Of a DNA stretch of 64,000 nt, positions 1 to 64,000 are shown piece after piece. Under the pieces are notes generated by a model that saw nothing but the letters and a program-made list of their open reading frames with translations, ran no database searches and had not been told where the DNA came from. This stretch comes from Candidatus Gastranaerophilales bacterium (lineage in GTDB: Bacteria; Cyanobacteriota; Vampirovibrionia; Gastranaerophilales; Gastranaerophilaceae). The position numbers and the translations under genes are program-made. Where the stretch lies: positions 62,001 through 126,000 of the forward strand of contig CALVFU010000002.1 of assembly GCA_944326905.1 (NCBI GenBank). The letters run 5' to 3'. Each line of letters starts with the position of its first letter. Position 1 is the stretch's first letter.

Positions 1-205
1 GTTCTTTTGAAATTAATACACGATCTCTTTCCGGGTCTGACAAATTATCCGGCGTAATGTTTGCTATTTTAGAATAAATTGTATACAAAATCTCTACACT
101 TGATAGAGAGGATGCTACATGTCCTACTTTGTTTGTTCTCGAAATGTCAATAAGTGTTCTTTTTATTTTTGTAACCATTTCTTTATCATTAGAAACTGTT
201 ATCAT
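1..205 (-). CDS. Transketolase N-terminal subunit, partial (3' end outside window)
   Basis: Reading the minus strand from an ATG at 205 gives 68 residues with no stop before the window edge. The segment resembles the start of the thiamine-diphosphate domain of split (N-/C-half) transketolases: TNKVGHVASSLSSVEIL is the usual GHxxSSLS region, and RDRVLISKE matches the (R)DRxILSKGH motif, truncated just before the His. Its ATG overlaps the stop of the radical SAM gene as ATGA (202-205), and a GGAGG-type ribosome site lies just upstream, so it is the last visible gene of the glycan operon. Split transketolases occur both in the pentose phosphate pathway and in surface-sugar loci; the context suggests the latter, but the C-terminal half would have to follow outside the window. 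Confidence 0.82.
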   Translation of the reverse strand, partial: MITVSNDKEMVTKIKRTLIDISRTNKVGHVASSLSSVEILYTIYSKIANITPDNLSDPERDRVLISKE

Positions 206-1176
206 ATTTCCTCCTTCTCTTGAATTGCCGGCATGATTTTTTCGCTGCTCAAAATACAGTACTTGCAACCGTCTATATAATCATTTTGATAAAAGTTAAT
301 TAAATCTTCTTTTAAATCCCAAGAATTAACTATATCCACACTATCTTTTATATCAAGTAAATTAAGCTCCCTTGCGGTTGCCGCCTTTGAGCAGATATCA
401 ATATAACCGTTTAAGACTTGGTTACACTGGGTTCTGAAACATTTAAAATGCATTCTCTCTTCTGTCGTAATCTTATCAGAAGGCGTATCAGCAAACCCCA
501 TTTCTCTTACCCATTCCCGGTTTTCTGCCATTTGGTACTTGATATTGTTTTCTTTTAGTGTATCTATTATCTGCTGCTGGTGCTTTAAAATTGATTGTAA
601 TTCACTATTTACTGAGTAATTGCTTATATATACATAAACTTTTTTGTTGTTTCTCTTTAATTCTGTGATTAAATCATTTGGAAATTTCATTGTGCCGTTT
701 GTAATCAGTTCAACAATATTAATCTTCTCTAAATTGCACGTATATTCAATCATTTTTGCTAAGTCTTGATTAATAAGCGTTTCTCCGCCCAAAAGTACAA
801 AATGCCTGATTGAATTAACGTTTTCAAGTATTCTGTCAAGATACAGCTTGTACTCTTCAAAAGACATATTTATGTGCTTATATTTATTAAACTTAGGTAT
901 AAGCGCACAGCAATCTTTGCATTTTAAGGTGCACTTTGTAGTAATACAAAACTCGATTTGAGGAATATTGAGTTCTTTTTTTTTATAAAAATTTTCTATT
1001 TCTTCTTTTACATACGTTTTTAAAAATTCCTCCTTTTTCATGGGATTAATAAATCTGCCGTTTTTAAATAACAAGAAAGCCAGCATCTCCATCCTGAGTC
1101 TCTGTTTTGCATTTTCTTCAAAATACCGTTTATAGAAAAGTTTTTTAATATTGTATTTTTCAATTAATTCTTGCAT
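202..1176 (-). CDS. Radical SAM protein with C-terminal cysteine cluster
   Basis: A protein of 324 residues. The radical SAM signature CxxxCxxC is at Cys82, Cys86 and Cys89 (TKCTLKCKDC), followed by the SAM-contacting GGE at 130-132. C-terminal cysteines (CFRTQC, then DICSK, then CKYC) suggest a SPASM/twitch-like auxiliary cluster. About 75 residues precede the radical SAM core. The family generates a 5'-deoxyadenosyl radical to modify peptides, sugars or other substrates; the substrate here cannot be read from sequence. Because the gene sits between an aldo/keto reductase and a transketolase half in a glycosyltransferase operon, sugar modification is plausible. Peptide modification is also possible, since a PqqD-like protein is encoded upstream in the same operon. 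The start has only a weak upstream AGGT. Confidence 0.8.
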   Translation of the reverse strand: MQELIEKYNIKKLFYKRYFEENAKQRLRMEMLAFLLFKNGRFINPMKKEEFLKTYVKEEIENFYKKKELNIPQIEFCITTKCTLKCKDCCALIPKFNKYKHINMSFEEYKLYLDRILENVNSIRHFVLLGGETLINQDLAKMIEYTCNLEKINIVELITNGTMKFPNDLITELKRNNKKVYVYISNYSVNSELQSILKHQQQIIDTLKENNIKYQMAENREWVREMGFADTPSDKITTEERMHFKCFRTQCNQVLNGYIDICSKAATARELNLLDIKDSVDIVNSWDLKEDLINFYQNDYIDGCKYCILSSEKIMPAIQEKEEI

Positions 1177-1229
1177 TGTATTCTACCTATATTTATTTTA
1201 CTTTTTTACAACATCGTTTGTTACTACTT

Positions 1230-2231
1230 TTAATATCGGAATAACGCCAAACACGTACCATTTAGTTTTGTTCCAGTGGTATTTTTTTGTTTCAAAATAG
1301 GAAATATATTAAATAATTTATATGTCCTTGTGTATGAAAGAGGTTTATACTCGTTTTTCTTTTGATAAGCATTCAGAGGGACATAAACGATTGGTTTTAC
1401 TTCATCACAGTGCAGATGTGAAAACTCTCCGCCGTCTTGTCCGTCCAGTATTTTCATATCCTCACCAGTAATAGAAATATCATCCACTTGGAAATTAGAC
1501 TTAATATGTTCTTTGTTCATGGAGCCTGACAACGCTGCAATGTTCTTATTTAAGCACCATTTAATTGCAATTTGCGCCGGCGTTTTTTTATATTTATCAG
1601 CGATGTCTATTAAAGTCTTATTCGTTAATATCTTACCTTGAAACAACACGCCCCAGGAGGCAAGCGCTATATTATTCTCTCTGCAGAACTCGACAATATC
1701 TCTGTTTTGGTGTTGAATTGATATCTCTATTTGGTTTACCATAGGTTTGATTTCAGCTTTTGATAATAAAAATTCCAAATGCTCAGTACCGTAATTGGAC
1801 ACTCCTATTGATTTAATTCTGCCCTCGTTATACAACTTTTCCATTGCACGCCAAGAGTCCAGGTTTTTAATTCTCCAGTCTAAATTTCTTCTGTTTACAT
1901 TGTGGATTAAGTATAAATCTACATATTCTAAATTTAATTTTTTTAAACTTTCATCAAAACATTCTAATGCTTCATTATAAGATTGTCTGCCTGTATACAA
2001 TTTTGTTGTAATAAAAAGCTCTTCTCTTTTTACAATCCCTTCTTCTATACATTCGTTTACGGCAATACCTACGCCTGTCTCATTACCATAACTCCAGGCT
2101 GTATCTATATGTCTGTAGCCTGCCTTAATTGCGTATTTTACGGTCTCTATAACCTCCCTGCCGTCTGGAATTCGATGTGTGCCGAAAACTTTTAAAGGCA
2201 TTTTTTTGTTATTTGATAAAGTTATTACCAT
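1230..2231 (-). CDS. Aldo/keto reductase
   Basis: A protein of 333 residues of the aldo/keto reductase superfamily, a TIM-barrel NAD(P)H-dependent carbonyl reductase. The catalytic tetrad is visible: Asp43 and Tyr48 (HIDTAWSYGNE), Lys77 (TTKLY) and His110 (YLIHN). VSNY and NQIE motifs follow as expected. The stop of the preceding gene abuts the ATG (TAAATG), and GAGAGG lies 8 nt upstream. The C-terminus, about 50 residues past the barrel, is longer than in the usual enzymes of about 275 residues and has no motif I recognise. In this glycan operon it may reduce a keto-sugar or make a sugar-derived precursor; that role is inference. Confidence 0.9.
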   Translation of the reverse strand: MVITLSNNKKMPLKVFGTHRIPDGREVIETVKYAIKAGYRHIDTAWSYGNETGVGIAVNECIEEGIVKREELFITTKLYTGRQSYNEALECFDESLKKLNLEYVDLYLIHNVNRRNLDWRIKNLDSWRAMEKLYNEGRIKSIGVSNYGTEHLEFLLSKAEIKPMVNQIEISIQHQNRDIVEFCRENNIALASWGVLFQGKILTNKTLIDIADKYKKTPAQIAIKWCLNKNIAALSGSMNKEHIKSNFQVDDISITGEDMKILDGQDGGEFSHLHCDEVKPIVYVPLNAYQKKNEYKPLSYTRTYKLFNIFPILKQKNTTGTKLNGTCLALFRY

Positions 2232-2891
2232 TTATTTTACCTCTCTGAGCTTTTGTCTTAACAGTGTCGCGTAATCTTTAAATTCGTTCTTCCTGTTTGT
2301 CTTACCGTAATTGGTATCATGAATCCTTCTATTACACGATATAAAATCAAGCCTCTTAAGCTTAATATTGTATTTTTCAAGTTTTGCCATCAAAGAAATC
2401 ACTTCACCCGCCTGAACATTCTCATCAAACAATCCTATCTTTTCAAAAACCTCTTTTTTTAATAAAACAGTACCTGCTAAACAGCCGTAATACGGCTCTT
2501 TTTTTATTGTTTGGTTTTGGTTTTTAGCGTCAGCCGATATAAAATCTTTAATTTTGGTATATACAGCCATCAATTCTTTATCTCTATCAAACTCATCGAG
2601 CATTGTCTTTATGGCATTATCAGTTAAAACATCATCATGGTCGCAAAATAAAATATAATCTCCTGATGCTGCTCTCAGTCCGCTGTTTTTTGCTGTAACA
2701 GCACCTTGGGTGGTTTCATGGTTTATAACAATACAGTTATTCTCTCTTGCAATCTGCTCTGTGTTATCTTCTGAGCCGTCATTTACTACAATCAGCTCAA
2801 AATCAACGCCTTGGTTCTTAATTGAATCTATTGCTTCCTGCATATAGTTGCTGCCGTTTTTTACCGGCATTATTATAGAAACTTTTGTCAT
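2232..2891 (-). CDS. Family 2 glycosyltransferase (short)
   Basis: A GT-A fold glycosyltransferase of 219 residues that begins with VSIIMPVKNGSNYMQEAI and carries the nucleotide-sugar motifs VVNDGSEDNT and FCDHDDV (a DxD-type metal site). It is shorter than its neighbours and has essentially only the catalytic domain. The ATG overlaps the stop of the upstream glycosyltransferase as ATGA (2888-2891), so translation is probably coupled. It is diverged from the three sister genes upstream. It presumably adds one residue to the surface glycan on the cytoplasmic side of the membrane; donor and acceptor are unknown. Confidence 0.9.
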   Translation of the reverse strand: MTKVSIIMPVKNGSNYMQEAIDSIKNQGVDFELIVVNDGSEDNTEQIARENNCIVINHETTQGAVTAKNSGLRAASGDYILFCDHDDVLTDNAIKTMLDEFDRDKELMAVYTKIKDFISADAKNQNQTIKKEPYYGCLAGTVLLKKEVFEKIGLFDENVQAGEVISLMAKLEKYNIKLKRLDFISCNRRIHDTNYGKTNRKNEFKDYATLLRQKLREVK

Positions 2892-3850
2892 TTCTCTCCC
2901 ATCCTCTTTCTTATATAAGTAATAGAAATATTCGGATTACAACAATTTAAAAAATCCTGGTAACTCTCTGTTTTATTTATTATGTCAAATAAAAATAATT
3001 CAAAATCATTGTATATTTCTTTATTTCGATTAACTAATGAATTAATTTCGCTAAAATATTTTTTGATATAATTATATTTTTCTTCCGTATCAATAATTAG
3101 TGATTCATTTGCAAACAGTTTAAAACCGCCCAACTCTTTAGAATTTTCTACACCATAATCAAAAATCTTTTTAAAAATTTGAATATAATGCCATCCTCTC
3201 TCCTTTTTACGCATAGCAGAACCGTTCCGCTGATAATAATGATAATAAGGACCTTTAAAAACAAAAGTTTCACTCTTATTCATTTCAGTTGCTGATACAA
3301 AATATACATCTTGCCCCAGCAGCCCTAAAGGAAATTTTATATTATATTTATCTATAAAAGATTTTTTAAACAACCTAATACATACAGAAGGCGGCAGCTG
3401 CCGCTGAACTATATCAGAAGCTATAAACTGTTCATCATCTTTTACAAAATCAAAAGAACTGTATGCACTCTTATTGTCATATTCTTTTATATAATTGATA
3501 TTTACAATAGTATCAGAATTGGTTTTTAACACCTGATTATACATTACCTCTAAATAATCATCATCAATCCAGTCATCAGGATCTATAAAATAGATATACC
3601 CGCCCTTAGTAAGTTTTAGACCTTCATTTCTTGCCGCTGATACTCCTTGATTCACTTTAAAATCAACTACTTTAATTCTTTCATCTTTTTTTTCGTACGC
3701 TTTTAGCACTTCAAGAGAATTATCAGTAGAGCAGTCATTGATACATATTATCTCTATATCCTCTAAAGTCTGGTTAATCAAGCTGTTCAAACACCTTGCA
3801 AGGTATGGTTCTACATTGTATACAGGTACTATAACTGATATTCTACACAT
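2888..3850 (-). CDS. Family 2 glycosyltransferase, chimeric member of the triplicated set
   Basis: A GT2 enzyme of 320 residues. The first 90 or so residues (SVIVPVYNVEPYLARCL, INDCSTDNSLEVL) are nearly identical to those of the two upstream genes, also at DNA level, whereas the rest, from about residue 95, is unrelated in sequence (IDPDDWIDDDYLEVMYNQ onward). The DxD-type site is IDPDDW. Its ATG overlaps the upstream stop by 8 nt, in the same ATGTGTAG arrangement as the next junction. The pattern indicates a conserved donor-binding N-terminus joined to a different acceptor-binding C-terminus by duplication and recombination. Donor and acceptor are unknown. Confidence 0.9.
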   Translation of the reverse strand: MCRISVIVPVYNVEPYLARCLNSLINQTLEDIEIICINDCSTDNSLEVLKAYEKKDERIKVVDFKVNQGVSAARNEGLKLTKGGYIYFIDPDDWIDDDYLEVMYNQVLKTNSDTIVNINYIKEYDNKSAYSSFDFVKDDEQFIASDIVQRQLPPSVCIRLFKKSFIDKYNIKFPLGLLGQDVYFVSATEMNKSETFVFKGPYYHYYQRNGSAMRKKERGWHYIQIFKKIFDYGVENSKELGGFKLFANESLIIDTEEKYNYIKKYFSEINSLVNRNKEIYNDFELFLFDIINKTESYQDFLNCCNPNISITYIRKRMGEK

Positions 3851-4871
3851 TTGCGATATCCTTCTTAATATTATTTCTTAATTTGTATAAAATATTTACT
3901 TCTCGTAATTTTGTACTTGAATCGTATTTAAGGAATAGTTTTGTTAAACTTTCACAATCATTTGTTTTAATATAATCTTTTAATAATAAGTAATCATATT
4001 CTTCATCTAATTCTTTAATTTTTTTACATTTATTATACAGTTCAATCAGGGCTTTTGCGCATTCAAATTTACCTTCGTATGAGCTGCTCTTATATAACGG
4101 ATAAAAAATTGCCCCAAGATACTGTTTATAAACAGTTATGTATAAATCAAGAGACTGCTTGCATAAATCACTGTTATTTAAATCTTCTAAAATTAATTCT
4201 ATTGCCTTTAAAGCTGATTTAACTTTATCAAGACTCAGTCTATCTGAATTAAGGCTGGTTTCACGGCGGATATAATTGTAAAAAACATTATGTATTACAG
4301 ATAATTTATTAGATTTTAAAATACACCTGAATAAAAATACAATATCCTGTGCCTTTCTGCACTCAATCGGAAACAAAATATTATTTCTTTTAATTAAATC
4401 ATTTTTATAGATAGCAGTTGTCCACTCATAAGAAAAAGCGAATTTATTGCCGGATTTAATTATATTTTTATTTAAATCGGTTGCGGTTATCCTGCCGTCT
4501 AGTTCAGTGGTTTTTCTTTCAGCCTTAACTATATCAGAATTATCTTGTTTAGCTTTATTATACAACTCCTCATAAAAGTTAAGGTCAACATAATCATCAG
4601 GGTCTACAAAGCCGAGATATTCGCCGTTGGCAAGTTTTAAACCTTCATTCCTCGCAGCTGCTGCTCCCTGGTTTTCTTTAAAATCAACTATTTTAATTCT
4701 TTCATCTTTTTTTTCGTACGCTCTTAGCACCCCAAGAGAATTATCAGTTGAACAGTCATTGATACAGATTATCTCTATATCCTCTAAAGTCTGGTTAATC
4801 AAGCTGTCCAAGCACCTTGCAAGATATGGTTCTACATTGTATACAGGTACTATAACTGATATTCTACACAT
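3843..4871 (-). CDS. Family 2 glycosyltransferase, tandem copy A
   Basis: A GT2 enzyme of 342 residues with the N-terminal GT-A motifs SVIVPVYNVEPYLARCL, INDCSTDNS and VDPDDYVDL (metal site). It is about 96% identical to the upstream copy B: about 13 residue differences, all in the first 65 or last 60 residues, while the central 220 or so residues are identical. Its ATG overlaps the stop of copy B by 8 nt. The C-terminal half has no known domain that I recognise and probably binds the acceptor. Such a recent duplication could either add two identical sugars or be a dosage or diversification intermediate. Confidence 0.92.
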   Translation of the reverse strand: MCRISVIVPVYNVEPYLARCLDSLINQTLEDIEIICINDCSTDNSLGVLRAYEKKDERIKIVDFKENQGAAAARNEGLKLANGEYLGFVDPDDYVDLNFYEELYNKAKQDNSDIVKAERKTTELDGRITATDLNKNIIKSGNKFAFSYEWTTAIYKNDLIKRNNILFPIECRKAQDIVFLFRCILKSNKLSVIHNVFYNYIRRETSLNSDRLSLDKVKSALKAIELILEDLNNSDLCKQSLDLYITVYKQYLGAIFYPLYKSSSYEGKFECAKALIELYNKCKKIKELDEEYDYLLLKDYIKTNDCESLTKLFLKYDSSTKLREVNILYKLRNNIKKDIANV

Positions 4872-5890
4872 TTGCGATATCCCTCTTAACGTTGTTCCTT
4901 AGTTTGTATATAACATTTGCTCCGATTAATTTTGTACTTGAATCGTATTTAAGGAATAATTTTGTTAAGCCTTCACAATCATTTGTTTTAATATAATCTT
5001 TTAATAATAAGTAATCATATTGTTCATCTAATTCTTTAATTTTTTTACATTTATTATACAGTTCAATCAGGGCTTTTGCGCATTCAAATTTACCTTCGTA
5101 TGAGCTGCTCTTATATAACGGATAAAAAATTGCCCCAAGATACTGTTTATAAACAGTTATGTATAAATCAAGAGACTGCTTGCATAAATCACTGTTATTT
5201 AAATCTTCTAAAATTAATTCTATTGCCTTTAAAGCTGATTTAACTTTATCAAGACTCAGTCTATCTGAATTAAGGCTGGTTTCACGGCGGATATAATTGT
5301 AAAAAACATTATGTATTACAGATAATTTATTAGATTTTAAAATACACCTGAATAAAAATACAATATCCTGTGCCTTTCTGCACTCAATCGGAAACAAAAT
5401 ATTATTTCTTTTAATTAAATCATTTTTATAGATAGCAGTTGTCCACTCATAAGAAAAAGCGAATTTATTGCCGGATTTAATTATATTTTTATTTAAATCG
5501 GTTGCGGTTATCCTGCCGTCTAGTTCAGTGGTTTTTCTTTCAGCCTTAACTATATCAGAATTATCTTGTTTAGCTTTATTATACAACTCCTCATAAAAGT
5601 TAAGGTCAACATAATCATCAGGGTCTACAAAGCCGAGATACTCGCCGTTGGCAAGTTTTAAACCTTCATTTCTCGCCGCTGCTGCTCCCTGGTTTTCTTT
5701 AAAATCAACTACTTTAATTCTTTCATCTTTTTTTTCGTACCCTCTTAGCACTCCAAGAGAATTATCAGTTGAACAGTCATTGATACATATTATCTCTATA
5801 TCCTCTAAAGTCTGGTTAATTAAGCTGTCCAAACACCTTGCAAGGTATGGTTCTACATTGTATACAGGTATTATTACTGAGATTTTACAC
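3843..5890 (-). repeat. About 1.02-kb tandem gene duplication
   Basis: The two glycosyltransferase genes form direct repeats with a constant offset of 1021 bp. Sequence is essentially identical from about 3970-4620 versus 4991-5641, with scattered differences toward both ends. The first 250 or so coding bases are shared by a third gene (3600-3850), making that segment a three-copy repeat. Repeats of this length and identity are substrates for homologous recombination. Confidence 0.93.
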
Positions 5891-5892
5891 AT
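4864..5892 (-). CDS. Family 2 glycosyltransferase, tandem copy B
   Basis: A GT2 enzyme of 342 residues and near twin of copy A (MCKISVIIPVYN start, VDPDDYVDL metal site). I place the start at the ATG at 5892, 12 codons inside the longest open frame, because AAGGAG lies about 8 nt before it, the N-terminus then aligns with both sister genes, and the overlap with the upstream dehydrogenase becomes 8 nt as at the other junctions. Differences from copy A include Lys3/Arg, Ile8/Val and a cluster near the C-terminus. It is part of the surface-glycan operon; its substrate is unknown. Confidence 0.92.
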   Translation of the reverse strand: MCKISVIIPVYNVEPYLARCLDSLINQTLEDIEIICINDCSTDNSLGVLRGYEKKDERIKVVDFKENQGAAAARNEGLKLANGEYLGFVDPDDYVDLNFYEELYNKAKQDNSDIVKAERKTTELDGRITATDLNKNIIKSGNKFAFSYEWTTAIYKNDLIKRNNILFPIECRKAQDIVFLFRCILKSNKLSVIHNVFYNYIRRETSLNSDRLSLDKVKSALKAIELILEDLNNSDLCKQSLDLYITVYKQYLGAIFYPLYKSSSYEGKFECAKALIELYNKCKKIKELDEQYDYLLLKDYIKTNDCEGLTKLFLKYDSSTKLIGANVIYKLRNNVKRDIANV

Positions 5893-6661
5893 TAACAATC
5901 TCCTTTGTATTAGTTCTGTAATTATCATTTATTTGCGGCAGCAAAGCTATCAACTTTTCTAAATTAGTCTCTCTTACAACCTCTATAAAAGCGTTTACAT
6001 CTTTTGGAAAACATTTCCCGCCGTACCCTAACTGCCCGTCCGGTCCTGGAACGTGTGTATGCGGTTCATTTATATATCCTGACAGCAAGCACCCTTGCAG
6101 AACTTTTGTATAATCAGCGCCTAATTTATGGCACAATTCATAAATGCCGTTAAAATAAGTTACCTTCAGCGCCCCAAATACATTATGCGCATATTTGGCA
6201 ATTTCGGCTTCTTTAGTCGTCATTGTTATATGTTTTTTACCTTTAAAAATTTTCTCTAATAGTTCTATATGATTTGTAAAAATCATCGGCTGGCTGTTAA
6301 AATCTTCAAACGCCGTTCTCTGTGTTAAAAATTCCGGCATAAAATTAACATCCTTGTTATATTTTTTTGATAACTTTTCGCATGTTCCGGGTATCAGCGT
6401 AGTCCTCACAAATATAGGTACATTGGGACAATTGCTGATAATATCTTCCAGCGTTGTTAAATCTTGTGTATTATCTTTCTGCGTCGGTATGTGTATAGAA
6501 ATAAAAACTACGTCCGCCAAACTTATATCATCATTTAAATTTTTATACGGGTCTTTTTTTAGAATATTAACATCAGGATTATTTTCTTCGAGCCACTTAA
6601 TTAAAGCCCCGCCGATAACTCCGCACCCTATTATTGCTGCATTTATACTGCTGCCTGGCAT
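5885..6661 (-). CDS. UDP-glucose/GDP-mannose dehydrogenase-family protein lacking the C-terminal domain
   Basis: A protein of 258 residues. The N-terminal Rossmann domain (AAIIGCGVIGGAL) is followed by the central helical domain with Lys166 (GALKVTYFN) and the catalytic Cys217 in GYGGKCFPKD. These mark the NAD-dependent nucleotide-sugar 6-dehydrogenases, which oxidise C6 of UDP-glucose, UDP-ManNAc or GDP-mannose to the uronic acid. Family members usually have 380-450 residues; here the protein ends just after the central domain, so the C-terminal nucleotide-sugar-binding domain is missing. The start has a strong AAGGAGG 7-8 nt upstream and overlaps the upstream gene by 19 nt. No C-terminal remnant follows, so the short form seems stable and not a fresh frameshift. 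Its substrate may not be a standard nucleotide sugar. Confidence 0.85.
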   Translation of the reverse strand: MPGSSINAAIIGCGVIGGALIKWLEENNPDVNILKKDPYKNLNDDISLADVVFISIHIPTQKDNTQDLTTLEDIISNCPNVPIFVRTTLIPGTCEKLSKKYNKDVNFMPEFLTQRTAFEDFNSQPMIFTNHIELLEKIFKGKKHITMTTKEAEIAKYAHNVFGALKVTYFNGIYELCHKLGADYTKVLQGCLLSGYINEPHTHVPGPDGQLGYGGKCFPKDVNAFIEVVRETNLEKLIALLPQINDNYRTNTKEIVNV

Positions 6662-8373
6662 TTCTCCGCCTCCTTATTGATTTCTGACTTTAGTACTTGT
6701 ACTATTTCAGGATAATAACTAATTACATTTTTTAACTGTATATCATTTCCAACTATATTAGCTTGATATAATGTAAATTCACCATTCAAGCTGCTCTCTC
6801 TGTCGTAATTTACAGGCTGAACTTGTTTTATCGGTTCATTTATGACCTTGATTTTTTTACGGTTTAAAATCGCCATTGCCCAAAACCAAATATCATCAGC
6901 GTTTGGCGCAAGTTTAACAAAAAGTTCCTCTTTTAAAATATCTTTATACAACGAATTTGGAGGATATAAAATGCCGCCGCTGCCTGTTGCAAAATTAAAA
7001 TAAGAGGTTGAATTGTCGTCAATCATTTTATCCCAATACTTATACAGCGCAATACTATCACCGTCAAATTTTACCTTATGCGCCCTATGACAAAGTATAT
7101 TTTGCTTATCTTCAAGATGTGCATTATACAATTTTTTAAACCAATCCTTTGGGTAAAATATATCATCATCTGCTGTTATAATTACATCATCAGGATATTC
7201 TGCAAGTGCCGGAATTAATTTTTTATAGCTCTTTATATCCTTTGTAAATTTTATCGTAAGCCCAACCTCTCTGAGAGATAAAACCTCCCGCGGAAGATCA
7301 TTTTCTCTGTTTGGAAACTGTTCCTGCCCAAGATAAAGAATAATTTCATCAGGTTTTAATGTTTGCAGCATAAGTGAATGCAAGCAGATATGAATATCTC
7401 TCATCCTCTGAGGAAAACTCGTTAATGAAATAATAAATTTTGGTGTTCTTTGTGATTGAACTTCCTTCCTCTTCATCCCCCAGGCAAGATTAACTCTTCT
7501 TTGCATTTCAATATTTTTTATCAATTCAGGATATTTAAGTTTAGAAAATATGTTTTTCTCTGCTTGTTTTACGTATTCTAATATCTCATCACTTGGTGAT
7601 TTATCCTTTATAAAAAAAGATAAATATTTGGCTCTATCTATAATACCGCCTGTATACGTTTTTTCATCAATATTTAAACTATTATATAAGTCTATTACCT
7701 TTAAAATTGACTTTTCAACCTCTTTTACCTTATCTAATGCAATAACCTTTACATGATTTAGAGATTTATCCCTATAAACATAATAATAATAAACTTCTTC
7801 TGCTATCTCTATTTTATTTGCAGCGCTTGAAACATAAACTTCAAAAACACTGTCTTCAGCGCAAGTTAAGTCCTCAGGATACCTGATATTATTATTTACC
7901 AGCAGTTTTCTTTTTATTATCGTTGTCGGTACGTGGTTTAGTTTTAACTTGTTTTCCCGTACATCCTTAAGATTGTAATACCTCCCCGATGAAGTCTTGT
8001 TCCAGCCTACATTTTTTAAATTTGATTTTACAATATCAGCCCCTGTTTCTATTCCTTTTTTATATAACTTTTCATAAAAATCTAAATCTATAAAATCATC
8101 AGAATCAACAAAGCCGACATACTCGCCTCCCGCTGCTTCAATTCCACAGTTTCTTGCTCCGCCTGCCCCCTTGCCCTCATGTAAATCAATTATTCTTACC
8201 CGGCTGTCTCTCTCTGCATAATCCCTTAATACCGTCAGTGAATTGTCCTTAGAACAGTCGTTTATACATATTATCTCAATATCTTGCAGCGTTTGGTTGC
8301 AAACGCTGTCAAGACATCTGGGTAAATACTTTTCAGTATTATAAACAGGTATGATTACCGAAACTTTAATCAT
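6643..8373 (-). CDS. Two-domain glycosyltransferase
   Basis: A protein of 576 residues with two glycosyltransferase modules. Residues 1-290 or so are a GT2 domain like its neighbours (SVIIPVYNTEKYLPRCL, INDCSKDNS, VDSDDFIDL). From about 305 a second, different GT-A-like domain begins (FIISLTSFPQRM), with a DDD metal motif in TADDDIFYP and an acceptor-side segment APNADDIWFW. Such fusions can add two sugars in succession. The second module resembles hypothetical glycosyltransferases that follow GT2 domains in polysaccharide loci, but I cannot name its donor. The gene lies 1 nt after the PqqD-like gene and overlaps the dehydrogenase. Confidence 0.85.
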   Translation of the reverse strand: MIKVSVIIPVYNTEKYLPRCLDSVCNQTLQDIEIICINDCSKDNSLTVLRDYAERDSRVRIIDLHEGKGAGGARNCGIEAAGGEYVGFVDSDDFIDLDFYEKLYKKGIETGADIVKSNLKNVGWNKTSSGRYYNLKDVRENKLKLNHVPTTIIKRKLLVNNNIRYPEDLTCAEDSVFEVYVSSAANKIEIAEEVYYYYVYRDKSLNHVKVIALDKVKEVEKSILKVIDLYNSLNIDEKTYTGGIIDRAKYLSFFIKDKSPSDEILEYVKQAEKNIFSKLKYPELIKNIEMQRRVNLAWGMKRKEVQSQRTPKFIISLTSFPQRMRDIHICLHSLMLQTLKPDEIILYLGQEQFPNRENDLPREVLSLREVGLTIKFTKDIKSYKKLIPALAEYPDDVIITADDDIFYPKDWFKKLYNAHLEDKQNILCHRAHKVKFDGDSIALYKYWDKMIDDNSTSYFNFATGSGGILYPPNSLYKDILKEELFVKLAPNADDIWFWAMAILNRKKIKVINEPIKQVQPVNYDRESSLNGEFTLYQANIVGNDIQLKNVISYYPEIVQVLKSEINKEAEKCQAAV

Positions 8374-8374
8374 T

Positions 8375-8845
8375 TTATTCCTCTAATTTCTTTTCTCTTT
8401 CCTTTGTTTCTTCCTTTGTATAGCCGATTGAATCCTTTTCAGGAGTCCAGCCGGTTTCCTCCTTAACTTCATGAATCGGATCCGCCAAAAGAAGCTCTTG
8501 TGCGTCACTATACTCTTTTATACTCATAAAGAAGTCATCTTCTTTTGCTGTCGTTTCATCTATCTCTGCTGCCCGTGAGCCGCCGGTAGTCTCTTCCAAA
8601 ATCTCTTTCTCAAGCATAACTTTTATAAATTCGTCAAGGTTTGATTTTACACTCTCCGGCGCGTTCATTTTCTCAAATGCGGTCATTATATCTTCAACAG
8701 ACGAGCCGGCTGTTAAATTTTCGTAAACGCATGATCCTAATCCGTTCATCCCATAATAAATTCCGGTCTCTGAATTAATAATAATTGCTATTCCATCTGT
8801 TACATCAGCGAACATTTTCGTCTCATTTAATGTGTAATTAGTCAT
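8375..8845 (-). CDS. PqqD-like (RiPP recognition element fold) protein with acidic C-terminal tail
   Basis: A protein of 156 residues. Residues 10-85 match the PqqD-like fold (ETGIYYGMNGLGSCVYENL, then a winged-helix-like stretch ending FIKVMLEKEIL), the peptide-binding module used in RiPP biosynthesis. Residues 86-156 form a charged, probably flexible tail carrying a distinct hydrophobic motif, LLLADPIHEV (118-127), with a Gly-Trp at 132-133. The gene overlaps the HprK-like kinase by 8 nt. PqqD-like proteins next to HprK-like kinases and nucleotidyltransferases are known from lasso-peptide clusters and from uncharacterised 'HPr-rel-A' type loci; no lasso cyclase is present here. It may chaperone a peptide, or the tail itself may be a substrate. 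Confidence 0.8.
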   Translation of the reverse strand: MTNYTLNETKMFADVTDGIAIIINSETGIYYGMNGLGSCVYENLTAGSSVEDIMTAFEKMNAPESVKSNLDEFIKVMLEKEILEETTGGSRAAEIDETTAKEDDFFMSIKEYSDAQELLLADPIHEVKEETGWTPEKDSIGYTKEETKEREKKLEE

Positions 8846-10346
8846 TTTTATTCTCCTTTTTTACAAGTTCAACATTCGTATCGCTATCAAAGCTTCTAAA
8901 TGATAGTTTAAAATTATTTTTTCTTAGCAACTCCAAATCGTAATTCGGTTTTATTGCCTGAGAAGAAAGGTCTCTTACAAGGCTTCTTGTCCTGATTTCT
9001 TTTATTAATATCTTTAAATCCTCCTCAAATCCCTCGCTAAGCTCGTTTATCCCCCTAACCCGGGATAAAATTTCTTCCTCGCTCTCTCCTAGTAACAGGC
9101 TCTGATATACCGCCGTTGCAAAATGGTTCATCTGATAAAGTCTCCCGCTCTTAGGCTCCAGTATGTTTGCTATATCAAAAGTTATATCAACATATAGTTT
9201 ATCTTCATCTATAACGCCTATTTCCTCTTGTTTGAAATTCGTTAAAAACTCCCTTAAAAATTCCGTATTGGCAAATATATCAGGACTTAAATTAAATTTA
9301 TAAAAATTAAAATCCTTTACCATTGAATATAATTTTTTTATAGTATCCGTATTATTAGTATCACGCATCTGCGATACAGTAGATTGTATAAGCTGTACTA
9401 TCGCTCTCCCTTTTTCTTCCTCGCTGCATATACTGATACTCGGTTTCTCCTGTCCAGTAATCTCCGGAAATATACACAATCTTATCGGATATTTAACCCT
9501 GAATTGTTTGTGAAAATTTTTTATGTTTATAACATACTTATCCTTCCGTGCATTATTCGACACAAAACGTCCGCCCTCAAGCCTATCATACAGCTCATTA
9601 TACATTTTAGGCGACAACGTTATTATTGAATAAATTGGATATGCATAAAGATTATCACGCTCTTTCTTTAATATTAAATAATCATCTGATACATAATCAA
9701 AACCCTCCATCATTGATAAAACCGTTAACGTGGATTTTCCCCTCTGCCCCCTTGCACATAGTAAAACTCCATTATCTTTTATTCCGACAACGGCGCCGTG
9801 TACAATATTCGTATCGTTTGACTTTGCTATCTTATTTATAAATTGAACAAATAAATGCCCCTCTTTTATAAATTCCTCCGCCGATAAGTCTTTTACACCG
9901 TAATAATACGTCTTTTTCTCTAAGTCGCACCCTTCTACGGTCTCCTTTTCATAATTGCAAAATATTATCGGTGATATCTTTGAATACCCTTCATCAAATA
10001 ACTTGAAAAATCTCAGAGGCTGTTTTCTTACCAAATATTCAATCCTTAATTTAAGATTGGTTTTTAAATCGAACTCCTCGGATAATACCGCCGGTAACTC
10101 TCTTACCGCCTCCTCCTGCCACAATACAAGCGTACAATCATAACTATCAAGTTTATCCCTTAGCACAAATGTCATCTGCCGCTCTATATGAGGAAGAAAA
10201 GCCGCTCCATATATCAGCAGTCTTACTCTTTGCGTTCCCAAATCTAAATACTTTACTATCGGATTCGATGTAATTTTGTTTATATACCTATTTAAATTTA
10301 GAAAAATCTCATTGATTTTATTCTTATCACTCGTTTTTATTATCAT
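8838..10346 (-). CDS. HprK-related kinase with C-terminal PqqD-like region
   Basis: A protein of 502 residues. A P-loop ARGQRGKST at 198-206 follows His183 (VHGAVVG), and SDD at 220-222 (YVSDDYLIL) matches the acidic motif of HPr kinase-like proteins. The N-terminal 175 or so residues have no recognised domain. Residues about 395-465 (GRLYQMNHFATAVYQSLLLG...) look like a second PqqD-type module. HprK relatives in lasso-peptide clusters of the paeninodin type phosphorylate the precursor peptide, while classical HprK acts on HPr Ser46; no HPr or PTS gene is nearby. AAGGAA precedes the ATG. Peptide or protein phosphorylation is likely; the substrate is unknown. Confidence 0.78.
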   Translation of the reverse strand: MIIKTSDKNKINEIFLNLNRYINKITSNPIVKYLDLGTQRVRLLIYGAAFLPHIERQMTFVLRDKLDSYDCTLVLWQEEAVRELPAVLSEEFDLKTNLKLRIEYLVRKQPLRFFKLFDEGYSKISPIIFCNYEKETVEGCDLEKKTYYYGVKDLSAEEFIKEGHLFVQFINKIAKSNDTNIVHGAVVGIKDNGVLLCARGQRGKSTLTVLSMMEGFDYVSDDYLILKKERDNLYAYPIYSIITLSPKMYNELYDRLEGGRFVSNNARKDKYVINIKNFHKQFRVKYPIRLCIFPEITGQEKPSISICSEEEKGRAIVQLIQSTVSQMRDTNNTDTIKKLYSMVKDFNFYKFNLSPDIFANTEFLREFLTNFKQEEIGVIDEDKLYVDITFDIANILEPKSGRLYQMNHFATAVYQSLLLGESEEEILSRVRGINELSEGFEEDLKILIKEIRTRSLVRDLSSQAIKPNYDLELLRKNNFKLSFRSFDSDTNVELVKKENKND

Positions 10347-10355
10347 TTTGGTTCC

Positions 10356-11534
10356 TTAAAAATTATATTTCCTGGTTTTAATGTCCTTTATAAAAAATTT
10401 AATTAACACAGGATGACCTATAAGCTGCTTTAATAAAAAATACTTAGGTTTGATTTTCAAATAGTCAATCAAAGAAAATCCCCTGAAAATATCTTTTATC
10501 TTTATGCCTCTCGATTTTTCTCTTATCTCCTCCAGGTAAAACCGTTTATAAAGAACGCACAAAGAATACTCCCTGGTTTCCTTCTCAAATAAAGTGTTCC
10601 TTAAAGACTCTCTAAGTACATACGGCGAAATTCTACCTATAAATTTTAATGCAAAATTTATATAAATCTGTGTCCCTGTTATCCTTGCATTCTCCGCTAC
10701 AATATCCCAATCAAAATCTTTCTTTGAATTTACTAAATAATCAAAATCAAATATCGCAAATAATGTTCCCGCCCTGCTTGTATTATTTCTTAAATTCCTT
10801 GATAAGTTATTTAAAATTATAAATACCATATCTTCATTAGAAGGTATAAGCGTTTCTACCCCAAAAACGTTTTGTTTTACCGCTCTTTTGAAAATCCTGG
10901 ATATTACTTTTTTATCATCCCTGCCGTTCATATAAATGAATTTATGGATATCTAATGCCCCCCGCCCCTCGTTGTCATGCAAGTCTACAGAATGAATGTC
11001 AATTTTTTCATATGTATACCCCAGCGCTTTAGCTATACTTATACTCTTTAAAAATTCATTCTCCTTAACCAAAACGTCAATATCACCCATAATACGCGGC
11101 AATTCAGAACGCAAATAACGCATTGCCCCGCCTTTTATCAGCATTGGAGTTATTTGATTTTCATTCAGCGCTTTACCGATTTTTACATAATGTGAAAATA
11201 TTTTTATATTTTTAAATCTCACATTATTAAGCAAGCCTGTTAATCTGGGTTTTGTGTAACTGTTAAAACTAAATTCAGGGTGATACTTCATATAATATGC
11301 AAGCAAAAGATTCTTTTCAGTATGCTTAACTTCGATATCCCATTTCTTTAACAGCTCGTCCAAATCCTCTTGGCGGACATTAGGTTTGAAAAAGATTGAC
11401 AATAATTCCTTTTCTTCCTCTTTCATTATACTGTTTATAAAATTCTCTATAAGAGCATCTGTAATATCCAGTGTCTTTTCCAAACATCCGGTTTGTTTAA
11501 TTTTTTCAATTTCTTTATTCCACAACACTGTCAT
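10356..11534 (-). CDS. Nucleotidyltransferase-family protein (NTP_transf_5 type)
   Basis: A protein of 392 residues. The motif LIKGGAMRYL (GG at 135-136) followed by MGDIDVLV (Asp151 and Asp153) is the GG/DxD signature of Pol-beta-like nucleotidyltransferases of the uncharacterised PF14907 type. Members commonly lie beside PqqD-like and HprK-like genes in peptide and exopolysaccharide loci. The C-terminal half is rich in basic and aromatic residues and has no recognised domain. The ATG shares one base with the upstream stop (TAATG). It could nucleotidylate a sugar, a peptide or a protein; nothing in the sequence decides this. Confidence 0.8.
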   Translation of the reverse strand: MTVLWNKEIEKIKQTGCLEKTLDITDALIENFINSIMKEEEKELLSIFFKPNVRQEDLDELLKKWDIEVKHTEKNLLLAYYMKYHPEFSFNSYTKPRLTGLLNNVRFKNIKIFSHYVKIGKALNENQITPMLIKGGAMRYLRSELPRIMGDIDVLVKENEFLKSISIAKALGYTYEKIDIHSVDLHDNEGRGALDIHKFIYMNGRDDKKVISRIFKRAVKQNVFGVETLIPSNEDMVFIILNNLSRNLRNNTSRAGTLFAIFDFDYLVNSKKDFDWDIVAENARITGTQIYINFALKFIGRISPYVLRESLRNTLFEKETREYSLCVLYKRFYLEEIREKSRGIKIKDIFRGFSLIDYLKIKPKYFLLKQLIGHPVLIKFFIKDIKTRKYNF

Positions 11535-12418
11535 TACTTATCTCTCCTGACAAATACTAGAATCAAATTAAATAACAAATATTTTTTACTATGTAGGCTT
11601 TCTTTCTTAACTAATATTGGAAATTTTTGCCCGGGAAAATATCCCGTTACTGCCCAAAAATCACCGTCCCTGATTTCAGCATTGTTTGACTTTAAGAAGT
11701 TCAGAACATCCCTGTTTGCCTGGATTTTATCTTTCGCTAATTTCTTAGTATGCCCTCTGAGTCTGGTTTTAACTGTAGAATCCGGGTTTCTGAAGTAATA
11801 GTAATTAATACCTGGTACAGCAGCCACACCGTTTGCATAATAAACAGCCTTTAATGTGAATATTCTATCTTCGCAATAAACCCCGGCAGGCCATGTTATA
11901 TTGTTTTTATCTAATAATTCTTTTTTATAAATTTTATTTGTCGGACACGGATTTTTGGGCTGGTTGTTTATATCAAATTTGTCCTGTAAATTAGTTACAA
12001 ACTGCTCTTGTTTTATATTCAGCCTCTTTTTAGTTTTGCCGTTTCCAATCCTGATATTAGCTGCTAATGCTATATCTGAATTATATTTTTTTGCCGTATT
12101 ATACAGTTTTTCATAATAATCTAAATCAATATAATCATCAGAATCAACAAATCCAATATACTCCCCTTGTGCTATTTTCATCCCGGCATTTCTTGCAGCG
12201 CCCTGCATTAAATTTTCCTGCTCTATGATTTTTATCCTTGAATCATTGTCTGCATAACGGTTTATAATAGCCATAGAATGGTCAGTTGAACCGTCATTTA
12301 CACAAATAATCTCTATTTCACGCAAGGTTTGTGCTGTAATGCTTTGAATACATCTTTTTATGTACTTTTCAGTGTTAAATATGGGTATTATAATAGAAAC
12401 TTTTACCATACTACACAT
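11534..12418 (-). CDS. Family 2 glycosyltransferase, first gene of the operon
   Basis: A GT2 enzyme of 294 residues with VSIIIPIFNTEKYIKRCI, VNDGSTDHS and the metal site VDSDDYIDLDYYE. The ATG at 12418 has AGAGG 6 nt upstream; the ATG at 12409 is an alternative. It is the promoter-proximal gene of the minus-strand glycan operon and faces the inverted-repeat region at 12548-12890, so its transcription is what an inversion there would control. The C-terminal 100 residues are basic, consistent with peripheral membrane association. Donor and acceptor are unknown. Confidence 0.9.
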   Translation of the reverse strand: MCSMVKVSIIIPIFNTEKYIKRCIQSITAQTLREIEIICVNDGSTDHSMAIINRYADNDSRIKIIEQENLMQGAARNAGMKIAQGEYIGFVDSDDYIDLDYYEKLYNTAKKYNSDIALAANIRIGNGKTKKRLNIKQEQFVTNLQDKFDINNQPKNPCPTNKIYKKELLDKNNITWPAGVYCEDRIFTLKAVYYANGVAAVPGINYYYFRNPDSTVKTRLRGHTKKLAKDKIQANRDVLNFLKSNNAEIRDGDFWAVTGYFPGQKFPILVKKESLHSKKYLLFNLILVFVRRDK

Positions 12419-12547
12419 GGCAACCTCTGCTGTTATTAAAATATTGTTTAATTTTTATTTTTTTTATTAACAATATACTTTCCTCGATTATTAATAACTT
12501 CCAAATAATTTTATGTAATATTATTCATTAAACCGAATTTATAAGTT

Positions 12548-12569
12548 CAACACAATTAAACTTGTGTTG
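12548..12569 (+). repeat. Dyad repeat, copy 1
   Basis: A 22-bp element made of perfect 8-bp arms CAACACAA and TTGTGTTG around the asymmetric 6-bp spacer TTAAAC. It has the same orientation as copy 2. The arm-spacer-arm layout resembles core sites of site-specific recombinases; it could also be a repressor operator. Confidence 0.85.
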
Positions 12570-12708
12570 AGGTAAAATAAAATCCTGTATTTTTTAATAA
12601 TTCTACCATAAAAAATAGAAAATAAATATAATTCTTTATTATATTAAGTTATGTAAATAAACAGGCTAAAATCGGTATCATTTATAGATTTTAGTACTAT
12701 ATGATGTC

Positions 12709-12738
12709 CAACATAATTAAACTTGTGTTGAGTAGTTA
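12709..12738 (+). repeat. Left inverted repeat (dyad copy 2)
   Basis: A 30-bp sequence that is the exact reverse complement of 12861-12890. It contains the dyad (arms CAACATAA and TTGTGTTG, spacer TTAAAC) followed by AGTAGTTA. Homology stops sharply at both ends, as expected for recombination half-elements rather than a decayed repeat. Confidence 0.92.
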
Positions 12739-12832
12739 AAAAAATCTAAAAAATAAAGTTTTTAGCCTGTTAATTTTACAAAAATAATAAGAAGTTAATA
12801 TAAATTTATTAATTTATTACGAGCCTGCTCTA

Positions 12833-12841
12833 TGCTATACT
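12833..12841 (+). promoter_or_regulatory. Extended -10 promoter element inside the inverted-repeat segment
   Basis: TGCTATACT is an extended -10 (TGn followed by TATACT). The -35 position is weak (TTTATT at 12813-12818, 17-bp spacing). It reads rightward through the right inverted repeat, away from the glycan operon. After inversion it would read leftward toward the glycosyltransferase gene at 12418. Confidence 0.55.
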
Positions 12842-12860
12842 TGTTTGTGGAATTTCCAAA

Positions 12861-12890
12861 TAACTACTCAACACAAGTTTAATTATGTTG
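12861..12890 (-). repeat. Right inverted repeat (dyad copy 3)
   Basis: A 30-bp sequence perfectly inverted relative to 12709-12738, so the two bound a 122-bp segment (12739-12860). Relative to copies 1 and 2 its spacer reads in the opposite direction, so strand exchange with either would invert the DNA between them. Confidence 0.92.
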
Positions 12891-12966
12891 AGTTTAATAG
12901 CTCAATAAAAAGGTGCTATATATAAAATTCCCCCAATTATTTATTATTAATAAATAAAGGTACTGT

Positions 12967-13001
12967 TATTACGAGACTCGAAAGAGCCGTGGCAATCCAG
13001 G
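12967..13001. repeat. Degenerate dispersed-repeat segment
   Basis: The string TTATTACGAG followed by GCCGTGGCAATCCAGG resembles the 'ATTGCGAG ... CGTGGCAATC' dispersed intergenic repeats seen in many bacterial genomes. Only one diverged copy is visible here, so the assignment rests on resemblance alone. Confidence 0.35.
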
Positions 13002-13125
13002 AAAATTTGTTGGACTGTGACTACTGATAAATTATTTTATCATGATCAGTTGCCGAACCAAGGTTAGTGCGGCAGTGTTAGCCGGTATTAGTAGAATTTG
13101 CTATATAAGTACCCTCTCATAATTA

Positions 13126-13153
13126 TTGAAAAGTTTAAAAAATGATATATAAT
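13126..13153 (+). promoter_or_regulatory. Sigma-70-type promoter of the small lipoprotein gene
   Basis: TTGAAA (13126-13131) and a perfect TATAAT (13148-13153) are separated by 16 bp. Transcription would start near 13160, just before the ribosome site GAGGTG. Confidence 0.7.
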
Positions 13154-13172
13154 ATATATAGAGGTGTTAATT

Positions 13173-13409
13173 ATGAGCAAATTAACCATCTTAATGTGTC
13201 TTATATGTTTTGGTTGTTCTCTGTTTTTATGCGGTTGTGCAAAGCAAGCCGGCAGTAACAGTAATGTTCTCCAGTATCAGCGAAAATTTGAGAACCTTAA
13301 TGAAAAACCTGCCAAAGCTATTGATGGAATAATTGACCTTTCAGATGGGAAAAAGGTTAATTATGACATAATGCCGGGTGACGCTGGAATGAATTTTGAT
13401 ATAAAATAA
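13173..13409 (+). CDS. Small putative lipoprotein
   Basis: A protein of 78 residues. A hydrophobic signal segment (residues 4-21) ends in a lipobox-like LCGC with Cys22 as the likely lipidated residue. The rest (about 56 residues) is polar with no known domain. I use the ATG at 13173, since GAGGTG lies 6 nt upstream; a GTG three codons earlier lies within that ribosome site. It probably forms a transcript with the next gene, 4 bp downstream. Unrecognised family; membrane anchoring is inferred from the signal only. Confidence 0.7.
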   Translation: MSKLTILMCLICFGCSLFLCGCAKQAGSNSNVLQYQRKFENLNEKPAKAIDGIIDLSDGKKVNYDIMPGDAGMNFDIK

Positions 13410-13413
13410 AATT

Positions 13414-13770
13414 ATGAGTTTAGAAAACAGACGTCTTTGCGCAAGACTTATTTATGACGTACTATCAGGTAAAAGGATTACGAGGGAAGCATTGCTGAGA
13501 TTTCCAAAAGGTGAGCACGATAAAAGTGTTCTTGCAGCTTACCATGCCCTTATTTATTATGAGGCAGATGATGACTTAAGAGAAAGAGATGCTGAGTATA
13601 GAGAAGAACAGGATTTGTATCTGAAATCTATCGCCGATATATTACTATCTGGCAAGCCGCTGCCGGTAAATATAATAAAAAATTATGAAGAGTATTACGG
13701 TGGGTCAGTTTTGCCTGAGAAAAAAGGATTTAAAGGCTGGCTCAAGTCTTTGTTTAGATTTATAACTTGA
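13414..13770 (+). CDS. Hypothetical protein, 118 residues
   Basis: An unrecognised soluble protein of 118 residues rich in charged residues, with a basic aromatic C-terminus (KGFKGWLKSLFRFIT) that could form an amphipathic membrane-contacting helix. It starts 4 bp after the lipoprotein stop and has no clear ribosome site, so translational coupling is likely. Codon use and composition resemble the neighbours. No function can be given. Confidence 0.6.
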   Translation: MSLENRRLCARLIYDVLSGKRITREALLRFPKGEHDKSVLAAYHALIYYEADDDLRERDAEYREEQDLYLKSIADILLSGKPLPVNIIKNYEEYYGGSVLPEKKGFKGWLKSLFRFIT

Positions 13771-13820
13771 TAACATCGACTTTTTGCTCCTAAATAATTG
13801 TGTTATTCCTTCTTAACAAA

Positions 13821-13849
13821 TTGCACCGCATAATTTTTTGACATATAAT
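13821..13849 (+). promoter_or_regulatory. Promoter of glyA
   Basis: TTGCAC (13821-13826), a 17-bp spacer, and a perfect TATAAT (13844-13849). The expected start near 13856 leaves about a 15-nt leader containing AGGAGG. There is no room for a glycine riboswitch or other leader RNA. Confidence 0.65.
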
Positions 13850-13870
13850 CGAAAAAAAGCAGGAGGATTT

Positions 13871-15106
13871 ATGAATTTGGAAAATTTGAGAAAAACAGAC
13901 ACTGAGGTTGCAAAATTTATTGATTTGGAATTAAAGCGCCAGCAAACTACTATTGAGCTTATTGCAAGTGAAAATTTTACATCTCCTGCAGTTATGGAGG
14001 CCTGCGGCTCTGTTTTAACTAACAAGTATGCAGAAGGAAAGCCTTATAAACGTTTTTATAACGGCTGTGATAATGTTGACAGAATAGAGGAATTAGCTCA
14101 AGAGCGTGCAAAAAAGCTGTTTAGTATGGCTCATGCAAATGTGCAGCCCCATAGCGGTGCACAAGCAAATATGGCAGTATTTATGTATCTGTTGAAGCCG
14201 GGTGATACTGTGCTTGGTATGGATTTATCTAATGGCGGACACTTAAGCCACGGATCGCCTGTTAATTTTTCAGGTCTTTATTTTAATGTTAAAAGCTATG
14301 GTGTAAACGACAATGGTGAAATAGATTACAATGATGTACTTAATAAAGCAAGAGAATATAAGCCTAAACTTATAATCTGCGGAGCAAGCAACTATTCTAA
14401 AATTATTGATTTTAAAAGATTTAGGGAAATAGCTGATGAAGCTGGCGCATATCTGCTTGCGGATATAGCACATATTGCAGGCTTAATAGCCGGCGGTGTT
14501 CATCCAAGCCCTGCAGGGTATGCACAGTTTGTTACAACAACTACTCATAAAACACTCAGAGGTCCAAGAGGCGGTATTATAATGTGTGATGCAGAACATG
14601 CTGCAGGGATTGATAAAGCTGTATTCCCTGGCATGCAAGGCGGACCGCTGGAACATATTATTGCTGGGAAAGCAGTTGCCCTTCTTGAAGCTTCTACTCC
14701 TGAATTTAAAGAATACGCAAAACAGATTGTACAAAATGCCAAAGCCCTCGCGCAAGGGTTATTAGATAACGGAATGAAAATTGTCGGCGGAATGACTGAA
14801 AATCACCTTATGACGCTCGATTTACGTGGCACTGGAAAAACCGGCAAAGATATGGCAAACACGCTTGAAACAGTTGGGATTACTGCTAATAAAAACACTG
14901 TTCCTAATGATCCGCAAAGTCCGTTTATTACAAGCGGAATAAGACTTGGAGCTGCAGCGGTTACAACAAGAGGTTTTAAAGAAGAGGACATGAAAGAAAT
15001 CGCTGAAGTTATTGCAGAAGCGATAAAAAACTGTGATAATGATGCTGTATTAAAAACTTTGAGAGAAAAATCTCTTGAACTATGTAAAAAACATCCTTTA
15101 TACTAA
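13871..15106 (+). CDS. glyA: Serine hydroxymethyltransferase
   Basis: A PLP-dependent enzyme of 411 residues that interconverts serine and glycine and supplies 5,10-methylene-tetrahydrofolate in the cytoplasm. Recognisable segments are [44 protein letters not shown] and the PLP-lysine region [15 protein letters not shown]. Length and C-terminus are normal. The ATG at 13871 is chosen because AGGAGG (13861-13866) sits directly upstream; the open frame extends 11 codons further but without a ribosome site. It has its own promoter and is followed 25 bp later by the WecA-like gene, possibly co-transcribed. Confidence 0.97.
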
Positions 15107-15131
15107 CTTCTAAAAGAAAGAGGGAAATAAG

Positions 15132-16178
15132 ATTTTAATAAAATTATCAAATGCTCATATAATAGGTGCCATAATATCGTATATTCTGGGAGTATTAATA
15201 CTTCCTTTTGTAATAGATTTTTCTAAAAAAGAAGGACTTGTAGACGAGCCAAATGAACGTAAAATTCATAAAATTCCGATATCACGGCTTGGCGGAATAG
15301 CTATTTGGCTGAGTACTATCGTAACCTTTTTATTTCTTGTTCTGTTAAGCTATTACCCGTATGGAAGTCTGCTTTCAGGAATCCTTCTGGGCGGCTCGCT
15401 TATGTTTTTGCTGGGACTTGTGGATGATATTTACAACTTGCCGGCAAAATTTAAACTGGTTATTCAAATCTTAATAGCAACTCTTGTGTACTTGCTTGGA
15501 GTAAAAATAGATATAAACATTAGCCCGCCTATTTGCCCTATGTCCTTTGAATATTTGTCATATCCTGTTACCGTGTTATGGATTGTGGGAATAAGCAATG
15601 CAATAAACTTTATTGACGGAGTAGACGGGCTGGCTGGCTCTGTTGTAACGGTAAACTCAATCACTTTGGCGCTTATTGCTCTTGCTGTTTCTCCGGGTTA
15701 TCCTATAAGTGCGCTTATTGCATTTATTTTAGCCGGCTCAATGCTTGCATTTCTTACATATAATTTTAACCCGGCAAGAATTTTTATGGGAGATTCTGGT
15801 TCTCTGTTTTCAGGATTCCTACTTGCCGCATTGTCCATTACAGGAGTAATGAAAGGAGCTGCTTTAGCAATATTATTACCATTTATAGTCCTTGCGGTAC
15901 CGATTATTGATATAACGTTTGCTTCTTTAAGGCGTATTTTAAAAGGTAAATCACCATTTGTTGCTGATGCTGAACATATTCACCACAAGCTTTTAAAAGC
16001 AGGATTTTCTCAAAAGAAAACAACAGCAATAATGACTTCTGCTGCAATTGCAGGAGGCGGTGTTGCTACTTATTTCGCCGGGTCTATAAAACATTATGTT
16101 ATTTATATTATAGCAATTGTTATAATAATGTTTTGTCTGAGTCTTATAAATGTTTTTAGAACAAAAAAACAAGTATAA
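15132..16178 (+). CDS. WecA/TagO-type undecaprenyl-phosphate sugar-1-phosphate transferase with apparent ATT start
   Basis: A polytopic membrane enzyme of 348 residues that moves a (GlcNAc-type) sugar phosphate from a UDP-sugar to undecaprenyl phosphate, the first step of many surface-glycan pathways. Motifs are VDEPNERKIHKIPISRLGG, LGLVDDIYNLP, FIDGVDGLAG, MGDSGSLFSG and the HIHH loop (DAEHIHHKLL). The family N-terminus (first helix and VDEPN motif) lies upstream of the first in-frame ATG (15402). The frame is open from 15114, and the best start is ATT at 15132, 7 nt after AGAGGG. No in-frame ATG, GTG or TTG exists there. It could initiate the glycan built by the operon at 1-12418; that link is inference. 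Confidence 0.85.
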   Translation: MLIKLSNAHIIGAIISYILGVLILPFVIDFSKKEGLVDEPNERKIHKIPISRLGGIAIWLSTIVTFLFLVLLSYYPYGSLLSGILLGGSLMFLLGLVDDIYNLPAKFKLVIQILIATLVYLLGVKIDINISPPICPMSFEYLSYPVTVLWIVGISNAINFIDGVDGLAGSVVTVNSITLALIALAVSPGYPISALIAFILAGSMLAFLTYNFNPARIFMGDSGSLFSGFLLAALSITGVMKGAALAILLPFIVLAVPIIDITFASLRRILKGKSPFVADAEHIHHKLLKAGFSQKKTTAIMTSAAIAGGGVATYFAGSIKHYVIYIIAIVIIMFCLSLINVFRTKKQV

Positions 16179-16599
16179 AACTAGCATTTTTTTATATACC
16201 AAACTCTACTAATACCTGCTAAAACTGTCAAGTTTAGCTTGTTTTTGCAATGTTTCATTGTAATTTCGTGTAAATAACAATGAAATGATTAAAGATATGT
16301 ATTGTGGCAAAAAGGAACATAGAAGAGACAATAAATTAAAGAGCCCTACCGAAAATCCGCTGTCTTGGATTATTCGGGGTATCGGAAAAATTCATCATTT
16401 ACCGACACCAAACGGGCTGGGCTCGTTACACTCGCACGGTGCCCTACCGAAAATCCGCTGTTCAAAATGACACTATAGCTATATTTCTAGCATATTTGGT
16501 GTAAAGTTGTGTATAAGTTCCATTTAGTTACTCTTTATAATAATTTATCTTTAATATAAAATGTATTAGGTTGATACAGTTTAATTAAGGAGAATAATT
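16179..16599. repeat. Noncoding region with a 21-bp direct repeat and an inverted repeat
   Basis: No gene is supported. TTTCATTG and CAATGAAA form an inverted repeat around 16252-16285. A 21-bp sequence starting GCCCTACCGAAAATCC occurs identically at 16343-16363 and 16441-16461, 98 bp apart. The region is less AT-rich than the surrounding spacer, suggesting a dispersed element or remnant. The short open frame at 16285-16470 is made of these repeats and is not called. Confidence 0.6.
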
Positions 16600-17790
16600 A
16601 TGGCATTTAAAAAGATAACGGAATCTGTATTATATTGTGGTATTAATGATTTTGACAGAGTTATATTTGATGAGCTTATACCGCTTGATAACGGAACGAC
16701 TTACAATTCTTATATTGTAAAAGGTAAAGATAAAACAGCAGTAATTGATACAATGTATCCTAAATTTACAGAGCAGTATTTGAAATCTTTTGATGAAAAT
16801 GGGATAGATAAAATTGATTATATTATTGCAAACCACGGTGAACAGGATCATTCAGGCTCAATCCCGGCGCTTTTAGAGAAGTTTCCAATGGCAAAAGTTG
16901 TAACAAATGGTAATGTCGCCGGTAATATTAAAGAAATGCTCCTTGTTCCCGGGGATAGAATTCAGATTATTTCTAATAATGAAGAATTGGATTTGGGCGG
17001 AAAAACTCTTAAATTTATTCTGGCTCCCGGTGTACACTGGCCGGATACTATGTTTACACTATTGATAGAGGATAATGTTATATTTACGTGTGATTTTCTT
17101 GGTTCTCATCATACGTTTGATGATGTATTTGCGGTTCCTTCCGAAAAATTGACTCGAGGAATTAAAAAGTATTATGCGGAGATTATGATGCCGTTTAGAA
17201 TGCTTTCTAAAAAATATACTGCGCAAATTAGAGAAATGAATGTTTCGATTATCTGTCCGAGCCACGGTCCAATTTATAAAGGAGAAGGAATTAATTATAT
17301 ATTATCTCTTTATGAGGATTGGACGTCTGAAAATGGTAAAAATTTGGTTTTGCTTCCTTATGTATCAATGTACGGCTCTGTTGAAGAAATGGCAGATTAT
17401 GTTGAAAGTGGGCTTAAAGAAAAAGGAATTGAGGTATTTAAATACGATGTTATTCGTGGTAACCTTGGAGATTTAGCAGTCGCACTTGTTGATGCTACAA
17501 CAATTGTAATGGGTGTTTCAATGGTTCTTGCAGGACCGCATCCTGCGGCTGTAAATGTTGCTTATCTTGCAGGCGTATTAAAACCAAAGGCAAAGTACGC
17601 TTCTATTATCGGCTCTTACGGGTGGGGCGGAAAATTGTTTGATAAAATTGTTGAGTGTATTTCTCCAATTAAGCCTGAAATTATTGAGCCTGTACAGGTT
17701 AAAGGAAAACCTAAAGCAGAAGATTATGCTAAATTAGATGTTCTTATTAATTCGATTTATGAAAAACACAAGATTTTAGGTTTAGTTTAA
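16600..17790 (+). CDS. A-type flavoprotein (flavodiiron protein)
   Basis: A protein of 396 residues. The N-terminal metallo-beta-lactamase-like diiron domain has His79, Glu81, Asp83 and His84 (NHGEQDHSG), a further His in GVHWPD, Asp in CDFLGSHH and His in CPSHGP. The C-terminal flavodoxin domain (about 250-396) begins VLLPYVSMYGS and contains GSYGWGG. Flavodiiron proteins reduce O2 to water or NO to N2O using FMN and protect anaerobes; the form without rubredoxin or flavin-reductase fusion is seen here. AAGGAG precedes the ATG, and a terminator follows. It is monocistronic. Confidence 0.93.
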   Translation: MAFKKITESVLYCGINDFDRVIFDELIPLDNGTTYNSYIVKGKDKTAVIDTMYPKFTEQYLKSFDENGIDKIDYIIANHGEQDHSGSIPALLEKFPMAKVVTNGNVAGNIKEMLLVPGDRIQIISNNEELDLGGKTLKFILAPGVHWPDTMFTLLIEDNVIFTCDFLGSHHTFDDVFAVPSEKLTRGIKKYYAEIMMPFRMLSKKYTAQIREMNVSIICPSHGPIYKGEGINYILSLYEDWTSENGKNLVLLPYVSMYGSVEEMADYVESGLKEKGIEVFKYDVIRGNLGDLAVALVDATTIVMGVSMVLAGPHPAAVNVAYLAGVLKPKAKYASIIGSYGWGGKLFDKIVECISPIKPEIIEPVQVKGKPKAEDYAKLDVLINSIYEKHKILGLV

Positions 17791-17800
17791 TTTAGTTTTT

Positions 17801-17832
17801 ATCCCCTTTCTGAAAAAAAAGGGGATTTTATT
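17801..17832. terminator. Rho-independent terminator after the flavodiiron gene
   Basis: ATCCCCTTT pairs with AAAGGGGAT across a short loop and is followed by a T-rich run on the plus strand. An A-run on the other side would also allow function for the minus-strand gene that ends at 17878. Confidence 0.85.
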
Positions 17833-17877
17833 ATTCTAATTTTCCGCGCAGCGTCATTAATATTCTGTAAAAGTAGA

Positions 17878-18696
17878 TTAAAAATCTGCAAGAGCGGCAA
17901 AATCTCTAAATGCGATATGCCAGTCTCGATAGGCTCTGTTATTATCAAGAACACTATACTTAGGATGCTTTACCACTTTATTTATTTCATCTAATTTACA
18001 CTTAACTAAGTTGGCTTTGATATTAAATACAGAGAATATTTCTTCTGCAAATTCATATCTGGAGACTTCACCGCTGTTACAGATATGGTATATTCCGTAT
18101 TTTTTACCAAATGTACTTAATATACCTGTTGCAAGATCTACAGTCCATGTTGGCGAGCCTATTTCATCATCTGATACTCTTATTTCGTCGTTTGGGTTTT
18201 TAAGTAGCAGTTGTGTGACAAAATTATGCCCGTGGTGTCCGTATAGCCAGCCTGTTCTAATTATGTAGTATTTTGAAAGCTCTTCTTGGATATATTCTTC
18301 TCCTGCAAGTTTTGTTTTCCCGTAATAATTAACAGGATTTGGGTGGTCGTTCACGGTGTATGGTTTGTTCTTTTCTCCGCTGAAAACTTCTGCAGTTGAA
18401 ATAAATACAAGTGTAATATTTTGTTTTTTACATACTTTTACGATATTTTTTGTGCCGTCTATATTTATTCTATGAGCCTCTTCCCTATTTGTTTCAGCTT
18501 TTTCTGTGTCAGTGTAGGCTGCAAGATGTATAATAGTTTCTGGTTTGCTTTCTTTAACAATTTGTTCTATTAGTTCATAATTTGTTACATCCATTGTTTT
18601 ATGGGTAGTTTCTATGACTTCATAGCCTTCATCCTCAAGCACTGGGCACAAATCTTCTCCAAGCATTCCATTAGAACCGGTCACAAGTATTTTCAT
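17878..18696 (-). CDS. RmlD-like dTDP-4-dehydrorhamnose reductase family protein
   Basis: An extended short-chain dehydrogenase of 272 residues. The NAD(P)-binding start is ILVTGSNGMLGEDL, with IHLAAYTDTEKAE typical of RmlD and the catalytic YxxxK as YYGKTK; WLYGHHGHNFV and the C-terminal SVLDNNRA also fit the family. RmlD reduces dTDP-4-keto-rhamnose; without rmlABC beside it, other sugar or methionine-adenosyltransferase-regulatory relatives are possible. The start at 18696 is set by AAGGAG 5 nt upstream. It overlaps the preceding HEAT-like gene by 26 nt. Confidence 0.85.
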   Translation of the reverse strand: MKILVTGSNGMLGEDLCPVLEDEGYEVIETTHKTMDVTNYELIEQIVKESKPETIIHLAAYTDTEKAETNREEAHRINIDGTKNIVKVCKKQNITLVFISTAEVFSGEKNKPYTVNDHPNPVNYYGKTKLAGEEYIQEELSKYYIIRTGWLYGHHGHNFVTQLLLKNPNDEIRVSDDEIGSPTWTVDLATGILSTFGKKYGIYHICNSGEVSRYEFAEEIFSVFNIKANLVKCKLDEINKVVKHPKYSVLDNNRAYRDWHIAFRDFAALADF

Positions 18697-19393
18697 AAGT
18701 ACTCCTTTTTGCTGCATATCGTACATAAAGATTCTCATCATTTAGTACTTTGTTGTATAATTCTTTAAATTTACTATTATCACTGTATTTTGATAATATT
18801 TTTGCAGCTTTTTCTCTTATTGTATACTCTGGGCGATTTAAAACTCTTTCAAGAATGTTGAGAAGTATTGAGTTATCAATTGATTCTGAAAATACAAAAA
18901 GTCCTTCCAACGCCCAATAAATCTTAAACAACTGCTTATTTAATATATATTTTTTGTCTCTAAATTTTATTTTGCTGATTTCATCAAATCCTTCATTAAT
19001 AAAAGAGAGCAGTGTATCAGTGTAAACTTTTACAAATTCAGTATTGTGTTTAAATATTTCCAAACTGTCAATTACAAGTCTTGAAATGTTCGCATTAATA
19101 TCAATGGATGCTTCTGCAAAAATTTTTGGATATTTGTCAAAAAAATTAGTGCTATTTACAAATTCATATAGCCTAGAAGCAATAGCTTCTCTTATTTTGC
19201 CATCACAGCCTGTAAGGTTTGATATGAATATATCTGCTTCATTTTGAGTCAGAATTTTATCAAGGTTTAATGCCGCAATTTGTTTCTCTGCAACAGATCC
19301 TGTTTTTAAAAAAGTTATTAATTCGCTTCTGCTTAGTTTTTTGCAACATAAATTCAAAGCGTGGTTAAAGTTTTCTTCAATATTGCAATTCAA
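18671..19393 (-). CDS. HEAT-repeat-like protein
   Basis: A helical protein of about 240 residues whose C-terminal part (REKAAKILSKYSDNSKFKEL, NVRYAAKRS-like ending) looks like HEAT/armadillo repeats used for protein binding. No ATG exists near the start: the frame begins with TTG codons, and the TTG at 19393, 6 nt after CGGAG, fits best (a TTG at 19399 is too close). A TGGTAGAAT-like extended -10 lies just upstream. It overlaps the RmlD-like gene, so the two are probably co-expressed. Function unknown. Confidence 0.7.
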   Translation of the reverse strand: MNCNIEENFNHALNLCCKKLSRSELITFLKTGSVAEKQIAALNLDKILTQNEADIFISNLTGCDGKIREAIASRLYEFVNSTNFFDKYPKIFAEASIDINANISRLVIDSLEIFKHNTEFVKVYTDTLLSFINEGFDEISKIKFRDKKYILNKQLFKIYWALEGLFVFSESIDNSILLNILERVLNRPEYTIREKAAKILSKYSDNSKFKELYNKVLNDENLYVRYAAKRSTYENTCDRF

Positions 19394-19519
19394 GTTCAAC
19401 TCCGATATTTTATATATTTTTATTCTACCACGAGAGATATTGTTTTATGTACAAAAAATAGTTTTAATGTATGATAATGATATTGAAAAACATTGTATAA
19501 TAATTAATAAGGAGCCACA

Positions 19520-19687
19520 ATGAAAGCGTTTTTAAATTTTATTTTGGAACTTTTTATGATAAAAAAATCAGACAGAACAATAGGTCTCTCGCAATATATG
19601 AAAGAGCCGGCAAAGCCAGTTAGGAAAGAAGTTTCAATTAAGACTAAAGATATCAAATTGTCTGACTTAATGCGCCGGGCAAGCTAG
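19520..19687 (+). CDS. Small basic protein, 55 residues
   Basis: A short open frame from ATG 19520 to TAG 19685-19687 with AAGGAG 5 nt upstream. It has a hydrophobic N-terminal helix (FLNFILELFMI) followed by a Lys-rich tail ending KLSDLMRRAS. A TATAAT at 19495-19500 could serve as -10. It converges with trpS, sharing the last 4 bases. The good ribosome site and placement support a real gene; the family is unrecognised. It may be a membrane-associated small protein. Confidence 0.55.
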   Translation: MKAFLNFILELFMIKKSDRTIGLSQYMKEPAKPVRKEVSIKTKDIKLSDLMRRAS

Positions 19688-20691
19688 TATATTTTTACAG
19701 CTTCCCTTACTTTATCTAACGTTTCTCTTGCAGTTTTTCTGGCTTTTTCGGAGCCGCTTAGTATTATATCTTTTACAATTTTAGGATGTTCTTCATAGTA
19801 TTTCCGTGTCTCTCGAATTTCTTGCAGCCGTGAGTTGACTTTTTGAGCTAGCTTGCGTTTACAGTCAGCGCAGCCCATTGTTCCTGTTTCACATCCGTGT
19901 TTTATTTCGGTAATGTCTTCTTCATTTCCGAATATCTGCCAATATTTGAAAGCTACTTCACATTGGTCAGTATGACCTAAATCATCACGTCTAATTCTTG
20001 AACGATCTGTAATTGCCTGCATAATTCTTTTGGTTGTGGCTTCTTCTGTATCAGAAATTTTTATATCGTTGTTATATGACTTGCCCATTTTATTGCCGTC
20101 AACTCCGCAAATGTAGGAACAATCATTAAGTAAGGGTTTGGGTTCATTAAATACTTCTTTACCATATATAGAATTAAAACGTCTTGCGATATCACGTGTA
20201 ATTTCTACATGTGCTACCTGGTCTATACCTACAGGAACGTATTGTGCATTGAATAATAAAATGTCAGCACTCATTAATACAGGATATCCCAATAGTCCAT
20301 AGGTAATTCCTTCAGTGCTGCCGTCTCCAGATTTAACTATTTTTACGATATCTTTAAGCGTTGGATCTTTTTCTACCCAGTGCTGAGGTGTAATCATACT
20401 TAGATAAATATGCAGTTCAGCAGTTTCAGGCACTAAGGATTGCATATAAATAGTTGATTTTTTCGGATCAAGTCCGCAGGCAAGCCAATCGGTAACAACA
20501 TCAATGCTATCTTGCCGCAGATTTTCTGTTTTATTGTATTTTGTCGTGAGGGCATGCCAGTCTGCAACAAAGAAATAACTTTCGTATTTGTATTGTAGTT
20601 TAACCCAATTATCTATAACGCCCAGATAATGTCCTATGTGAAGTTTTCCTGTTGGACGCATTCCTGACATAATTCTATTATTGTTTTCCAT
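19684..20691 (-). CDS. trpS: Tryptophanyl-tRNA synthetase
   Basis: A class I aminoacyl-tRNA synthetase of 335 residues that charges tRNA-Trp. The HIGH motif is in TGKLHIGHYLG and the KMSKS motif appears as GNKMGKS. Other family segments are FVADWHALTT and LLGYPVLMSADIL. Length is typical of bacterial TrpRS. It lies 15 bp downstream of the GH13 gene on the same strand and may be co-transcribed. No Trp-codon leader or T-box is present. Confidence 0.97.
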   Translation of the reverse strand: MENNNRIMSGMRPTGKLHIGHYLGVIDNWVKLQYKYESYFFVADWHALTTKYNKTENLRQDSIDVVTDWLACGLDPKKSTIYMQSLVPETAELHIYLSMITPQHWVEKDPTLKDIVKIVKSGDGSTEGITYGLLGYPVLMSADILLFNAQYVPVGIDQVAHVEITRDIARRFNSIYGKEVFNEPKPLLNDCSYICGVDGNKMGKSYNNDIKISDTEEATTKRIMQAITDRSRIRRDDLGHTDQCEVAFKYWQIFGNEEDITEIKHGCETGTMGCADCKRKLAQKVNSRLQEIRETRKYYEEHPKIVKDIILSGSEKARKTARETLDKVREAVKIY

Positions 20692-20706
20692 CTATTTATT
20701 TCCTCA

Positions 20707-22251
20707 TTACTCTACAGCTAAGTCATTTATTAAATATACCTGGATATCTCCCGGCGGAATATCCATTATTAGTTTATCTTTTTTGCGGGCAAGCGCGCAA
20801 GTGCCGGAAGAGCCTTTAAGAACTGTTAATTTATGACTATTATTCATTTTAGGAATATCTATTTTAACTTTTTGTTTTGGATTTTTAAAATCCAGATTTC
20901 CAATTGTTATGATTGTTTTATTTCCATAAGAACGTGCGTATGCGAATATATTTTCATTTGATGCTGATAACGGGATAAATTTCCCTTTAGAAAAAATTTG
21001 TGAGAAAGTTTTTTTATATTTATTGGCAATTATAAAATTATTACTAATCTCATAGTTATTACCGTGCGGACGTGCAGAGAAATTAAATAAATCAAATTTT
21101 CCTCTGTGAACGAAATAGTAGTCGTCATCGGTGTAGGATTTTTGAGCTTTTTTATTCCCCCAGAAATAGACGTATTGGGCGCCGGTTTGGAAACCGTCTA
21201 CGTAATAAGAATTTACAGGCAAAGTGGTATTTAGCCATATAATCATTTCAGATAGTTTTTGTCCGTTTATTAATATAGGACTTAATTCATCGTGCGTGGT
21301 AAAACTGCCTATTACAGATTTTTTTGTATCATACTTTGTAAGTAGTTTTTGGTTAAAAATAATGTGATTAATAAGTTGTGAGCCTTTATTCCATTCTTTA
21401 ATGTTAAAAAAACTGCCGTAATATCCGTCAAATCCTGCTTCTAATAACTTATCATACGGGGTAAAGACTGCATATTCAGATGGCGGTTCTCTCCATGAGT
21501 CAGAGGCTTCAGCAAGAAATAGAAAGTTTTTGTCTTTGCTCCTTGCATAGGCGATTAAATTTTTCCAAAAAGTATATGGTTTAAGTGTTGCTACATCTGC
21601 GCGAATACCATCAAATCCTATATCCATAACCATATCAACATATTTAGTATGAAGTTCATATAATGATTGATTAAGATTTCCGTCCACGCCGGTATCAAAG
21701 AGACGTACATCTGTCCAATCAGTAGGGACTATTGGCATTTGGTTTTTATCTTTTTTGAATAGATCTGACTGATCAATATACATATCATAAGAACCGCAGC
21801 TTGGGAGGTCTACGATTACTCTTATACCTCTTTTGTGGCATTCTTCAATAAATTTTTTTGCTTGCGCATTTATATCAAGAGTCGAATTTGTGTCTGCAAG
21901 ATATGGGTTAAGTTCGGTAAGTGAAGAAGGCGAATAAACAGATCCAGCAGTCCCTAAGGCTTTTAATTTGCCGATAGGATTAATCGGCATGACATGAAGT
22001 GTATTTATTCCTTCTTCTTTTAGAGAATCTAGACGTTCTATTGCATTTAAAAATGTGCCTTTTTCTTCATCCTCATCAATAATCCCACTGTTGTTTTCGT
22101 CTTTAGCATTAAATGTTCTTAAGTTTACGGCAAGTATAATAGCTTTGTTGTTTAGAAATAAGTTTCTCAAATCATTTACATACTCATCTGCAAAAGCCGC
22201 TTGTGTGATTAATATAAAGATTAAGCTTATTATATAAATCTTTCTAAACAT
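20707..22251 (-). CDS. Secreted GH13 alpha-amylase family enzyme
   Basis: A protein of 514 residues with a cleavable signal peptide (hydrophobic 5-20, cut after AAFA). GH13 catalytic residues are Asp219 (GIRADV), Glu248 (LAEAS) and Asp321 (FTTHDE). Region I is atypical (VIVDLPSCGS), lacking the usual Asn-His. A 12-residue EF-hand-like loop, DENNSGIIDEDE, lies at 51-62, likely a Ca2+ site. The ATG at 22251 is preferred because AAGGAG lies 7 nt upstream; a TTG two codons earlier is less likely. The C-terminal beta domain is present. It probably hydrolyses or transfers alpha-glucan outside the cytoplasm. Confidence 0.88.
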   Translation of the reverse strand: MFRKIYIISLIFILITQAAFADEYVNDLRNLFLNNKAIILAVNLRTFNAKDENNSGIIDEDEEKGTFLNAIERLDSLKEEGINTLHVMPINPIGKLKALGTAGSVYSPSSLTELNPYLADTNSTLDINAQAKKFIEECHKRGIRVIVDLPSCGSYDMYIDQSDLFKKDKNQMPIVPTDWTDVRLFDTGVDGNLNQSLYELHTKYVDMVMDIGFDGIRADVATLKPYTFWKNLIAYARSKDKNFLFLAEASDSWREPPSEYAVFTPYDKLLEAGFDGYYGSFFNIKEWNKGSQLINHIIFNQKLLTKYDTKKSVIGSFTTHDELSPILINGQKLSEMIIWLNTTLPVNSYYVDGFQTGAQYVYFWGNKKAQKSYTDDDYYFVHRGKFDLFNFSARPHGNNYEISNNFIIANKYKKTFSQIFSKGKFIPLSASNENIFAYARSYGNKTIITIGNLDFKNPKQKVKIDIPKMNNSHKLTVLKGSSGTCALARKKDKLIMDIPPGDIQVYLINDLAVE

Positions 22252-22313
22252 AGCCAATCTCCTTTTTTTATTATTATATATCAGAAGAATTGAAAAGGCA
22301 TTATTTAAACTTA

Positions 22314-22350
22314 CAAAAAGAGCGTTTAGTCTTAGCTAAGCGCTCTTAAA
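22314..22350 (-). terminator. Rho-independent terminator of pyk
   Basis: AAGAGCG (22318-22324) pairs with CGCTCTT (22341-22347), and additional pairing lies inside. Read on the minus strand the hairpin is followed by TTTTTG. It lies just after the pyk stop. Confidence 0.8.
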
Positions 22351-22358
22351 TAATTACA

Positions 22359-23780
22359 TTATATTGTATGTATTTTTATAAAATTAGTGCCTTCTTCTAA
22401 AATATGAGGAACAGATCCTGTAACAATTATCATATCTCCTTTTTTTAGGAATGTATTTTTTACCAGAAATCTGGAGAGTAAAGTCAGCATAATCTGGTCA
22501 ATTTTTCCTATAGCTCCTGTTATTTTAAGCGGATAAACACACTTGTATAGACGAAGCTGTCTGCAAAGTTTTTGGCAGGTACAGCAGGCAAATATCGGTA
22601 CAGAAGGATTGCTTTCTGAGATTAATTTGGGTGTATAGCCGGATTGAGAAATTGTTACAATAGCTTTTACATCGTGGATATTCCTTACCATATCAGTAAG
22701 AGCGGCTCCAATAGCCATAGATTCGGTGTTTTCTGTTTGGAACATTTTGTCAGGCAGTTTATTATGTTTGATTCTTTCACTGTATTGTACACTTTTGGCT
22801 ATATCGTCCATCATTTTAACTGCTTTTTCTGGATAAGTGCCTACAGCTGTTTCACCTGAAAGCATAACAGCATCTGCACCATCGAAAATAGCGTTTGCAA
22901 CATCGGAAACTTCAGCTCTTGTTGGGATAGGGTTTGTAATCATACTTTCTAGCATTTGTGTTGCAACGATTACGCATTTACGGGCAATATTTGCTTTTTC
23001 TACTATTGTTTTTTGAACAATTGGAACTTCCTGCGCCGGTGTTTCTATACCTAAATCCCCTCGTGCAACCATAATACCGTCTGATACTGCTATTATGTCG
23101 TCTATGTTTCTTATTGCTTGCGGTTTTTCGATTTTAGAAATTATTTTTATATCACTGTTTTTAAGTAATTCTCTTAAAAATTTGACATCTTCAGCACATC
23201 TTACGAAAGATAATGCGACATAATCCACATCCCATTCTACTGCTTTTTTAACGTATTCAATATCCTTCTCTGTCATGACATCAAGACTCCCTGTTGCACC
23301 TGGGATATTAATGCCTTTCCTCTTATTTATCGAGCCTTTAGTCAGAACTTTAGCTGATACAATGCTATTATTGACTTCTGCAGCGATAAGCTGTATCTTT
23401 CCGTCATCAATAAGAATTTTGTCACCGGGTTTAACATCTTCTGCTATACCTTTATAATCAACTGGTATAATTTCTCCATCATAACTTTCTTTATGCTGGA
23501 AATGTAAGATGTCTCCAACATTAACATTAATTGGTTCAGGGAGTTCTCCTATTCTGATTTTAGGACCTTGTAAGTCAATCATTATGGGTATAAATGTTTT
23601 CGTTTCAGCTTCAATTGCTCTAATATTTTTGATAACTTGTTCGTGCTGTGCAAAATCTCCGTGTGAAGCATTTAATCTAAACATGTCTGCACCGCTTTGA
23701 ATAAGTACGTTTATTTTTTCTTTTGTGTTACAGGCTGGTCCTATAGTACACACTATTTTTGTTGCTGTATAGTTTTCCAT
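22359..23780 (-). CDS. pyk: Pyruvate kinase
   Basis: An enzyme of 473 residues converting phosphoenolpyruvate and ADP to pyruvate and ATP, the last glycolytic step. Motifs are KIVCTIGPAC, DLQGPKIRIG, ISKIEKPQA, MVARGDLGIE and MLSGETAVGTYP. The ATG at 23780 is used because GGAGG lies 7 nt upstream; the frame runs 24 codons further without one. The C-terminal domain is complete (IVTGSVPHILEEGTN), and there is no extra PEP-utilising domain. It is monocistronic with its own terminator. Confidence 0.97.
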   Translation of the reverse strand: MENYTATKIVCTIGPACNTKEKINVLIQSGADMFRLNASHGDFAQHEQVIKNIRAIEAETKTFIPIMIDLQGPKIRIGELPEPINVNVGDILHFQHKESYDGEIIPVDYKGIAEDVKPGDKILIDDGKIQLIAAEVNNSIVSAKVLTKGSINKRKGINIPGATGSLDVMTEKDIEYVKKAVEWDVDYVALSFVRCAEDVKFLRELLKNSDIKIISKIEKPQAIRNIDDIIAVSDGIMVARGDLGIETPAQEVPIVQKTIVEKANIARKCVIVATQMLESMITNPIPTRAEVSDVANAIFDGADAVMLSGETAVGTYPEKAVKMMDDIAKSVQYSERIKHNKLPDKMFQTENTESMAIGAALTDMVRNIHDVKAIVTISQSGYTPKLISESNPSVPIFACCTCQKLCRQLRLYKCVYPLKITGAIGKIDQIMLTLLSRFLVKNTFLKKGDMIIVTGSVPHILEEGTNFIKIHTI

Positions 23781-23959
23781 TTTATTTCCTCCAATTACTA
23801 TTATTATATTGCAACATAAATTTATAATTTCAATGGGATTTAAAAAGTACAACTATAGTATGGTATCAAATTTTAAATAATACTCTAAAATCAGGATTTA
23901 ATTTTGGCTGAATATTGGTATTCTTTTAGAGTACTAGATTTTAAGAAAGGATACATACT

Positions 23960-24448
23960 ATGGCAACAATTGACAAAATCAGTGCGATTTTGAACACAAA
24001 AATTGAGATTCCTTTCAAAATAAAAGCTAGGGAAAGTATACACACAAACCCGTTTAAAGATTCAAAATTTGACGGAAAAATTCTCCCTGCTGATATTTTT
24101 GAGGGTAGTGAGCTCAAATCGCAAAACAAGGCAAAAATGGTTCTGAGCGCAATCGCAGGGAGTGTTTCAAACTTCTCCAAGAAGTTTGTTGAGCCGGTTG
24201 CGGCATTCTGCAAAAACATCAAAGAAAAAACATTATCTAAGTGTTCATCAGCTTGGAATTACTTAAACACAACTACTCTGTCAGATTTAGGACATTCTAT
24301 TACCGATTTAGGACATTCTATAACAGAAAAAGTTTCCACAATGAGAAAAAATGCTGAAATGAAGAAAATATCGGATACGACTCCGACAACAGAACTTGAA
24401 GCACTTTGGAAAAAAGAAAATGAACTTATTTTGATGGAGGCTGCATAA
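23960..24448 (+). CDS. Hypothetical protein with DLGHSIT tandem repeat
   Basis: An unrecognised protein of 162 residues. Residues 70-100 are mildly hydrophobic, and around 108-122 there is an exact tandem DLGHSITDLGHSIT encoded by a 21-bp near-identical DNA repeat. The C-terminal 40 residues are helical and charged. GAAAGGA precedes the ATG. It overlaps the next gene by one base (TAATG), so the two form an operon. Confidence 0.7.
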   Translation: MATIDKISAILNTKIEIPFKIKARESIHTNPFKDSKFDGKILPADIFEGSELKSQNKAKMVLSAIAGSVSNFSKKFVEPVAAFCKNIKEKTLSKCSSAWNYLNTTTLSDLGHSITDLGHSITEKVSTMRKNAEMKKISDTTPTTELEALWKKENELILMEAA

Positions 24449-24801
24449 TGAATAAAAAAATTTCACAAATTATAGATGCATTAACGACGCACCCAGATAG
24501 TGACTCTATCAGAGTTTTAGAAACATTAGGTACAAATTCCCCAGATAACGATATAAGAGAAAAAACTTCAAGAGCATTAGTTAAGAAAAATGTACATGAC
24601 TCTCTTAAGGTAGTTATCATTAATGAAGGCAAGGGTATTAATGACCTAAGTCCTGTAGTTGCAATGAGTACAATAAATGAGATATTGGCGCTCAAGGATA
24701 AGACGGAAGTACTACATATCCTTGAAGATACTATAAAAATGCACTCAAATGAAACAGTAAGAGAAAATGCAGCGTCAGTAAAATCATTATTAGCATTATA
24801 A
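24448..24801 (+). CDS. Small HEAT-like helical protein
   Basis: A protein of 117 residues predicted all-helical, with repeated segments (IRVLETLGTNSPDNDIREKTSRALVKK and HSNETVRENAASVKSLLAL, given here in part) resembling HEAT repeats. It starts at the overlapping TAATG with GGAGG inside the upstream gene's end. It probably works with the preceding unknown protein; its partner and function are unknown. A hairpin follows downstream. Confidence 0.7.
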   Translation: MNKKISQIIDALTTHPDSDSIRVLETLGTNSPDNDIREKTSRALVKKNVHDSLKVVIINEGKGINDLSPVVAMSTINEILALKDKTEVLHILEDTIKMHSNETVRENAASVKSLLAL

Positions 24802-24840
24802 TTTTTTCTACGTGCTATAGTATCTTGTGTTATTTCGGCG

Positions 24841-24867
24841 GCGGCTTCGAATTTTTTTCGGAGCCGC
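24841..24867. terminator. Hairpin, possible terminator
   Basis: GCGGCTTCGAA pairs with TTCGGAGCCGC (one G-U pair) over a 5-nt T-loop. No T-run follows on the plus strand, so termination is uncertain. Confidence 0.5.
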
Positions 24868-24910
24868 TGTTGCTATTATATTAAACATTAAGTCGTTTTG
24901 TTAAATTTGT

Positions 24911-24918
24911 GATATAAT
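24911..24918 (+). promoter_or_regulatory. Extended -10 of ribE, leaderless arrangement
   Basis: TATAAT (24913-24918) preceded by TGA (extended -10; the TG is at 24910-24911) ends 6 nt before the ribE ATG, so the transcript would start at or next to the A of ATG. No FMN riboswitch fits upstream. Confidence 0.65.
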
Positions 24919-24924
24919 CTATTT

Positions 24925-25554
24925 ATGTTTACCGGGCTTATTGAGACTACAGGAATAATTAAAGATATAAGTACAAGCAAAATAAGTATAATAACTGATT
25001 TATCCTCAGAATTGAAATTAGGCGGCAGTGTTTCGGTAAACGGAGTTTGTTTGACTGTGACCAGAGTGGATGAGGTATCCTTTATGGCGGACATGTCTCC
25101 CCAAACTTTGAGTATTACAAATTTTAATACAAAAAAGCCGGGAGACTTAGTTAATTTAGAACGGGCAATGAAATTTGCCTCAAGGATTGACGGGCACTTA
25201 GTTTATGGGCATATTGATACGCTGGCGCGGATTACAAATATTGTAAAAGCTGAAGGGTTTTACACGGTGTCTATTTGTATACCAATAGAGTTTAATAAGT
25301 ATATTGTTGCAAAAGGTTCTATTGCTGTTGAAGGTGTTAGTCTTACTATTTCTGAAGAAGATAGTTTTGGAAATATAAAAATTGCAGTTATTCCTCATAC
25401 TTGGGAGGTGACGGCTCTAAAAAAATTGAGCATTGGTTCGTGGGTAAATATAGAGTTTGATATGATTTCAAAGTATGTTGAAAAAAACACAATAATATAT
25501 CATAATAAATCTAGGATTAATCTTGAGTTCCTGGAAGAAAACGGATTTGTATAA
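24925..25554 (+). CDS. ribE: Riboflavin synthase, alpha subunit
   Basis: A protein of 209 residues made of two similar lumazine-binding domains (MFTGLIETTG at the start; second repeat from about 97, GHLVYGHIDTLA, with VEGVSLTI matching VNGVCLTV of the first). It dismutates 6,7-dimethyl-8-ribityllumazine to riboflavin. No ribosome site precedes the ATG, in keeping with the leaderless promoter. Its stop overlaps the ribBA ATG by one base. ribD and ribH are not in this window. Confidence 0.95.
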   Translation: MFTGLIETTGIIKDISTSKISIITDLSSELKLGGSVSVNGVCLTVTRVDEVSFMADMSPQTLSITNFNTKKPGDLVNLERAMKFASRIDGHLVYGHIDTLARITNIVKAEGFYTVSICIPIEFNKYIVAKGSIAVEGVSLTISEEDSFGNIKIAVIPHTWEVTALKKLSIGSWVNIEFDMISKYVEKNTIIYHNKSRINLEFLEENGFV

Positions 25555-26777
25555 TGGAAAGTAATATTCAATTTGATACAATAGAAGCTGCTCTTGCTGA
25601 TTATAAGCAAGGCACGCCAGTAATAATAGCTGATGATGAGCATCGTGAAAATGAAGGCGATTTGATTGTTGCTGCTCAGTATACAACACCAGAAATTATA
25701 AAATTTATGGCGAGTGAGTGCAAAGGGTTAATATGTCTTGCGATATCTGAGGATATAGCGAAAAAACTGGAGTTGCAGCAAATGGTATCAAAAAATAATG
25801 AAAGCATGCGCACGGCTTTTACCGTAAGTATCGATGCCCATGAAAAATATGGTGTTACAACAGGAATTTCTGCTTATGACAGAGCAAAGACTATAGAAGT
25901 AGCTATAGCTCCTGATGCTGTTCCTGCTGATTTAAGACGCCCGGGGCATATGTTTCCGTGTACATCTAAAAAAGGAGGAGTTCTTGCTAGAACTGGACAC
26001 ACTGAGGCGGCAGTTGATATGGCTCGTTTATGCGGACTTACAAATGCAGGTGTTATGTGTGAAATAATGTCAGAAGACGGAACTATGGCAAGAAGAGACG
26101 AGCTGGCGGAATTTGCAAAAAAACATGGATTTAAATTTATTACGGTTGCTGATTTAATCGCGTACCGTTTAAAATCTGAAAGAACAGTTACACGTGAAGC
26201 GGAAGCTTTTTTACCTACGGAGTTTGGTGAATTCAATATTATTGGTTATAAAGATAATTTAACAGGGTTTGAACATGTTGCATTAGTAAAAGATGACGGT
26301 TCCGATAAAATACCATTAATAAGAGTACATAGTGAATGTTTAACTGGTGATATTTTCCACAGCCTGAAATGTGATTGTAATGCTCAGCTGCATCACGCTC
26401 TAAGAATGATTGACAAATATGGAAAAGGTGCGGTTGTCTATCTTAGAAATCATGAAGGTCGTGGTATTGGTCTTATTAATAAAATTAAAGCTTATCATCT
26501 TCAAGAAAAGGGTTTGGACACTGTTGATGCGAATGTCTCTTTAGGTTTTCCTCCTGATTTGAGAAATTACGGTGCAGGCGCACAGATTATTCTTGATTTA
26601 GGGTTTAATGATTTTAAACTGATAACTAATAATCCTAAAAAAATAATCGGGTTAAAAGGTTATGGCTTGAATATAGTTGAGACAATTAACCTTGAGGCTG
26701 ATATAACAAAGTATAATAAACGTTATTTAAAAACAAAACAAGATAGAATGCAGCATACTTTTAAAGGAGTTTTATGA
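25554..26777 (+). CDS. ribBA: Bifunctional DHBP synthase / GTP cyclohydrolase II
   Basis: A protein of 407 residues. The N-terminal 3,4-dihydroxy-2-butanone-4-phosphate synthase domain (about 1-205) has DDEHRENEGDL, RPGHMFP and TGHTEAAVD. The C-terminal GTP cyclohydrolase II domain has RVHSECLTGDIF with zinc ligands C-x10-C-x-C (CLTG...LKCDC), and RNHEGRGIGL. Together they provide both precursors for riboflavin. It is translationally coupled to ribE (TAATG) and to the GNAT gene (ATGA). Confidence 0.97.
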   Translation: MESNIQFDTIEAALADYKQGTPVIIADDEHRENEGDLIVAAQYTTPEIIKFMASECKGLICLAISEDIAKKLELQQMVSKNNESMRTAFTVSIDAHEKYGVTTGISAYDRAKTIEVAIAPDAVPADLRRPGHMFPCTSKKGGVLARTGHTEAAVDMARLCGLTNAGVMCEIMSEDGTMARRDELAEFAKKHGFKFITVADLIAYRLKSERTVTREAEAFLPTEFGEFNIIGYKDNLTGFEHVALVKDDGSDKIPLIRVHSECLTGDIFHSLKCDCNAQLHHALRMIDKYGKGAVVYLRNHEGRGIGLINKIKAYHLQEKGLDTVDANVSLGFPPDLRNYGAGAQIILDLGFNDFKLITNNPKKIIGLKGYGLNIVETINLEADITKYNKRYLKTKQDRMQHTFKGVL

Positions 26778-27757
26778 CCGAAAACATTTACAAAGCGGAA
26801 TCGCTTAATCCTACAATGTATAAATTTTTTACCGGCGTGTATAATGATTTTAAAAACAAAGCAAAAACTGATTATCAGTTTGAGCTTGAGCCTTTGGAGT
26901 ATGAAGATTTTATAAAAGCTATTGATGAAAAATTGCTGCATTGTATTTCGTTACTGGAAAATGATATTCCAACGGGTTTTTTAGCTTATACAACATCAAT
27001 ATCTGAAGGTATTGAGCTTAATATGATACATTTTTTAGGGAAGGAAGATAAAAATATTAAGTTTAAAGTTTTAATGGACAAATTTTTGGAGTTGACAGAA
27101 CAGGAAAGAAAAAGGAAAGTTATCTGCTATCCGTTGCTTGGTGCCCAGTCTGCATTTGTTACTGAAATTTCAAAATTTGGGTTTAAGTTTATTGGTCAGG
27201 CTGTTTTAAGATTTAAAACCGGCGATAAACAGAGCGAAAGAATTTTAGAAAATGTAAAATTAAGTACACTGCCAACCGCCTATAAGATTACAAGTTGGTC
27301 TGAAGACTATATGCAGCCGGCAATAGAGCTGATTCTTGAAGCCTTTAAGGATTCTGCTGATGCTTTATTTGATCAAAGATTTAGAACTTATAATGGTGTT
27401 GAAGATATACTGAATAAGATTGTGGAAAATATATATGGGGAATTTCTGCCGAACAATACGAGTGTGCTTTTGTGTGAAGATAAAGTATGCGGTATAACTT
27501 TTGCGAATATGACGACGCCACAAATTGCAAATATCCCGCTTGTCGGAATGGCTAAAAAACATCGCGGTAAAGGCTTTTCAAAGCATTTATTAAGACGTAC
27601 TGTAAGAACTATTTTAGATTCTGCTGCTATTGGTGAAAATAAGTGTACTGAAATTAATGTCACGACTGAAACTAATAACTATCGTGCTTTAAAAATGTAC
27701 AGACACGTAGGATTTAAAGAGGATTATTGCTATCCGCAAGCTTACATGGAGTCTTAA
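26774..27757 (+). CDS. GNAT-family N-acetyltransferase (two-domain)
   Basis: A protein of 327 residues. The C-terminal half is a GNAT domain with the acetyl-CoA loop HRGKGFSKHLLRR and the ending NNYRALKMYRHVGF. The N-terminal half (EPLEYEDFIKAI...) looks like a degenerate second GNAT domain. Its ATG overlaps the ribBA stop as ATGA, so it is the third gene of the rib operon; whether it acts on a flavin-related amine is unknown. It converges with the DUF212 gene with a 4-bp overlap. Confidence 0.85.
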   Translation: MTENIYKAESLNPTMYKFFTGVYNDFKNKAKTDYQFELEPLEYEDFIKAIDEKLLHCISLLENDIPTGFLAYTTSISEGIELNMIHFLGKEDKNIKFKVLMDKFLELTEQERKRKVICYPLLGAQSAFVTEISKFGFKFIGQAVLRFKTGDKQSERILENVKLSTLPTAYKITSWSEDYMQPAIELILEAFKDSADALFDQRFRTYNGVEDILNKIVENIYGEFLPNNTSVLLCEDKVCGITFANMTTPQIANIPLVGMAKKHRGKGFSKHLLRRTVRTILDSAAIGENKCTEINVTTETNNYRALKMYRHVGFKEDYCYPQAYMES

Positions 27758-28233
27758 TTAAAAAGGTTCATAAAATAACAATGAACAGATATGGCAAATA
27801 GAGCACCGTAAATAGCTCCGGCAAAAACCTGGAGTGGAGTATGTCCGAGCAGTTCTTTTAATCTTCCGCCAAATTGCGCTACATCGTGTTTGTAAAAATC
27901 CAGAATAATTTTATTCAAGCATGCAGCCTGTTTACCTGCGGCACGGCGAACGCCTGCTGCATCATACATTACAACAAGAGCAAATCCTGTAGAGAGCGCA
28001 AAATCTACTGATGTAAATCCTGAAATTTCACCAATAACGAGTGCTAATGCAACAACTCCGGCGGAGTGAGAACTTGGCATGCCTCCTGTTGTTGTAAACA
28101 GAGTTAAATCTACTTCTTTTTTAGTAAGTAAATGCAGGAAAAATTTTATACATTGTGCAGTAAATGCAGCGGCTAAGCCTATAAGCAGGGCTTCCATTCC
28201 TGTTCCGTATATTTTAGAGAAAAAATTTATCAA
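27754..28233 (-). CDS. DUF212 (divergent PAP2) family membrane protein
   Basis: A protein of 159 residues with four or so membrane segments and the DUF212 motifs GGMPSSHSAG, YDAAGVRRAAGKQA and LGHTPLQVFAGAIYG. The SSHS/His arrangement resembles PAP2 acid phosphatases, so lipid-phosphate hydrolysis is suspected. The family is common in cyanobacteria, plants and Firmicutes. Its ATG overlaps the ispA stop (ATGA). The pairing with a prenyl diphosphate synthase hints at prenyl-phosphate metabolism. Confidence 0.9.
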   Translation of the reverse strand: MINFFSKIYGTGMEALLIGLAAAFTAQCIKFFLHLLTKKEVDLTLFTTTGGMPSSHSAGVVALALVIGEISGFTSVDFALSTGFALVVMYDAAGVRRAAGKQAACLNKIILDFYKHDVAQFGGRLKELLGHTPLQVFAGAIYGALFAISVHCYFMNLFN

Positions 28234-29108
28234 TTTATCCTCGCTTCCAATCTTTTTTCAACTATCTCAAGAATTTCTTCAAATACGCTTGATGCGTACT
28301 TATCAATTATATCATGACAATCTTTAATTAGTGCATTACATGTTTTTTTAGCTTGCTCAATTCCGTATAAAGAGGTATAGGTAAGCTTTTGCGCTTCTTT
28401 ATCTTTTCCGATAGTTTTTCCCATTTCTTCAAAAGTAGAGATTTCATCCATAATATCATCATAAATTTGAAATAATTGACCGTACTTAACTGCAAATTCT
28501 TCTAATTCAAAAGCCCTTTCATCCGGGGCATTTGCTATGATACATCCGGATTTTACTGCCAGCCGGAACAAATCTGCTGTTTTATGAAGCTGAATGAAAT
28601 ACAAAGTTTCTTCTTCTTTTTTTTCAAACTGTTTTTTTTCACTTTCAATATCAACTATTTGTCCGGCAATTAATCCGTAGGCACCGGCGGCTTTTGTGTA
28701 TTCATGCAATATATTGAGTATTTGTTCAGAGGTAAGTACTTCTTTGGATTTTTCAATTATAGTTTGCGGAGCAAAGGTTAGGAGCGCATCCCCGGCAAGA
28801 ACAGCTGCAGCTTCGCCAAATACTTTGTGATTTGATGGTTTTCCGCGTCTGAAATCATCATTATCCATACAAGGTAAATCGTCGTGAATAAGGCTTTGAA
28901 CATGCAGCATTTCTATTGCGCATGCTGTTGGCAGCGCTGCTTCTATGTCCCCGTTAAAAATTCTTACAGTTTCAAGACACATTACAGGTCTCAATCGCTT
29001 TCCGCTTAATGATAGTGTGTATTTCATCGCCTCAAAAATTGTTTTTGGGTAATTTATTGGTATATATTCATCAAGCTTTTGATTTATCAGTTTAATCAAT
29101 TCTTCCAT
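28230..29108 (-). CDS. ispA: Farnesyl/geranylgeranyl diphosphate synthase
   Basis: A short-chain trans-prenyl diphosphate synthase of 292 residues condensing IPP with allylic diphosphates. The first Asp-rich motif is DDLPCMDND with the following RRGKPSNHKVFGE, and the second is YDDIMDE. SGKRLRPVM near the N-terminus is also diagnostic. Product length (C15 or C20) is not settled by sequence alone. It overlaps rsgA by 17 nt upstream and the DUF212 gene by 4 nt downstream. Confidence 0.93.
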   Translation of the reverse strand: MEELIKLINQKLDEYIPINYPKTIFEAMKYTLSLSGKRLRPVMCLETVRIFNGDIEAALPTACAIEMLHVQSLIHDDLPCMDNDDFRRGKPSNHKVFGEAAAVLAGDALLTFAPQTIIEKSKEVLTSEQILNILHEYTKAAGAYGLIAGQIVDIESEKKQFEKKEEETLYFIQLHKTADLFRLAVKSGCIIANAPDERAFELEEFAVKYGQLFQIYDDIMDEISTFEEMGKTIGKDKEAQKLTYTSLYGIEQAKKTCNALIKDCHDIIDKYASSVFEEILEIVEKRLEARIN

Positions 29109-30090
29109 CTTCTATTTCCTTATATATATTTTGCTTATTCGTTTTTCTTGCAGAAGTTCTGCTTTTTGCACTTATCTTGGCAAGCTTTTTTTCACCGCTT
29201 ATTTTACTTCTGTGTTCAACTTTTGATCCTTCATTTTTGATTCTGTTTTTATATTCTTTTGCCTCATTAATAAACTCGATGTAGCTTTGATATCTTGTTT
29301 TATCTATTTTGTCCAGATTTTTTAAGACGCAGCAGCCGTCTTCTGAAAGATGCAGACAGTCAGGGTACTTACAATACTTTGTATATTCGGATAGTTCTAT
29401 AAATAGCTTATCTATATTTTGAGGAAGCAAAAAATCAAACTTAAGATTAGAAAATCCCGGAGTATCAACTATTCGGTAATTGTCAATTTGAATAATTTCG
29501 CAATGCCGGGTAGTGTGTGTGCCTCTTAATGTTTTTTTACTAATATTGTTAGTTCTTATTGCTAGTTGTGGATTAATAGCGTTAATAAGGCTGGATTTTC
29601 CAACTCCTGAAGTTCCGCATAATGCAGAAACTTTATTTTCCAGTACCTTAATAAGTTCTTTAATTCCATCGTGTTCTTTTGCAGAGGTAAAAATAATTTT
29701 GTATCCAAGCGGTGAATAAATTGATTTTATTTGTTTGATTAATTTGTTATCAGAAATTAAGTCATCTTTGTTAAAACAAAGTATTGGCGGAATTTTAAAA
29801 TATTCAGCAAAAGCAATATATCGGTTTAGCTGTAAGAAGCTCAATTCTGGGTCTTTTAGCGCAGATACAATGATTATTTGATCAATATTTGCGACAGATG
29901 GACGCGGTATGTAATTTTTTCTGTTCAAAATATCTGTAATAGCGTTTTGGTCAATATTTACAAAATCACCGACTAAAGGCTTTAATCCTTGTTTTTTTAA
30001 AATTTCTCTAAGCTTACATTCGTAAAGTTTACCATTAGAGTTTACATAGTAAAAGTCTGAATGAATTTTGAAAATCTGCCCTTTTTCCAT
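29092..30090 (-). CDS. rsgA: Ribosome small-subunit GTPase RsgA
   Basis: A circularly permuted GTPase of 332 residues that checks 30S maturation. N-terminal OB domain (GQIFKIHSDFYYV), then FNKDD, TSAKE, the P-loop GTSGVGKSSL and DTPGFSN, and a zinc knuckle CKYPDCLHLSEDGC. The C-terminal 45 residues are strongly basic and likely bind rRNA. I choose the ATG at 30090, 16 codons inside the longest frame, because the N-terminus then aligns with the Bacillus protein and a TATAAT lies 6 nt before it, implying a leaderless mRNA. Confidence 0.93.
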   Translation of the reverse strand: MEKGQIFKIHSDFYYVNSNGKLYECKLREILKKQGLKPLVGDFVNIDQNAITDILNRKNYIPRPSVANIDQIIIVSALKDPELSFLQLNRYIAFAEYFKIPPILCFNKDDLISDNKLIKQIKSIYSPLGYKIIFTSAKEHDGIKELIKVLENKVSALCGTSGVGKSSLINAINPQLAIRTNNISKKTLRGTHTTRHCEIIQIDNYRIVDTPGFSNLKFDFLLPQNIDKLFIELSEYTKYCKYPDCLHLSEDGCCVLKNLDKIDKTRYQSYIEFINEAKEYKNRIKNEGSKVEHRSKISGEKKLAKISAKSRTSARKTNKQNIYKEIEDGRID

Positions 30091-30096
30091 AGATTT

Positions 30097-30102
30097 ATTA
30101 TA
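30097..30102 (-). promoter_or_regulatory. -10 element of rsgA, leaderless arrangement
   Basis: A perfect TATAAT on the minus strand, exactly 6 nt before the chosen rsgA ATG. There is no ribosome site in between. Confidence 0.55.
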
Positions 30103-30166
30103 CCGCAATATATTATCATTTACCATAATGAGCAGCATTTAAGAGTATAAAAAGAAAACGTTATTA

Positions 30167-30499
30167 TCAGTTTTCAGCTTCCCAGCGTTTTACATCAAAT
30201 TTTAAATCTTTAACATTGATTTTAAGGGTTTTAGCATACGGCGCAAGTTTAGTAATTAACATTAATTTTAACATTGTAAGCTCTTGCACAACAATAGAGT
30301 TTTCGCAGGCAATAATCATAAGCCCGTTTCCGCCCATGCCCCAAGGCTTTGATTTTTCTTTGTATTTAGCTGGAACTATCTTTTTCCAAAACACGTACAG
30401 GTTAGCTCTTGTTATTGCTCGTTTAATTTCTTTTTCGTTAAGCAGTGTTTCAAGAATATCTCCTGCTGTTTCAAAATTTGTGTATAATATTTTTTTCAT
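30167..30499 (-). CDS. DUF721 / DciA-like protein
   Basis: A protein of 110 residues with the DUF721 pattern (VFWKKIVPAKYKEKS, then GNGLMIIACENSIVVQELTMLK). DciA is the widespread ancestral loader of the replicative helicase DnaB in bacteria lacking DnaC/DnaI, and cyanobacteria use it. An AGG lies 4-5 nt before the ATG. It is divergent from nrnA, with only 27 bp between the two start codons, so the promoters must overlap. Function by family; confidence in family membership is fair. Confidence 0.75.
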   Translation of the reverse strand: MKKILYTNFETAGDILETLLNEKEIKRAITRANLYVFWKKIVPAKYKEKSKPWGMGGNGLMIIACENSIVVQELTMLKLMLITKLAPYAKTLKINVKDLKFDVKRWEAEN

Positions 30500-30511
30500 T
30501 TTACCTGTTTG

Positions 30512-30520
30512 TGATAAGAT
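30512..30520 (+). promoter_or_regulatory. Extended -10 of nrnA, leaderless arrangement
   Basis: TGATAAGAT is an extended -10 ending 6 nt before the nrnA ATG at 30527. The same spacing occurs at ribE, rsgA and the 58673 transporter. Confidence 0.6.
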
Positions 30521-30526
30521 AAATTA

Positions 30527-31483
30527 ATGAATAAGATTAATATTGATGATAACATAAAACACTCGTCAAAGATACTTATTACCTCTCATATAAATCCTGA
30601 CGGCGATACATTAGGAACAATGTGCGCGCTTTATGGCGCGATATTAGAAAGATATAAAAAGCATGCTGACATGTTTATTCCATCTAAAGTTCCTTATACG
30701 TACCGTGATTTACCTTTTATTAATTTGGCAAAATCAAATTATAATAAATCTCTTGTATATGATATGGTTATTTGTGTTGATATTGCTGCTAAAGATAGAA
30801 TGGGGACAGCTATTGATATCTTTAATAAAGCTAAGCTGACTATAAATATTGATCATCATAAAACAAATCCAGAGTACGCCCAAATAAATATTATAGACGC
30901 GGCTGCATCATCAGCGGGTATGATAGTGTATAAATATTTTGTTGATAATAATTGGATAATAAATAAGGAAATAGCAGAGTGTCTATATGTTTCAATATTA
31001 ACTGATACGGGCGGATTTAGGTATGAAAATACTACAGCTGAAACTTTAAAGATAGCTGGCGAGCTTATTGAATTAGGCGTTAATCCTAATAAGGTTTTTA
31101 ACTCAATATACGAAACTAAAACAAAAGAAAATGTAATGTTTCAAGCAGTGGCAGTAAGCAGCGCTAAATTTTGCTGTGATAATAAAATTGCTTATATAAC
31201 TATTTACAAAAAAGACTTAGAAAAATATAAATCAAGTGAAGATTTCACAGAAGGCTTGGTTGAAAAATTGAGGGCAATAGATAGTGTAGAAGCAGCGTTT
31301 ATAGCAAAAGAGATTGATTCAAAGACAACTAAAATTTCAATGCGTTCAAAGAAAATAGATGTAGCTGATGTCTGCGCAGAGTACTCCGGTGGAGGGCATA
31401 CTTATGCTGCCGGTTGTGTTATAAAATCATCTATGCCAGCGGCTGTTAAGAAAATTTTAAGTTTGGTAAAAGATAGAGTATGA
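30527..31483 (+). CDS. nrnA: DHH-family oligoribonuclease / pAp phosphatase
   Basis: A protein of 318 residues of the DHH/DHHA1 phosphoesterases. Motifs are SHINPDGDTLGT (motif I), VDIAAKDRMG (motif II), INIDHHKTN (DHH) and the C-terminal GGGHTYAAG. NrnA degrades short oligoribonucleotides and dephosphorylates 3'-phosphoadenosine 5'-phosphate. It heads a four-gene plus-strand operon (nrnA, YihY/BrkB, HIT, speE) joined by ATGA and TAATG overlaps. Confidence 0.92.
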   Translation: MNKINIDDNIKHSSKILITSHINPDGDTLGTMCALYGAILERYKKHADMFIPSKVPYTYRDLPFINLAKSNYNKSLVYDMVICVDIAAKDRMGTAIDIFNKAKLTINIDHHKTNPEYAQINIIDAAASSAGMIVYKYFVDNNWIINKEIAECLYVSILTDTGGFRYENTTAETLKIAGELIELGVNPNKVFNSIYETKTKENVMFQAVAVSSAKFCCDNKIAYITIYKKDLEKYKSSEDFTEGLVEKLRAIDSVEAAFIAKEIDSKTTKISMRSKKIDVADVCAEYSGGGHTYAAGCVIKSSMPAAVKKILSLVKDRV

Positions 31484-32367
31484 AAAAATACCTTAAAGTT
31501 ATAAAAAGTATAATAAAATCTGTTATAGATAATGATTTTTCCGGCATGGCAGCCGAAATGGGTTTTATGCTGATTATTGGTATTTTCCCGTTTGCATTAT
31601 TTTTGATTGAAGTTTTTAGCAGATTGGGCAGAAAATCATTTGTAAATCCTATATTTATTGCCTTAAGTAAAGTCATGCCTGCAGATGCTCTGGATTTAAT
31701 ACGCTCTGTAATTCATGAAGTCTCTTTTTACGAAAAAGGGGGATTGCTTGCAATAATAGGTTTTATTATTACGGTTATTCTTTCTACAAATGCAATGGCG
31801 GTTGTGCTTAAAGGCTTAAACAGGGCTTATAAGGTTGAGGAAACCAGATCTTTTATATATACCCGTTTGCTTTCGCTTACTATGGTTTTTGTTAATACCG
31901 CAATTTTGTTTTTGACAGTGAACCTTATAGTCTTTGGAAAAGTTATTTTAAAGTTTTTTACTACATCACTTGGGTTCAATATTGATATAGCAAATGCAAT
32001 TTTAATCCTGAGGTGGCCGATTGCATTTTTTGCGTTATTTGTTCTTGCTTATCTTCAATATTATATATTGCCGGATTTGAGCGGTAAAGAACTTCTGCGT
32101 CGTAAAAGCGCGCTGCCGGGAACTATTTTCTTTTGTGTGTGCTGGCTTGCCGGGTCTTGGTGGTTTTCTATATATGTTAATAACCTGCATACTTATAATT
32201 TCGTATATGGTACAATTGGTGCATTTGCAGTCTTAATGGTGTGGCTGTATTATACTTCTACATTGATTCTTATTGGAGGAGAAATTAATTCGCAATTATA
32301 CAATGTATTAGAGCGAAAAGAAATTATATATGAAAAAAAGAGAATAAGACATATGGAGGAATCGTAA
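31480..32367 (+). CDS. YihY/BrkB-family inner membrane protein
   Basis: A protein of 295 residues with about six membrane segments. Family features are DFSGMAAEMGFMLIIGIFPF near the N-terminus, the central PDLSGKELLRRKSALPG, and a C-terminal TIGAFAVLMVWLYYTSTLILIGGE. The family was once called ribonuclease BN in error; its function is unsettled, perhaps transport. The ATG overlaps nrnA as ATGA, and the TAATG leads into the HIT gene. Confidence 0.92.
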   Translation: MKKYLKVIKSIIKSVIDNDFSGMAAEMGFMLIIGIFPFALFLIEVFSRLGRKSFVNPIFIALSKVMPADALDLIRSVIHEVSFYEKGGLLAIIGFIITVILSTNAMAVVLKGLNRAYKVEETRSFIYTRLLSLTMVFVNTAILFLTVNLIVFGKVILKFFTTSLGFNIDIANAILILRWPIAFFALFVLAYLQYYILPDLSGKELLRRKSALPGTIFFCVCWLAGSWWFSIYVNNLHTYNFVYGTIGAFAVLMVWLYYTSTLILIGGEINSQLYNVLERKEIIYEKKRIRHMEES

Positions 32368-32690
32368 TGACGGATTGTATTTTTTGTAAAATAGTGAGTG
32401 GGGCATTTAATACTCCATTCGTTTATGAGACGGAAGACTTTGCTGCATTTAATGATATTAATCCTAAGGCAGATACGCACGTTTTACTAGTTCCTAAAAA
32501 TCATTATGAGTCATTAAATGACATAGATGATGAAAATCTTCTCGGCAAACTTCTTATGGGAGTAAAACTTACGGCTCAAAAATTAGGACTTAAATCTTAC
32601 AAGACAGTTATAAACACAGGAAAAGATGCAGGTCAAGAGGTGTTTCACCTTCATATTCACATATTGGCAGGAAATATAAAAGGAGTGTAG
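32367..32690 (+). CDS. HIT-family hydrolase
   Basis: A protein of 107 residues with DCIFCKIVSG at the N-terminus, THVLLVPKNHYESL and the catalytic His triad HLHIHILAG. HinT-type enzymes hydrolyse nucleoside phosphoramidates and related AMP conjugates. Length fits bacterial HinT. GGAGG precedes the ATG within the end of the upstream gene. Confidence 0.95.
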   Translation: MTDCIFCKIVSGAFNTPFVYETEDFAAFNDINPKADTHVLLVPKNHYESLNDIDDENLLGKLLMGVKLTAQKLGLKSYKTVINTGKDAGQEVFHLHIHILAGNIKGV

Positions 32691-32694
32691 AAAA

Positions 32695-33540
32695 ATGGAT
32701 AAATTTTATAAAGAAATTACCCCGGCGGGGTTTGGTATTGCAATAAAACAAAAAGAGGTATTGTTTTCTGAGCCGTCAAAGTTTCAAAAAGTTGAAATAA
32801 TAGACTCAGACAGCGAACTCGGTAAGATTCTTACTCTTGATGATTTGATGATGACAACAGAGGGCGATGAGTTCTATTATCACGAAATGATATCGCATAT
32901 CCCAATGATGCATCATAAAAATCCTGAAAGTGTTCTTGTAATAGGCGGTGGTGATGGGGGAACAGTAAGAGAAGTTCTTAAACATTCATCTGTTAAAAGA
33001 GTTGTGTTGTGTGAAATAGATGGTATGGTAATTGATGCATGTAAAAAATATCTGCCTTCAATTTCTTGCGGACTAAGTGATCCTCGAGTTGAAATTCTTG
33101 TAGAGGATGCAATTGAGTATATCAAAGATAAAAAAAATGAATTTGATATTGTTTTAATAGATTCGACTGATCCAATGGGACCTGGTGAAGGGTTATTTAC
33201 TGAGGAGTTTTATACAAATGTAAAGAATTCACTTAAAAAAGGCGGGATTGTCGCAGCACAGTCAGAGTCACCTGTCGTTAATAAAAATGAAATCAAAAAA
33301 ATGTATAAACTTTTAAAGCAGGTATTTCCAATTTGTGCAGCATATACATCTCCAATACCAACCTATCCAGGCGGGTATTGGGCGTGGGCGTTTTGTTCGG
33401 TTGAGACGGCTCCTCTTTCTTATTTTGCAGATGAACGAGCAGAAGAGATTGTAAAGACATGTAAAATTTATAATAAAGAATATCACTATGCGAGATTTGC
33501 ACTCCCTAATTATTTAAATGAACTTTTAGAAAATTGTTAG
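32695..33540 (+). CDS. speE: Spermidine synthase
   Basis: A Rossmann-fold aminopropyltransferase of 281 residues that makes spermidine from putrescine and decarboxylated SAM. Motifs are EFYYHEMISHIPM, VIGGGDGGTVREVL, ILVEDAIEYI and the substrate Asp loop DSTDPMGPGEGLFTEEFY. It ends the nrnA operon and is followed by a long perfect hairpin. speA/speD partners are not in this window. Confidence 0.95.
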   Translation: MDKFYKEITPAGFGIAIKQKEVLFSEPSKFQKVEIIDSDSELGKILTLDDLMMTTEGDEFYYHEMISHIPMMHHKNPESVLVIGGGDGGTVREVLKHSSVKRVVLCEIDGMVIDACKKYLPSISCGLSDPRVEILVEDAIEYIKDKKNEFDIVLIDSTDPMGPGEGLFTEEFYTNVKNSLKKGGIVAAQSESPVVNKNEIKKMYKLLKQVFPICAAYTSPIPTYPGGYWAWAFCSVETAPLSYFADERAEEIVKTCKIYNKEYHYARFALPNYLNELLENC

Positions 33541-33549
33541 TTTAAGATT

Positions 33550-33591
33550 ATCAACCGGCGCTGCCTGATTTATTAGGCAGCGCCGGTTGAT
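33550..33591. terminator. Long perfect hairpin after speE
   Basis: A 17-bp perfect stem, A-TCAACCGGCGCTGCCT with AGGCAGCGCCGGTTGA-T, and an 8-nt loop. The sequence after it is only moderately T-rich, but the placement at the operon end suggests a terminator. Confidence 0.7.
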
Positions 33592-33689
33592 TGTTACTAA
33601 ATGTAAATAAATGATTATCAAAGTAGCAATTTTCTAAGAATAAAAAACTTTATACATTTAAAGGATAAGAGATAAGGGAGAAAAATATT

Positions 33690-34241
33690 ATGAGTATCAG
33701 CGCATTATCAAGCTATTCGAATGTTTATACTGAACGAGTGCAGCAAGAATATACTTATGAAAAAAGAACAGATGGTACATTCACACCGCCTAAAACAGAA
33801 GATAGTACTTTGCCGTTGGATACTCCTGTAAAATTCAGTCAATTGGATATGGAAGTAACTGATTTTGAAATTACCTCCGAATACAATTCAATATCAAGAA
33901 TTGCAGCAAAATTATCATTAAATCCTGAAGATTTAGTAGATCAATTAAAGGCGCAAGGAGTTCTTCCAGAAGATTTTACCCCGCAAGACCGTTTGCCTAA
34001 TACGATAAGAGCAGGGTATGTTCTAAAAAATATAAAGTATCCCAAAACAGATGAACAAAAGGACATGTATAATACGTTTGTATTTGAACGCTCAAGAGCA
34101 AGAGCAAATGCCAGAGCGGAGGAAAAGCAAAAAGAAGCAGAGAAGAAACAAGGCGAAGAACCAACTCTTACGGCGCCGCATTTGAGTACACTCGAAAAAG
34201 TTATTGGTTGGATAGTTGGTTTATTTGAAGATAACGAATAG
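33690..34241 (+). CDS. Hypothetical protein, 183 residues
   Basis: An unrecognised protein. Residues 1-60 are Ser/Thr/Pro-rich. Residues 62-115 (SISRIAAKLSLNPEDLVDQL...LPNTIRAGYVL) look like a small helical domain reminiscent of LysM-like or translation-factor-like repeats. Then comes a Lys/Glu/Ala-rich coiled coil (RARANARAEEKQKEAEKK), and the end is a hydrophobic patch VIGWIVGLF. AAGGGAG precedes the ATG. It is separate from the convergent efflux operon. No function is proposed. Confidence 0.75.
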   Translation: MSISALSSYSNVYTERVQQEYTYEKRTDGTFTPPKTEDSTLPLDTPVKFSQLDMEVTDFEITSEYNSISRIAAKLSLNPEDLVDQLKAQGVLPEDFTPQDRLPNTIRAGYVLKNIKYPKTDEQKDMYNTFVFERSRARANARAEEKQKEAEKKQGEEPTLTAPHLSTLEKVIGWIVGLFEDNE

Positions 34242-34246
34242 ATAAA

Positions 34247-35824
34247 TTAGTCTTGTTTTTTGAAATTAACATTAAGGAAAAATGCAAGGGGCACAAGGCA
34301 AAAAGCTATAAGCGCAAAAGCTTCAAATACATCAACAAAAGACATAAGCCGTGCTTGCTGCAATAACTGTTTATAATAGTACCCGCCGGCTCTACCTATT
34401 GCATCAGCGCTGCTCATTACGTTCATTAGTTTGTGTGCGGTCGCATTAATATGGTTTTGATAAGTTAAACTAAAATCAGATAAATTTTTTACTAAGTAAG
34501 TTTGATGCAATTGTGACAGTCTTGCGACAAGCGTTGAAGACATAGAAATAACAAATGCGGTCATAACACATTTGCAAAGGCTGTGTAAACCTGCGCCGTT
34601 AGAAAGTTCAGAGCGTGGCAATGTTCCTAAACACAGTGCTGATATAGGAATAAAAACTAAAATAACACCAATACCCATAAGAATATTTGGAATTACAACA
34701 TAGCTGAACGAAATTTGCAGGTTTAGATTAGCATACATAAAGGTTGAAATTCCAAGAAATATGAAGCCTGCAGAAATAAGGATTCTGTTATCAATTTTTT
34801 CTACCATTTTACCTATTATAAAGAGCATCACAACGCAGGATAACACCCTAGGTGCAAGAGACATACCGCTTAGCATTGCTGTATACCCCATAAGACTTTG
34901 CAAGAATTGAGGGAGAAGGACAATTGTAACATAAATAATCATATTTACTGAGGCGCCTAAAATTGTTCCTATAAAGAAATTTTTATCTTTAAAAACTCTT
35001 AAATTAACAATTGCGTTTTTGCATTCAAGCTCCCATACAATAAAGAAAACAAATGAGAATAATGATATACTGCTGAGCCAGCAAATCCACGTACAGTCAA
35101 ACCAGCCGAACTGCTGACCTTTATCAAGTACAATCTGCATAGTAAGCAGCCAGAGAACAAGGGAAATAAGTCCTACAAAGTCAACTTTTTCTGGTATTTT
35201 TCGGTTTTCCAATTCGGCGACATTGCAATGGACTAGAATTACAGAAAAAATGCCTACAGGGATATTCACAAGATAAATCCACTGCCATGCGGAATTATCA
35301 ACAATAAATCCGCCAAAGGTTGGACCGAGAATAGAAAAAACCATAACTGAAAATCCAAATAAAGCCATTGCCTGCCCTCGTTTTTCAAACGGAAAAGCAG
35401 CAAGAAGAATGGCTTGTGATATCGGCATCATTGGTCCTCCGCCGATACCTTGGACTACTCGGCCGAGTACAAGCAAATTTAGGTTACTAGCAAATGCGCA
35501 TATTACAGAACCAATTGTAAAAATGGTAAGAAATACTTTTAAAAACATAACCCTGCCCATGAAATTTTCGAGCCAGCCTGTAAGGGGTATAAGAATAGCA
35601 TTTGCTATCATATAGCTTGTAATAACCCAGTTAGCTTCATCAAGCGTAGAGCCAAAGAAGCCGGCTATATGGGGCATTGCAACATTGGTAGCGGAAGTCG
35701 CAAGCATCGCAAAAGATGTTGGAAGTAAGATAGTAAAGGCAACAAGCCAAAGAGGAGCTTCTTGCTTACGATATTCCGGGGCGGACATTTGATTATGCGC
35801 TTGTGCTTCAGCAATTGTGCTCAT
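34247..35824 (-). CDS. EmrB/QacA-type MFS multidrug transporter (DHA2)
   Basis: A protein of 525 residues with 14 predicted membrane segments. Family motifs are DEANWVITSYMIANAILIPL, GRVVQGIGGGPMMP, ALFGFSVMVFSILGPTFGG and WQWIYLVNIPVG. DHA2 proteins export drugs with protons and pair with an EmrA-type adaptor, here encoded just upstream. The gene is the last of a marR-emrA-emrB operon on the minus strand. No TolC-like channel is in the window. Confidence 0.93.
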   Translation of the reverse strand: MSTIAEAQAHNQMSAPEYRKQEAPLWLVAFTILLPTSFAMLATSATNVAMPHIAGFFGSTLDEANWVITSYMIANAILIPLTGWLENFMGRVMFLKVFLTIFTIGSVICAFASNLNLLVLGRVVQGIGGGPMMPISQAILLAAFPFEKRGQAMALFGFSVMVFSILGPTFGGFIVDNSAWQWIYLVNIPVGIFSVILVHCNVAELENRKIPEKVDFVGLISLVLWLLTMQIVLDKGQQFGWFDCTWICWLSSISLFSFVFFIVWELECKNAIVNLRVFKDKNFFIGTILGASVNMIIYVTIVLLPQFLQSLMGYTAMLSGMSLAPRVLSCVVMLFIIGKMVEKIDNRILISAGFIFLGISTFMYANLNLQISFSYVVIPNILMGIGVILVFIPISALCLGTLPRSELSNGAGLHSLCKCVMTAFVISMSSTLVARLSQLHQTYLVKNLSDFSLTYQNHINATAHKLMNVMSSADAIGRAGGYYYKQLLQQARLMSFVDVFEAFALIAFCLVPLAFFLNVNFKKQD

Positions 35825-35825
35825 T

Positions 35826-36929
35826 TTAACGAACCTTCACTTCTGGAACTACAGACATGCCTGGTACTATATTATAGTTTGATATATCCTCGGTAAATAC
35901 TATTTTTACTGGTACGCGCTGTACTATTTTAACGTAGCTTCCGACTGCATTTTCAGGAGGAAATAAACTAGCCTTTGCCCCTGTTGAGCGTTGTATACTG
36001 TCAACTTTTCCTTTGAATTTTTTGCCAGGATAAGTATCTATTTTTATTTCAACGGGTTGACCTGGTTTCATATTTGTAAGCTGGGTTTCCTTGAAATTTG
36101 CAACTATCCACATTTTTTCAGGAACAATTGCAAACATTGACTGCCCGATCTGGACATAGTTTCCTTGTTCAACTGTTCTGTGTGTTATCAATCCGTCCTG
36201 TGGAGCAAAAATTTTAGTATAAGAAAGATTAAGCTTTGCTTGTTCAGTTTCTGCTTCAAGCTTTTGAATATCTGCTAATGTTGCTTCTCGTTTTGCTTGC
36301 GAAGATTGCAGCATTGATTTTGCGGCTTTTTCCTGTTCCATGGCTGATTTTTGCTCTGCTTGTGCGACTGTTAAGGTTGTTTTACTCTTGTCGTAATCTT
36401 GTTTTGAAGCAATTCCTGCTTTGTACATATTTGAATATCTGTCAAAATCTTTTTGGGCAAAATCCAGCTTTGACTCAGCAGATGTAATATCTTGTGTAGT
36501 TTGCTTTAATTGTGCTTCTGAATGTGTAATTTGCTCTTCTGCTATGTTTAGACTTGCCTTTGCCTGTGCAAGCTCTGCTTCTTTTTGCTTAAGAGCTGTT
36601 TCGTAGTCCTTAGAGTCAATGACCAGAAGTAATTGGTTCTTTTTTACTGGCTGGTTATCGTCAACAAGCAATTTTTCTACAGGACCATAGACTCTTGGTG
36701 CAATTGAGACAATATGACCTTCAACAAATGCATCATCAGTACCTTGATAGAAAAATGAGTGAATTGTGAAGTATATTCCTGATATTAAAAAAATTACCGC
36801 GGTAATTGCTGGTACAATAACTCGTTTCTTCTTATAGCTTGGGCGGGTATCTTCTTTTGGTGCAGTATTACTTTGAGATGGTGTATTTATATCTTTTGTG
36901 CTGTTATCATTATTATTTGGGGTACTCAT
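35826..36929 (-). CDS. EmrA/HlyD-type membrane fusion protein
   Basis: A protein of 367 residues with a low-complexity N-terminal tail (Asn/Thr/Ser/Pro), one membrane segment at about 34-55, a biotinyl/lipoyl-like half (YGPVEKLLVDDNQPVKKNQLL), a long coiled-coil hairpin (about 105-225) and the second half (SYTKIFAPQDGLITHRTVEQGNYVQIG). It should bridge the EmrB-like pump to an outer membrane channel, which implies a diderm envelope. It lies 1 bp before the transporter gene. Confidence 0.93.
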   Translation of the reverse strand: MSTPNNNDNSTKDINTPSQSNTAPKEDTRPSYKKKRVIVPAITAVIFLISGIYFTIHSFFYQGTDDAFVEGHIVSIAPRVYGPVEKLLVDDNQPVKKNQLLLVIDSKDYETALKQKEAELAQAKASLNIAEEQITHSEAQLKQTTQDITSAESKLDFAQKDFDRYSNMYKAGIASKQDYDKSKTTLTVAQAEQKSAMEQEKAAKSMLQSSQAKREATLADIQKLEAETEQAKLNLSYTKIFAPQDGLITHRTVEQGNYVQIGQSMFAIVPEKMWIVANFKETQLTNMKPGQPVEIKIDTYPGKKFKGKVDSIQRSTGAKASLFPPENAVGSYVKIVQRVPVKIVFTEDISNYNIVPGMSVVPEVKVR

Positions 36930-36947
36930 TATAGTGTTTCCTCCTAT

Positions 36948-37403
36948 TTATATTTGTATTTTTGCTATCGGCTCTAAATTATCAATCATTTGTAATAATA
37001 CTTTCAGGCATGTTTCCATATCTTCTGTTTTTATATTCTTAACTGCATTGTCACGAAGAGCAATCATGTATTTTTTTATTTCGTTGTGAACATTTAGCCC
37101 TTCTTCTGTAATAATTACTTTGTAAACTTTTCTTTTGTTTACATCTGAAACTCTTTTTACGAGCCCTTTTTTTTCAAGAATATTAATTAATCGTGTAATA
37201 TTTGGACGATCTTTATAGGCAATTTCGCAAATTTGCCTTTGGTAAAGTTCTTTATTCTCTGATAGTATTGAAAGAATAAAATGCTGCTCAGGGGTTATTG
37301 GAAATGAGTGTTGACCAAACATCTGTAACTGTGCTATTTTGGACAACAGTGCTGTTACGCCCAGCGAAAATAAAACTTTATTTTTCAAAAAGCTTTGCGG
37401 CAT
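36948..37403 (-). CDS. MarR-family transcriptional regulator
   Basis: A winged-helix regulator of 151 residues. The DNA-binding part runs ILSENKELYQRQICEIAYKDRPNITRLINILEKKGLVKR, here given only to mark residues about 44-82 by its RPNITRLINILEKKGLV core; the wing is VSDVNKRKVYKVIITEEG. It is the first gene of the efflux operon and probably represses it, with release by an exported compound. A 16-bp palindrome lies 51 bp upstream of its ATG. Confidence 0.92.
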   Translation of the reverse strand: MPQSFLKNKVLFSLGVTALLSKIAQLQMFGQHSFPITPEQHFILSILSENKELYQRQICEIAYKDRPNITRLINILEKKGLVKRVSDVNKRKVYKVIITEEGLNVHNEIKKYMIALRDNAVKNIKTEDMETCLKVLLQMIDNLEPIAKIQI

Positions 37404-37453
37404 TTTATTCTAGCATCCTTTTTTTATTGAAGTAAATATAAAAAACTATTTTC

Positions 37454-37469
37454 TGTTATTATGATAACA
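37454..37469. promoter_or_regulatory. Palindrome, candidate MarR operator
   Basis: TGTTAT-TATG-ATAACA is a 16-bp palindrome with perfect 6-bp arms in the divergent spacer between the marR-like gene and the 37630 gene. Position and size suit a MarR dimer site. Confidence 0.5.
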
Positions 37470-37629
37470 CAAGGATAAAAAAATAAACAATAAAAATAAA
37501 ATATTTACAAATTTTAAAATATCTCTTAACTTTTTTGTTAATTTTTGTAAAGATTATGACAAAAAATATATTTATAGGATTTTATAGTATTGTAATATTA
37601 TATTGTCAAATGAAAATAAAGGAATAATA

Positions 37630-38007
37630 ATGAAACTAATTAGAATACACTCTAATAATCTTAAACCAGCATTTGGCGCAAAAATTAATGGCGATGTTGC
37701 TCTTAAAATTTGCAAGGAGATGTATGGTAATAAATTGAACAAATATGAAACAGCTTACGTTAATCGATATCAAGCATTAAGAAAAGCTGGCAGTGAGAGT
37801 TCTGAAATATATATTTCGCGTGGCGCCGGGGATAGATGTGCGTTCAATTTGAGAAATAAAGAACTGACCGAAGAGTATGAAATTCCTCTTGAAGAAACTA
37901 AGGTTGGACATCTTCTTGAGGCTTGGTTTAAAATTAAGCCGGAAGATATAGAAAAAGCGGAAGTTCGTTTGAGAGAATTAATTAACCGCAGGAAGCGTTT
38001 TGAATAA
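37630..38007 (+). CDS. Hypothetical protein with N-terminal PAFGA motif
   Basis: A protein of 125 residues. I use the ATG at 37630, because AAAGGA lies about 6 nt upstream; a TTG nine codons earlier lacks support. The N-terminus MKLIRIHSNNLKPAFGAKING resembles that of the 512-residue protein at 50785 (IQAENRRPAFKG), although the rest is unrelated. The remainder is basic and helical. A strong terminator follows. Family unrecognised. Confidence 0.7.
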   Translation: MKLIRIHSNNLKPAFGAKINGDVALKICKEMYGNKLNKYETAYVNRYQALRKAGSESSEIYISRGAGDRCAFNLRNKELTEEYEIPLEETKVGHLLEAWFKIKPEDIEKAEVRLRELINRRKRFE

Positions 38008-38016
38008 ATGCTTAAC

Positions 38017-38057
38017 AAAAGAGGGAGCCGCTGCAATTGCAGCGACTCCCTCTTTTT
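38017..38057. terminator. Bidirectional terminator
   Basis: AAAGAGGGAG-c-CGCTGCAA pairs with TTGCAGCG-a-CTCCCTCTTT. There is a T-run on the plus side and an A-run on the other, so it can end both the 37630 gene and the hydrogenase operon that converges on it. Confidence 0.9.
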
Positions 38058-38064
38058 GTGTCAA

Positions 38065-39825
38065 TTATCTTTTTAAATCTTTATAAGAATGTTCAAAAAG
38101 ATTTTTGTAATGAGTGTGCAGCATATCATGCGAAATGTGAGATCCTGGTTTTTCCAAAAATTCATTATAAAGTTTTTGTATATCAGGGTTTTCGTGTGAT
38201 TTTCTATACGGGAGTTCCGTATCTTCTTTGTATAGTCCGTCGGCACGTTCTTCTTTAATTTTCGAGTTATCACAGCTTCTTGGCTGACCACCGCCGTTAA
38301 TGCATCCTCCAGGACATGCCATAACTTCAAGCATTTGGAAATCAGCTTTTCCGTCAAGGATTTCTCTTAGAGATTTTTCAGCCTCTTTAAGCGTTGATAC
38401 AACTCGGACTTTTACAGCGGTTCCTTTTATGTCGATAGTTGCATCTTTAGTTCTTGAATTTTTATCAACGCCTCTTAATGGGTAGAAATCCATATTTTCA
38501 AGCTTATCACCTGTTACAAATTCATAAGCTGTTCTAACTGCTGCTTCTGCGACGCCGCCTGATGCTCCAAAAATAGTTCCGGCCCCGGTATATTGACCAA
38601 ACGGCGAGTCATTGTTCTCAGGTTCAATTTCCGCAAGATTAAGTCCGGCACTTTTAATCATTCTTGCTATTTCCTGAGTTGTTAGAACATAATCAGTTTC
38701 CTGCCGTCCGTCTCTTGTTAGCTGTGAACGTTTAATTTCAGCTTTCTTTGCAGTGCACGGCATTATTGATATTACATAAAGGTTTTCGTTTGTAAACCCG
38801 TTAAAGTATTTTGGAACGAGCTCTTTTAAAAGAGGTGACATCATACCTTCAGGGGATTTGCAGGAGGAGAGGTGATGTAATAATTCAGGGTGTTGAGTTT
38901 CTAAATACCTAACCCATGCCGGACAGCAAGAGGTAAATAATGGAAGATTTTGTCCGCTCTTTAACCTTTCTATAAACTCTGTAGCTTCCTCCATAATTGT
39001 TAAGTCAGCTGCAAAGTTTGTATCAAAGATTAGATCAAATCCTATTTTTCTAAGAGCTGCATTTAACTTTCCGATTACATTATCACCGGGCTTTAAGTTA
39101 AATTCTTCGCCTAAAGCAACTCTAACAGACGGTGCAATTTGTACTGCTGTTTTCTTTTCCTTATCTGTAACAAGGCTCCAGACGGTTTCCACATCTGATT
39201 TTATTGTTAAAGCTCCTGTTGGACATACTGCCTGACATTGTCCGCAATAAACACAGTCTACTTCTGATAAATGTTTGCCTGCAATTGGTTGAACTACTGT
39301 TTTAGAGCCGCGGTTAGCAAAACCTAAAACGCTGTGTCCCTGAAACTCGCTGCAAGCTCTTACACAAGCGCCGCAAAGTATACATTTGTTCGGGTCGCGT
39401 ACAATTGACGGGTTATCACGGTCTATTGGCAGAAATTCATTATCCTTCTTTTGCGCAAACCGAATATTTTTAATCCCGTATTCTTCTGCATATTGCTGTA
39501 GTTCACATTTTCCTGATTTATCACAGGTTGTACATTCTCTGTCGTGTTTTGCAAGCAGAAGTTCAAGAACTATTTTTCTTATTCTTCGTGTACGTTCAGT
39601 GTTAGTAAAAATCCTTAAACCCGGCTCAGGCGGCATTGTACAAGAGGATTGGATTCCTCTTCCTTCAATTTCAACAACGCACATTCTGCAGGCTCCAAAC
39701 TGTGTTAAGTCTGGTCGGTAACAAAATGTAGGAACATTAAATCCGTTCTTTCGTATGACCTCTAATAAATTGGGTTCATCAGTATATTCACATTCTTTTC
39801 CGTTTATAAATAAGGTATTTGCCAT
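38065..39825 (-). CDS. hydA: [FeFe] hydrogenase catalytic subunit of the trimeric NAD-linked type
   Basis: A protein of 586 residues. From the N-terminus: a [2Fe-2S] domain (FCYRPDLTQFGACRMC), a His/Cys cluster (HDRECTTCDKSGKC), two [4Fe-4S] sites (CILCGACVRAC, CVYCGQCQAVC) and the H-cluster motifs TSCCPAW, PCTAKKAE and MACPGGCINGGG, then the small-subunit region. With the NuoF- and NuoE-like genes upstream it forms the HydABC enzyme that bifurcates electrons between ferredoxin, NAD and H2. All H-cluster ligands and the proton-path Cys are present. Maturases HydEFG are not in the window. Confidence 0.96.
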   Translation of the reverse strand: MANTLFINGKECEYTDEPNLLEVIRKNGFNVPTFCYRPDLTQFGACRMCVVEIEGRGIQSSCTMPPEPGLRIFTNTERTRRIRKIVLELLLAKHDRECTTCDKSGKCELQQYAEEYGIKNIRFAQKKDNEFLPIDRDNPSIVRDPNKCILCGACVRACSEFQGHSVLGFANRGSKTVVQPIAGKHLSEVDCVYCGQCQAVCPTGALTIKSDVETVWSLVTDKEKKTAVQIAPSVRVALGEEFNLKPGDNVIGKLNAALRKIGFDLIFDTNFAADLTIMEEATEFIERLKSGQNLPLFTSCCPAWVRYLETQHPELLHHLSSCKSPEGMMSPLLKELVPKYFNGFTNENLYVISIMPCTAKKAEIKRSQLTRDGRQETDYVLTTQEIARMIKSAGLNLAEIEPENNDSPFGQYTGAGTIFGASGGVAEAAVRTAYEFVTGDKLENMDFYPLRGVDKNSRTKDATIDIKGTAVKVRVVSTLKEAEKSLREILDGKADFQMLEVMACPGGCINGGGQPRSCDNSKIKEERADGLYKEDTELPYRKSHENPDIQKLYNEFLEKPGSHISHDMLHTHYKNLFEHSYKDLKR

Positions 39826-39842
39826 AATTTATTAATCCTTTC

Positions 39843-41705
39843 TTAAGCCTGTTTAATTGCTTTAAACGGGCACGCTGCAACACAAGCCCCGCACTTGATA
39901 CATTTAGATTGGTCTATTTTGTGCGGATTCTTAACTGTACCGCTGATTGCGCCGACAGGGCAGGTACGTGCGCATTTTGTACAGCCTTTACATAGGGATT
40001 CGTCAATTTTTATAACTTTAAGTGCTGTACAAACTCCTGCGGGACAGCGCTTTTCTTTTATGTGCGCAACATACTCATCCCTGAAATATTTAAGAGTTGA
40101 TAAAACAGGATTTGGAGCCGTTTTACCAAGCCCGCAGAGTGAACCTTCTTTTACGGCGTAAGCCAGTTCTTCTAATGTATCAAGGTCTTTCATTTCTCCC
40201 TGACCGCGGACTATTTTTTCAAGAATTTTAAGCATATTCTTGGTTCCTTCACGGCAAGGAACACATTTCCCGCAGCTTTCGCTCTGTGTAAAATGCATAA
40301 AGAATCGGGCAACTTCTACAATACAGGTATCTTCATTCATTACAACAAGACCGCCTGAGCCGACCATCGCTCCGGCTTTGATAAGGCTGTCATAGTCCAT
40401 TGGCAGGTCTAAATGTTCTTCTGTTAAGCATCCTCCTGATGGACCTCCGATTTGCGCTGCTTTGAATTTTTTACCGTTTCTAATTCCTCCGCCGATATCA
40501 AATATAATTTCGCGGAGAGTTGTTCCCATCGGGACTTCAATTAAACCGGTATTGTTTACTTCACCTGTCAGAGCAAAGGTTTTTGTACCTTTAGAGGTTT
40601 CTGTACCAAAGGAACTAAACCAGTCAGCGCCTTTTCTTATTATATCGGGGACGTTAGCTAATGTTTCAACGTTATTAATCAAAGTCGGACGTCCAAATAA
40701 ACCTTTATTTGCCGGGAACGGCGGTTTTGGTCTTGGCATCCCGCGCTCGCCTTCAATGGATGCCATAAGTGCGGTTTCTTCCCCGCATACAAAGGCTCCG
40801 GCGCCTTCTTTTATATGGATTTCAAAATTAAAATCCGTACCCATAATATTTTTGCCTAAGAATCCGCGTTCTTCTGCCTGTTTTATTGCGATTCTTAATC
40901 TTTTAATTGCAAGAGGATATTCTGCTCTAACGTAAATATACGCTTCATCAGAGCCTATAGCAAAGCCTGCTATAGCCATACCCTCTAATAATTTGTGCGG
41001 GTCGCCTTCCATAACACTTCTATCCATAAACGCACCGGGGTCTCCCTCGTCTCCGTTACATACAACATATGATTTACCGCCTCTGTTAGCGGCTGTAAAC
41101 CTCCACTTTCTTCCTGTCGGAAATCCACCGCCGCCTCTGCCGCGTAATCCGGATTTTTCAATTTCCTGAATAACTGCTTCTGGATTGTTTTCCTGCAATA
41201 CTTTAGCAAGGGCTTCATAAGCGTGTTTTGCAATAGCTTCATCAATGCATTCGGCGTTTATTTCTCCGCAGTTTTTCAGTGTAGTTCTTGACTGTCTTGC
41301 ATAAAATTCAATGTCTTCATTTCTGTAAACTTTTTCGCCGGTTTTTGGAGATGTGTATAAAAGTCTTTCAACCGGTTTACCCTGTCTTATGTGGCTGTCA
41401 ACAATTTCTTCAACATCTTCCGGCTTAACTTTTACATAGGTAATATTTAAATCCGGGATAATAACAAGCACGCCCTGCTCACAGAAACCGTGGCAGCCTG
41501 TCGGTACAATTGTAACTTTATCGTGCTGAGTGAGTATTGAAACATCAGCTCCTAATTCTTTAAATTTAGCAATTACATCGTTTGAGCCGTTTGCAATACA
41601 CCCTGTTCCGTTACAAACAAGAACGCGCAGACCTTGAGCTTTTATACTTTCTTCTGCACGTTTTTGTTCTTCCTGAATATTAATATTTATTGTATTTGTT
41701 CCCAT
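39843..41705 (-). CDS. hydB: NuoF-like flavin subunit of the [FeFe] hydrogenase
   Basis: A protein of 620 residues. An N-terminal thioredoxin-like [2Fe-2S] domain (CNGTGCIANGS, GCHGFCEQG) is followed by the NADH/FMN domain (GRGGGGFPTGRKW, GDEGDPGAFMDR), a [4Fe-4S] site (ESCGKCVPCREG) and two C-terminal ferredoxin-type clusters (CKGCTKCARTC, CIKCGACVAAC). This is the NAD-binding, electron-bifurcating subunit of HydABC. It lies between hydC and hydA on the minus strand. Confidence 0.96.
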   Translation of the reverse strand: MGTNTININIQEEQKRAEESIKAQGLRVLVCNGTGCIANGSNDVIAKFKELGADVSILTQHDKVTIVPTGCHGFCEQGVLVIIPDLNITYVKVKPEDVEEIVDSHIRQGKPVERLLYTSPKTGEKVYRNEDIEFYARQSRTTLKNCGEINAECIDEAIAKHAYEALAKVLQENNPEAVIQEIEKSGLRGRGGGGFPTGRKWRFTAANRGGKSYVVCNGDEGDPGAFMDRSVMEGDPHKLLEGMAIAGFAIGSDEAYIYVRAEYPLAIKRLRIAIKQAEERGFLGKNIMGTDFNFEIHIKEGAGAFVCGEETALMASIEGERGMPRPKPPFPANKGLFGRPTLINNVETLANVPDIIRKGADWFSSFGTETSKGTKTFALTGEVNNTGLIEVPMGTTLREIIFDIGGGIRNGKKFKAAQIGGPSGGCLTEEHLDLPMDYDSLIKAGAMVGSGGLVVMNEDTCIVEVARFFMHFTQSESCGKCVPCREGTKNMLKILEKIVRGQGEMKDLDTLEELAYAVKEGSLCGLGKTAPNPVLSTLKYFRDEYVAHIKEKRCPAGVCTALKVIKIDESLCKGCTKCARTCPVGAISGTVKNPHKIDQSKCIKCGACVAACPFKAIKQA

Positions 41706-41754
41706 ATTTTAATCCTTATAACTAGTGTGAAATAAAATAAAATAAAATAATTAA

Positions 41755-42255
41755 CTATGCGCTGTGTTCTTCATCAAGAATTGTATCAATGATAATTTTC
41801 ATAGCATCTGTTGTCATTTGCGGATAAACTTTATCATTAATAACTACAACCGGCGCAAGTCCGCAGGCGCCTAAACAGCTTACTGTTTCTAAGGTAAACA
41901 GTCCGTCTTTAGAGGTAAACGTTCCATCCTCAAGACCAAAACGCTGTTTTAGTGATGTATAAACAGGCATAGAGCCTCTAACGTGGCAGGCTGTTCCGTC
42001 ACAGCACTTGATAATGTATTTTCCTTTCGGCTCCAGCGAAAACTGGGCATAGAAGGTTGCTACCCCGTAGACTGTAGCAGGTGATAAACCTTCAATTTTA
42101 GTACCAATGTACGTTAAAATATCTTCGGGCAGGTAGCGGAATTCTTCCTGAACCTTTTGCAATATAGCAATAAGGTTAGATTTTTTAGCCTCATAACTGT
42201 CAATGATGCTGTCTACCTTAACCCAATCCGAATGATCTCTAGTTAGTGCGGGCAT
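41755..42255 (-). CDS. hydC: NuoE-like [2Fe-2S] subunit of the [FeFe] hydrogenase
   Basis: A protein of 166 residues with a helical N-terminus and a thioredoxin-like [2Fe-2S] domain whose four Cys are in CDGTACHVRGS and SCLGACGLAP. The ATG at 42255 has AAAGGAG 5 nt upstream, so I exclude eight upstream codons. It heads the hydCBA operon and diverges from the ferredoxin/HydS/phosphatase genes, so both sets may respond to the same signal. Confidence 0.95.
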   Translation of the reverse strand: MPALTRDHSDWVKVDSIIDSYEAKKSNLIAILQKVQEEFRYLPEDILTYIGTKIEGLSPATVYGVATFYAQFSLEPKGKYIIKCCDGTACHVRGSMPVYTSLKQRFGLEDGTFTSKDGLFTLETVSCLGACGLAPVVVINDKVYPQMTTDAMKIIIDTILDEEHSA

Positions 42256-42378
42256 ATTTTCTCCTTTATAAAATAACACCGAATTTAATTAGATTATGTC
42301 ATAAGACTTTGTTAAAATCAATTAAAATTTGTGTGCAGGATTGGATTTCATACATTTATACTAAAATTTTTATCTTTG

Positions 42379-42407
42379 TTGCTTTTCGTTTTGGGATAGC
42401 TTATACT
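42379..42407 (+). promoter_or_regulatory. Promoter of the ferredoxin-HydS-phosphatase genes
   Basis: TTGCTT (42379-42384), 17 bp, TATACT (42402-42407). The start would be near 42414, about 20 nt before the ATG of the next gene. Confidence 0.5.
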
Positions 42408-42433
42408 GTTTATGAAATATGGTGTTGGATTAG

Positions 42434-42700
42434 ATGAGTAAAGAAATTAATATAGTAGTTTGTCTTGGAAGTGCGTGTTATGCAAGAGGCAACGAGGATC
42501 ATTTAAATTATATAGAGGATTACATAAGGTTAAACAATCTTGATGCTAAGGTTGAAATATCAGGTTCAAGATGTGAAGGCAAATGTGCTGACGGACCTAA
42601 TATTATAATTAACGGCACTGTTTATAATAATATGACTGCTGTTAAACTTAAAGAAATAATGGACAAAATAAAAGACGAACAGACTGTTACAAACTCGTAG
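42434..42700 (+). CDS. Thioredoxin-like [2Fe-2S] ferredoxin
   Basis: A protein of 88 residues with the four-Cys pattern CLGSACYARG ... SRCEGKCADGPN of NuoE/HydC-like thioredoxin-fold ferredoxins. Small proteins of this kind accompany sensory [FeFe] hydrogenases and may pass electrons to or from them. The next gene starts about 50 bp downstream on the same strand. Confidence 0.88.
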   Translation: MSKEINIVVCLGSACYARGNEDHLNYIEDYIRLNNLDAKVEISGSRCEGKCADGPNIIINGTVYNNMTAVKLKEIMDKIKDEQTVTNS

Positions 42701-42752
42701 TATGTTTTCGGTCTTTAGTATGGGGTAAACAGGGTAAAAGGGGTTAAATTGT

Positions 42753-44474
42753 ATGGACAAGCTGTATCCAGTATATACGTTAAATAACGAGTGCCACGAC
42801 TGCTATAAGTGTGTAAGAGAGTGTCATGTTAAGGCGATTAAAATTCAGGACGGGCACGCATCAGTTATGCCTGATAAATGTATTGCATGCGGACATTGTG
42901 TTAAAACCTGCCCGAGCAGCGCTAAACGCGTAAGGAACGATATTGAAAAGGTTAAAAACCTTTTCAGAGCGCAAAAAGAGGTTTACGTATCACTTGCTCC
43001 AAGCTGGGCGGGAATATTTGAACACAGCCCCGAGAAAATGATTTCTATACTTAAAAAACTTGGATTTTCGCATGTAAGTGAAACTGCCTTAGGCGCGCAG
43101 GAAGTTTCTATAGAAACAAGCAAAATCATGTCACAGTATGATAAAGGACTGTTCATTTCTTCTGCGTGTCCTGTTGTGGTTGATTATATAAGGCTTTATA
43201 ATCCGAAGTTTATAAAAAATATAGTTCCGATTGCATCTCCTGCCCTGACCCATGCAAAACTGCTTAAAGAAATGTACGGAAAGCAGATTGCTGTAGTGTT
43301 TATCGGACCATGTATTGCAAAGAAAAACGAATCTGACAGACACCCTGATTTAATAAGTGCCGCTCTTACTTTTGAAGAGTTAAAGTACTGGGTAACAGAA
43401 GAGTTTGGCTCTACACAGTCAATAGAGTTTAACAGCGACGAGTATTTTGTCCCTGAATCAGCCTGTGAAGGTACCTTATACGCCGTAGAAGGCGGGATGA
43501 ATGAAACCATAAAAAAAGGCGGCGGGGATTGCGGGGTGCAGCTTTTAAATATAAGTTCCATTGAAAATCTTGAAAAAGCACTTGCCGGCTTAAACCCGGA
43601 TACAATGAATAAAAAAATATTTATAGAAGCACTGGCTTGTAACGGCGGGTGTCTTGCCGGCCCTTGCAGTTCTTCTAAAAAGCCTGAGATACTGAGAGTA
43701 TCAGATATTTTATCAAAGGTAAAAGAACGTGAAGAGATACCTAAAGAACCTAAGACTGTTGCAGAGGAAGAGTATAAGACAAAAGAACTTGAACACCCGA
43801 CATTCAGCAACGAAAAGATTGTTGATACATTAAGAAAAATAGGTAAACATACGGAGGAGGACGAACTTAACTGCGGCGGCTGCGGGTATAACACCTGCCG
43901 TGAATTGGCTGCGGCTATGCTAGCAGGCGATGCGGAGCCTTCAATGTGCGTATCCTATATGCGTAAGATTGCTATGCGCAAGGCTGCGGCTATGCTTAGA
44001 TGTATGCCGTCAGCTATTGTTATGGTTGACAGTGATTTAAAGATAGTCGAATCAAATCAGGCGTTTATGAAAATGTTTTGCGGCGATATGTATGAAGTCT
44101 TTGCAGAACGCCCTGAAGGGGTAAACGGTGCTTGTATTGACAGAATAGTAGACTTTGCCGATATATTTAAACAAACACTGAAAACCTCAAATGACGTTCA
44201 TAAAGAGCGTTATCAAGTAAAAGATAAACTTTATGATATTACTGCATTCTCTATTGAAAAAAATGAACTTGTAGGAGCAGTAATAACGGATGTTACACAG
44301 TCCGAACTCGGCAGAGAACAGATTGCACACAGAGCGCAGGAGGTTATTTCCAAAAATATTGCGATTGTTCAGGAAATAGCATCGCTCCTTGGTGAACACA
44401 TGGTTGAAACCGAACTGCTGTTAAGTACTATCGCAGAAGATTATGATACTTCAAAAGATAAGAAGGAGTCATAA
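42753..44474 (+). CDS. Sensory-type [FeFe] hydrogenase (HydS-like) with PAS-like region
   Basis: A protein of 573 residues. N-terminal 2x[4Fe-4S] (CHDCYKCVREC, CIACGHCVKTC), an H-cluster domain, a further Fe-S motif (CGGCGYNTCRELAAAML ... MCVSY) and a C-terminal PAS-like region (about 425-520, VMVDSDLKIVESNQAFMKMF). The H-cluster loops are altered: SSACPVV in place of TSCCPxW removes the proton-path Cys, and LACNGGCLAGPC replaces MACxxGCxxGGG. PCIAKKNE is kept. These changes mark group C (sensory) enzymes, thought to sense H2 or redox state rather than turn over. It is coupled to the phosphatase gene by TAATG. Confidence 0.92.
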   Translation: MDKLYPVYTLNNECHDCYKCVRECHVKAIKIQDGHASVMPDKCIACGHCVKTCPSSAKRVRNDIEKVKNLFRAQKEVYVSLAPSWAGIFEHSPEKMISILKKLGFSHVSETALGAQEVSIETSKIMSQYDKGLFISSACPVVVDYIRLYNPKFIKNIVPIASPALTHAKLLKEMYGKQIAVVFIGPCIAKKNESDRHPDLISAALTFEELKYWVTEEFGSTQSIEFNSDEYFVPESACEGTLYAVEGGMNETIKKGGGDCGVQLLNISSIENLEKALAGLNPDTMNKKIFIEALACNGGCLAGPCSSSKKPEILRVSDILSKVKEREEIPKEPKTVAEEEYKTKELEHPTFSNEKIVDTLRKIGKHTEEDELNCGGCGYNTCRELAAAMLAGDAEPSMCVSYMRKIAMRKAAAMLRCMPSAIVMVDSDLKIVESNQAFMKMFCGDMYEVFAERPEGVNGACIDRIVDFADIFKQTLKTSNDVHKERYQVKDKLYDITAFSIEKNELVGAVITDVTQSELGREQIAHRAQEVISKNIAIVQEIASLLGEHMVETELLLSTIAEDYDTSKDKKES

Positions 44475-45637
44475 TGTTTATAGATATTGATTGCGCACAG
44501 GAGAAAAAATACGGGCAAAATGCCTTTGGCGATTGCTTTATGTCAAAACGCTATCCTGAAAGAGGTGAACTTATAGCCGTCCTATCAGACGGGCTTGGCA
44601 GCGGGATTAAGGCGGATATTCTTGCCTCAATGACCGCAACTATGCTTTTAAAATTTGTAGAGGCCGGGAGGGACATTAAACGCACATGCGAAGTAGTTAT
44701 GAACGCACTTCCTGTATGTAAGGTGAGAAAAATAAGTTATTCAACCTTCTCTGTTGCTGTTTGCAGCGAGGATGGGGAAGTTAAAATTGTAGAAGAAGGC
44801 AACCCGCCTTTTGTATATATAAGTGACGGCAAGGTTGTTGAACCAGAATTTACTGTTATAGATTCAGAAACCTTTACCAACAGACACATGCATATTTATC
44901 ACCTGAAGCTTAAACTCGGGGACCGACTTATTTTTTGTTCTGATGGCGTAACGCAGGCGGGGCTTGGCAACCCGAACCTTAAACTCGGATTAAGACGGAG
45001 CGGGCTTATTAAATGTCTGCTGGATAGAATTAATGAAAATCCTGATATTTCAAGCCGTGAATTATCGCGGGCAATTGTGCGGATTGCGCAGAATACCGAG
45101 GTTGACCGGCATGCAAAAGATGATACTTCCTGCTGTGTCATTCACTATAGAAACCCGCGTAAGGCGCTTATTTTTACAGGACCTCCTTATCATATGGAAA
45201 AAGACCATGAGTACGCGATTGAGTTTTATAATTCTGAGAGCAAAAAGGCTATTTGCGGCGGTACAACAGCAAACCTTATTTCAAGAGAGTTAAACATTCC
45301 TGTGAGAACGGATTTGACTGGAAGTTTCGGTAAATTGCCGGCAGTGTCGCAAATGGACGGAGTTGACCTTGTGACCGAAGGAATTTTGACACTGACCCGT
45401 ACAGTTGAATATCTGGAAAACGGATTTCACGGGAAAGAGTCTGATGCTGCGTATGAATTGATGGATTTTTTGCTCCAGAGTGATTATATAGAGTTTATGG
45501 TCGGGGCAAAGCTGAATCAGGCGCACTATGATCCGAATCTGCCGATTGAAATTGAGATTAGAAAAAATATTATTAAAAAGATGGCAAAAATCCTGGAAGA
45601 TAAATATTTTAAACGGGTTGTTGTACGGTATTTATAA
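44474..45637 (+). CDS. SpoIIE/PP2C-family serine phosphatase
   Basis: A protein of 387 residues. The PP2C-type catalytic domain (about 15-230) has FGDCFMSKR, VLSDGLGSGIKA, EEGNPPFVYI, FCSDGVTQAG and AKDDTSCCVI. The C-terminal 150 residues (YAIEFYNSESKKAICGGTTANLISREL) form an extra domain common to hydrogenase-linked phosphatases. With the sensory hydrogenase upstream it should convert an H2/redox signal into dephosphorylation of a target protein. The target is unknown. Confidence 0.92.
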   Translation: MFIDIDCAQEKKYGQNAFGDCFMSKRYPERGELIAVLSDGLGSGIKADILASMTATMLLKFVEAGRDIKRTCEVVMNALPVCKVRKISYSTFSVAVCSEDGEVKIVEEGNPPFVYISDGKVVEPEFTVIDSETFTNRHMHIYHLKLKLGDRLIFCSDGVTQAGLGNPNLKLGLRRSGLIKCLLDRINENPDISSRELSRAIVRIAQNTEVDRHAKDDTSCCVIHYRNPRKALIFTGPPYHMEKDHEYAIEFYNSESKKAICGGTTANLISRELNIPVRTDLTGSFGKLPAVSQMDGVDLVTEGILTLTRTVEYLENGFHGKESDAAYELMDFLLQSDYIEFMVGAKLNQAHYDPNLPIEIEIRKNIIKKMAKILEDKYFKRVVVRYL

Positions 45638-45680
45638 ATATTTATTTACATTTCTTCATAATATTATCCGAAAAGGGCAA

Positions 45681-45694
45681 TTTTTTTTTTTTTT
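45681..45694 (+). repeat. Poly-T tract
   Basis: Fourteen consecutive T in the 100-bp spacer after the phosphatase gene. No hairpin of note precedes it. It may be slippage-prone and may assist termination. Confidence 0.8.
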
Positions 45695-45738
45695 GAGCCT
45701 TATAGCAAGCACAATGTTATAAAGAAAGGATTTTATAT

Positions 45739-47286
45739 ATGAAAGTAATTCCGACACAAATGATGAATACAGTACAAAAGTACTCTAAAAAACTGATTTT
45801 ACCGGCAGTCCTTGCCGCCGGACTAACTTCCTGCTCTCTTCAGAAATCTCCTGAGCAAGATATATTTGAAAAAACATTTGAAATGGTTGAGGCTTTACAA
45901 AAGAACATGTTACAGTTAAATCCCGGGGTATATATGTCCTCCCCGGACTCTGCAACTGCTATTGTTGAAAAATCTATGGCACTTATTGATTCTATGCAAA
46001 AGACTATGTTTCAGTCTATCCCCATGACCGATATTTCTGTTCCTGACACTGCATCTGCCGGTAAAGATGTTAATATGCAAATCAATTCTGCAAACGGTGT
46101 TACATCAATTAATGTCTCTAATTTAGATATGCTGCATGATAATGGAATATTTCCTGTAGATATTTCTCAATTTTTTCCGTTTAGTAATAACCGAACCTAT
46201 CAGGCAGCAATTTTTCAGGCGCTGCCGTATATCAATGACGGGAAATTTAAACAAATAGAGGCTATGTCTAACGGCTTTGTTTTAGACGGCAAGTATAAGA
46301 TGAAGGCTGACAGAAATGGCGGTTATCGTGGAAAGTATGATCTGTTTGACAGTCATAGTTTCAAAATCGACAGATTAAGAAACGGTAATTTCAATCTTAT
46401 TTATAAAAATGATGACGAAATAGAAGCCCTCGCTTTTTCAAAAGACGGTAAATTACTAAGCAAATTTGAGGCTTTTAAACAAAACTCACCTGAACCGCCT
46501 TATAAACAACCTTTTGGACCCAATAGTTTTAAATCTTTACCGGAAAATACAGATAATAAAATTGTACAATTTAACAACCCTCTGTCTGATAAAGAGCTTA
46601 ATATGGTTAAAACCCTGATTGCATCTACTATGCCTGATATAGATATAGTTGATGCTAAACAAAATGGCAATAATGTAATTTTTAAATATAATTATGGAGA
46701 TCGTTTCCCGGAAGGAAAATATGCTATAAAACTTACAAACACAATCGGACTGGATTTTATGAGGAAATCAGGTTCAGACTCCTCTTTTGAAGGGCTAAAA
46801 ATTCATACCTTAGAAAATGGAGGGTATGCCTGCTGTACATCAAACATGGCTTTCTTTGGGTCTGATTACGATGTAAAATATTTTGATAAAGATTTGAATA
46901 TGAGAGATGAAGATTGGTACAGACAGGATAAAGCCATAAGGGACAAAATCAAAAAGGAATTATCAGCCGCTATGATGGAAAAAGCGCTTGAAAATATCAA
47001 AAACGGCCGACCTGCGCATTTTAAACTAGGTGATAACAGTGTAATATTACTTCCAAGACCGGGAGAAATGGTTATTGGCGAAACTTCATTAGGTGTAAGG
47101 GCAAAGACATCTTTTGATGAAGTAAGAGAAGCAATTGAAAATTTACCGGCGGCAGTCAAAGCAGGTATAGTGGTTGTAACAGTTGTAGCAGGTGCTTATG
47201 CTCTTGAGGCAATAGTGTTCCCGTCTTTTCTTGACGGTGCGGCAGCTATGGGTGTAATCCCTGCAAGTGTCGGGGCTGCATTGTAA
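45739..47286 (+). CDS. Large putative lipoprotein, function unknown
   Basis: A protein of 515 residues. The signal peptide ends in a lipobox LTSC with Cys32. A central part (about 150-260) has repetitive strands (GKYKMKADRNGGYRGKYDLF) like membrane-anchored beta-rich proteins, and a hydrophobic, Ala-rich C-terminus (about 470-515) may be a membrane or pore segment. GAAAGGA precedes the ATG, and a strong terminator follows. I do not recognise the family. Location is probably the outer face of a membrane. Confidence 0.75.
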   Translation: MKVIPTQMMNTVQKYSKKLILPAVLAAGLTSCSLQKSPEQDIFEKTFEMVEALQKNMLQLNPGVYMSSPDSATAIVEKSMALIDSMQKTMFQSIPMTDISVPDTASAGKDVNMQINSANGVTSINVSNLDMLHDNGIFPVDISQFFPFSNNRTYQAAIFQALPYINDGKFKQIEAMSNGFVLDGKYKMKADRNGGYRGKYDLFDSHSFKIDRLRNGNFNLIYKNDDEIEALAFSKDGKLLSKFEAFKQNSPEPPYKQPFGPNSFKSLPENTDNKIVQFNNPLSDKELNMVKTLIASTMPDIDIVDAKQNGNNVIFKYNYGDRFPEGKYAIKLTNTIGLDFMRKSGSDSSFEGLKIHTLENGGYACCTSNMAFFGSDYDVKYFDKDLNMRDEDWYRQDKAIRDKIKKELSAAMMEKALENIKNGRPAHFKLGDNSVILLPRPGEMVIGETSLGVRAKTSFDEVREAIENLPAAVKAGIVVVTVVAGAYALEAIVFPSFLDGAAAMGVIPASVGAAL

Positions 47287-47302
47287 TAAGATATAGCAAC
47301 AT

Positions 47303-47335
47303 AAAGGCCGGCTGAAATTATCAGCCGGCCTTTTT
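47303..47335. terminator. Bidirectional terminator
   Basis: AAAGGCCGGCTGA pairs perfectly with TCAGCCGGCCTTT over a 5-nt loop, followed by TT. It lies between convergent genes. Confidence 0.9.
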
Positions 47336-47361
47336 AGTGATTAGAGAATTTAGTGAATAAA

Positions 47362-47817
47362 TTATTCAACTGTAAGTTTTTTAGTATTATTTTTTTCAGC
47401 AGAGAGTTTAGGAGCTTCTATTGCAAGGATACCGTGTTCAAGTTTAGCTTTTGTTTTTTCAACATCAATTTCTTGCGGGAAGTAAACAGTTCTTGAATAT
47501 TCGCCGTAGCGGAATTCTGATTTTCTGTACCCTTTAGTATCCTCTTTGTGTTCTTCGTGACGTTTAGCATTGATTGTAATGTAGTTTTTATCAATGTCGA
47601 TGTCCAAATCCTCTTTCTTAACTCCCGGTAATTCAGCTTTTACACTGTACTCATTATCTTTTTCGTGAAGTTCTACAGGCATTGCATACTTGTCTGTTTC
47701 TTCGTTTAATATATATTCAGGGAAAAAGCTGTCAAAGTTCCTGTTCAATATTGAACTAATCTCATCGTTTACTGATTTAATAAAGCCGTCTGGTGATTTT
47801 TTAATTAAGAATTTCAT
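47362..47817 (-). CDS. Hsp20-family small heat shock protein
   Basis: A protein of 151 residues with the alpha-crystallin domain (MPVELHEKDNEYSVKAELPG, VKKEDLDIDIDKNYITINA, LEHGILAIEAPKL). The ATG at 47817 is set by AAAGGAG 7 nt upstream. It holds unfolding proteins in the cytoplasm under stress. No CIRCE or other heat-shock operator is evident upstream. Confidence 0.95.
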   Translation of the reverse strand: MKFLIKKSPDGFIKSVNDEISSILNRNFDSFFPEYILNEETDKYAMPVELHEKDNEYSVKAELPGVKKEDLDIDIDKNYITINAKRHEEHKEDTKGYRKSEFRYGEYSRTVYFPQEIDVEKTKAKLEHGILAIEAPKLSAEKNNTKKLTVE

Positions 47818-47998
47818 AATGTACTCCTTTCTTATTCCATACATTTACTTTCTACACTTATATTATTACTCTGTTATTCAAAAACTCTGTTTTTTTAACC
47901 AAAATTTAACAATTAGAGAAATATAATAATAAAAACTTGAAAAAAGGATTAAAAAACGATATGCTGGTATATAGACACTTTAAGAAAGGGAATAAATT

Positions 47999-49651
47999 AT
48001 GAGGACAGTAATTGTAGGCGGAGGCGCTTGCGGGGCAAGTTGTGCCGCAAGGTTAAGGAGATTGGATGAGAAAGCTGAAATAATTATTCTTGAAGCTACT
48101 GATGAAATTTCAATTGCAAACTGCGGTCTGCCTTATTACTGCTCAGGTGTAATAAGTGACAGAGCTCAAATGATTGTTGCGCCGCCTTCGCAGTTTAAAA
48201 ATCTGTTTAATATAGAAGTTAGACTTAATTCAAAAGTTACGTCAATAAATCGCAGCGATAAGAGTGTCACAGTTAATAATGATTACACGCTTAAATACGA
48301 CAATCTTGTGCTTGCATTAGGCGCAGCTCCGTTTATTCCGCCGATTGACGGGATTAATAATAAAAAGAATTTTACGGTTAGAACATTAAGAGATGCTGAT
48401 AGGATAAAAGATTATATTTCTAAAAATTCGGTTAAAAATGCGGTAATAGCAGGTGGAGGATTTATCGGAATTGAGATGGCGGAAGCCTTTATAAAGCTAG
48501 GAATAAATACAACAATAGTGGAGGCAGGTTCGCAGATTTTGGCTCCGTTTGACAGGGATATGATTGCTCTTGCTCATAATGAGCTAAGAAAAAACGGATG
48601 TAAATTGATTTTTTTTGATGGTGTAAAATCTTTTTCTGATAAAGAGGTAGAATTAATCTCCGGTCAAAAACTCCCGTATGATATCGGCGTAATATCCATA
48701 GGCGTCAGACCTGATACAGAAGTTGCTCTAAATGCGGGACTTGCAGCAGGCATCGGGAATACTATAAAGACAAATGAATATATGCAGACCTCTGACAGTT
48801 ATATTTGGGCAGGCGGTGACAGTGTAGAAGTTCTTAATTATGTAACAGCCCAGCCGGCGGTTATTCCGCTTGCAGGACCGGCAAACAGACAAGGAAGAAT
48901 TATTGCAGATAATATTGCCGCTCAAACAAATCCGAATTTAAAAATGCAAAAATACAAGAATTCATTAGGAACATCGGTTATAAAAGTATTTGACATGACC
49001 TTTGCAGCTACTGGTTGTAATGAAAAACAACTTAAGTCTGCTGGGATAAAGTATTTAAAAAATATTGTTAAAGCTAATAATCATGCAGGATACTATCCGG
49101 ACTCAACTCATGTAGTATTGAAACTACTGTTTACTTCGACCGGTAAAGTATTAGGCGCACAGGCGGCGGGCTTGGATGGTGTAGAAAAGAGGATTGACGT
49201 AATCTCTACAGTAATCAGGCTGGGCGGAACAGTACAGGATTTGATAGACTCAGAACTCTGTTATGCGCCGCCTTATTCAAGTGCGAAAGATATTGTAAAC
49301 TTTGCCGGCATGTCCTCTAAAAATATTCTTGATGGGCTGTTTAAACCTGCGTTTTTTGAAGATATAACAGACGATGTTTTTCTGGTAGATGTACGCGCGC
49401 CGGAATTGTATAAAGAAGGCAGGATTAAAGATGCTGTTTCAATTCCGTCAACGGAAATCCGCGCACGATATAATGAAATACCAAAAGACAAGAAAATTAT
49501 ACTCTATTGCCGGCGCGGATATAACAGTTATGTTGCCGCGAGAATTTTGACCGAATACGGATATGCAAATGTGTATTCGCTCTGCGGCGGTAAAAGTTTG
49601 TATGATGAGTTATTGAAAGACACTCTTAAAGAACAGCCGGTGTTGGTTTAG
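47999..49651 (+). CDS. CoA-disulfide reductase with rhodanese domain
   Basis: A protein of 550 residues. An FAD/NAD(P)H disulfide reductase (VIVGGGACGASCAARLR) with the single active-site Cys42 in SIANCGLPYY; the second nucleotide site is AVIAGGGFIGIEMAEAF. Residues about 455-545 form a rhodanese domain with Cys in ILYCRRGYNSY. Such CoADR-rhodanese fusions reduce CoA-disulfide, CoA-persulfide or polysulfide. AAGGGA precedes the ATG. REP elements begin 5 bp after the stop. Confidence 0.93.
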   Translation: MRTVIVGGGACGASCAARLRRLDEKAEIIILEATDEISIANCGLPYYCSGVISDRAQMIVAPPSQFKNLFNIEVRLNSKVTSINRSDKSVTVNNDYTLKYDNLVLALGAAPFIPPIDGINNKKNFTVRTLRDADRIKDYISKNSVKNAVIAGGGFIGIEMAEAFIKLGINTTIVEAGSQILAPFDRDMIALAHNELRKNGCKLIFFDGVKSFSDKEVELISGQKLPYDIGVISIGVRPDTEVALNAGLAAGIGNTIKTNEYMQTSDSYIWAGGDSVEVLNYVTAQPAVIPLAGPANRQGRIIADNIAAQTNPNLKMQKYKNSLGTSVIKVFDMTFAATGCNEKQLKSAGIKYLKNIVKANNHAGYYPDSTHVVLKLLFTSTGKVLGAQAAGLDGVEKRIDVISTVIRLGGTVQDLIDSELCYAPPYSSAKDIVNFAGMSSKNILDGLFKPAFFEDITDDVFLVDVRAPELYKEGRIKDAVSIPSTEIRARYNEIPKDKKIILYCRRGYNSYVAARILTEYGYANVYSLCGGKSLYDELLKDTLKEQPVLV

Positions 49652-49655
49652 TACT

Positions 49656-49778
49656 GTAGGGTGCAATTTATTGCACCAGTAACTTGTTAATTGGCAAGTA
49701 GTAAATTGTAGGGTGCAATTCTTGCACCAGTAACTTGTTATTGGTAAGTAGTAAATTGTAGGGTGCAATTCTTTGCAA
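49656..49778 (+). repeat. REP hairpins, left of the transposase
   Basis: Three direct copies of a short hairpin element beginning GTAGGGTGCAA and ending TTGCACC, at 49656-49677, 49708-49728 and 49758-49778 (the last degenerate). Between them AACTTGTTA...AAGTAGTAAATT is also repeated, so each unit is about 50 bp. Confidence 0.9.
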
Positions 49779-49781
49779 CAA

Positions 49782-50321
49782 TTATTCATAATTAAGTTGT
49801 GTAATTTTATATTTGTCATCCAAATTACACCAATTTATATCATAATAATTATTTCTGACAAATTTCTGGAATGAAGAATACGACCAATCTTTTGGAACAA
49901 TATTATAATGCTTGTATGAATTATAGTGAATATAGTCTATATGCCTATTTAAATCTTTTTCATCTCTTATAATATGATCATAATATCTTCTTTGCCAAAC
50001 TCCTTTTTCTCCTCTTTTAATTGCCGATGGTGATAAATTATTGCAAATATATTTATCAGGAATATTAGTAGAAAAATAATACTTAATTGTACGTATTATT
50101 TTAGGAATATCATTGGGCTGTTCAGGTGATATTATTATATGACAATGATTTTGTAATACATTTATTGCAATAATTTCAAATCTATATTTGGACTTCGCAA
50201 ACCTAAAACAATTTCTAAAAATATCTATATTTGGAATTAAGATATTTCTTCTATCGTAAGTAACAAATGTTATAAAGACCGGGTTAAGTGAATTAAAAAA
50301 ATAACGTCTATAATTACTCAT
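49782..50321 (-). CDS. REP-associated tyrosine transposase
   Basis: A Y1 HUH transposase-like protein of 179 residues. It starts YRRYFFNSLNPVFITFVTYDR, the His pair is in NHCHIIISP, and the downstream part GVWQRRYYDHIIRDE with IDYIHYNSYKH carries the expected Tyr. The closest class is RAYT/TnpA-REP of the IS200/IS605 superfamily, which acts on REP hairpins. It is bounded by an exact REP copy in opposite orientation on each side (49656-49677 and 50339-50360), so it and its REPs form one unit. Confidence 0.9.
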   Translation of the reverse strand: MSNYRRYFFNSLNPVFITFVTYDRRNILIPNIDIFRNCFRFAKSKYRFEIIAINVLQNHCHIIISPEQPNDIPKIIRTIKYYFSTNIPDKYICNNLSPSAIKRGEKGVWQRRYYDHIIRDEKDLNRHIDYIHYNSYKHYNIVPKDWSYSSFQKFVRNNYYDINWCNLDDKYKITQLNYE

Positions 50322-50337
50322 AAAATAATTTTACATT

Positions 50338-50537
50338 AAGGTGCAATAAATTGCACCCTACTATTTGTATAGGACACCATTTTTGTACCACTTGCCCTGA
50401 GTATGATTAACAGCAGGGTATTTACAATATATTGTAGGGTGCATTTTTTTTGCACCAGTAGCCTATTTGTATAGGACACCATTTTTTGTATCACTTGCCC
50501 TGAGCATGATTAACAGTAGGGTGCAATTCTTTGCACC
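50338..50537. repeat. REP hairpins and a 100-bp tandem repeat, right of the transposase
   Basis: An inverted REP copy is at 50338-50361, and forward copies are at 50434-50456 and 50516-50537. The stretch CTATTTGTATAGGACACC through GATTAACAG occurs twice (about 50361-50417 and 50463-50518), giving a tandem unit of about 100 bp. Confidence 0.88.
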
Positions 50538-50570
50538 GATAGCCAATATTAATATTAGTTAATATAACTA

Positions 50571-50600
50571 TTGACAATCCTTGATATATAAGCGTATACT
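50571..50600 (+). promoter_or_regulatory. Strong promoter of the Ser-codon leader
   Basis: A perfect TTGACA (50571-50576), 18 bp, TATACT (50595-50600). It is the best -35 box seen in the window. It drives the leader peptide gene and, past the attenuator, the gene at 50785. Confidence 0.8.
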
Positions 50601-50619
50601 TATTTTGAAAGGTAACGAT

Positions 50620-50703
50620 ATGAGATTATACACCGTTTATACAAATTCATCATCCTCATCCTCCTCAAAGAACTTGCGGGGCAGGATGTTTTTCGGTGTA
50701 TAA
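50620..50703 (+). CDS. Leader peptide with seven consecutive Ser codons
   Basis: A 27-residue open frame: ATG at 50620, TAA at 50701-50703, GAAAGG 7 nt upstream. It begins MRLYTVYTN, then Ser10-Ser16 encoded by TCA TCA TCC TCA TCC TCC TCA (50647-50667), and ends KNLRGRMFFGV. A run of one amino acid in a short frame between a promoter and an intrinsic terminator is the hallmark of a translational attenuation leader, here apparently for charged tRNA-Ser. The genes known to use this control are biosynthetic; the gene downstream is an unrelated unknown. Confidence 0.75.
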   Translation: MRLYTVYTNSSSSSSSKNLRGRMFFGV

Positions 50704-50725
50704 GTTATTACCGTATAAAGATTCA

Positions 50726-50754
50726 AAAAGCCTCGCGATTATGCGGGGCTTTTT
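50726..50754 (+). terminator. Attenuator-like intrinsic terminator
   Basis: AAAAAGCCTCGC pairs with GCGGGGCTTTTT over a 6-nt loop, ending in a T-run. Its 5' arm GCCTCGC (50730-50736) can pair equally well with a second GCGGGGC at 50676-50682, inside the leader frame just after the Ser codons, which would be an antiterminator. Confidence 0.85.
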
Positions 50755-50784
50755 AGTGAGCAGCCAGAAGGAGAAATTAAAACA

Positions 50785-52323
50785 GTGGTAACAATCAACA
50801 GAATACAGGCAGAAAATAGGAGACCGGCATTTAAAGGCGTTTTAGACGGGACATTCACTAATGTAATGAGGGTTCTTGATACCAATGAAATGATTAATGC
50901 CGTAGTTTTAGATGTCGGTCCGATGTCACTGCCGAGAGCCTATATTGATGCAACCCAGCGCAATAAGTATGCCGGAATAGAGACTCTTTCAAGAGAAATG
51001 GAAGGTACATTTATTAATTGCCTCTCAGCCGGCGTGTTTGCAAGTTTGATTTCATATTTTGCATCAAAATGGGTAATGCCCGAGGTAAGTATTAATTCAA
51101 ACAGCTGGTATTCAAAAGATTCTTTAACAGCACTTCAAGAAGCCTGGAATACAGGCGGTAAAAATCTTAAAGGCTATGCTGAAAATATTTTTAATAACCT
51201 ATCAGGAGTCGACGGACATAGGGTAAATAAATTCAGCGACATTGACTGGAATAATACAGAGTGGATTGATAAAGACCGCTGGGCAAAAATTAAGTGGAAA
51301 AATCCTGAATATAAGGGTATTGAAAATAATTTAAAAACGGCAGAAGGGTTTATTGATACGCTTGTTAAAATTATTGATGATAAAAAAATTGCCCGCGAAG
51401 ATAAGGGTAACATTTTACGAATAATGGAGTTAAGACTTACTAATGCACTTGGAGCAGGACGGGATACAACGTTAACCATCGGAAATAATAAAATTGCTGA
51501 TAAATTAGAAAATATTTTACGTGATGCCTATAATATGGGAAATGATGTTTATACAAATATCCATGTAAAACCGTTAGCAGCAATTAATAAACTTACCAAG
51601 ATTAATAAAATGAAAATATTTGGAGCTCTTAGTGCATCGTGTATTTTAGGGCTAACTAATCAGTATATAAATAGAAAAATAACTGAAAAAAGAACAGGGA
51701 AAAAGGGCTTTGTCGGCGATGTGGATTATACAACACGCGGCTGCGGCGCTGTTCAAAAGAAGGATAAATATCTTACAGCAAAAAAAGTTGCTGCTTCAGC
51801 AGGTATGATAGGTATGCTTCTTGCAGTTATGCGGGTTAAGAATTGGAAAGATTTTGTAAGGAAGCTGGAATTTACCGGACCAGTAACAAGTGGTAATGCT
51901 ATTAAAACGGTATATGGAGCAAATATTGTCGGACGTTTTATGGCGTCTGATAATAGTACTGAGCTTAGAGAAACCGTATTCAGAGATTACAATGGGTTCT
52001 TAAATTGGTTAGTATTTGGTGGTTTTGCAGCAAAAGGTGTCGCAAATCTCCTTGATAAAAAGCGTGAAAATTTATTTAATCATAAAAAGGAAGGTAAAGG
52101 TATAAAACACTGGCTTAATGATTTAACCCTTAAAACACACAATGAACTTGCTGCAAAAGGAGCTGTGTTTGCAAAGAAAAATATTTGGAAATTAAATCTT
52201 TCGCACGCGGCGGGTATTACTTATTCGGCACTAGCTCTTGGTATTGCACTCCCTGTTATAAATGCTGAATGGACTAAGTATAATGCCCGCAGAGCAAAAA
52301 AGAAACAAGAGTTTAAGGTGTAA
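50785..52323 (+). CDS. Multi-spanning membrane protein of unknown function, attenuator-controlled
   Basis: A protein of 512 residues that starts at a GTG (50785) with AAGGAG upstream. The N-terminus INRIQAENRRPAFKG shares the PAF[GK][AG] motif with the 37630 gene. Hydrophobic segments lie near 75-95 (FINCLSAGVFASLISYF), 275-290 (FGALSASCILGLTNQY), 335-350 (AASAGMIGMLLAVM), 405-420 and 475-490. The stretches between are soluble and charged. No known family is recognised. It follows the Ser-codon leader and terminator, so its level may depend on serine or tRNA-Ser supply. Confidence 0.72.
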   Translation: MVTINRIQAENRRPAFKGVLDGTFTNVMRVLDTNEMINAVVLDVGPMSLPRAYIDATQRNKYAGIETLSREMEGTFINCLSAGVFASLISYFASKWVMPEVSINSNSWYSKDSLTALQEAWNTGGKNLKGYAENIFNNLSGVDGHRVNKFSDIDWNNTEWIDKDRWAKIKWKNPEYKGIENNLKTAEGFIDTLVKIIDDKKIAREDKGNILRIMELRLTNALGAGRDTTLTIGNNKIADKLENILRDAYNMGNDVYTNIHVKPLAAINKLTKINKMKIFGALSASCILGLTNQYINRKITEKRTGKKGFVGDVDYTTRGCGAVQKKDKYLTAKKVAASAGMIGMLLAVMRVKNWKDFVRKLEFTGPVTSGNAIKTVYGANIVGRFMASDNSTELRETVFRDYNGFLNWLVFGGFAAKGVANLLDKKRENLFNHKKEGKGIKHWLNDLTLKTHNELAAKGAVFAKKNIWKLNLSHAAGITYSALALGIALPVINAEWTKYNARRAKKKQEFKV

Positions 52324-52343
52324 GTTTTTGTCTTTTTATTTAT

Positions 52344-52351
52344 GCTATAAT
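52344..52351 (+). promoter_or_regulatory. Extended -10 promoter before the exported protein gene
   Basis: TGC followed by TATAAT (TG at 52343-52344, hexamer 52346-52351). The start would be near 52358, giving a leader of about 27 nt with AGAGGAG. Confidence 0.6.
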
Positions 52352-52384
52352 ATATTTGGCTATTAAATAGAGGAGTTTTAATTT

Positions 52385-53821
52385 ATGAGAATTAAGAGAA
52401 CGTCATCTTTATTAGGTGTAATGCTGGTACTTTCGGTTGGTTTAATGTCTGCATATGCTGCAGAGCAAAATTTAAACCAAACAAATAACCAGCTCCAAAA
52501 TACTGAGCAATCAGTGCAAATAAATGATGAAAAAGCAAAATATAAACCAATTTCAGATGTCCGGCACGTGGTTCCGCCGTATGATAATCAAGATAAAGAA
52601 AATACTAAAGAAATAAAAGATGTAGAGTTGGAGTCAGCTGCACCGGTCAAAGATGCAATAGCTTTAGAAGGAAACGATGTTGTAGAAAATTCTGTTCAGC
52701 CATCAACAGAGCCTGCACTGGATAGTGAAAATCCTGTTTCAAATACAGAGCCTCAAGCAGTTGAAGCAAAAAATACTCCTGTAGAAAATTCTTCAGCGGA
52801 TGAGTCTAATAAAGTCAATGTTAGCTCGGAACAAGTTTCTCAGCCTGAAGAAGTAATTCCTGCTGTTAAAAATGAAGTACAAGAGGAAGAGACTAAAACT
52901 CCTGAAAGCGGGTATGAAGCAATTAAAAATAAATTATGGTGTATAACTTTCCAGCTTGTATGGAATACATTTATGGACAAAGTTACTCATGGCCCTGTTC
53001 TTTTAGCCGGAGGAAATCCTCCTATAGCTAACGAATTAAATAAAAAATTATATACGTCTGATTTACTGAATGAAGATTCTTACTATACAACATACGGTAA
53101 AATCAGCAAGTCTTTAAAAAGACAAATTGAACGTGCTATTGAAAAGAAATTTGATGAAACAAGTGATATATTGGATACTATTAACTGGGAAGCTAAAAAT
53201 TCTTATCTTTTCTATGCTATGTTAAAGAAAGATTTTAATTTTGAAACTCCGTTTGACAAATTAACATCAGCTTCCTTCAACGGAAGTATTGAAAAAGTTA
53301 AATATTTTGGTGTTAATCAAGAAAGTGACAGAAAACTAAGAAAAAATGTGCATGTGCTTTTCTACAAATCGTCTGATGAGTATGCAGTAAGACTTTCTAC
53401 AAAAGAGAAAGAAGATGTAATTCTGTATAGAACTGATAAAAAAGACAACTTTGAAAATCTTTATTTGTATGTAACCCAACAGGACGTATCTGAGAAGTTT
53501 TCGAAAGAAGACAGCCTGATGGTGCCGAATTTCAAGATTGATAAGACAATCTCTTATGATGAATTATGCGGAAAGAAAATTAAAGGTACTAACAAAGTAA
53601 TTACACAAGCCCTGCAAACGATAAAATTTAATATGGATAATAAGGGAGGAACACTAAAAAGCGAAGCTGCAATGGCTATTATGAGAATGTCTTTGGCTCC
53701 TCAAATCGGACGAAAATACAATTTTGATAAAGAATTTGTACTTTTCTTAAAAGAAGAAGGAAAAGATAAGCCATACTTTGCAGTAAGGGTTGATAATCCC
53801 GAATTTTTAGTTAAAGAATAA
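52385..53821 (+). CDS. Exported protein with low-complexity linker
   Basis: A protein of 478 residues. A signal peptide (LLGVMLVLSVGLMSAYA) is cut near residue 25. Residues 26-175 are low-complexity, rich in Glu, Pro, Ser, Asn and Val, as in a surface spacer. Residues about 180-478 form a folded domain (AIKNKLWCITFQLVWNTFMD, VHVLFYKSSDEYAVRLS, FVLFLKEEGKDKPYFAVRV) that I do not recognise. AGAGGAG precedes the ATG, and a very strong terminator follows. Probably periplasmic or surface-located. Confidence 0.75.
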   Translation: MRIKRTSSLLGVMLVLSVGLMSAYAAEQNLNQTNNQLQNTEQSVQINDEKAKYKPISDVRHVVPPYDNQDKENTKEIKDVELESAAPVKDAIALEGNDVVENSVQPSTEPALDSENPVSNTEPQAVEAKNTPVENSSADESNKVNVSSEQVSQPEEVIPAVKNEVQEEETKTPESGYEAIKNKLWCITFQLVWNTFMDKVTHGPVLLAGGNPPIANELNKKLYTSDLLNEDSYYTTYGKISKSLKRQIERAIEKKFDETSDILDTINWEAKNSYLFYAMLKKDFNFETPFDKLTSASFNGSIEKVKYFGVNQESDRKLRKNVHVLFYKSSDEYAVRLSTKEKEDVILYRTDKKDNFENLYLYVTQQDVSEKFSKEDSLMVPNFKIDKTISYDELCGKKIKGTNKVITQALQTIKFNMDNKGGTLKSEAAMAIMRMSLAPQIGRKYNFDKEFVLFLKEEGKDKPYFAVRVDNPEFLVKE

Positions 53822-53829
53822 TAAAAAGC

Positions 53830-53876
53830 AATAAGGCGGGGCGGTTGTTATAAACAACCGCCCCGCCTTATTTTAT
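53830..53876. terminator. 20-bp perfect bidirectional terminator hairpin
   Basis: A perfect 20-bp GC-rich stem (53830-53849 with 53853-53872) and a 3-nt loop, followed by TTTT, between convergent genes. Confidence 0.92.
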
Positions 53877-53878
53877 GA

Positions 53879-54559
53879 TTAATCAATATTCATATATGTC
53901 AGGTTATCTGAGATTATAAAATCTGCAGAAACAGACTCTTTAATATCGTCCATACTAAACATCGGATTAATTTCCGTAAGGACTAACCCAACCGATGTTA
54001 CATCAAAAACACATCGTTCAGTAATAATTAAATCGACTTCGCGATAAGCAGTAAGCGGGAGTGTACATTTTTTAACGATTTTTGCTTCTCCGTTTTTGTT
54101 TGTATGTTCCATTGCGATTATTACGCGTTTGGAGCCGATGACCAAATCCATAGCCCCGCCCATGCCGGGAACTAATTTATTTGGTATCATCCAATTTGCA
54201 AGGCTGCCTTCTTCATCTACTTGGAGTGCGCCTAAGACGGTTGCATCAATGTGACCGCCTCTCATCATAGAGAGGGCTGTTGCTGCATCATAGAAGCAAG
54301 CGCCTTTTTTTATTTCAACACAAATACCTCCAGCATTTGTAATACGTTTATCCATATTATCGCCGATTGTATTTTTGCCAACACCCAACAGCCCATTTTC
54401 TGATTGAAATATTACATGTTGGTCTTCAGGTATATAATTTGCTACTTCTGTCGGCAGTCCAATACCAAGTGTTACAACATCACCGCTTTTAAACTCTTTT
54501 GCAGCACGTTTAGCAATAATTTCTCTTGTTTTTTCCTTAGAAAGAAGTGTCAATTCCAT
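53879..54559 (-). CDS. 3-oxoacid / acetate CoA-transferase subunit B
   Basis: A protein of 226 residues of family I CoA transferases, beta subunit. The catalytic Glu lies in FQSENGLLG; GDVVTLGIGLPTEVANYI and NWMIPNKLVPGMGGAMDL are also typical. Together with the A subunit encoded upstream it swaps CoA between acyl-CoA and a free acid (acetoacetate, butyrate or acetate). AGGAG precedes the ATG. A strong terminator follows. Confidence 0.93.
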   Translation of the reverse strand: MELTLLSKEKTREIIAKRAAKEFKSGDVVTLGIGLPTEVANYIPEDQHVIFQSENGLLGVGKNTIGDNMDKRITNAGGICVEIKKGACFYDAATALSMMRGGHIDATVLGALQVDEEGSLANWMIPNKLVPGMGGAMDLVIGSKRVIIAMEHTNKNGEAKIVKKCTLPLTAYREVDLIITERCVFDVTSVGLVLTEINPMFSMDDIKESVSADFIISDNLTYMNID

Positions 54560-54567
54560 TTGTACTC

Positions 54568-55230
54568 CTATACAGTTTCTAAATCTTTTTCGCGCTCAAC
54601 AATACAGTCTATAAAAATGCCGGGTATAACTACTTCATTTGGGTTGATTTCGTCAACGATTTCATCAGCTTGAACAATAACTGTATCAGCGGCGGTAGCC
54701 ATGACTGTATTCATATTTCTTGTTGTGCCGTAGAAAGACACATTTCCGAAACGGTCAACTTTTGTTCCATAGATTAGTGCAAAGTCTGCACCTATAGGCT
54801 TTTCAAAAATATATTTTTTACCATCAACTTCCATTGTTTTTTTACCGTTCTCAATAATAGTACCGACACCTGTAGGCGCAAGAACTCCGCCTAAACCTGC
54901 TCCTTTAGCTCTAATACGTTCTACCAGAGTTCCCATAGGTGTTAATTCCACATCAATTTCTCCAGTATTCATTTGTCGCCCTGTTTCTGGGTTTGTGCCT
55001 ATATGTGTAGTGACAAGTTTTTTAATTTGTTTATTTACAATAAGTTTTCCTTTATCAGCGTTAGGGTATGATGTATCGTTGCAAATCATAGTAAGGTTTT
55101 GAGTGTTTTGTTCTATAAGCGCATCAATAAGCTTATCCGGCACCCCACAGCTTAAAAAACCGCCAATCATTATGGTTGCTCCGTCTTTAATCTCTTTAAC
55201 CGCTTCTTTTGCTGATACTATCTTCTTCAT
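54568..55230 (-). CDS. 3-oxoacid / acetate CoA-transferase subunit A
   Basis: An alpha subunit of 220 residues with GATIMIGGFLSCGVPDKLIDAL, LVERIRAKGAGLGGVLAPTGVGT and EKPIGADFALIYG, all typical of AtoD/ScoA-type proteins. It lies 8 bp before subunit B. The two-gene operon suits short-chain fatty acid fermentation; the exact acid cannot be read from sequence. Confidence 0.93.
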   Translation of the reverse strand: MKKIVSAKEAVKEIKDGATIMIGGFLSCGVPDKLIDALIEQNTQNLTMICNDTSYPNADKGKLIVNKQIKKLVTTHIGTNPETGRQMNTGEIDVELTPMGTLVERIRAKGAGLGGVLAPTGVGTIIENGKKTMEVDGKKYIFEKPIGADFALIYGTKVDRFGNVSFYGTTRNMNTVMATAADTVIVQADEIVDEINPNEVVIPGIFIDCIVEREKDLETV

Positions 55231-55303
55231 TTACTTACCCCCACTTGATTGTAACATAAATATTGTATTGATAAGAGTATATATTGTAAATAAATGTAAA
55301 TTT

Positions 55304-55350
55304 TAATTAATTAATTAATTAATTTATTTATTTATTTATTTATTTATTTA
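55304..55350. repeat. Tetranucleotide microsatellite
   Basis: A run of AATT units passes into a run of ATTT units (about seven), in the spacer between the CoA transferase genes and the 55420 gene. It is slippage-prone and close upstream of the latter gene's promoter region. Confidence 0.88.
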
Positions 55351-55419
55351 TAGCAAATTAAGACAACTTTTAGTTTTTATTAATATGTGTAGAAAACTAA
55401 TAGAAAGGTAGGTTTGTTT

Positions 55420-55818
55420 ATGAGTATAGGTAATGTCACAGCTCAGCCGGTTATTATTCAACAAAAAGTAAAGGATTCTAACAAAGGGCAGAAGGTAGGT
55501 ACAGGTGTAGGACTTGCAGCAGGTAGTGCGGCGGCCATAACGGCAATAAATACTGATGATTTAAGTGTTTCTACGGCTTTTGACTACCTTGAATATCGTC
55601 TAGATCCTAAAGATCCTTCTTATTCGAAAATTCTCAGTGAAAGTGAAGCAATGCGAAATACTTACATAAAAGATATGACAAGACATGCCAGGGTAAAGTC
55701 TTATATAACAGCCGGTTTATTACTTTTAGGTTGTGCTGCTGCCGGTTTCGGAATTGGTTCATTGTTTAATAAAAGTGGAACTTTAAAAGCTAAAGAAAAT
55801 AAAGTAATTAATGCGTAA
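55420..55818 (+). CDS. Hypothetical membrane protein, 132 residues
   Basis: A protein of 132 residues with a Gly/Ala-rich hydrophobic segment at about 28-45 (VGTGVGLAAGSAAAITA) and a clear membrane helix near 95-117 (ITAGLLLLGCAAAGFGIGSLF). The ATG at 55420 is chosen over a TTG two codons earlier, with GAAAGGTAGG upstream. Family unrecognised. A terminator follows. Confidence 0.7.
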   Translation: MSIGNVTAQPVIIQQKVKDSNKGQKVGTGVGLAAGSAAAITAINTDDLSVSTAFDYLEYRLDPKDPSYSKILSESEAMRNTYIKDMTRHARVKSYITAGLLLLGCAAAGFGIGSLFNKSGTLKAKENKVINA

Positions 55819-55854
55819 AAAATAGAAAAATTAAGTTTTTAAGGAATTATCTAA

Positions 55855-55894
55855 TAGTAAAAGAGGCGGACTTAAACAGTCTGCCTCTTTTACT
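55855..55894. terminator. Bidirectional terminator
   Basis: AGTAAAAGAGGC...GAC pairs with GTC...GCCTCTTTTACT around a short loop, between convergent genes. Confidence 0.85.
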
Positions 55895-55913
55895 GTATAA
55901 ATATCCAACAATT

Positions 55914-56672
55914 TTAAACTAATTCAACAACTTTAGAAGTGTTTCTTTCAGCGATTTCCATAAGATTTTTAATAACTGCAATCATACCAATCTCAGAAGT
56001 TAGTTTGTTAATGCAAGAGCCGCAGCCGATAGCAGATGCTCCTGAAGCGAACGCTAAAGGTGCCGTTGTTGGGTTGATGCCTGTTGCTGTCATAACAGGT
56101 ATATCTACATTTCTTACAAGTTCCATAGTGTTTGATAACGTAAGTTCTGCCCTTTCAATAAGACCTCTTACACCATTTGAAGGTTCTTCATTCGTAAAAT
56201 GTCCTTCTGTTTGGATAAGGTTAATACCTAAGGATTCAAGTTCTCTAGCAAGAGAGATTTGCTCATTGATATCAATGCTGCCCGGGATAGTAACACAGAA
56301 GAATACATCTTCTTTGTTAATCAGGCTTAAGGTTTGTTTAGCAAGATTAAGAACGTCCTCAGCTGAGAATGATTGACCTTTAGCATAAAGTGCGTCAAAA
56401 TTACCAAGTTCTATAGCATCAGCACCAAGTTCAATTGCATTAGCAAGTTCTTGCGGTTTAACAGAGGAAACGAAGATTGGTAAGTCTGTCATTTCTCTTG
56501 CCATTTTTATAATATCAGAATTTGCACAGATATCAATTGCAGTTGCGCCGGCTTTATCTGCAGATGCAACAACTTTTCTTACAGAGTCTTTATCAAAGTT
56601 ATTAATGCCTGCAATAACCTTTACAGCTCTCTTTTCATCAAGTGCTTTTTTAAAATTTTCAATTCTTGTCAT
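55914..56672 (-). CDS. Ycf23 / DUF561 family protein
   Basis: A TIM-barrel-like protein of 252 residues. Motifs VKVIAGINNFD, AGATAIDICAN, VSSVKPQELANAIELGADAIELGNFD and NLIQTEGHF match Ycf23, a protein conserved in cyanobacteria and red-algal plastids (DUF561). Its reaction is unknown; the fold suggests phosphate or flavin binding. TAGGAG precedes the ATG. Its presence is one of the better taxonomic hints in this window. Confidence 0.85.
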   Translation of the reverse strand: MTRIENFKKALDEKRAVKVIAGINNFDKDSVRKVVASADKAGATAIDICANSDIIKMAREMTDLPIFVSSVKPQELANAIELGADAIELGNFDALYAKGQSFSAEDVLNLAKQTLSLINKEDVFFCVTIPGSIDINEQISLARELESLGINLIQTEGHFTNEEPSNGVRGLIERAELTLSNTMELVRNVDIPVMTATGINPTTAPLAFASGASAIGCGSCINKLTSEIGMIAVIKNLMEIAERNTSKVVELV

Positions 56673-56824
56673 AATGTACTCTCCTATCTCAATGTAAATA
56701 TGTACTATGAATTCTTTTCTATTATATATTAGAACTTTAATCCTTGCAAGACACGCCTGTGATAAAAAACGATTGTGTATGGTTATAAGTTCGCATGGAT
56801 GGCAATATTAGTACGGTGATTGAA

Positions 56825-57484
56825 ATGAAGAAAAAAATAGTTACTTTATTAGCATTATTATGTTTAACCTCGCCTGCTTTTCCGTATGACAGGGAAGAAA
56901 TGATAAATATAAGTGTTTATGAAAAAATAAATCCTGCAATTGTATCTATTGATACCCAGATTAAATATGGGCTATCTTGCGGTACAGGCTGTGTTGTTTC
57001 TAATGACGGAATAATTCTAACGAGTTCACACGTTATAGAAAACGGAAATGATATAACAGTAACAATTTATAATGGAAAAACTTATAAAGCAGAGGTTATA
57101 AAAAAAGTCGGACGCAATAACGACTTAGCGCTTTTAAAGATAAAAACAGATAAACCAATGCAAACAGTCATATTAGGAGATTCTGAACAGTTAAAGGTTG
57201 GACAAAAAGTTTTGGCTATTGGCAATCCTTTCGGTTTTAACGGAACGTTGACACAGGGTATTATATCGAGAATTGATTATTCAGAAAATAAGATTCAAAC
57301 AGATGCTGCAATAAACCCCGGCTCCTCTGGCGGTCCTCTTTTAAATACAAATGGCGAGGTTATAGGTATAAATCAGTCAATTTACAACCCTGATAATAAT
57401 ATATCAAATATAGGGATTGGGTTTGCAATTCCCGTTAATATAGTTAAAGATTTTTTAAAGAGTACCAAAGTAGCAGTTAAATAA
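56825..57484 (+). CDS. Secreted trypsin-like (S1C, DegP-type) serine protease without PDZ domain
   Basis: A protein of 219 residues. The signal peptide (KKKIVTLLALLCLTSPAFP) starts at the ATG at 56825. The catalytic triad is His69 (TSSHVI), Asp100 (NNDLALLK) and Ser168 (GSSGGPLL). It stops after the protease domain, with no PDZ domain. An ATG 10 codons earlier (56795) sits 6 nt after a TTATAA-like box, so a longer leaderless form cannot be ruled out. It should act in the envelope. The end overlaps the convergent gene by 8 bp. Confidence 0.88.
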   Translation: MKKKIVTLLALLCLTSPAFPYDREEMINISVYEKINPAIVSIDTQIKYGLSCGTGCVVSNDGIILTSSHVIENGNDITVTIYNGKTYKAEVIKKVGRNNDLALLKIKTDKPMQTVILGDSEQLKVGQKVLAIGNPFGFNGTLTQGIISRIDYSENKIQTDAAINPGSSGGPLLNTNGEVIGINQSIYNPDNNISNIGIGFAIPVNIVKDFLKSTKVAVK

Positions 57485-58559
57485 ATATAGGCTGCATTTT
57501 TGCCCGTTCAATCCACTTTTGGAGAGCGTCTCCTGTTAGTGCCATAGTAGTATCACCGTCAACATATTTTAAATTGTTTTTTTGATGTAATAATTTTCTA
57601 AAATTCTCAAAAGTCCTGCTGTCAAGGATTATATTTTCTCCGTCTTTTCTTGTGACAATAGCTTTCCTTAATTTAGTTTTACTGATATTTGCAAGTTCAG
57701 ACCAGGTAGCAATAAGTAAATTTATCTCTGCGGTAGATGTTGGTGTCTCTGTTGGAACAGCTCTAAAACCGCATTTATAATGAAATGGAAAAGCTTGTGC
57801 TGCAGCTGATAATTCAACATAATCAAGTTTTTCCTGAAGCATTCTCTCAACTCCGATTTGCTGGCAGCGTAAACCTACACCAGCGTATTTATCCGTTGAG
57901 ATATCTGATTCCATCCAGCCGTCTGTAATTTTTCTGTTCTCTCTATCCACTATTAAAGTTCGTTTTCCTACAAGTTCGTATTCTCCCGTACTATTTTTAA
58001 CAAAAATGCGGTATTCTTCGTAATTATCTGGTCTGTCAACTTTTTTTACATAGGCTTCGACTGGTTTACTTGTTTTTTTATCAATAAGTGTAGTAACATT
58101 AAATCCGTCTTCTGTGATTCTTCTTATCGGTGTGTATTTGCTTGTATAAAGCTTTTCAACAGTTTTGGAACTTAGACTTGAGCTTGAAAGCCGCTTTGCA
58201 CGTTTAATCATTGAAACGGCTTTTGTTTCAAAACTTTTTATTGTTTTTATTATGCTGTCAAGGGTAATTTCATCATTTTCAAGAAAATGATTAGGTTTTG
58301 GAGCGTAAAGCTCATCTATATAAGTACTAAATTTTAATCTTAAATCTTCCCCGCTTTTTAAAAGAGTGATATCTTCAGATGGTATCCAGGTTGTATGTTT
58401 GCTTCTGTTTAAAGATGGAAATTCATCTGAGACACGTAAATGCTTGTATGCGTTGCTAAGCTTTTGCATTTCTTCATGACCGATGATTTTTGCAAGTGTT
58501 CTTCTGTTTGCAATGTTCCACCCGTTGGTGACGAGTGTTCTCATAGTGCTTATATTCAT
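57477..58559 (-). CDS. Unknown protein with GNAT-like C-terminal region
   Basis: A protein of 360 residues. The N-terminal 140 residues are basic and helical. Residues about 225-270 (YAGVGLRCQQIGVERMLQE, YVELSAAAQAFPFHYKCGFRA) resemble an acetyl-CoA-binding loop and the final strands of a GNAT acetyltransferase, preceded by strands typical of that fold. AAGGGA precedes the ATG. Neither substrate nor partner is evident. Confidence 0.65.
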   Translation of the reverse strand: MNISTMRTLVTNGWNIANRRTLAKIIGHEEMQKLSNAYKHLRVSDEFPSLNRSKHTTWIPSEDITLLKSGEDLRLKFSTYIDELYAPKPNHFLENDEITLDSIIKTIKSFETKAVSMIKRAKRLSSSSLSSKTVEKLYTSKYTPIRRITEDGFNVTTLIDKKTSKPVEAYVKKVDRPDNYEEYRIFVKNSTGEYELVGKRTLIVDRENRKITDGWMESDISTDKYAGVGLRCQQIGVERMLQEKLDYVELSAAAQAFPFHYKCGFRAVPTETPTSTAEINLLIATWSELANISKTKLRKAIVTRKDGENIILDSRTFENFRKLLHQKNNLKYVDGDTTMALTGDALQKWIERAKMQPIFI

Positions 58560-58657
58560 ATAATTCCCTTGTACTTATATTATATAAAGTAAAAAATTAT
58601 TAAAAAATTGCTAGTCCGTATTTGTGTTTAAAAATTTTTTTCTTTTTAGTCAATTAG

Positions 58658-58666
58658 TGCTAAAAT
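58658..58666 (+). promoter_or_regulatory. Extended -10 of the MFS gene, leaderless arrangement
   Basis: TGCTAAAAT ends 6 nt before the ATG at 58673; there is no ribosome site between them. Confidence 0.6.
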
Positions 58667-58672
58667 ACCTTT

Positions 58673-59842
58673 ATGCTGGAAGTAAAAAATAAAAAAGGTA
58701 CTATAGGCTGGTTGTCAGCTGCGCATTTAGTTTGTGATTCTTATACAGGATTTATGAATCCTCTTATGCCTTTTATTGCTCTAAAGCTAGGTATTGCACT
58801 TGGTACTGCTACAATAATAATAAGTATATCTCATATTTTTTCTTCGATGCTGCAGCCATTTTTCGGCTTTTTTGCAGATAATACCTTGAAACGTTTATTT
58901 GTTTTTTGGGGGCTTATACTTGTATGTGTATTTATACCCCTTACAACGCTTGCTCCAAATACTTTATTATTGGTAGTCTTTATGGCATTAGGAAGCTTAG
59001 GCAGCAGTTTTTTTCATCCCCAGGCAACTGGTTTTGTAATTAAATTTGCAGAAAATGCCCAAACCAATTCAATGGGGATTTATATGAGCTTAGGCTCAAT
59101 AGGTTATTCTTTAGGTCCGTTGCTTGCCGCCTGGGTAGCTCAATACTTAGGTATGGAAAAAATGCCCTTTACTGCGATTTTGGGACTTTCAACGGCTGCT
59201 TTAATGTTTAAGTATGTTCCTAAGATGTCCGATCGTGGTGAAAAAATTGTGAAAAAGACTTTGAAACGCACTTTTATTGATGTCTTTTCACATAAAACTA
59301 TTAAGTATTTACTTATAATATCAATGATGAAAACACTTGTTACAAACAGTACTTGTATATTGCTGCCATTTTTGTGGCGTGATATGGGTTATAGTCCGTT
59401 TTATATAGGTATAGCTTTATTTGCTTTTATTTTTGCTGGCGGTATAGGGTCTCTTTTAAGCAGAAAAGTAGAACTTCTTATTGGTACGAAGCCTTTGCTC
59501 TATTTTTCAATGTACATAACTTTTCCGCTGATGTTGTTTTTTGCTTTTTCGTACGAAGCTCATCCTGCATTATCTCTAATAATATTTTTAATCATGGGTT
59601 TTACGACAATGTTAGCTCAGCCTGTTACGGTTGTAATGGCTCAAAACATACTCCCTGAATATAAAAGTATTGCAGCAGGCTTAATGGTTGGTTTTTCTTG
59701 GGGGGTTATTGCTGTTATTCTATCTGCTGTTGGTATTATTGCTGAAAAGTTCGGAATTATTAATGTCTTGATAGCACTATTTATACTGCCTGTTCTTGCG
59801 GCATATTTTATTAAATACTTGGACAGTGATTATGATAAATGA
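58673..59842 (+). CDS. MFS transporter, fosmidomycin-resistance (Fsr) type
   Basis: A protein of 389 residues with 12 predicted membrane helices. The N-terminus SAAHLVCDSYTGFMNPLMPF, the Gly-rich LGSLGSSFFHPQATGFV and GFTTMLAQPVTVVMAQ fit the Fsr-like MFS subgroup, which exports fosmidomycin-like or other small molecules. Monocistronic with a leaderless-type promoter. The true substrate is unknown. Confidence 0.9.
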   Translation: MLEVKNKKGTIGWLSAAHLVCDSYTGFMNPLMPFIALKLGIALGTATIIISISHIFSSMLQPFFGFFADNTLKRLFVFWGLILVCVFIPLTTLAPNTLLLVVFMALGSLGSSFFHPQATGFVIKFAENAQTNSMGIYMSLGSIGYSLGPLLAAWVAQYLGMEKMPFTAILGLSTAALMFKYVPKMSDRGEKIVKKTLKRTFIDVFSHKTIKYLLIISMMKTLVTNSTCILLPFLWRDMGYSPFYIGIALFAFIFAGGIGSLLSRKVELLIGTKPLLYFSMYITFPLMLFFAFSYEAHPALSLIIFLIMGFTTMLAQPVTVVMAQNILPEYKSIAAGLMVGFSWGVIAVILSAVGIIAEKFGIINVLIALFILPVLAAYFIKYLDSDYDK

Positions 59843-59853
59843 TAATGGGTTTA

Positions 59854-60987
59854 TTATACAGTTACTGCGTTTTTCGCATGTTTGTTTTTTCTCTGTTTTC
59901 TCCTCATTAAATCTACAAAGGCTTCAAGCCTTGTAATATAGCCGGCTCTTCCTGTTTGTTCGTCCATAATAAGTGTAAGAATAGGCACTTCACAATCTTT
60001 TCGCATAGCCGGGAATATATTTTGAGACATAATTTCAGGCATGCAGGTAAAAGGGCTTATATGAATAATGCCATCTTTATGCTGCTCATTTGCGTATGCA
60101 ACATCGGAAACACATTCCAGTGCATCACCGCCTATATCGCGCATTAAGTATGGTTTTGCAAGCCTTTCGGCTCTTTGAAGGTGCGTCTCGCCATTTCTAA
60201 AAGCTTTAGGAATTATTGCATCTTTTAAAAAGCTGCTTACTGTAAGGCTTCTTCTTGTTTGAACGCCCATTCTTCCTAGCTCTCGTTCAATGTTTTGGTT
60301 AGAAAAATCATCGTTTACAAGATAAATTTCGCCTGTTATATCTACATTTAGTATTTCGCGTTTAGTGTCAATTGGTGTTTTTTCGATTTCTGCAAGAGCT
60401 TTATGATATGCTTTTTTTAACTCCAGAGTGCTGTTTACTTTATCTATTAATTTTATAGCTTTTTTATAATTTTTTTCAGCTGTACCGGGGGTAATCTCCC
60501 GCGCTCTGTAATAAGATAGCGCAGAATCTAAGTCATCAACTGCAAAAACTTTTCGTATTCCAATATTAATTGCGCGCATAAATAAAATCGGATCATTTTT
60601 TCCTGTAAGTTCTTTTAAAAAATTGTAAATTCCTTTTATTCCGTCATAAAGAGAAAGTTCTATATAGTTTGCGTTATAACCTAAATCTTGTAATGTTTTA
60701 TGAATATTCTGTCCGTATTCACCGAGCCGGCAAATTCCCGGAGATGTAATCATTGCTACGTAATCAGCGCCCCCTTCTATAGCTTCTATAAAATTACCTA
60801 AAATAAGTTTATATGGCAGACAAATTGCTTCCGGCGAATTTTTTGTGCCAAGAGAAAGTGTTTTTTTATTGGTATAGGGCGGAATAAACGGCTCAACACC
60901 GACTTTCCTTAATGCTGCAGCCCAGGCTATAGAAATTGTGCCCATGTGCGGAAATGCTACTTTTATCTTTTTTTCGGTTTCTTTCAT
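59854..60987 (-). CDS. DUF2229 / 2-hydroxyacyl-CoA dehydratase activase-related protein
   Basis: A protein of 377 residues. The N-terminus IKVAFPHMGTISIAWAAALRKVGVEPFIPPYTNKKTL (residues 8-44, quoted in part) and AICLPYKLILGNF match DUF2229, a domain otherwise fused to the ATPase activators of (R)-2-hydroxyacyl-CoA dehydratases. Cys in SPGICRLGEYGQN and in ISPFTCMPEIM could hold an Fe-S cluster. The activator ATPase domain is not present. AGGA lies 8 nt upstream of the ATG. The function of the stand-alone form is unclear. Confidence 0.75.
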   Translation of the reverse strand: MKETEKKIKVAFPHMGTISIAWAAALRKVGVEPFIPPYTNKKTLSLGTKNSPEAICLPYKLILGNFIEAIEGGADYVAMITSPGICRLGEYGQNIHKTLQDLGYNANYIELSLYDGIKGIYNFLKELTGKNDPILFMRAINIGIRKVFAVDDLDSALSYYRAREITPGTAEKNYKKAIKLIDKVNSTLELKKAYHKALAEIEKTPIDTKREILNVDITGEIYLVNDDFSNQNIERELGRMGVQTRRSLTVSSFLKDAIIPKAFRNGETHLQRAERLAKPYLMRDIGGDALECVSDVAYANEQHKDGIIHISPFTCMPEIMSQNIFPAMRKDCEVPILTLIMDEQTGRAGYITRLEAFVDLMRRKQRKNKHAKNAVTV

Positions 60988-61034
60988 AATATTTATCCTG
61001 TACGCATTGTATTAATTTATTTTATCATAAAAAC

Positions 61035-62450
61035 TTAAGCTTTTAAATCTGGATGACGTGCAGCAAGTGTCTCATCAACTCTTTTTACAGGAGTTGTATG
61101 CGGAGATTCTGCTACAAAACTAGGATTTTTTTCTATTTCGTCAGCAATTTTTAGCATTGCTTCAATAAAATTATCCAAAACTGTTTTTGATTCAGATTCA
61201 GTCGGCTCAATCATTATTGCTTCGTGAACAATTAAAGGAAAATATACGGTTGGCGGATGTATATTATAGTCCATAAGCCGTTTAGCTATTCCGATAGTAC
61301 TTACACCGTACTCCTTTTGCTTATCTCCGCTTAAGACAAATTCGTGCATGCACGGTTCATCGTATGGGAGAAGGTATTTTTCTTTTAATTTTTCTTTTAT
61401 GTAATTTGCGTTAAGAACGGCATCACCACTTGCTTTTTTTAGATTTTGACCCATCATAAGAATGTAAGCATAAGCTTTTACAAGAACGCCGAAATTGCCG
61501 TAGAAAGCCTTAACCTTTCCTATTGAATGTTTTAAGTTGTAATTTCTAAAATAATTTTTTCCATTAAAATCTATAATGGGAGACGGTAGGTATTGTTTTA
61601 ATTCTTCTGTTACGCAGATGGGACCGGCTCCAGGTCCTCCTCCTCCATGGGGAGTTGCAAATGTCTTATGCAGATTTAGATGTACTACATCAAAGCCCAT
61701 AATATAAGGATTTGTATACCCCATTATTGCATTAAAGTTTGCGCCGTCATAATATAGCAGAGAGCCGTTTTCATGCATTAGTTTTGAAATTTCTAATACA
61801 TTTTCTTCAAATAATCCCAAAGTATTTGGGTTTGTCATCATTATAGCTGCAACATTTTTGTCTAAATTGGCTTTTAAGTCTTCAATATCAATCTGCCCGC
61901 GGTTGTTAGATTTTATTTGGACAATTTCAAAACCGCACATTTTTGCACTTGCAGGATTTGTACCATGTGCCGAATCAGAGACTAAAACTTTTGTTCTTTT
62001 ATCATTTTTTGTTTCAAAAAATTTTTTTATAACCATCATTCCGCTGAGTTCACCGTGCGCTCCGGCACAGGGCTGTAGGCTTACAGCACTCATTCCTGTA
62101 ATGATTTTCAGAGTTTCTTGCAGTTTGTACATAAGCTCCAGCGCGCCTTGTGAGTCTTCGTCGCTTGATAGTGGATGAAGATTTGTAAAGCCTTCTAAAG
62201 ATGCTAAAAGTTCATTTACTTTAGGGTTATATTTCATAGTACAGGAGCCTAAAGGATAAAATCCTTTTTCAATACAAAAATTTCTGTCTGAAAGTTCTTT
62301 ATAATGCCGCATAACTTCCAGTTCGCTTAATTTAGGGAGCCCTATTTCTCCTTGTCTTAGATATTTTGATGAAATACAATCACAAGATGTAATATCTGCA
62401 TCTAGTAATATCCCGTCTACCCCGCTGCTCTTTTCAAAAATAGTTTTCAT
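61035..62450 (-). CDS. gcvPB: Glycine dehydrogenase (decarboxylating) subunit 2
   Basis: The C-terminal half (471 residues) of the split P-protein of the glycine cleavage system, PLP-dependent. The PLP-lysine region is HLNLHKTFATPHGGGGPGAG; FYPLGSCTMKYNPK near the N-terminus is also diagnostic. It needs gcvPA, gcvH, gcvT and lpd, none of which is in this window. Its ATG overlaps the stop of the sigma factor gene (ATGA, 62447-62450), so the two are transcribed together. No glycine riboswitch precedes it. Confidence 0.95.
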   Translation of the reverse strand: MKTIFEKSSGVDGILLDADITSCDCISSKYLRQGEIGLPKLSELEVMRHYKELSDRNFCIEKGFYPLGSCTMKYNPKVNELLASLEGFTNLHPLSSDEDSQGALELMYKLQETLKIITGMSAVSLQPCAGAHGELSGMMVIKKFFETKNDKRTKVLVSDSAHGTNPASAKMCGFEIVQIKSNNRGQIDIEDLKANLDKNVAAIMMTNPNTLGLFEENVLEISKLMHENGSLLYYDGANFNAIMGYTNPYIMGFDVVHLNLHKTFATPHGGGGPGAGPICVTEELKQYLPSPIIDFNGKNYFRNYNLKHSIGKVKAFYGNFGVLVKAYAYILMMGQNLKKASGDAVLNANYIKEKLKEKYLLPYDEPCMHEFVLSGDKQKEYGVSTIGIAKRLMDYNIHPPTVYFPLIVHEAIMIEPTESESKTVLDNFIEAMLKIADEIEKNPSFVAESPHTTPVKRVDETLAARHPDLKA

Positions 62451-63118
62451 TCACACTCCTGTTTTAGTAATTCTTTTTTTATTTTTTCTAATGAATATTG
62501 TATAATTCTTGAAATTCTTGATTGGGAAAGGTTAAATTCAGCAGAAATATCTTTAAGTTTTTTGTTATAAAAGAACTTAGCTTTAATAATTTCTCTTTCC
62601 TTTTCAGGCAGTTCTTCAATAGCTGTTTCTATGTACTGTCTTACTTCTGCCATTTGTGCATAGGTTTCAGGAGAGGCAGAGGTATCTTTTAATACTATGG
62701 GTGTTTCGTTCTCTGTTACATCATCGATTGAAAGGATAGGTGTATAATGTGGTGCGGTATTTTCTTGATTTTTTAAAAGATACCACTTGTATCGGCGGCG
62801 AACCTCGTTACGAATTGCCCATTTTATTGCATTAGAAAGATACGCATTATTAAAAAATGTATCTGATTTTGCATTCTTGAATAGATAGTAGATAGTGTAG
62901 TTACCGACATTTACAACTTCACTAAACTCTATCAAGCCAAGAGAAGAGAATTTTTTAAATTCTACTTTGCTTATTGTTTCAATTAGCTCTTTATATTGTG
63001 ATATGTCTATTTTGTTTCCTGCAGCTTCGCTCATACATATATCATACTCTAAAAATGACAATGGTAAAGGGGTGTGAGTAAAACGAAAATTATGAGGCAG
63101 CATTATATTAATCTTCAT
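62447..63118 (-). CDS. Sigma-70 family RNA polymerase sigma factor
   Basis: A protein of 223 residues. Region 2 is near residues 60-110 (LGLIEFSEVVNVGNYTIYYL, AIKWAIRNEVRRRY) and region 4 near 165-220 (IEELPEKEREIIKAKFFY, then the helix-turn-helix LKDISAEFNLSQSRISRIIQ). A full region 3 is absent; a linker of about 45 residues takes its place. The start is uncertain: the ATG at 63118 has a TATAAC 4 nt upstream and no ribosome site; the ATG of MSEAAGN further in (about 63034) is an alternative. It precedes gcvPB in an ATGA overlap. Confidence 0.82.
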   Translation of the reverse strand: MKINIMLPHNFRFTHTPLPLSFLEYDICMSEAAGNKIDISQYKELIETISKVEFKKFSSLGLIEFSEVVNVGNYTIYYLFKNAKSDTFFNNAYLSNAIKWAIRNEVRRRYKWYLLKNQENTAPHYTPILSIDDVTENETPIVLKDTSASPETYAQMAEVRQYIETAIEELPEKEREIIKAKFFYNKKLKDISAEFNLSQSRISRIIQYSLEKIKKELLKQECE

Positions 63119-63172
63119 AATTGTTATAATTTTATTGTTAATGAAATATGGTGATGTTAGAATTTGGTAGTA

Positions 63173-63880
63173 ATGACAATGAAAAAAAATATATTTACAA
63201 TTTTTATAGCTTTAGGGCTTGCTATATCAGCAGTGTCAGCAAACGAGCCTGAGACTGCTGCAGAATATTATAATTCTGCAATGGCTGATTACAAAGCAGA
63301 AAAATATGTGCCAGCACTAAAGGCTTTGAATAAAGCTATAGAAATTTCTCCAAAAAATGATTTGTATATCTTTACAAGAGGAGTTTTGCGATACGATGCT
63401 TTTAAAGACTATCCGGGCGCAATCTCTGATTTAAAAGAGGTTGTACAGTTAAACCCTGATTACCCTTCAGTGTATGCTGAACTTGCGTATGTCTCTGTAT
63501 TTAATCGTGATATTACTGAGGCAAAAGAATATTTAACTTTAGCCGAAGTGCAAAATTCAAGTGATTTAAAAATATTCTTAACTCGTGCCCTGATCTGTAT
63601 AATCAATCAAAATTATTCAGGAGCTGTGTTAATTTATGATAAGGCAATTGAAATATATCCTGAGAATTCGGATTTATATTTGAGAAGGGGATACGCAAAA
63701 TCGTATATGCGAAAGTATCGTGATGCAATAAAAGATTATGACAGAGCAATAGAATTAAATCCACAGAATTATTCAGCTTATGAAAAACGTGCTGAAGTCC
63801 ATAATACAATGCTAAGGACTGGAAAAGCACGAAAGGACTGGCTAAAATCTGATGAGCTCAGATTTAATAGAAATAAATAA
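63173..63880 (+). CDS. Secreted TPR-repeat protein
   Basis: A protein of 235 residues. The signal peptide (KKNIFTIFIALGLAISAVSA) is followed by about six tetratricopeptide repeats (AAEYYNSAMADYKAEKYVPA, AIEISPKND, AIEIYPENSDLYLRRGYAK, DYDRAIELNPQNYSAYEKRA). These bind partner proteins in the envelope. The ATG at 63173 (or 63179) lies 9 nt after TGTTAGAAT, an extended -10, with almost no 5' leader. It diverges from the sigma factor gene. Confidence 0.85.
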   Translation: MTMKKNIFTIFIALGLAISAVSANEPETAAEYYNSAMADYKAEKYVPALKALNKAIEISPKNDLYIFTRGVLRYDAFKDYPGAISDLKEVVQLNPDYPSVYAELAYVSVFNRDITEAKEYLTLAEVQNSSDLKIFLTRALICIINQNYSGAVLIYDKAIEIYPENSDLYLRRGYAKSYMRKYRDAIKDYDRAIELNPQNYSAYEKRAEVHNTMLRTGKARKDWLKSDELRFNRNK

Positions 63881-64000
63881 GTACTATTTAATTAAAAAGA
63901 TGGTTAAAAAATTGTTTTAGTTTGTTAGAAGGTTTTTGTGTATTTGCTGCTTTTTTGTCAGCATTTTATCAGTTTCGTAAATCATTTATTGAGTTGCTTC
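63881..64000. other. Window tail without a supported gene
   Basis: 120 bp, AT-rich. On the minus strand a short reading frame ends at about 63890, but it is preceded by in-frame stops; no start and no ribosome site are seen. Nothing is assigned. Confidence 0.6.

Follow-up and report, generated by a model that had tools for sequence, protein, structure and literature searches.

The gene for a 512-residue protein in a Gastranaerophilales (Melainabacteria) genome is preceded by a short leader that, judged from comparative sequence, probably switches the gene on at serine shortage. We consider it highly probable that the leader does so by ribosome-mediated transcription attenuation answering uncharged tRNA-Ser(UCN), with TCN serine codons as the control codons. 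The leader lies in the window, the 64,000-nucleotide stretch of DNA analyzed here, and combines the parts by which attenuators are recognized: a translatable leader ORF, a run of codons for a single amino acid, and mutually exclusive, covarying antiterminator and terminator pairings (Table 1). A sequence-only reading of the window had proposed attenuation logic for serine ahead of this gene, a proposal that conservation and covariation among homologous leaders now support, and the promoter, the 27-residue leader with seven Ser codons, the terminator and the GTG-start gene all lie where that reading had placed them.

Table 1 Features of the serine leader and of the gene that follows it in the window
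Feature	Position	Strand	Basis
Sigma-70 type promoter, TTGACA-18-TATACT	50571..50600	+	sequence scan
Ribosome binding site of the leader ORF, AAAGG	50608..50612	+	sequence
Leader ORF, 27 codons, MRLYTVYTNSSSSSSSKNLRGRMFFGV	50620..50703	+	homologous ORFs likewise placed in 109 distinct upstream regions
Predicted control codons TCA TCA TCC TCA TCC TCC TCA (7 Ser)	50647..50667	+	
Segment 1:2 hairpin (Ser-codon run with AGGATG), competitor of the antiterminator	50651..50688	+	folds
Segment 2, TTGCGGGGC, duplicate of the terminator 3' arm; antiterminator with segment 3	50674..50682	+	fold, covariation
Intrinsic terminator (segments 3 and 4) with U run	50725..50754	+	folds, covariation
Outer helix that closes off the leader ORF, 50626-50635 paired with 50694-50703	50626..50703	+	folds
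Ribosome binding site of the structural gene, AAGGAG	50768..50773	+	sequence
Putatively controlled gene, 512-residue predicted helical protein, GTG start at 50785	50785..52323	+	

The promoter of the window leader is an 11/12 match and the joint best among 64 promoter-like sites in 12 kb. A custom scan of the 64-kb window for a run-bearing small ORF followed by a terminator and then an ORF returned this leader as the sole case, and DNA similarity searches found no second copy in the 1.78-Mb genome whose contig C2 includes the window. Rfam covariance models, covering the T-box and other described RNA families, gave no gathering-score match in the window. As the sequence-only reading had pointed out, GCGGGGC after the Ser run (50676-50682) copies the 3' arm of the terminator, whose arms lie at 50730-50736 and 50743-50749, and both the antiterminator fold and covariation uphold the pairing that this duplication implies. 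The whole leader folds at -46.9 kcal/mol, with a z score of -5.1 against dinucleotide shuffles. That reading had also suggested folding the leader in alternative states: with the Ser run kept, the 1:2 hairpin (50651-50656 with 50683-50688) forms together with the terminator, and with the run deleted, which mimics cover by a ribosome, the minimum-energy fold is a 9-bp antiterminator joining 50674-50682 to 50730-50738. A third alternative pairing put forward at the same time, the outer helix of Table 1, holds for the members of the genus that we compared, where it spans 10-13 bp and shows compensatory change, but it is not general in the wider family, and on that family comparison we rejected it as a general third structure beyond the window's genus.

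Every one of the six further genomes of the genus that we searched had an orthologue of the gene, as did other genera and, at E ≤ 1e-100, 66 of the family's 239 genomes. The fetched loci, after removal of duplicates, comprised 109 distinct leaders ahead of orthologues, 72 with a Ser run and 37 with a Cys run at the same position. Ser runs extend to 10 Ser and sometimes hold interspersed Thr or Cys, and Cys runs are usually CCCC; examples include MRLYTVYTNSSSSSSSKNLRGRMFFGV in the window, MNLHIVNTNSCSSSSSRYLRGRLSFDV (G001), MKLYIIVNNNSSSSSCSKTDRDLMNFDV (G003), MKKLYALTTSSSSSSSSNKFPTGLILKLCV (L162), MKIKNSKSNNICCCCKIPQGFYGYLC (G021) and MRYVNLNNLICCCCKFCRRTYL (G118). No leader with a run was recognized at L129 or at L108/L206, a locus at a contig edge. 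Scanning for promoters placed an exact TTGACA ahead of 80 of the 109 leaders and the second hexamer a median of 19 nt from the leader ATG, and a simple stem-plus-U-run search detected the terminator at 102 of 109 loci, compared with 9 of 107 control stretches taken from within the gene. The sequence-only reading had held that it would be contradicted if homologous loci kept the terminator and lost the run or the second copy of its 3' arm; homologues retain all three together. Elsewhere in the genome, poly-TCN runs are found at some 30 sites, most of them in long frames or in small frames that lack leader anatomy; they could be taken to mean that a low-complexity ORF has merely come by chance to lie here with a strong promoter and an ordinary terminator. 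Conservation in 109 distinct upstream regions, together with the covariation of the paired segments, makes such a coincidence hardly credible.

We assessed covariation in an alignment of 25 diverse Ser leaders, using 500 shuffles and slid-column controls. The antiterminator helix had 97% of cells paired, with two-sided changes at five of eight pairs, and the terminator helix had 99.5% of cells paired, with two-sided changes at seven of eight. None of the 500 shuffles attained the observed percentage, two-sided pair count or score for either helix, and a slide by one column lowered pairing to 51-62%. Because both helices covary, the 5' arm of the terminator covaries with two partners. The core itself varies by lineage, CGGGACTT being replaced by CGGAACTT, CGAGACTT, TAAGAACTT, GAGGAACTT or GCGGGGC. 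RNAalifold alone placed only the terminator in the R2 model, and the antiterminator was named by us and then tested. At the level of single loci, the 2:3 duplex was significant (p ≤ 0.05) at 85% of the Ser loci and 74% of the Cys loci. The 1:2 hairpin was recovered by folding in the window and in many Cys leaders, and about half of the loci pass p ≤ 0.05, the 1:2 region falling below shuffles at that threshold for 52% of the Ser loci and 46% of the Cys loci.

These pairings also bear on the idea that a functional peptide, for instance a modified one of the lanthipeptide kind, is made from the small ORF and that the terminator does no more than set this ORF apart from the gene downstream. Short Ser- and Cys-rich peptides do have a superficial likeness to the precursors of such products, but the segments covary in the way of alternative RNA pairings, the peptide shows poor conservation beyond its run, and lineages alternate between a pure Ser and a pure Cys version, so that we regard this explanation as very improbable.

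Attenuation, the reading that we prefer, would operate as follows. When charged UCN tRNA-Ser is ample, the ribosome would clear the Ser run, reach the leader stop and cover segment 2; the 3:4 terminator would then form and transcription would end before the gene. When UCN tRNA-Ser is scarce, the ribosome would stall on the Ser run and cover segment 1, the 2:3 pairing would form, and RNA polymerase would read into the gene for the 512-residue protein. If the leader is not translated at all, the 1:2 hairpin and the terminator would hold the gene off. The anatomy of the leader, its conservation and the covariation of both exclusive pairings come from comparative sequence, as do the single codon-class change and the low serine content described below; stalling on uncharged tRNA and the resulting readthrough are steps that we infer.

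The two kinds of run appear to be related by a single switch of control codon. In a midpoint-rooted protein tree of 100 rows, all 65 Ser-leader proteins grouped in one clade (SH-aLRT 98) that excludes the Cys-leader rows, and leader type changed once on the tree, against a mean of 29 changes when types were shuffled. Since the Ser type forms one clade, one ancestral change of control codon explains the pattern. This change most likely ran from Cys to Ser, a direction that is likely rather than proven because the tree is midpoint-rooted, and the Ser attenuator thus most likely derives from a Cys-sensing version still kept by sister lineages. TGY and TCY codons differ by a single base, and the Ser runs retain 13 TGC codons and one TGT. 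Serine codons within the runs of the 109 leaders number 348 TCN versus 5 AGY, compared with 74% TCN in neighboring genes. In serine-starved Bacillus subtilis, ribosomes slow at UCN and not at AGY codons, and Cys codons slow too (PMC3862929); this shared slowing offers a physiological bridge between the Ser and Cys versions. The gene cysE scored above cut-off in 53 of 57 genomes, Ser and Cys types together, so leader type does not track cysteine auxotrophy, and a tie between the two, sought via cysE, was discarded.

Some relatives of the Cys leaders stand ahead of genes for cysteine metabolism. Searches with an RNA model built on 12 leaders (the G147 leader, found earlier, and 11 belonging to family genes) identified Cys-leader relatives in two further genera, G046 and G050, where a cystathionine gamma-lyase/synthase-like gene and then a cysteine synthase-like gene come next. 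In G147, a SAM-dependent methyltransferase gene stands between the leader and the cystathionine lyase-like and cysteine synthase-like genes. The matches of the G147 PLP enzymes score under curated equivalog cut-offs, and their exact activities are for that reason left unassigned; identification of the G046 and G050 genes came from a side-by-side reading of their sequences with those of G147, not from a family search. For these Cys-leader relatives, the downstream genes would serve the metabolism of the amino acid presumed to be sensed. The loci concerned, L311 (501-3572), L334 and L335, lie in three genera and have CCCC leaders; the SAM-dependent methyltransferase gene precedes the pair at L311. 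With the Ser-leader RNA model, matches with E < 1e-6 all lay at known family genes, and no other serine-related gene was found behind a Ser leader.

It is conceivable that the signal behind the Ser leaders is still cysteine or sulfur status, read via serine as the precursor of cysteine, with the Ser run as a proxy. Relatives that control cysteine genes in three genera agree with this view, as do the probable descent of Ser leaders from Cys leaders, the Cys codons that some keep within the run, and the slowing of both UCN and Cys codons when B. subtilis is starved of serine (PMC3862929). We nevertheless judge it unlikely, as the proteins behind Ser leaders are poor in Ser and richer in Cys (2.9 residues per protein, versus 1.2 in the sister Cys group), which fits expression during a shortage of serine itself.

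The serine content of the proteins follows the codon identity of their leaders. The window protein contains 4.1% Ser; over 60 loci, Ser-leader proteins contain 4.3% Ser versus 6.0% in flanking genes (lower in 54, p = 2e-10), and the nearest Cys-leader proteins contain 7.1%. TCN codons number 13.4 per Ser-leader protein versus 27.0 in the nearest Cys-leader proteins, and they make up 61% of the serine codons in Ser-leader genes versus 74% in neighboring genes. A single genome that carries both kinds (L169 and L189) has 19 Ser in the Ser-leader copy and 40 in the Cys-leader copy. All of these low-serine proteins count once phylogenetically, because the Ser clade represents one event. Such a deficit is the bias expected of proteins made under starvation: a cognate amino acid bias, by which proteins needed in starvation are low in the scarce amino acid, has been described for biosynthetic enzymes (PMC4209129), whereas here it is found in uncharacterized proteins and matches the codon identity of the attenuator. 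The corresponding figures for cysteine are a mean of 0.7 Cys in Cys-leader proteins, with none in 16 of 35, but paralogues without a Ser- or Cys-run leader are likewise low in Cys, and we therefore downgraded Cys depletion from clean to weak evidence.

Composition and run chemistry also speak to nascent-peptide arrest, in which a poly-Ser or poly-Cys peptide would stall the ribosome on some other signal, for example membrane stress or a drug. In many leaders the run has conserved neighbors (Asn or Thr before it, Lys after it), in keeping with arrest, but the chemistry of the run swaps between Ser and Cys at one site, its length ranges from 3 to 10, and arrest does not explain why the protein encoded downstream contains so little of the sensed residue. 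We consider arrest improbable and continue to favor sensing of charged tRNA-Ser.

Neither Pfam nor NCBIfam contains a family that the 512-residue protein matches with a meaningful score, and its AlphaFold2 model, helical and confident (mean pLDDT 85, pTM 0.82), had no PDB fold match with E ≤ 0.001; the best, at E 0.3 and a TM of about 0.1, was discarded. A weak sequence match to GH76 mannanase chains had E 0.055. The protein has modest hydrophobic stretches, and the earlier description of it as a membrane protein is a reasonable guess. We would guess, and only guess, that it is membrane-associated and aids the scavenging or sparing of a scarce amino acid; under the proposed control it would help the cell through serine shortage.

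A second putative attenuator, with histidine codons, is independent of the Ser/Cys attenuator. Weak full-length matches to the Ser-leader model led to leaders with His runs (MTWKITLKLHHHYHHRYPEGL, MKNLLQKHHHTHHINP), each followed by a terminator and then by another protein; the R2 model is weakly similar to many plain terminators, and only matches with readable runs were kept. The family of proteins behind these leaders occurs in 139 of the 239 genomes of the family, including that of the window, where the leader is MITNIQNKIHHHHRLG (L403; G000 contig C8, 2548-4700). Leaders of this kind lie at L366-L422. A His-rich leader was present at all 53 loci read, a count that includes the duplicates L366/L373 and L369/L385, and the terminators were judged by eye in the first three examples. 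The proteins, of about 410-450 residues, average 0.26 His per about 426 residues, and 43 of 53 have none; the proteins of the Ser/Cys family contain 1.1% His. We do not claim homology between the two families, for which profile comparison gave a probability of 5-20%; a motif, GR..A..N..E..........G...N, looks common to both.

Runs of other codons were encountered as well. Met-run leaders were seen at L069 (from about 3375) and L070 (from about 3369) (MTDMMMAMQMMMMCKSASVCRM, MSDMMMDMQMMMCMSASVCRM), followed by a terminator and then a protein of about 340 residues with few Met after its first residues; the locus is present in two genomes of one genus, and a third amino-acid attenuator based on methionine is at present only a lead. 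At L025, a distant paralogue follows a reverse-strand leader, its stop near 1322, that has six Gln codons as well as a CC pair, and the protein there is not poor in Gln (14 of 508 residues). With distinctly less confidence than we attach to the serine attenuator, we think it somewhat more likely than not that Gastranaerophilales possess a starvation programme in which separate attenuators for single amino acids (Ser or Cys, His, possibly Met) each control their own, probably membrane-associated protein poor in the sensed residue, and in which the amino acid of one sensor was changed by recoding its leader run.

The class of mechanism is classical, and the serine control codon appears to be a new variation on it. 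The window leader resembles the trp, his, thr, leu and ilv attenuators in its control-codon leader ORF, its exclusive 2:3 and 3:4 pairings with a predicted 1:2 alternative, its terminator and its U run, and differs from them in that the control codon is serine UCN, the gene is not a biosynthetic enzyme, and the control-codon class has changed between Cys and Ser in evolution. A literature search, limited to open-access papers, found no serine-codon attenuator. Serine is also sensed by codons in SinR of B. subtilis, a role played there by UCN codons and not by AGY (PMC3862929); the codon class is common to both systems, but in SinR the codons belong to a coding gene without leader peptide or structured RNA, whereas in the window they occupy a dedicated attenuator.

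Polycysteine leaderless short ORFs of mycobacteria are, as summarized in PMC13236596 (citing Canestrari et al. 2020), cysteine-responsive and act by translation attenuation of cysteine genes. They and the leaders studied here share an upstream poly-Cys short ORF, and several of our Cys leaders start near the promoter; set against that summary, the present system differs in having an intrinsic terminator, an uncharacterized protein as its main target, and a Ser version. The window leader, with its ribosome site, Ser codons and terminator, falls outside the mycobacterial class as so described. In one group of Cys-leader loci, among them L020, L193 and L311, so little DNA separates the promoter from the leader ATG that transcripts may be leaderless, like those of the mycobacterial ORFs.

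A control-codon change between Cys and Ser that occurred once on the tree, with a matching shift in the protein, provides material on how the specificity of a sensor changes. These leaders would tie unannotated proteins to defined nutritional signals and so give a testable way into their function, in an order made up largely of uncultured gut bacteria. A shortage of the sensed amino acid within a protein is a signature that can be computed, and it could expose other starvation proteins.

The surroundings of the attenuator contain mobile and repetitive DNA. An IS200-type Y1 transposase gene occupies 49782-50321 of the window, and palindromes around GGTGCAAT/ATTGCACC with 40-nt direct repeats adjoin it at 50340-50540, which suggests a REP-associated transposase with its own repeats just upstream of the attenuator promoter. 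At L012 and L013, an oxidoreductase gene extends to the leader in place of the transposase and repeats. Downstream, between convergent genes, a perfect inverted repeat of 20 bp at 53830-53872 shows the features of a terminator on either strand.
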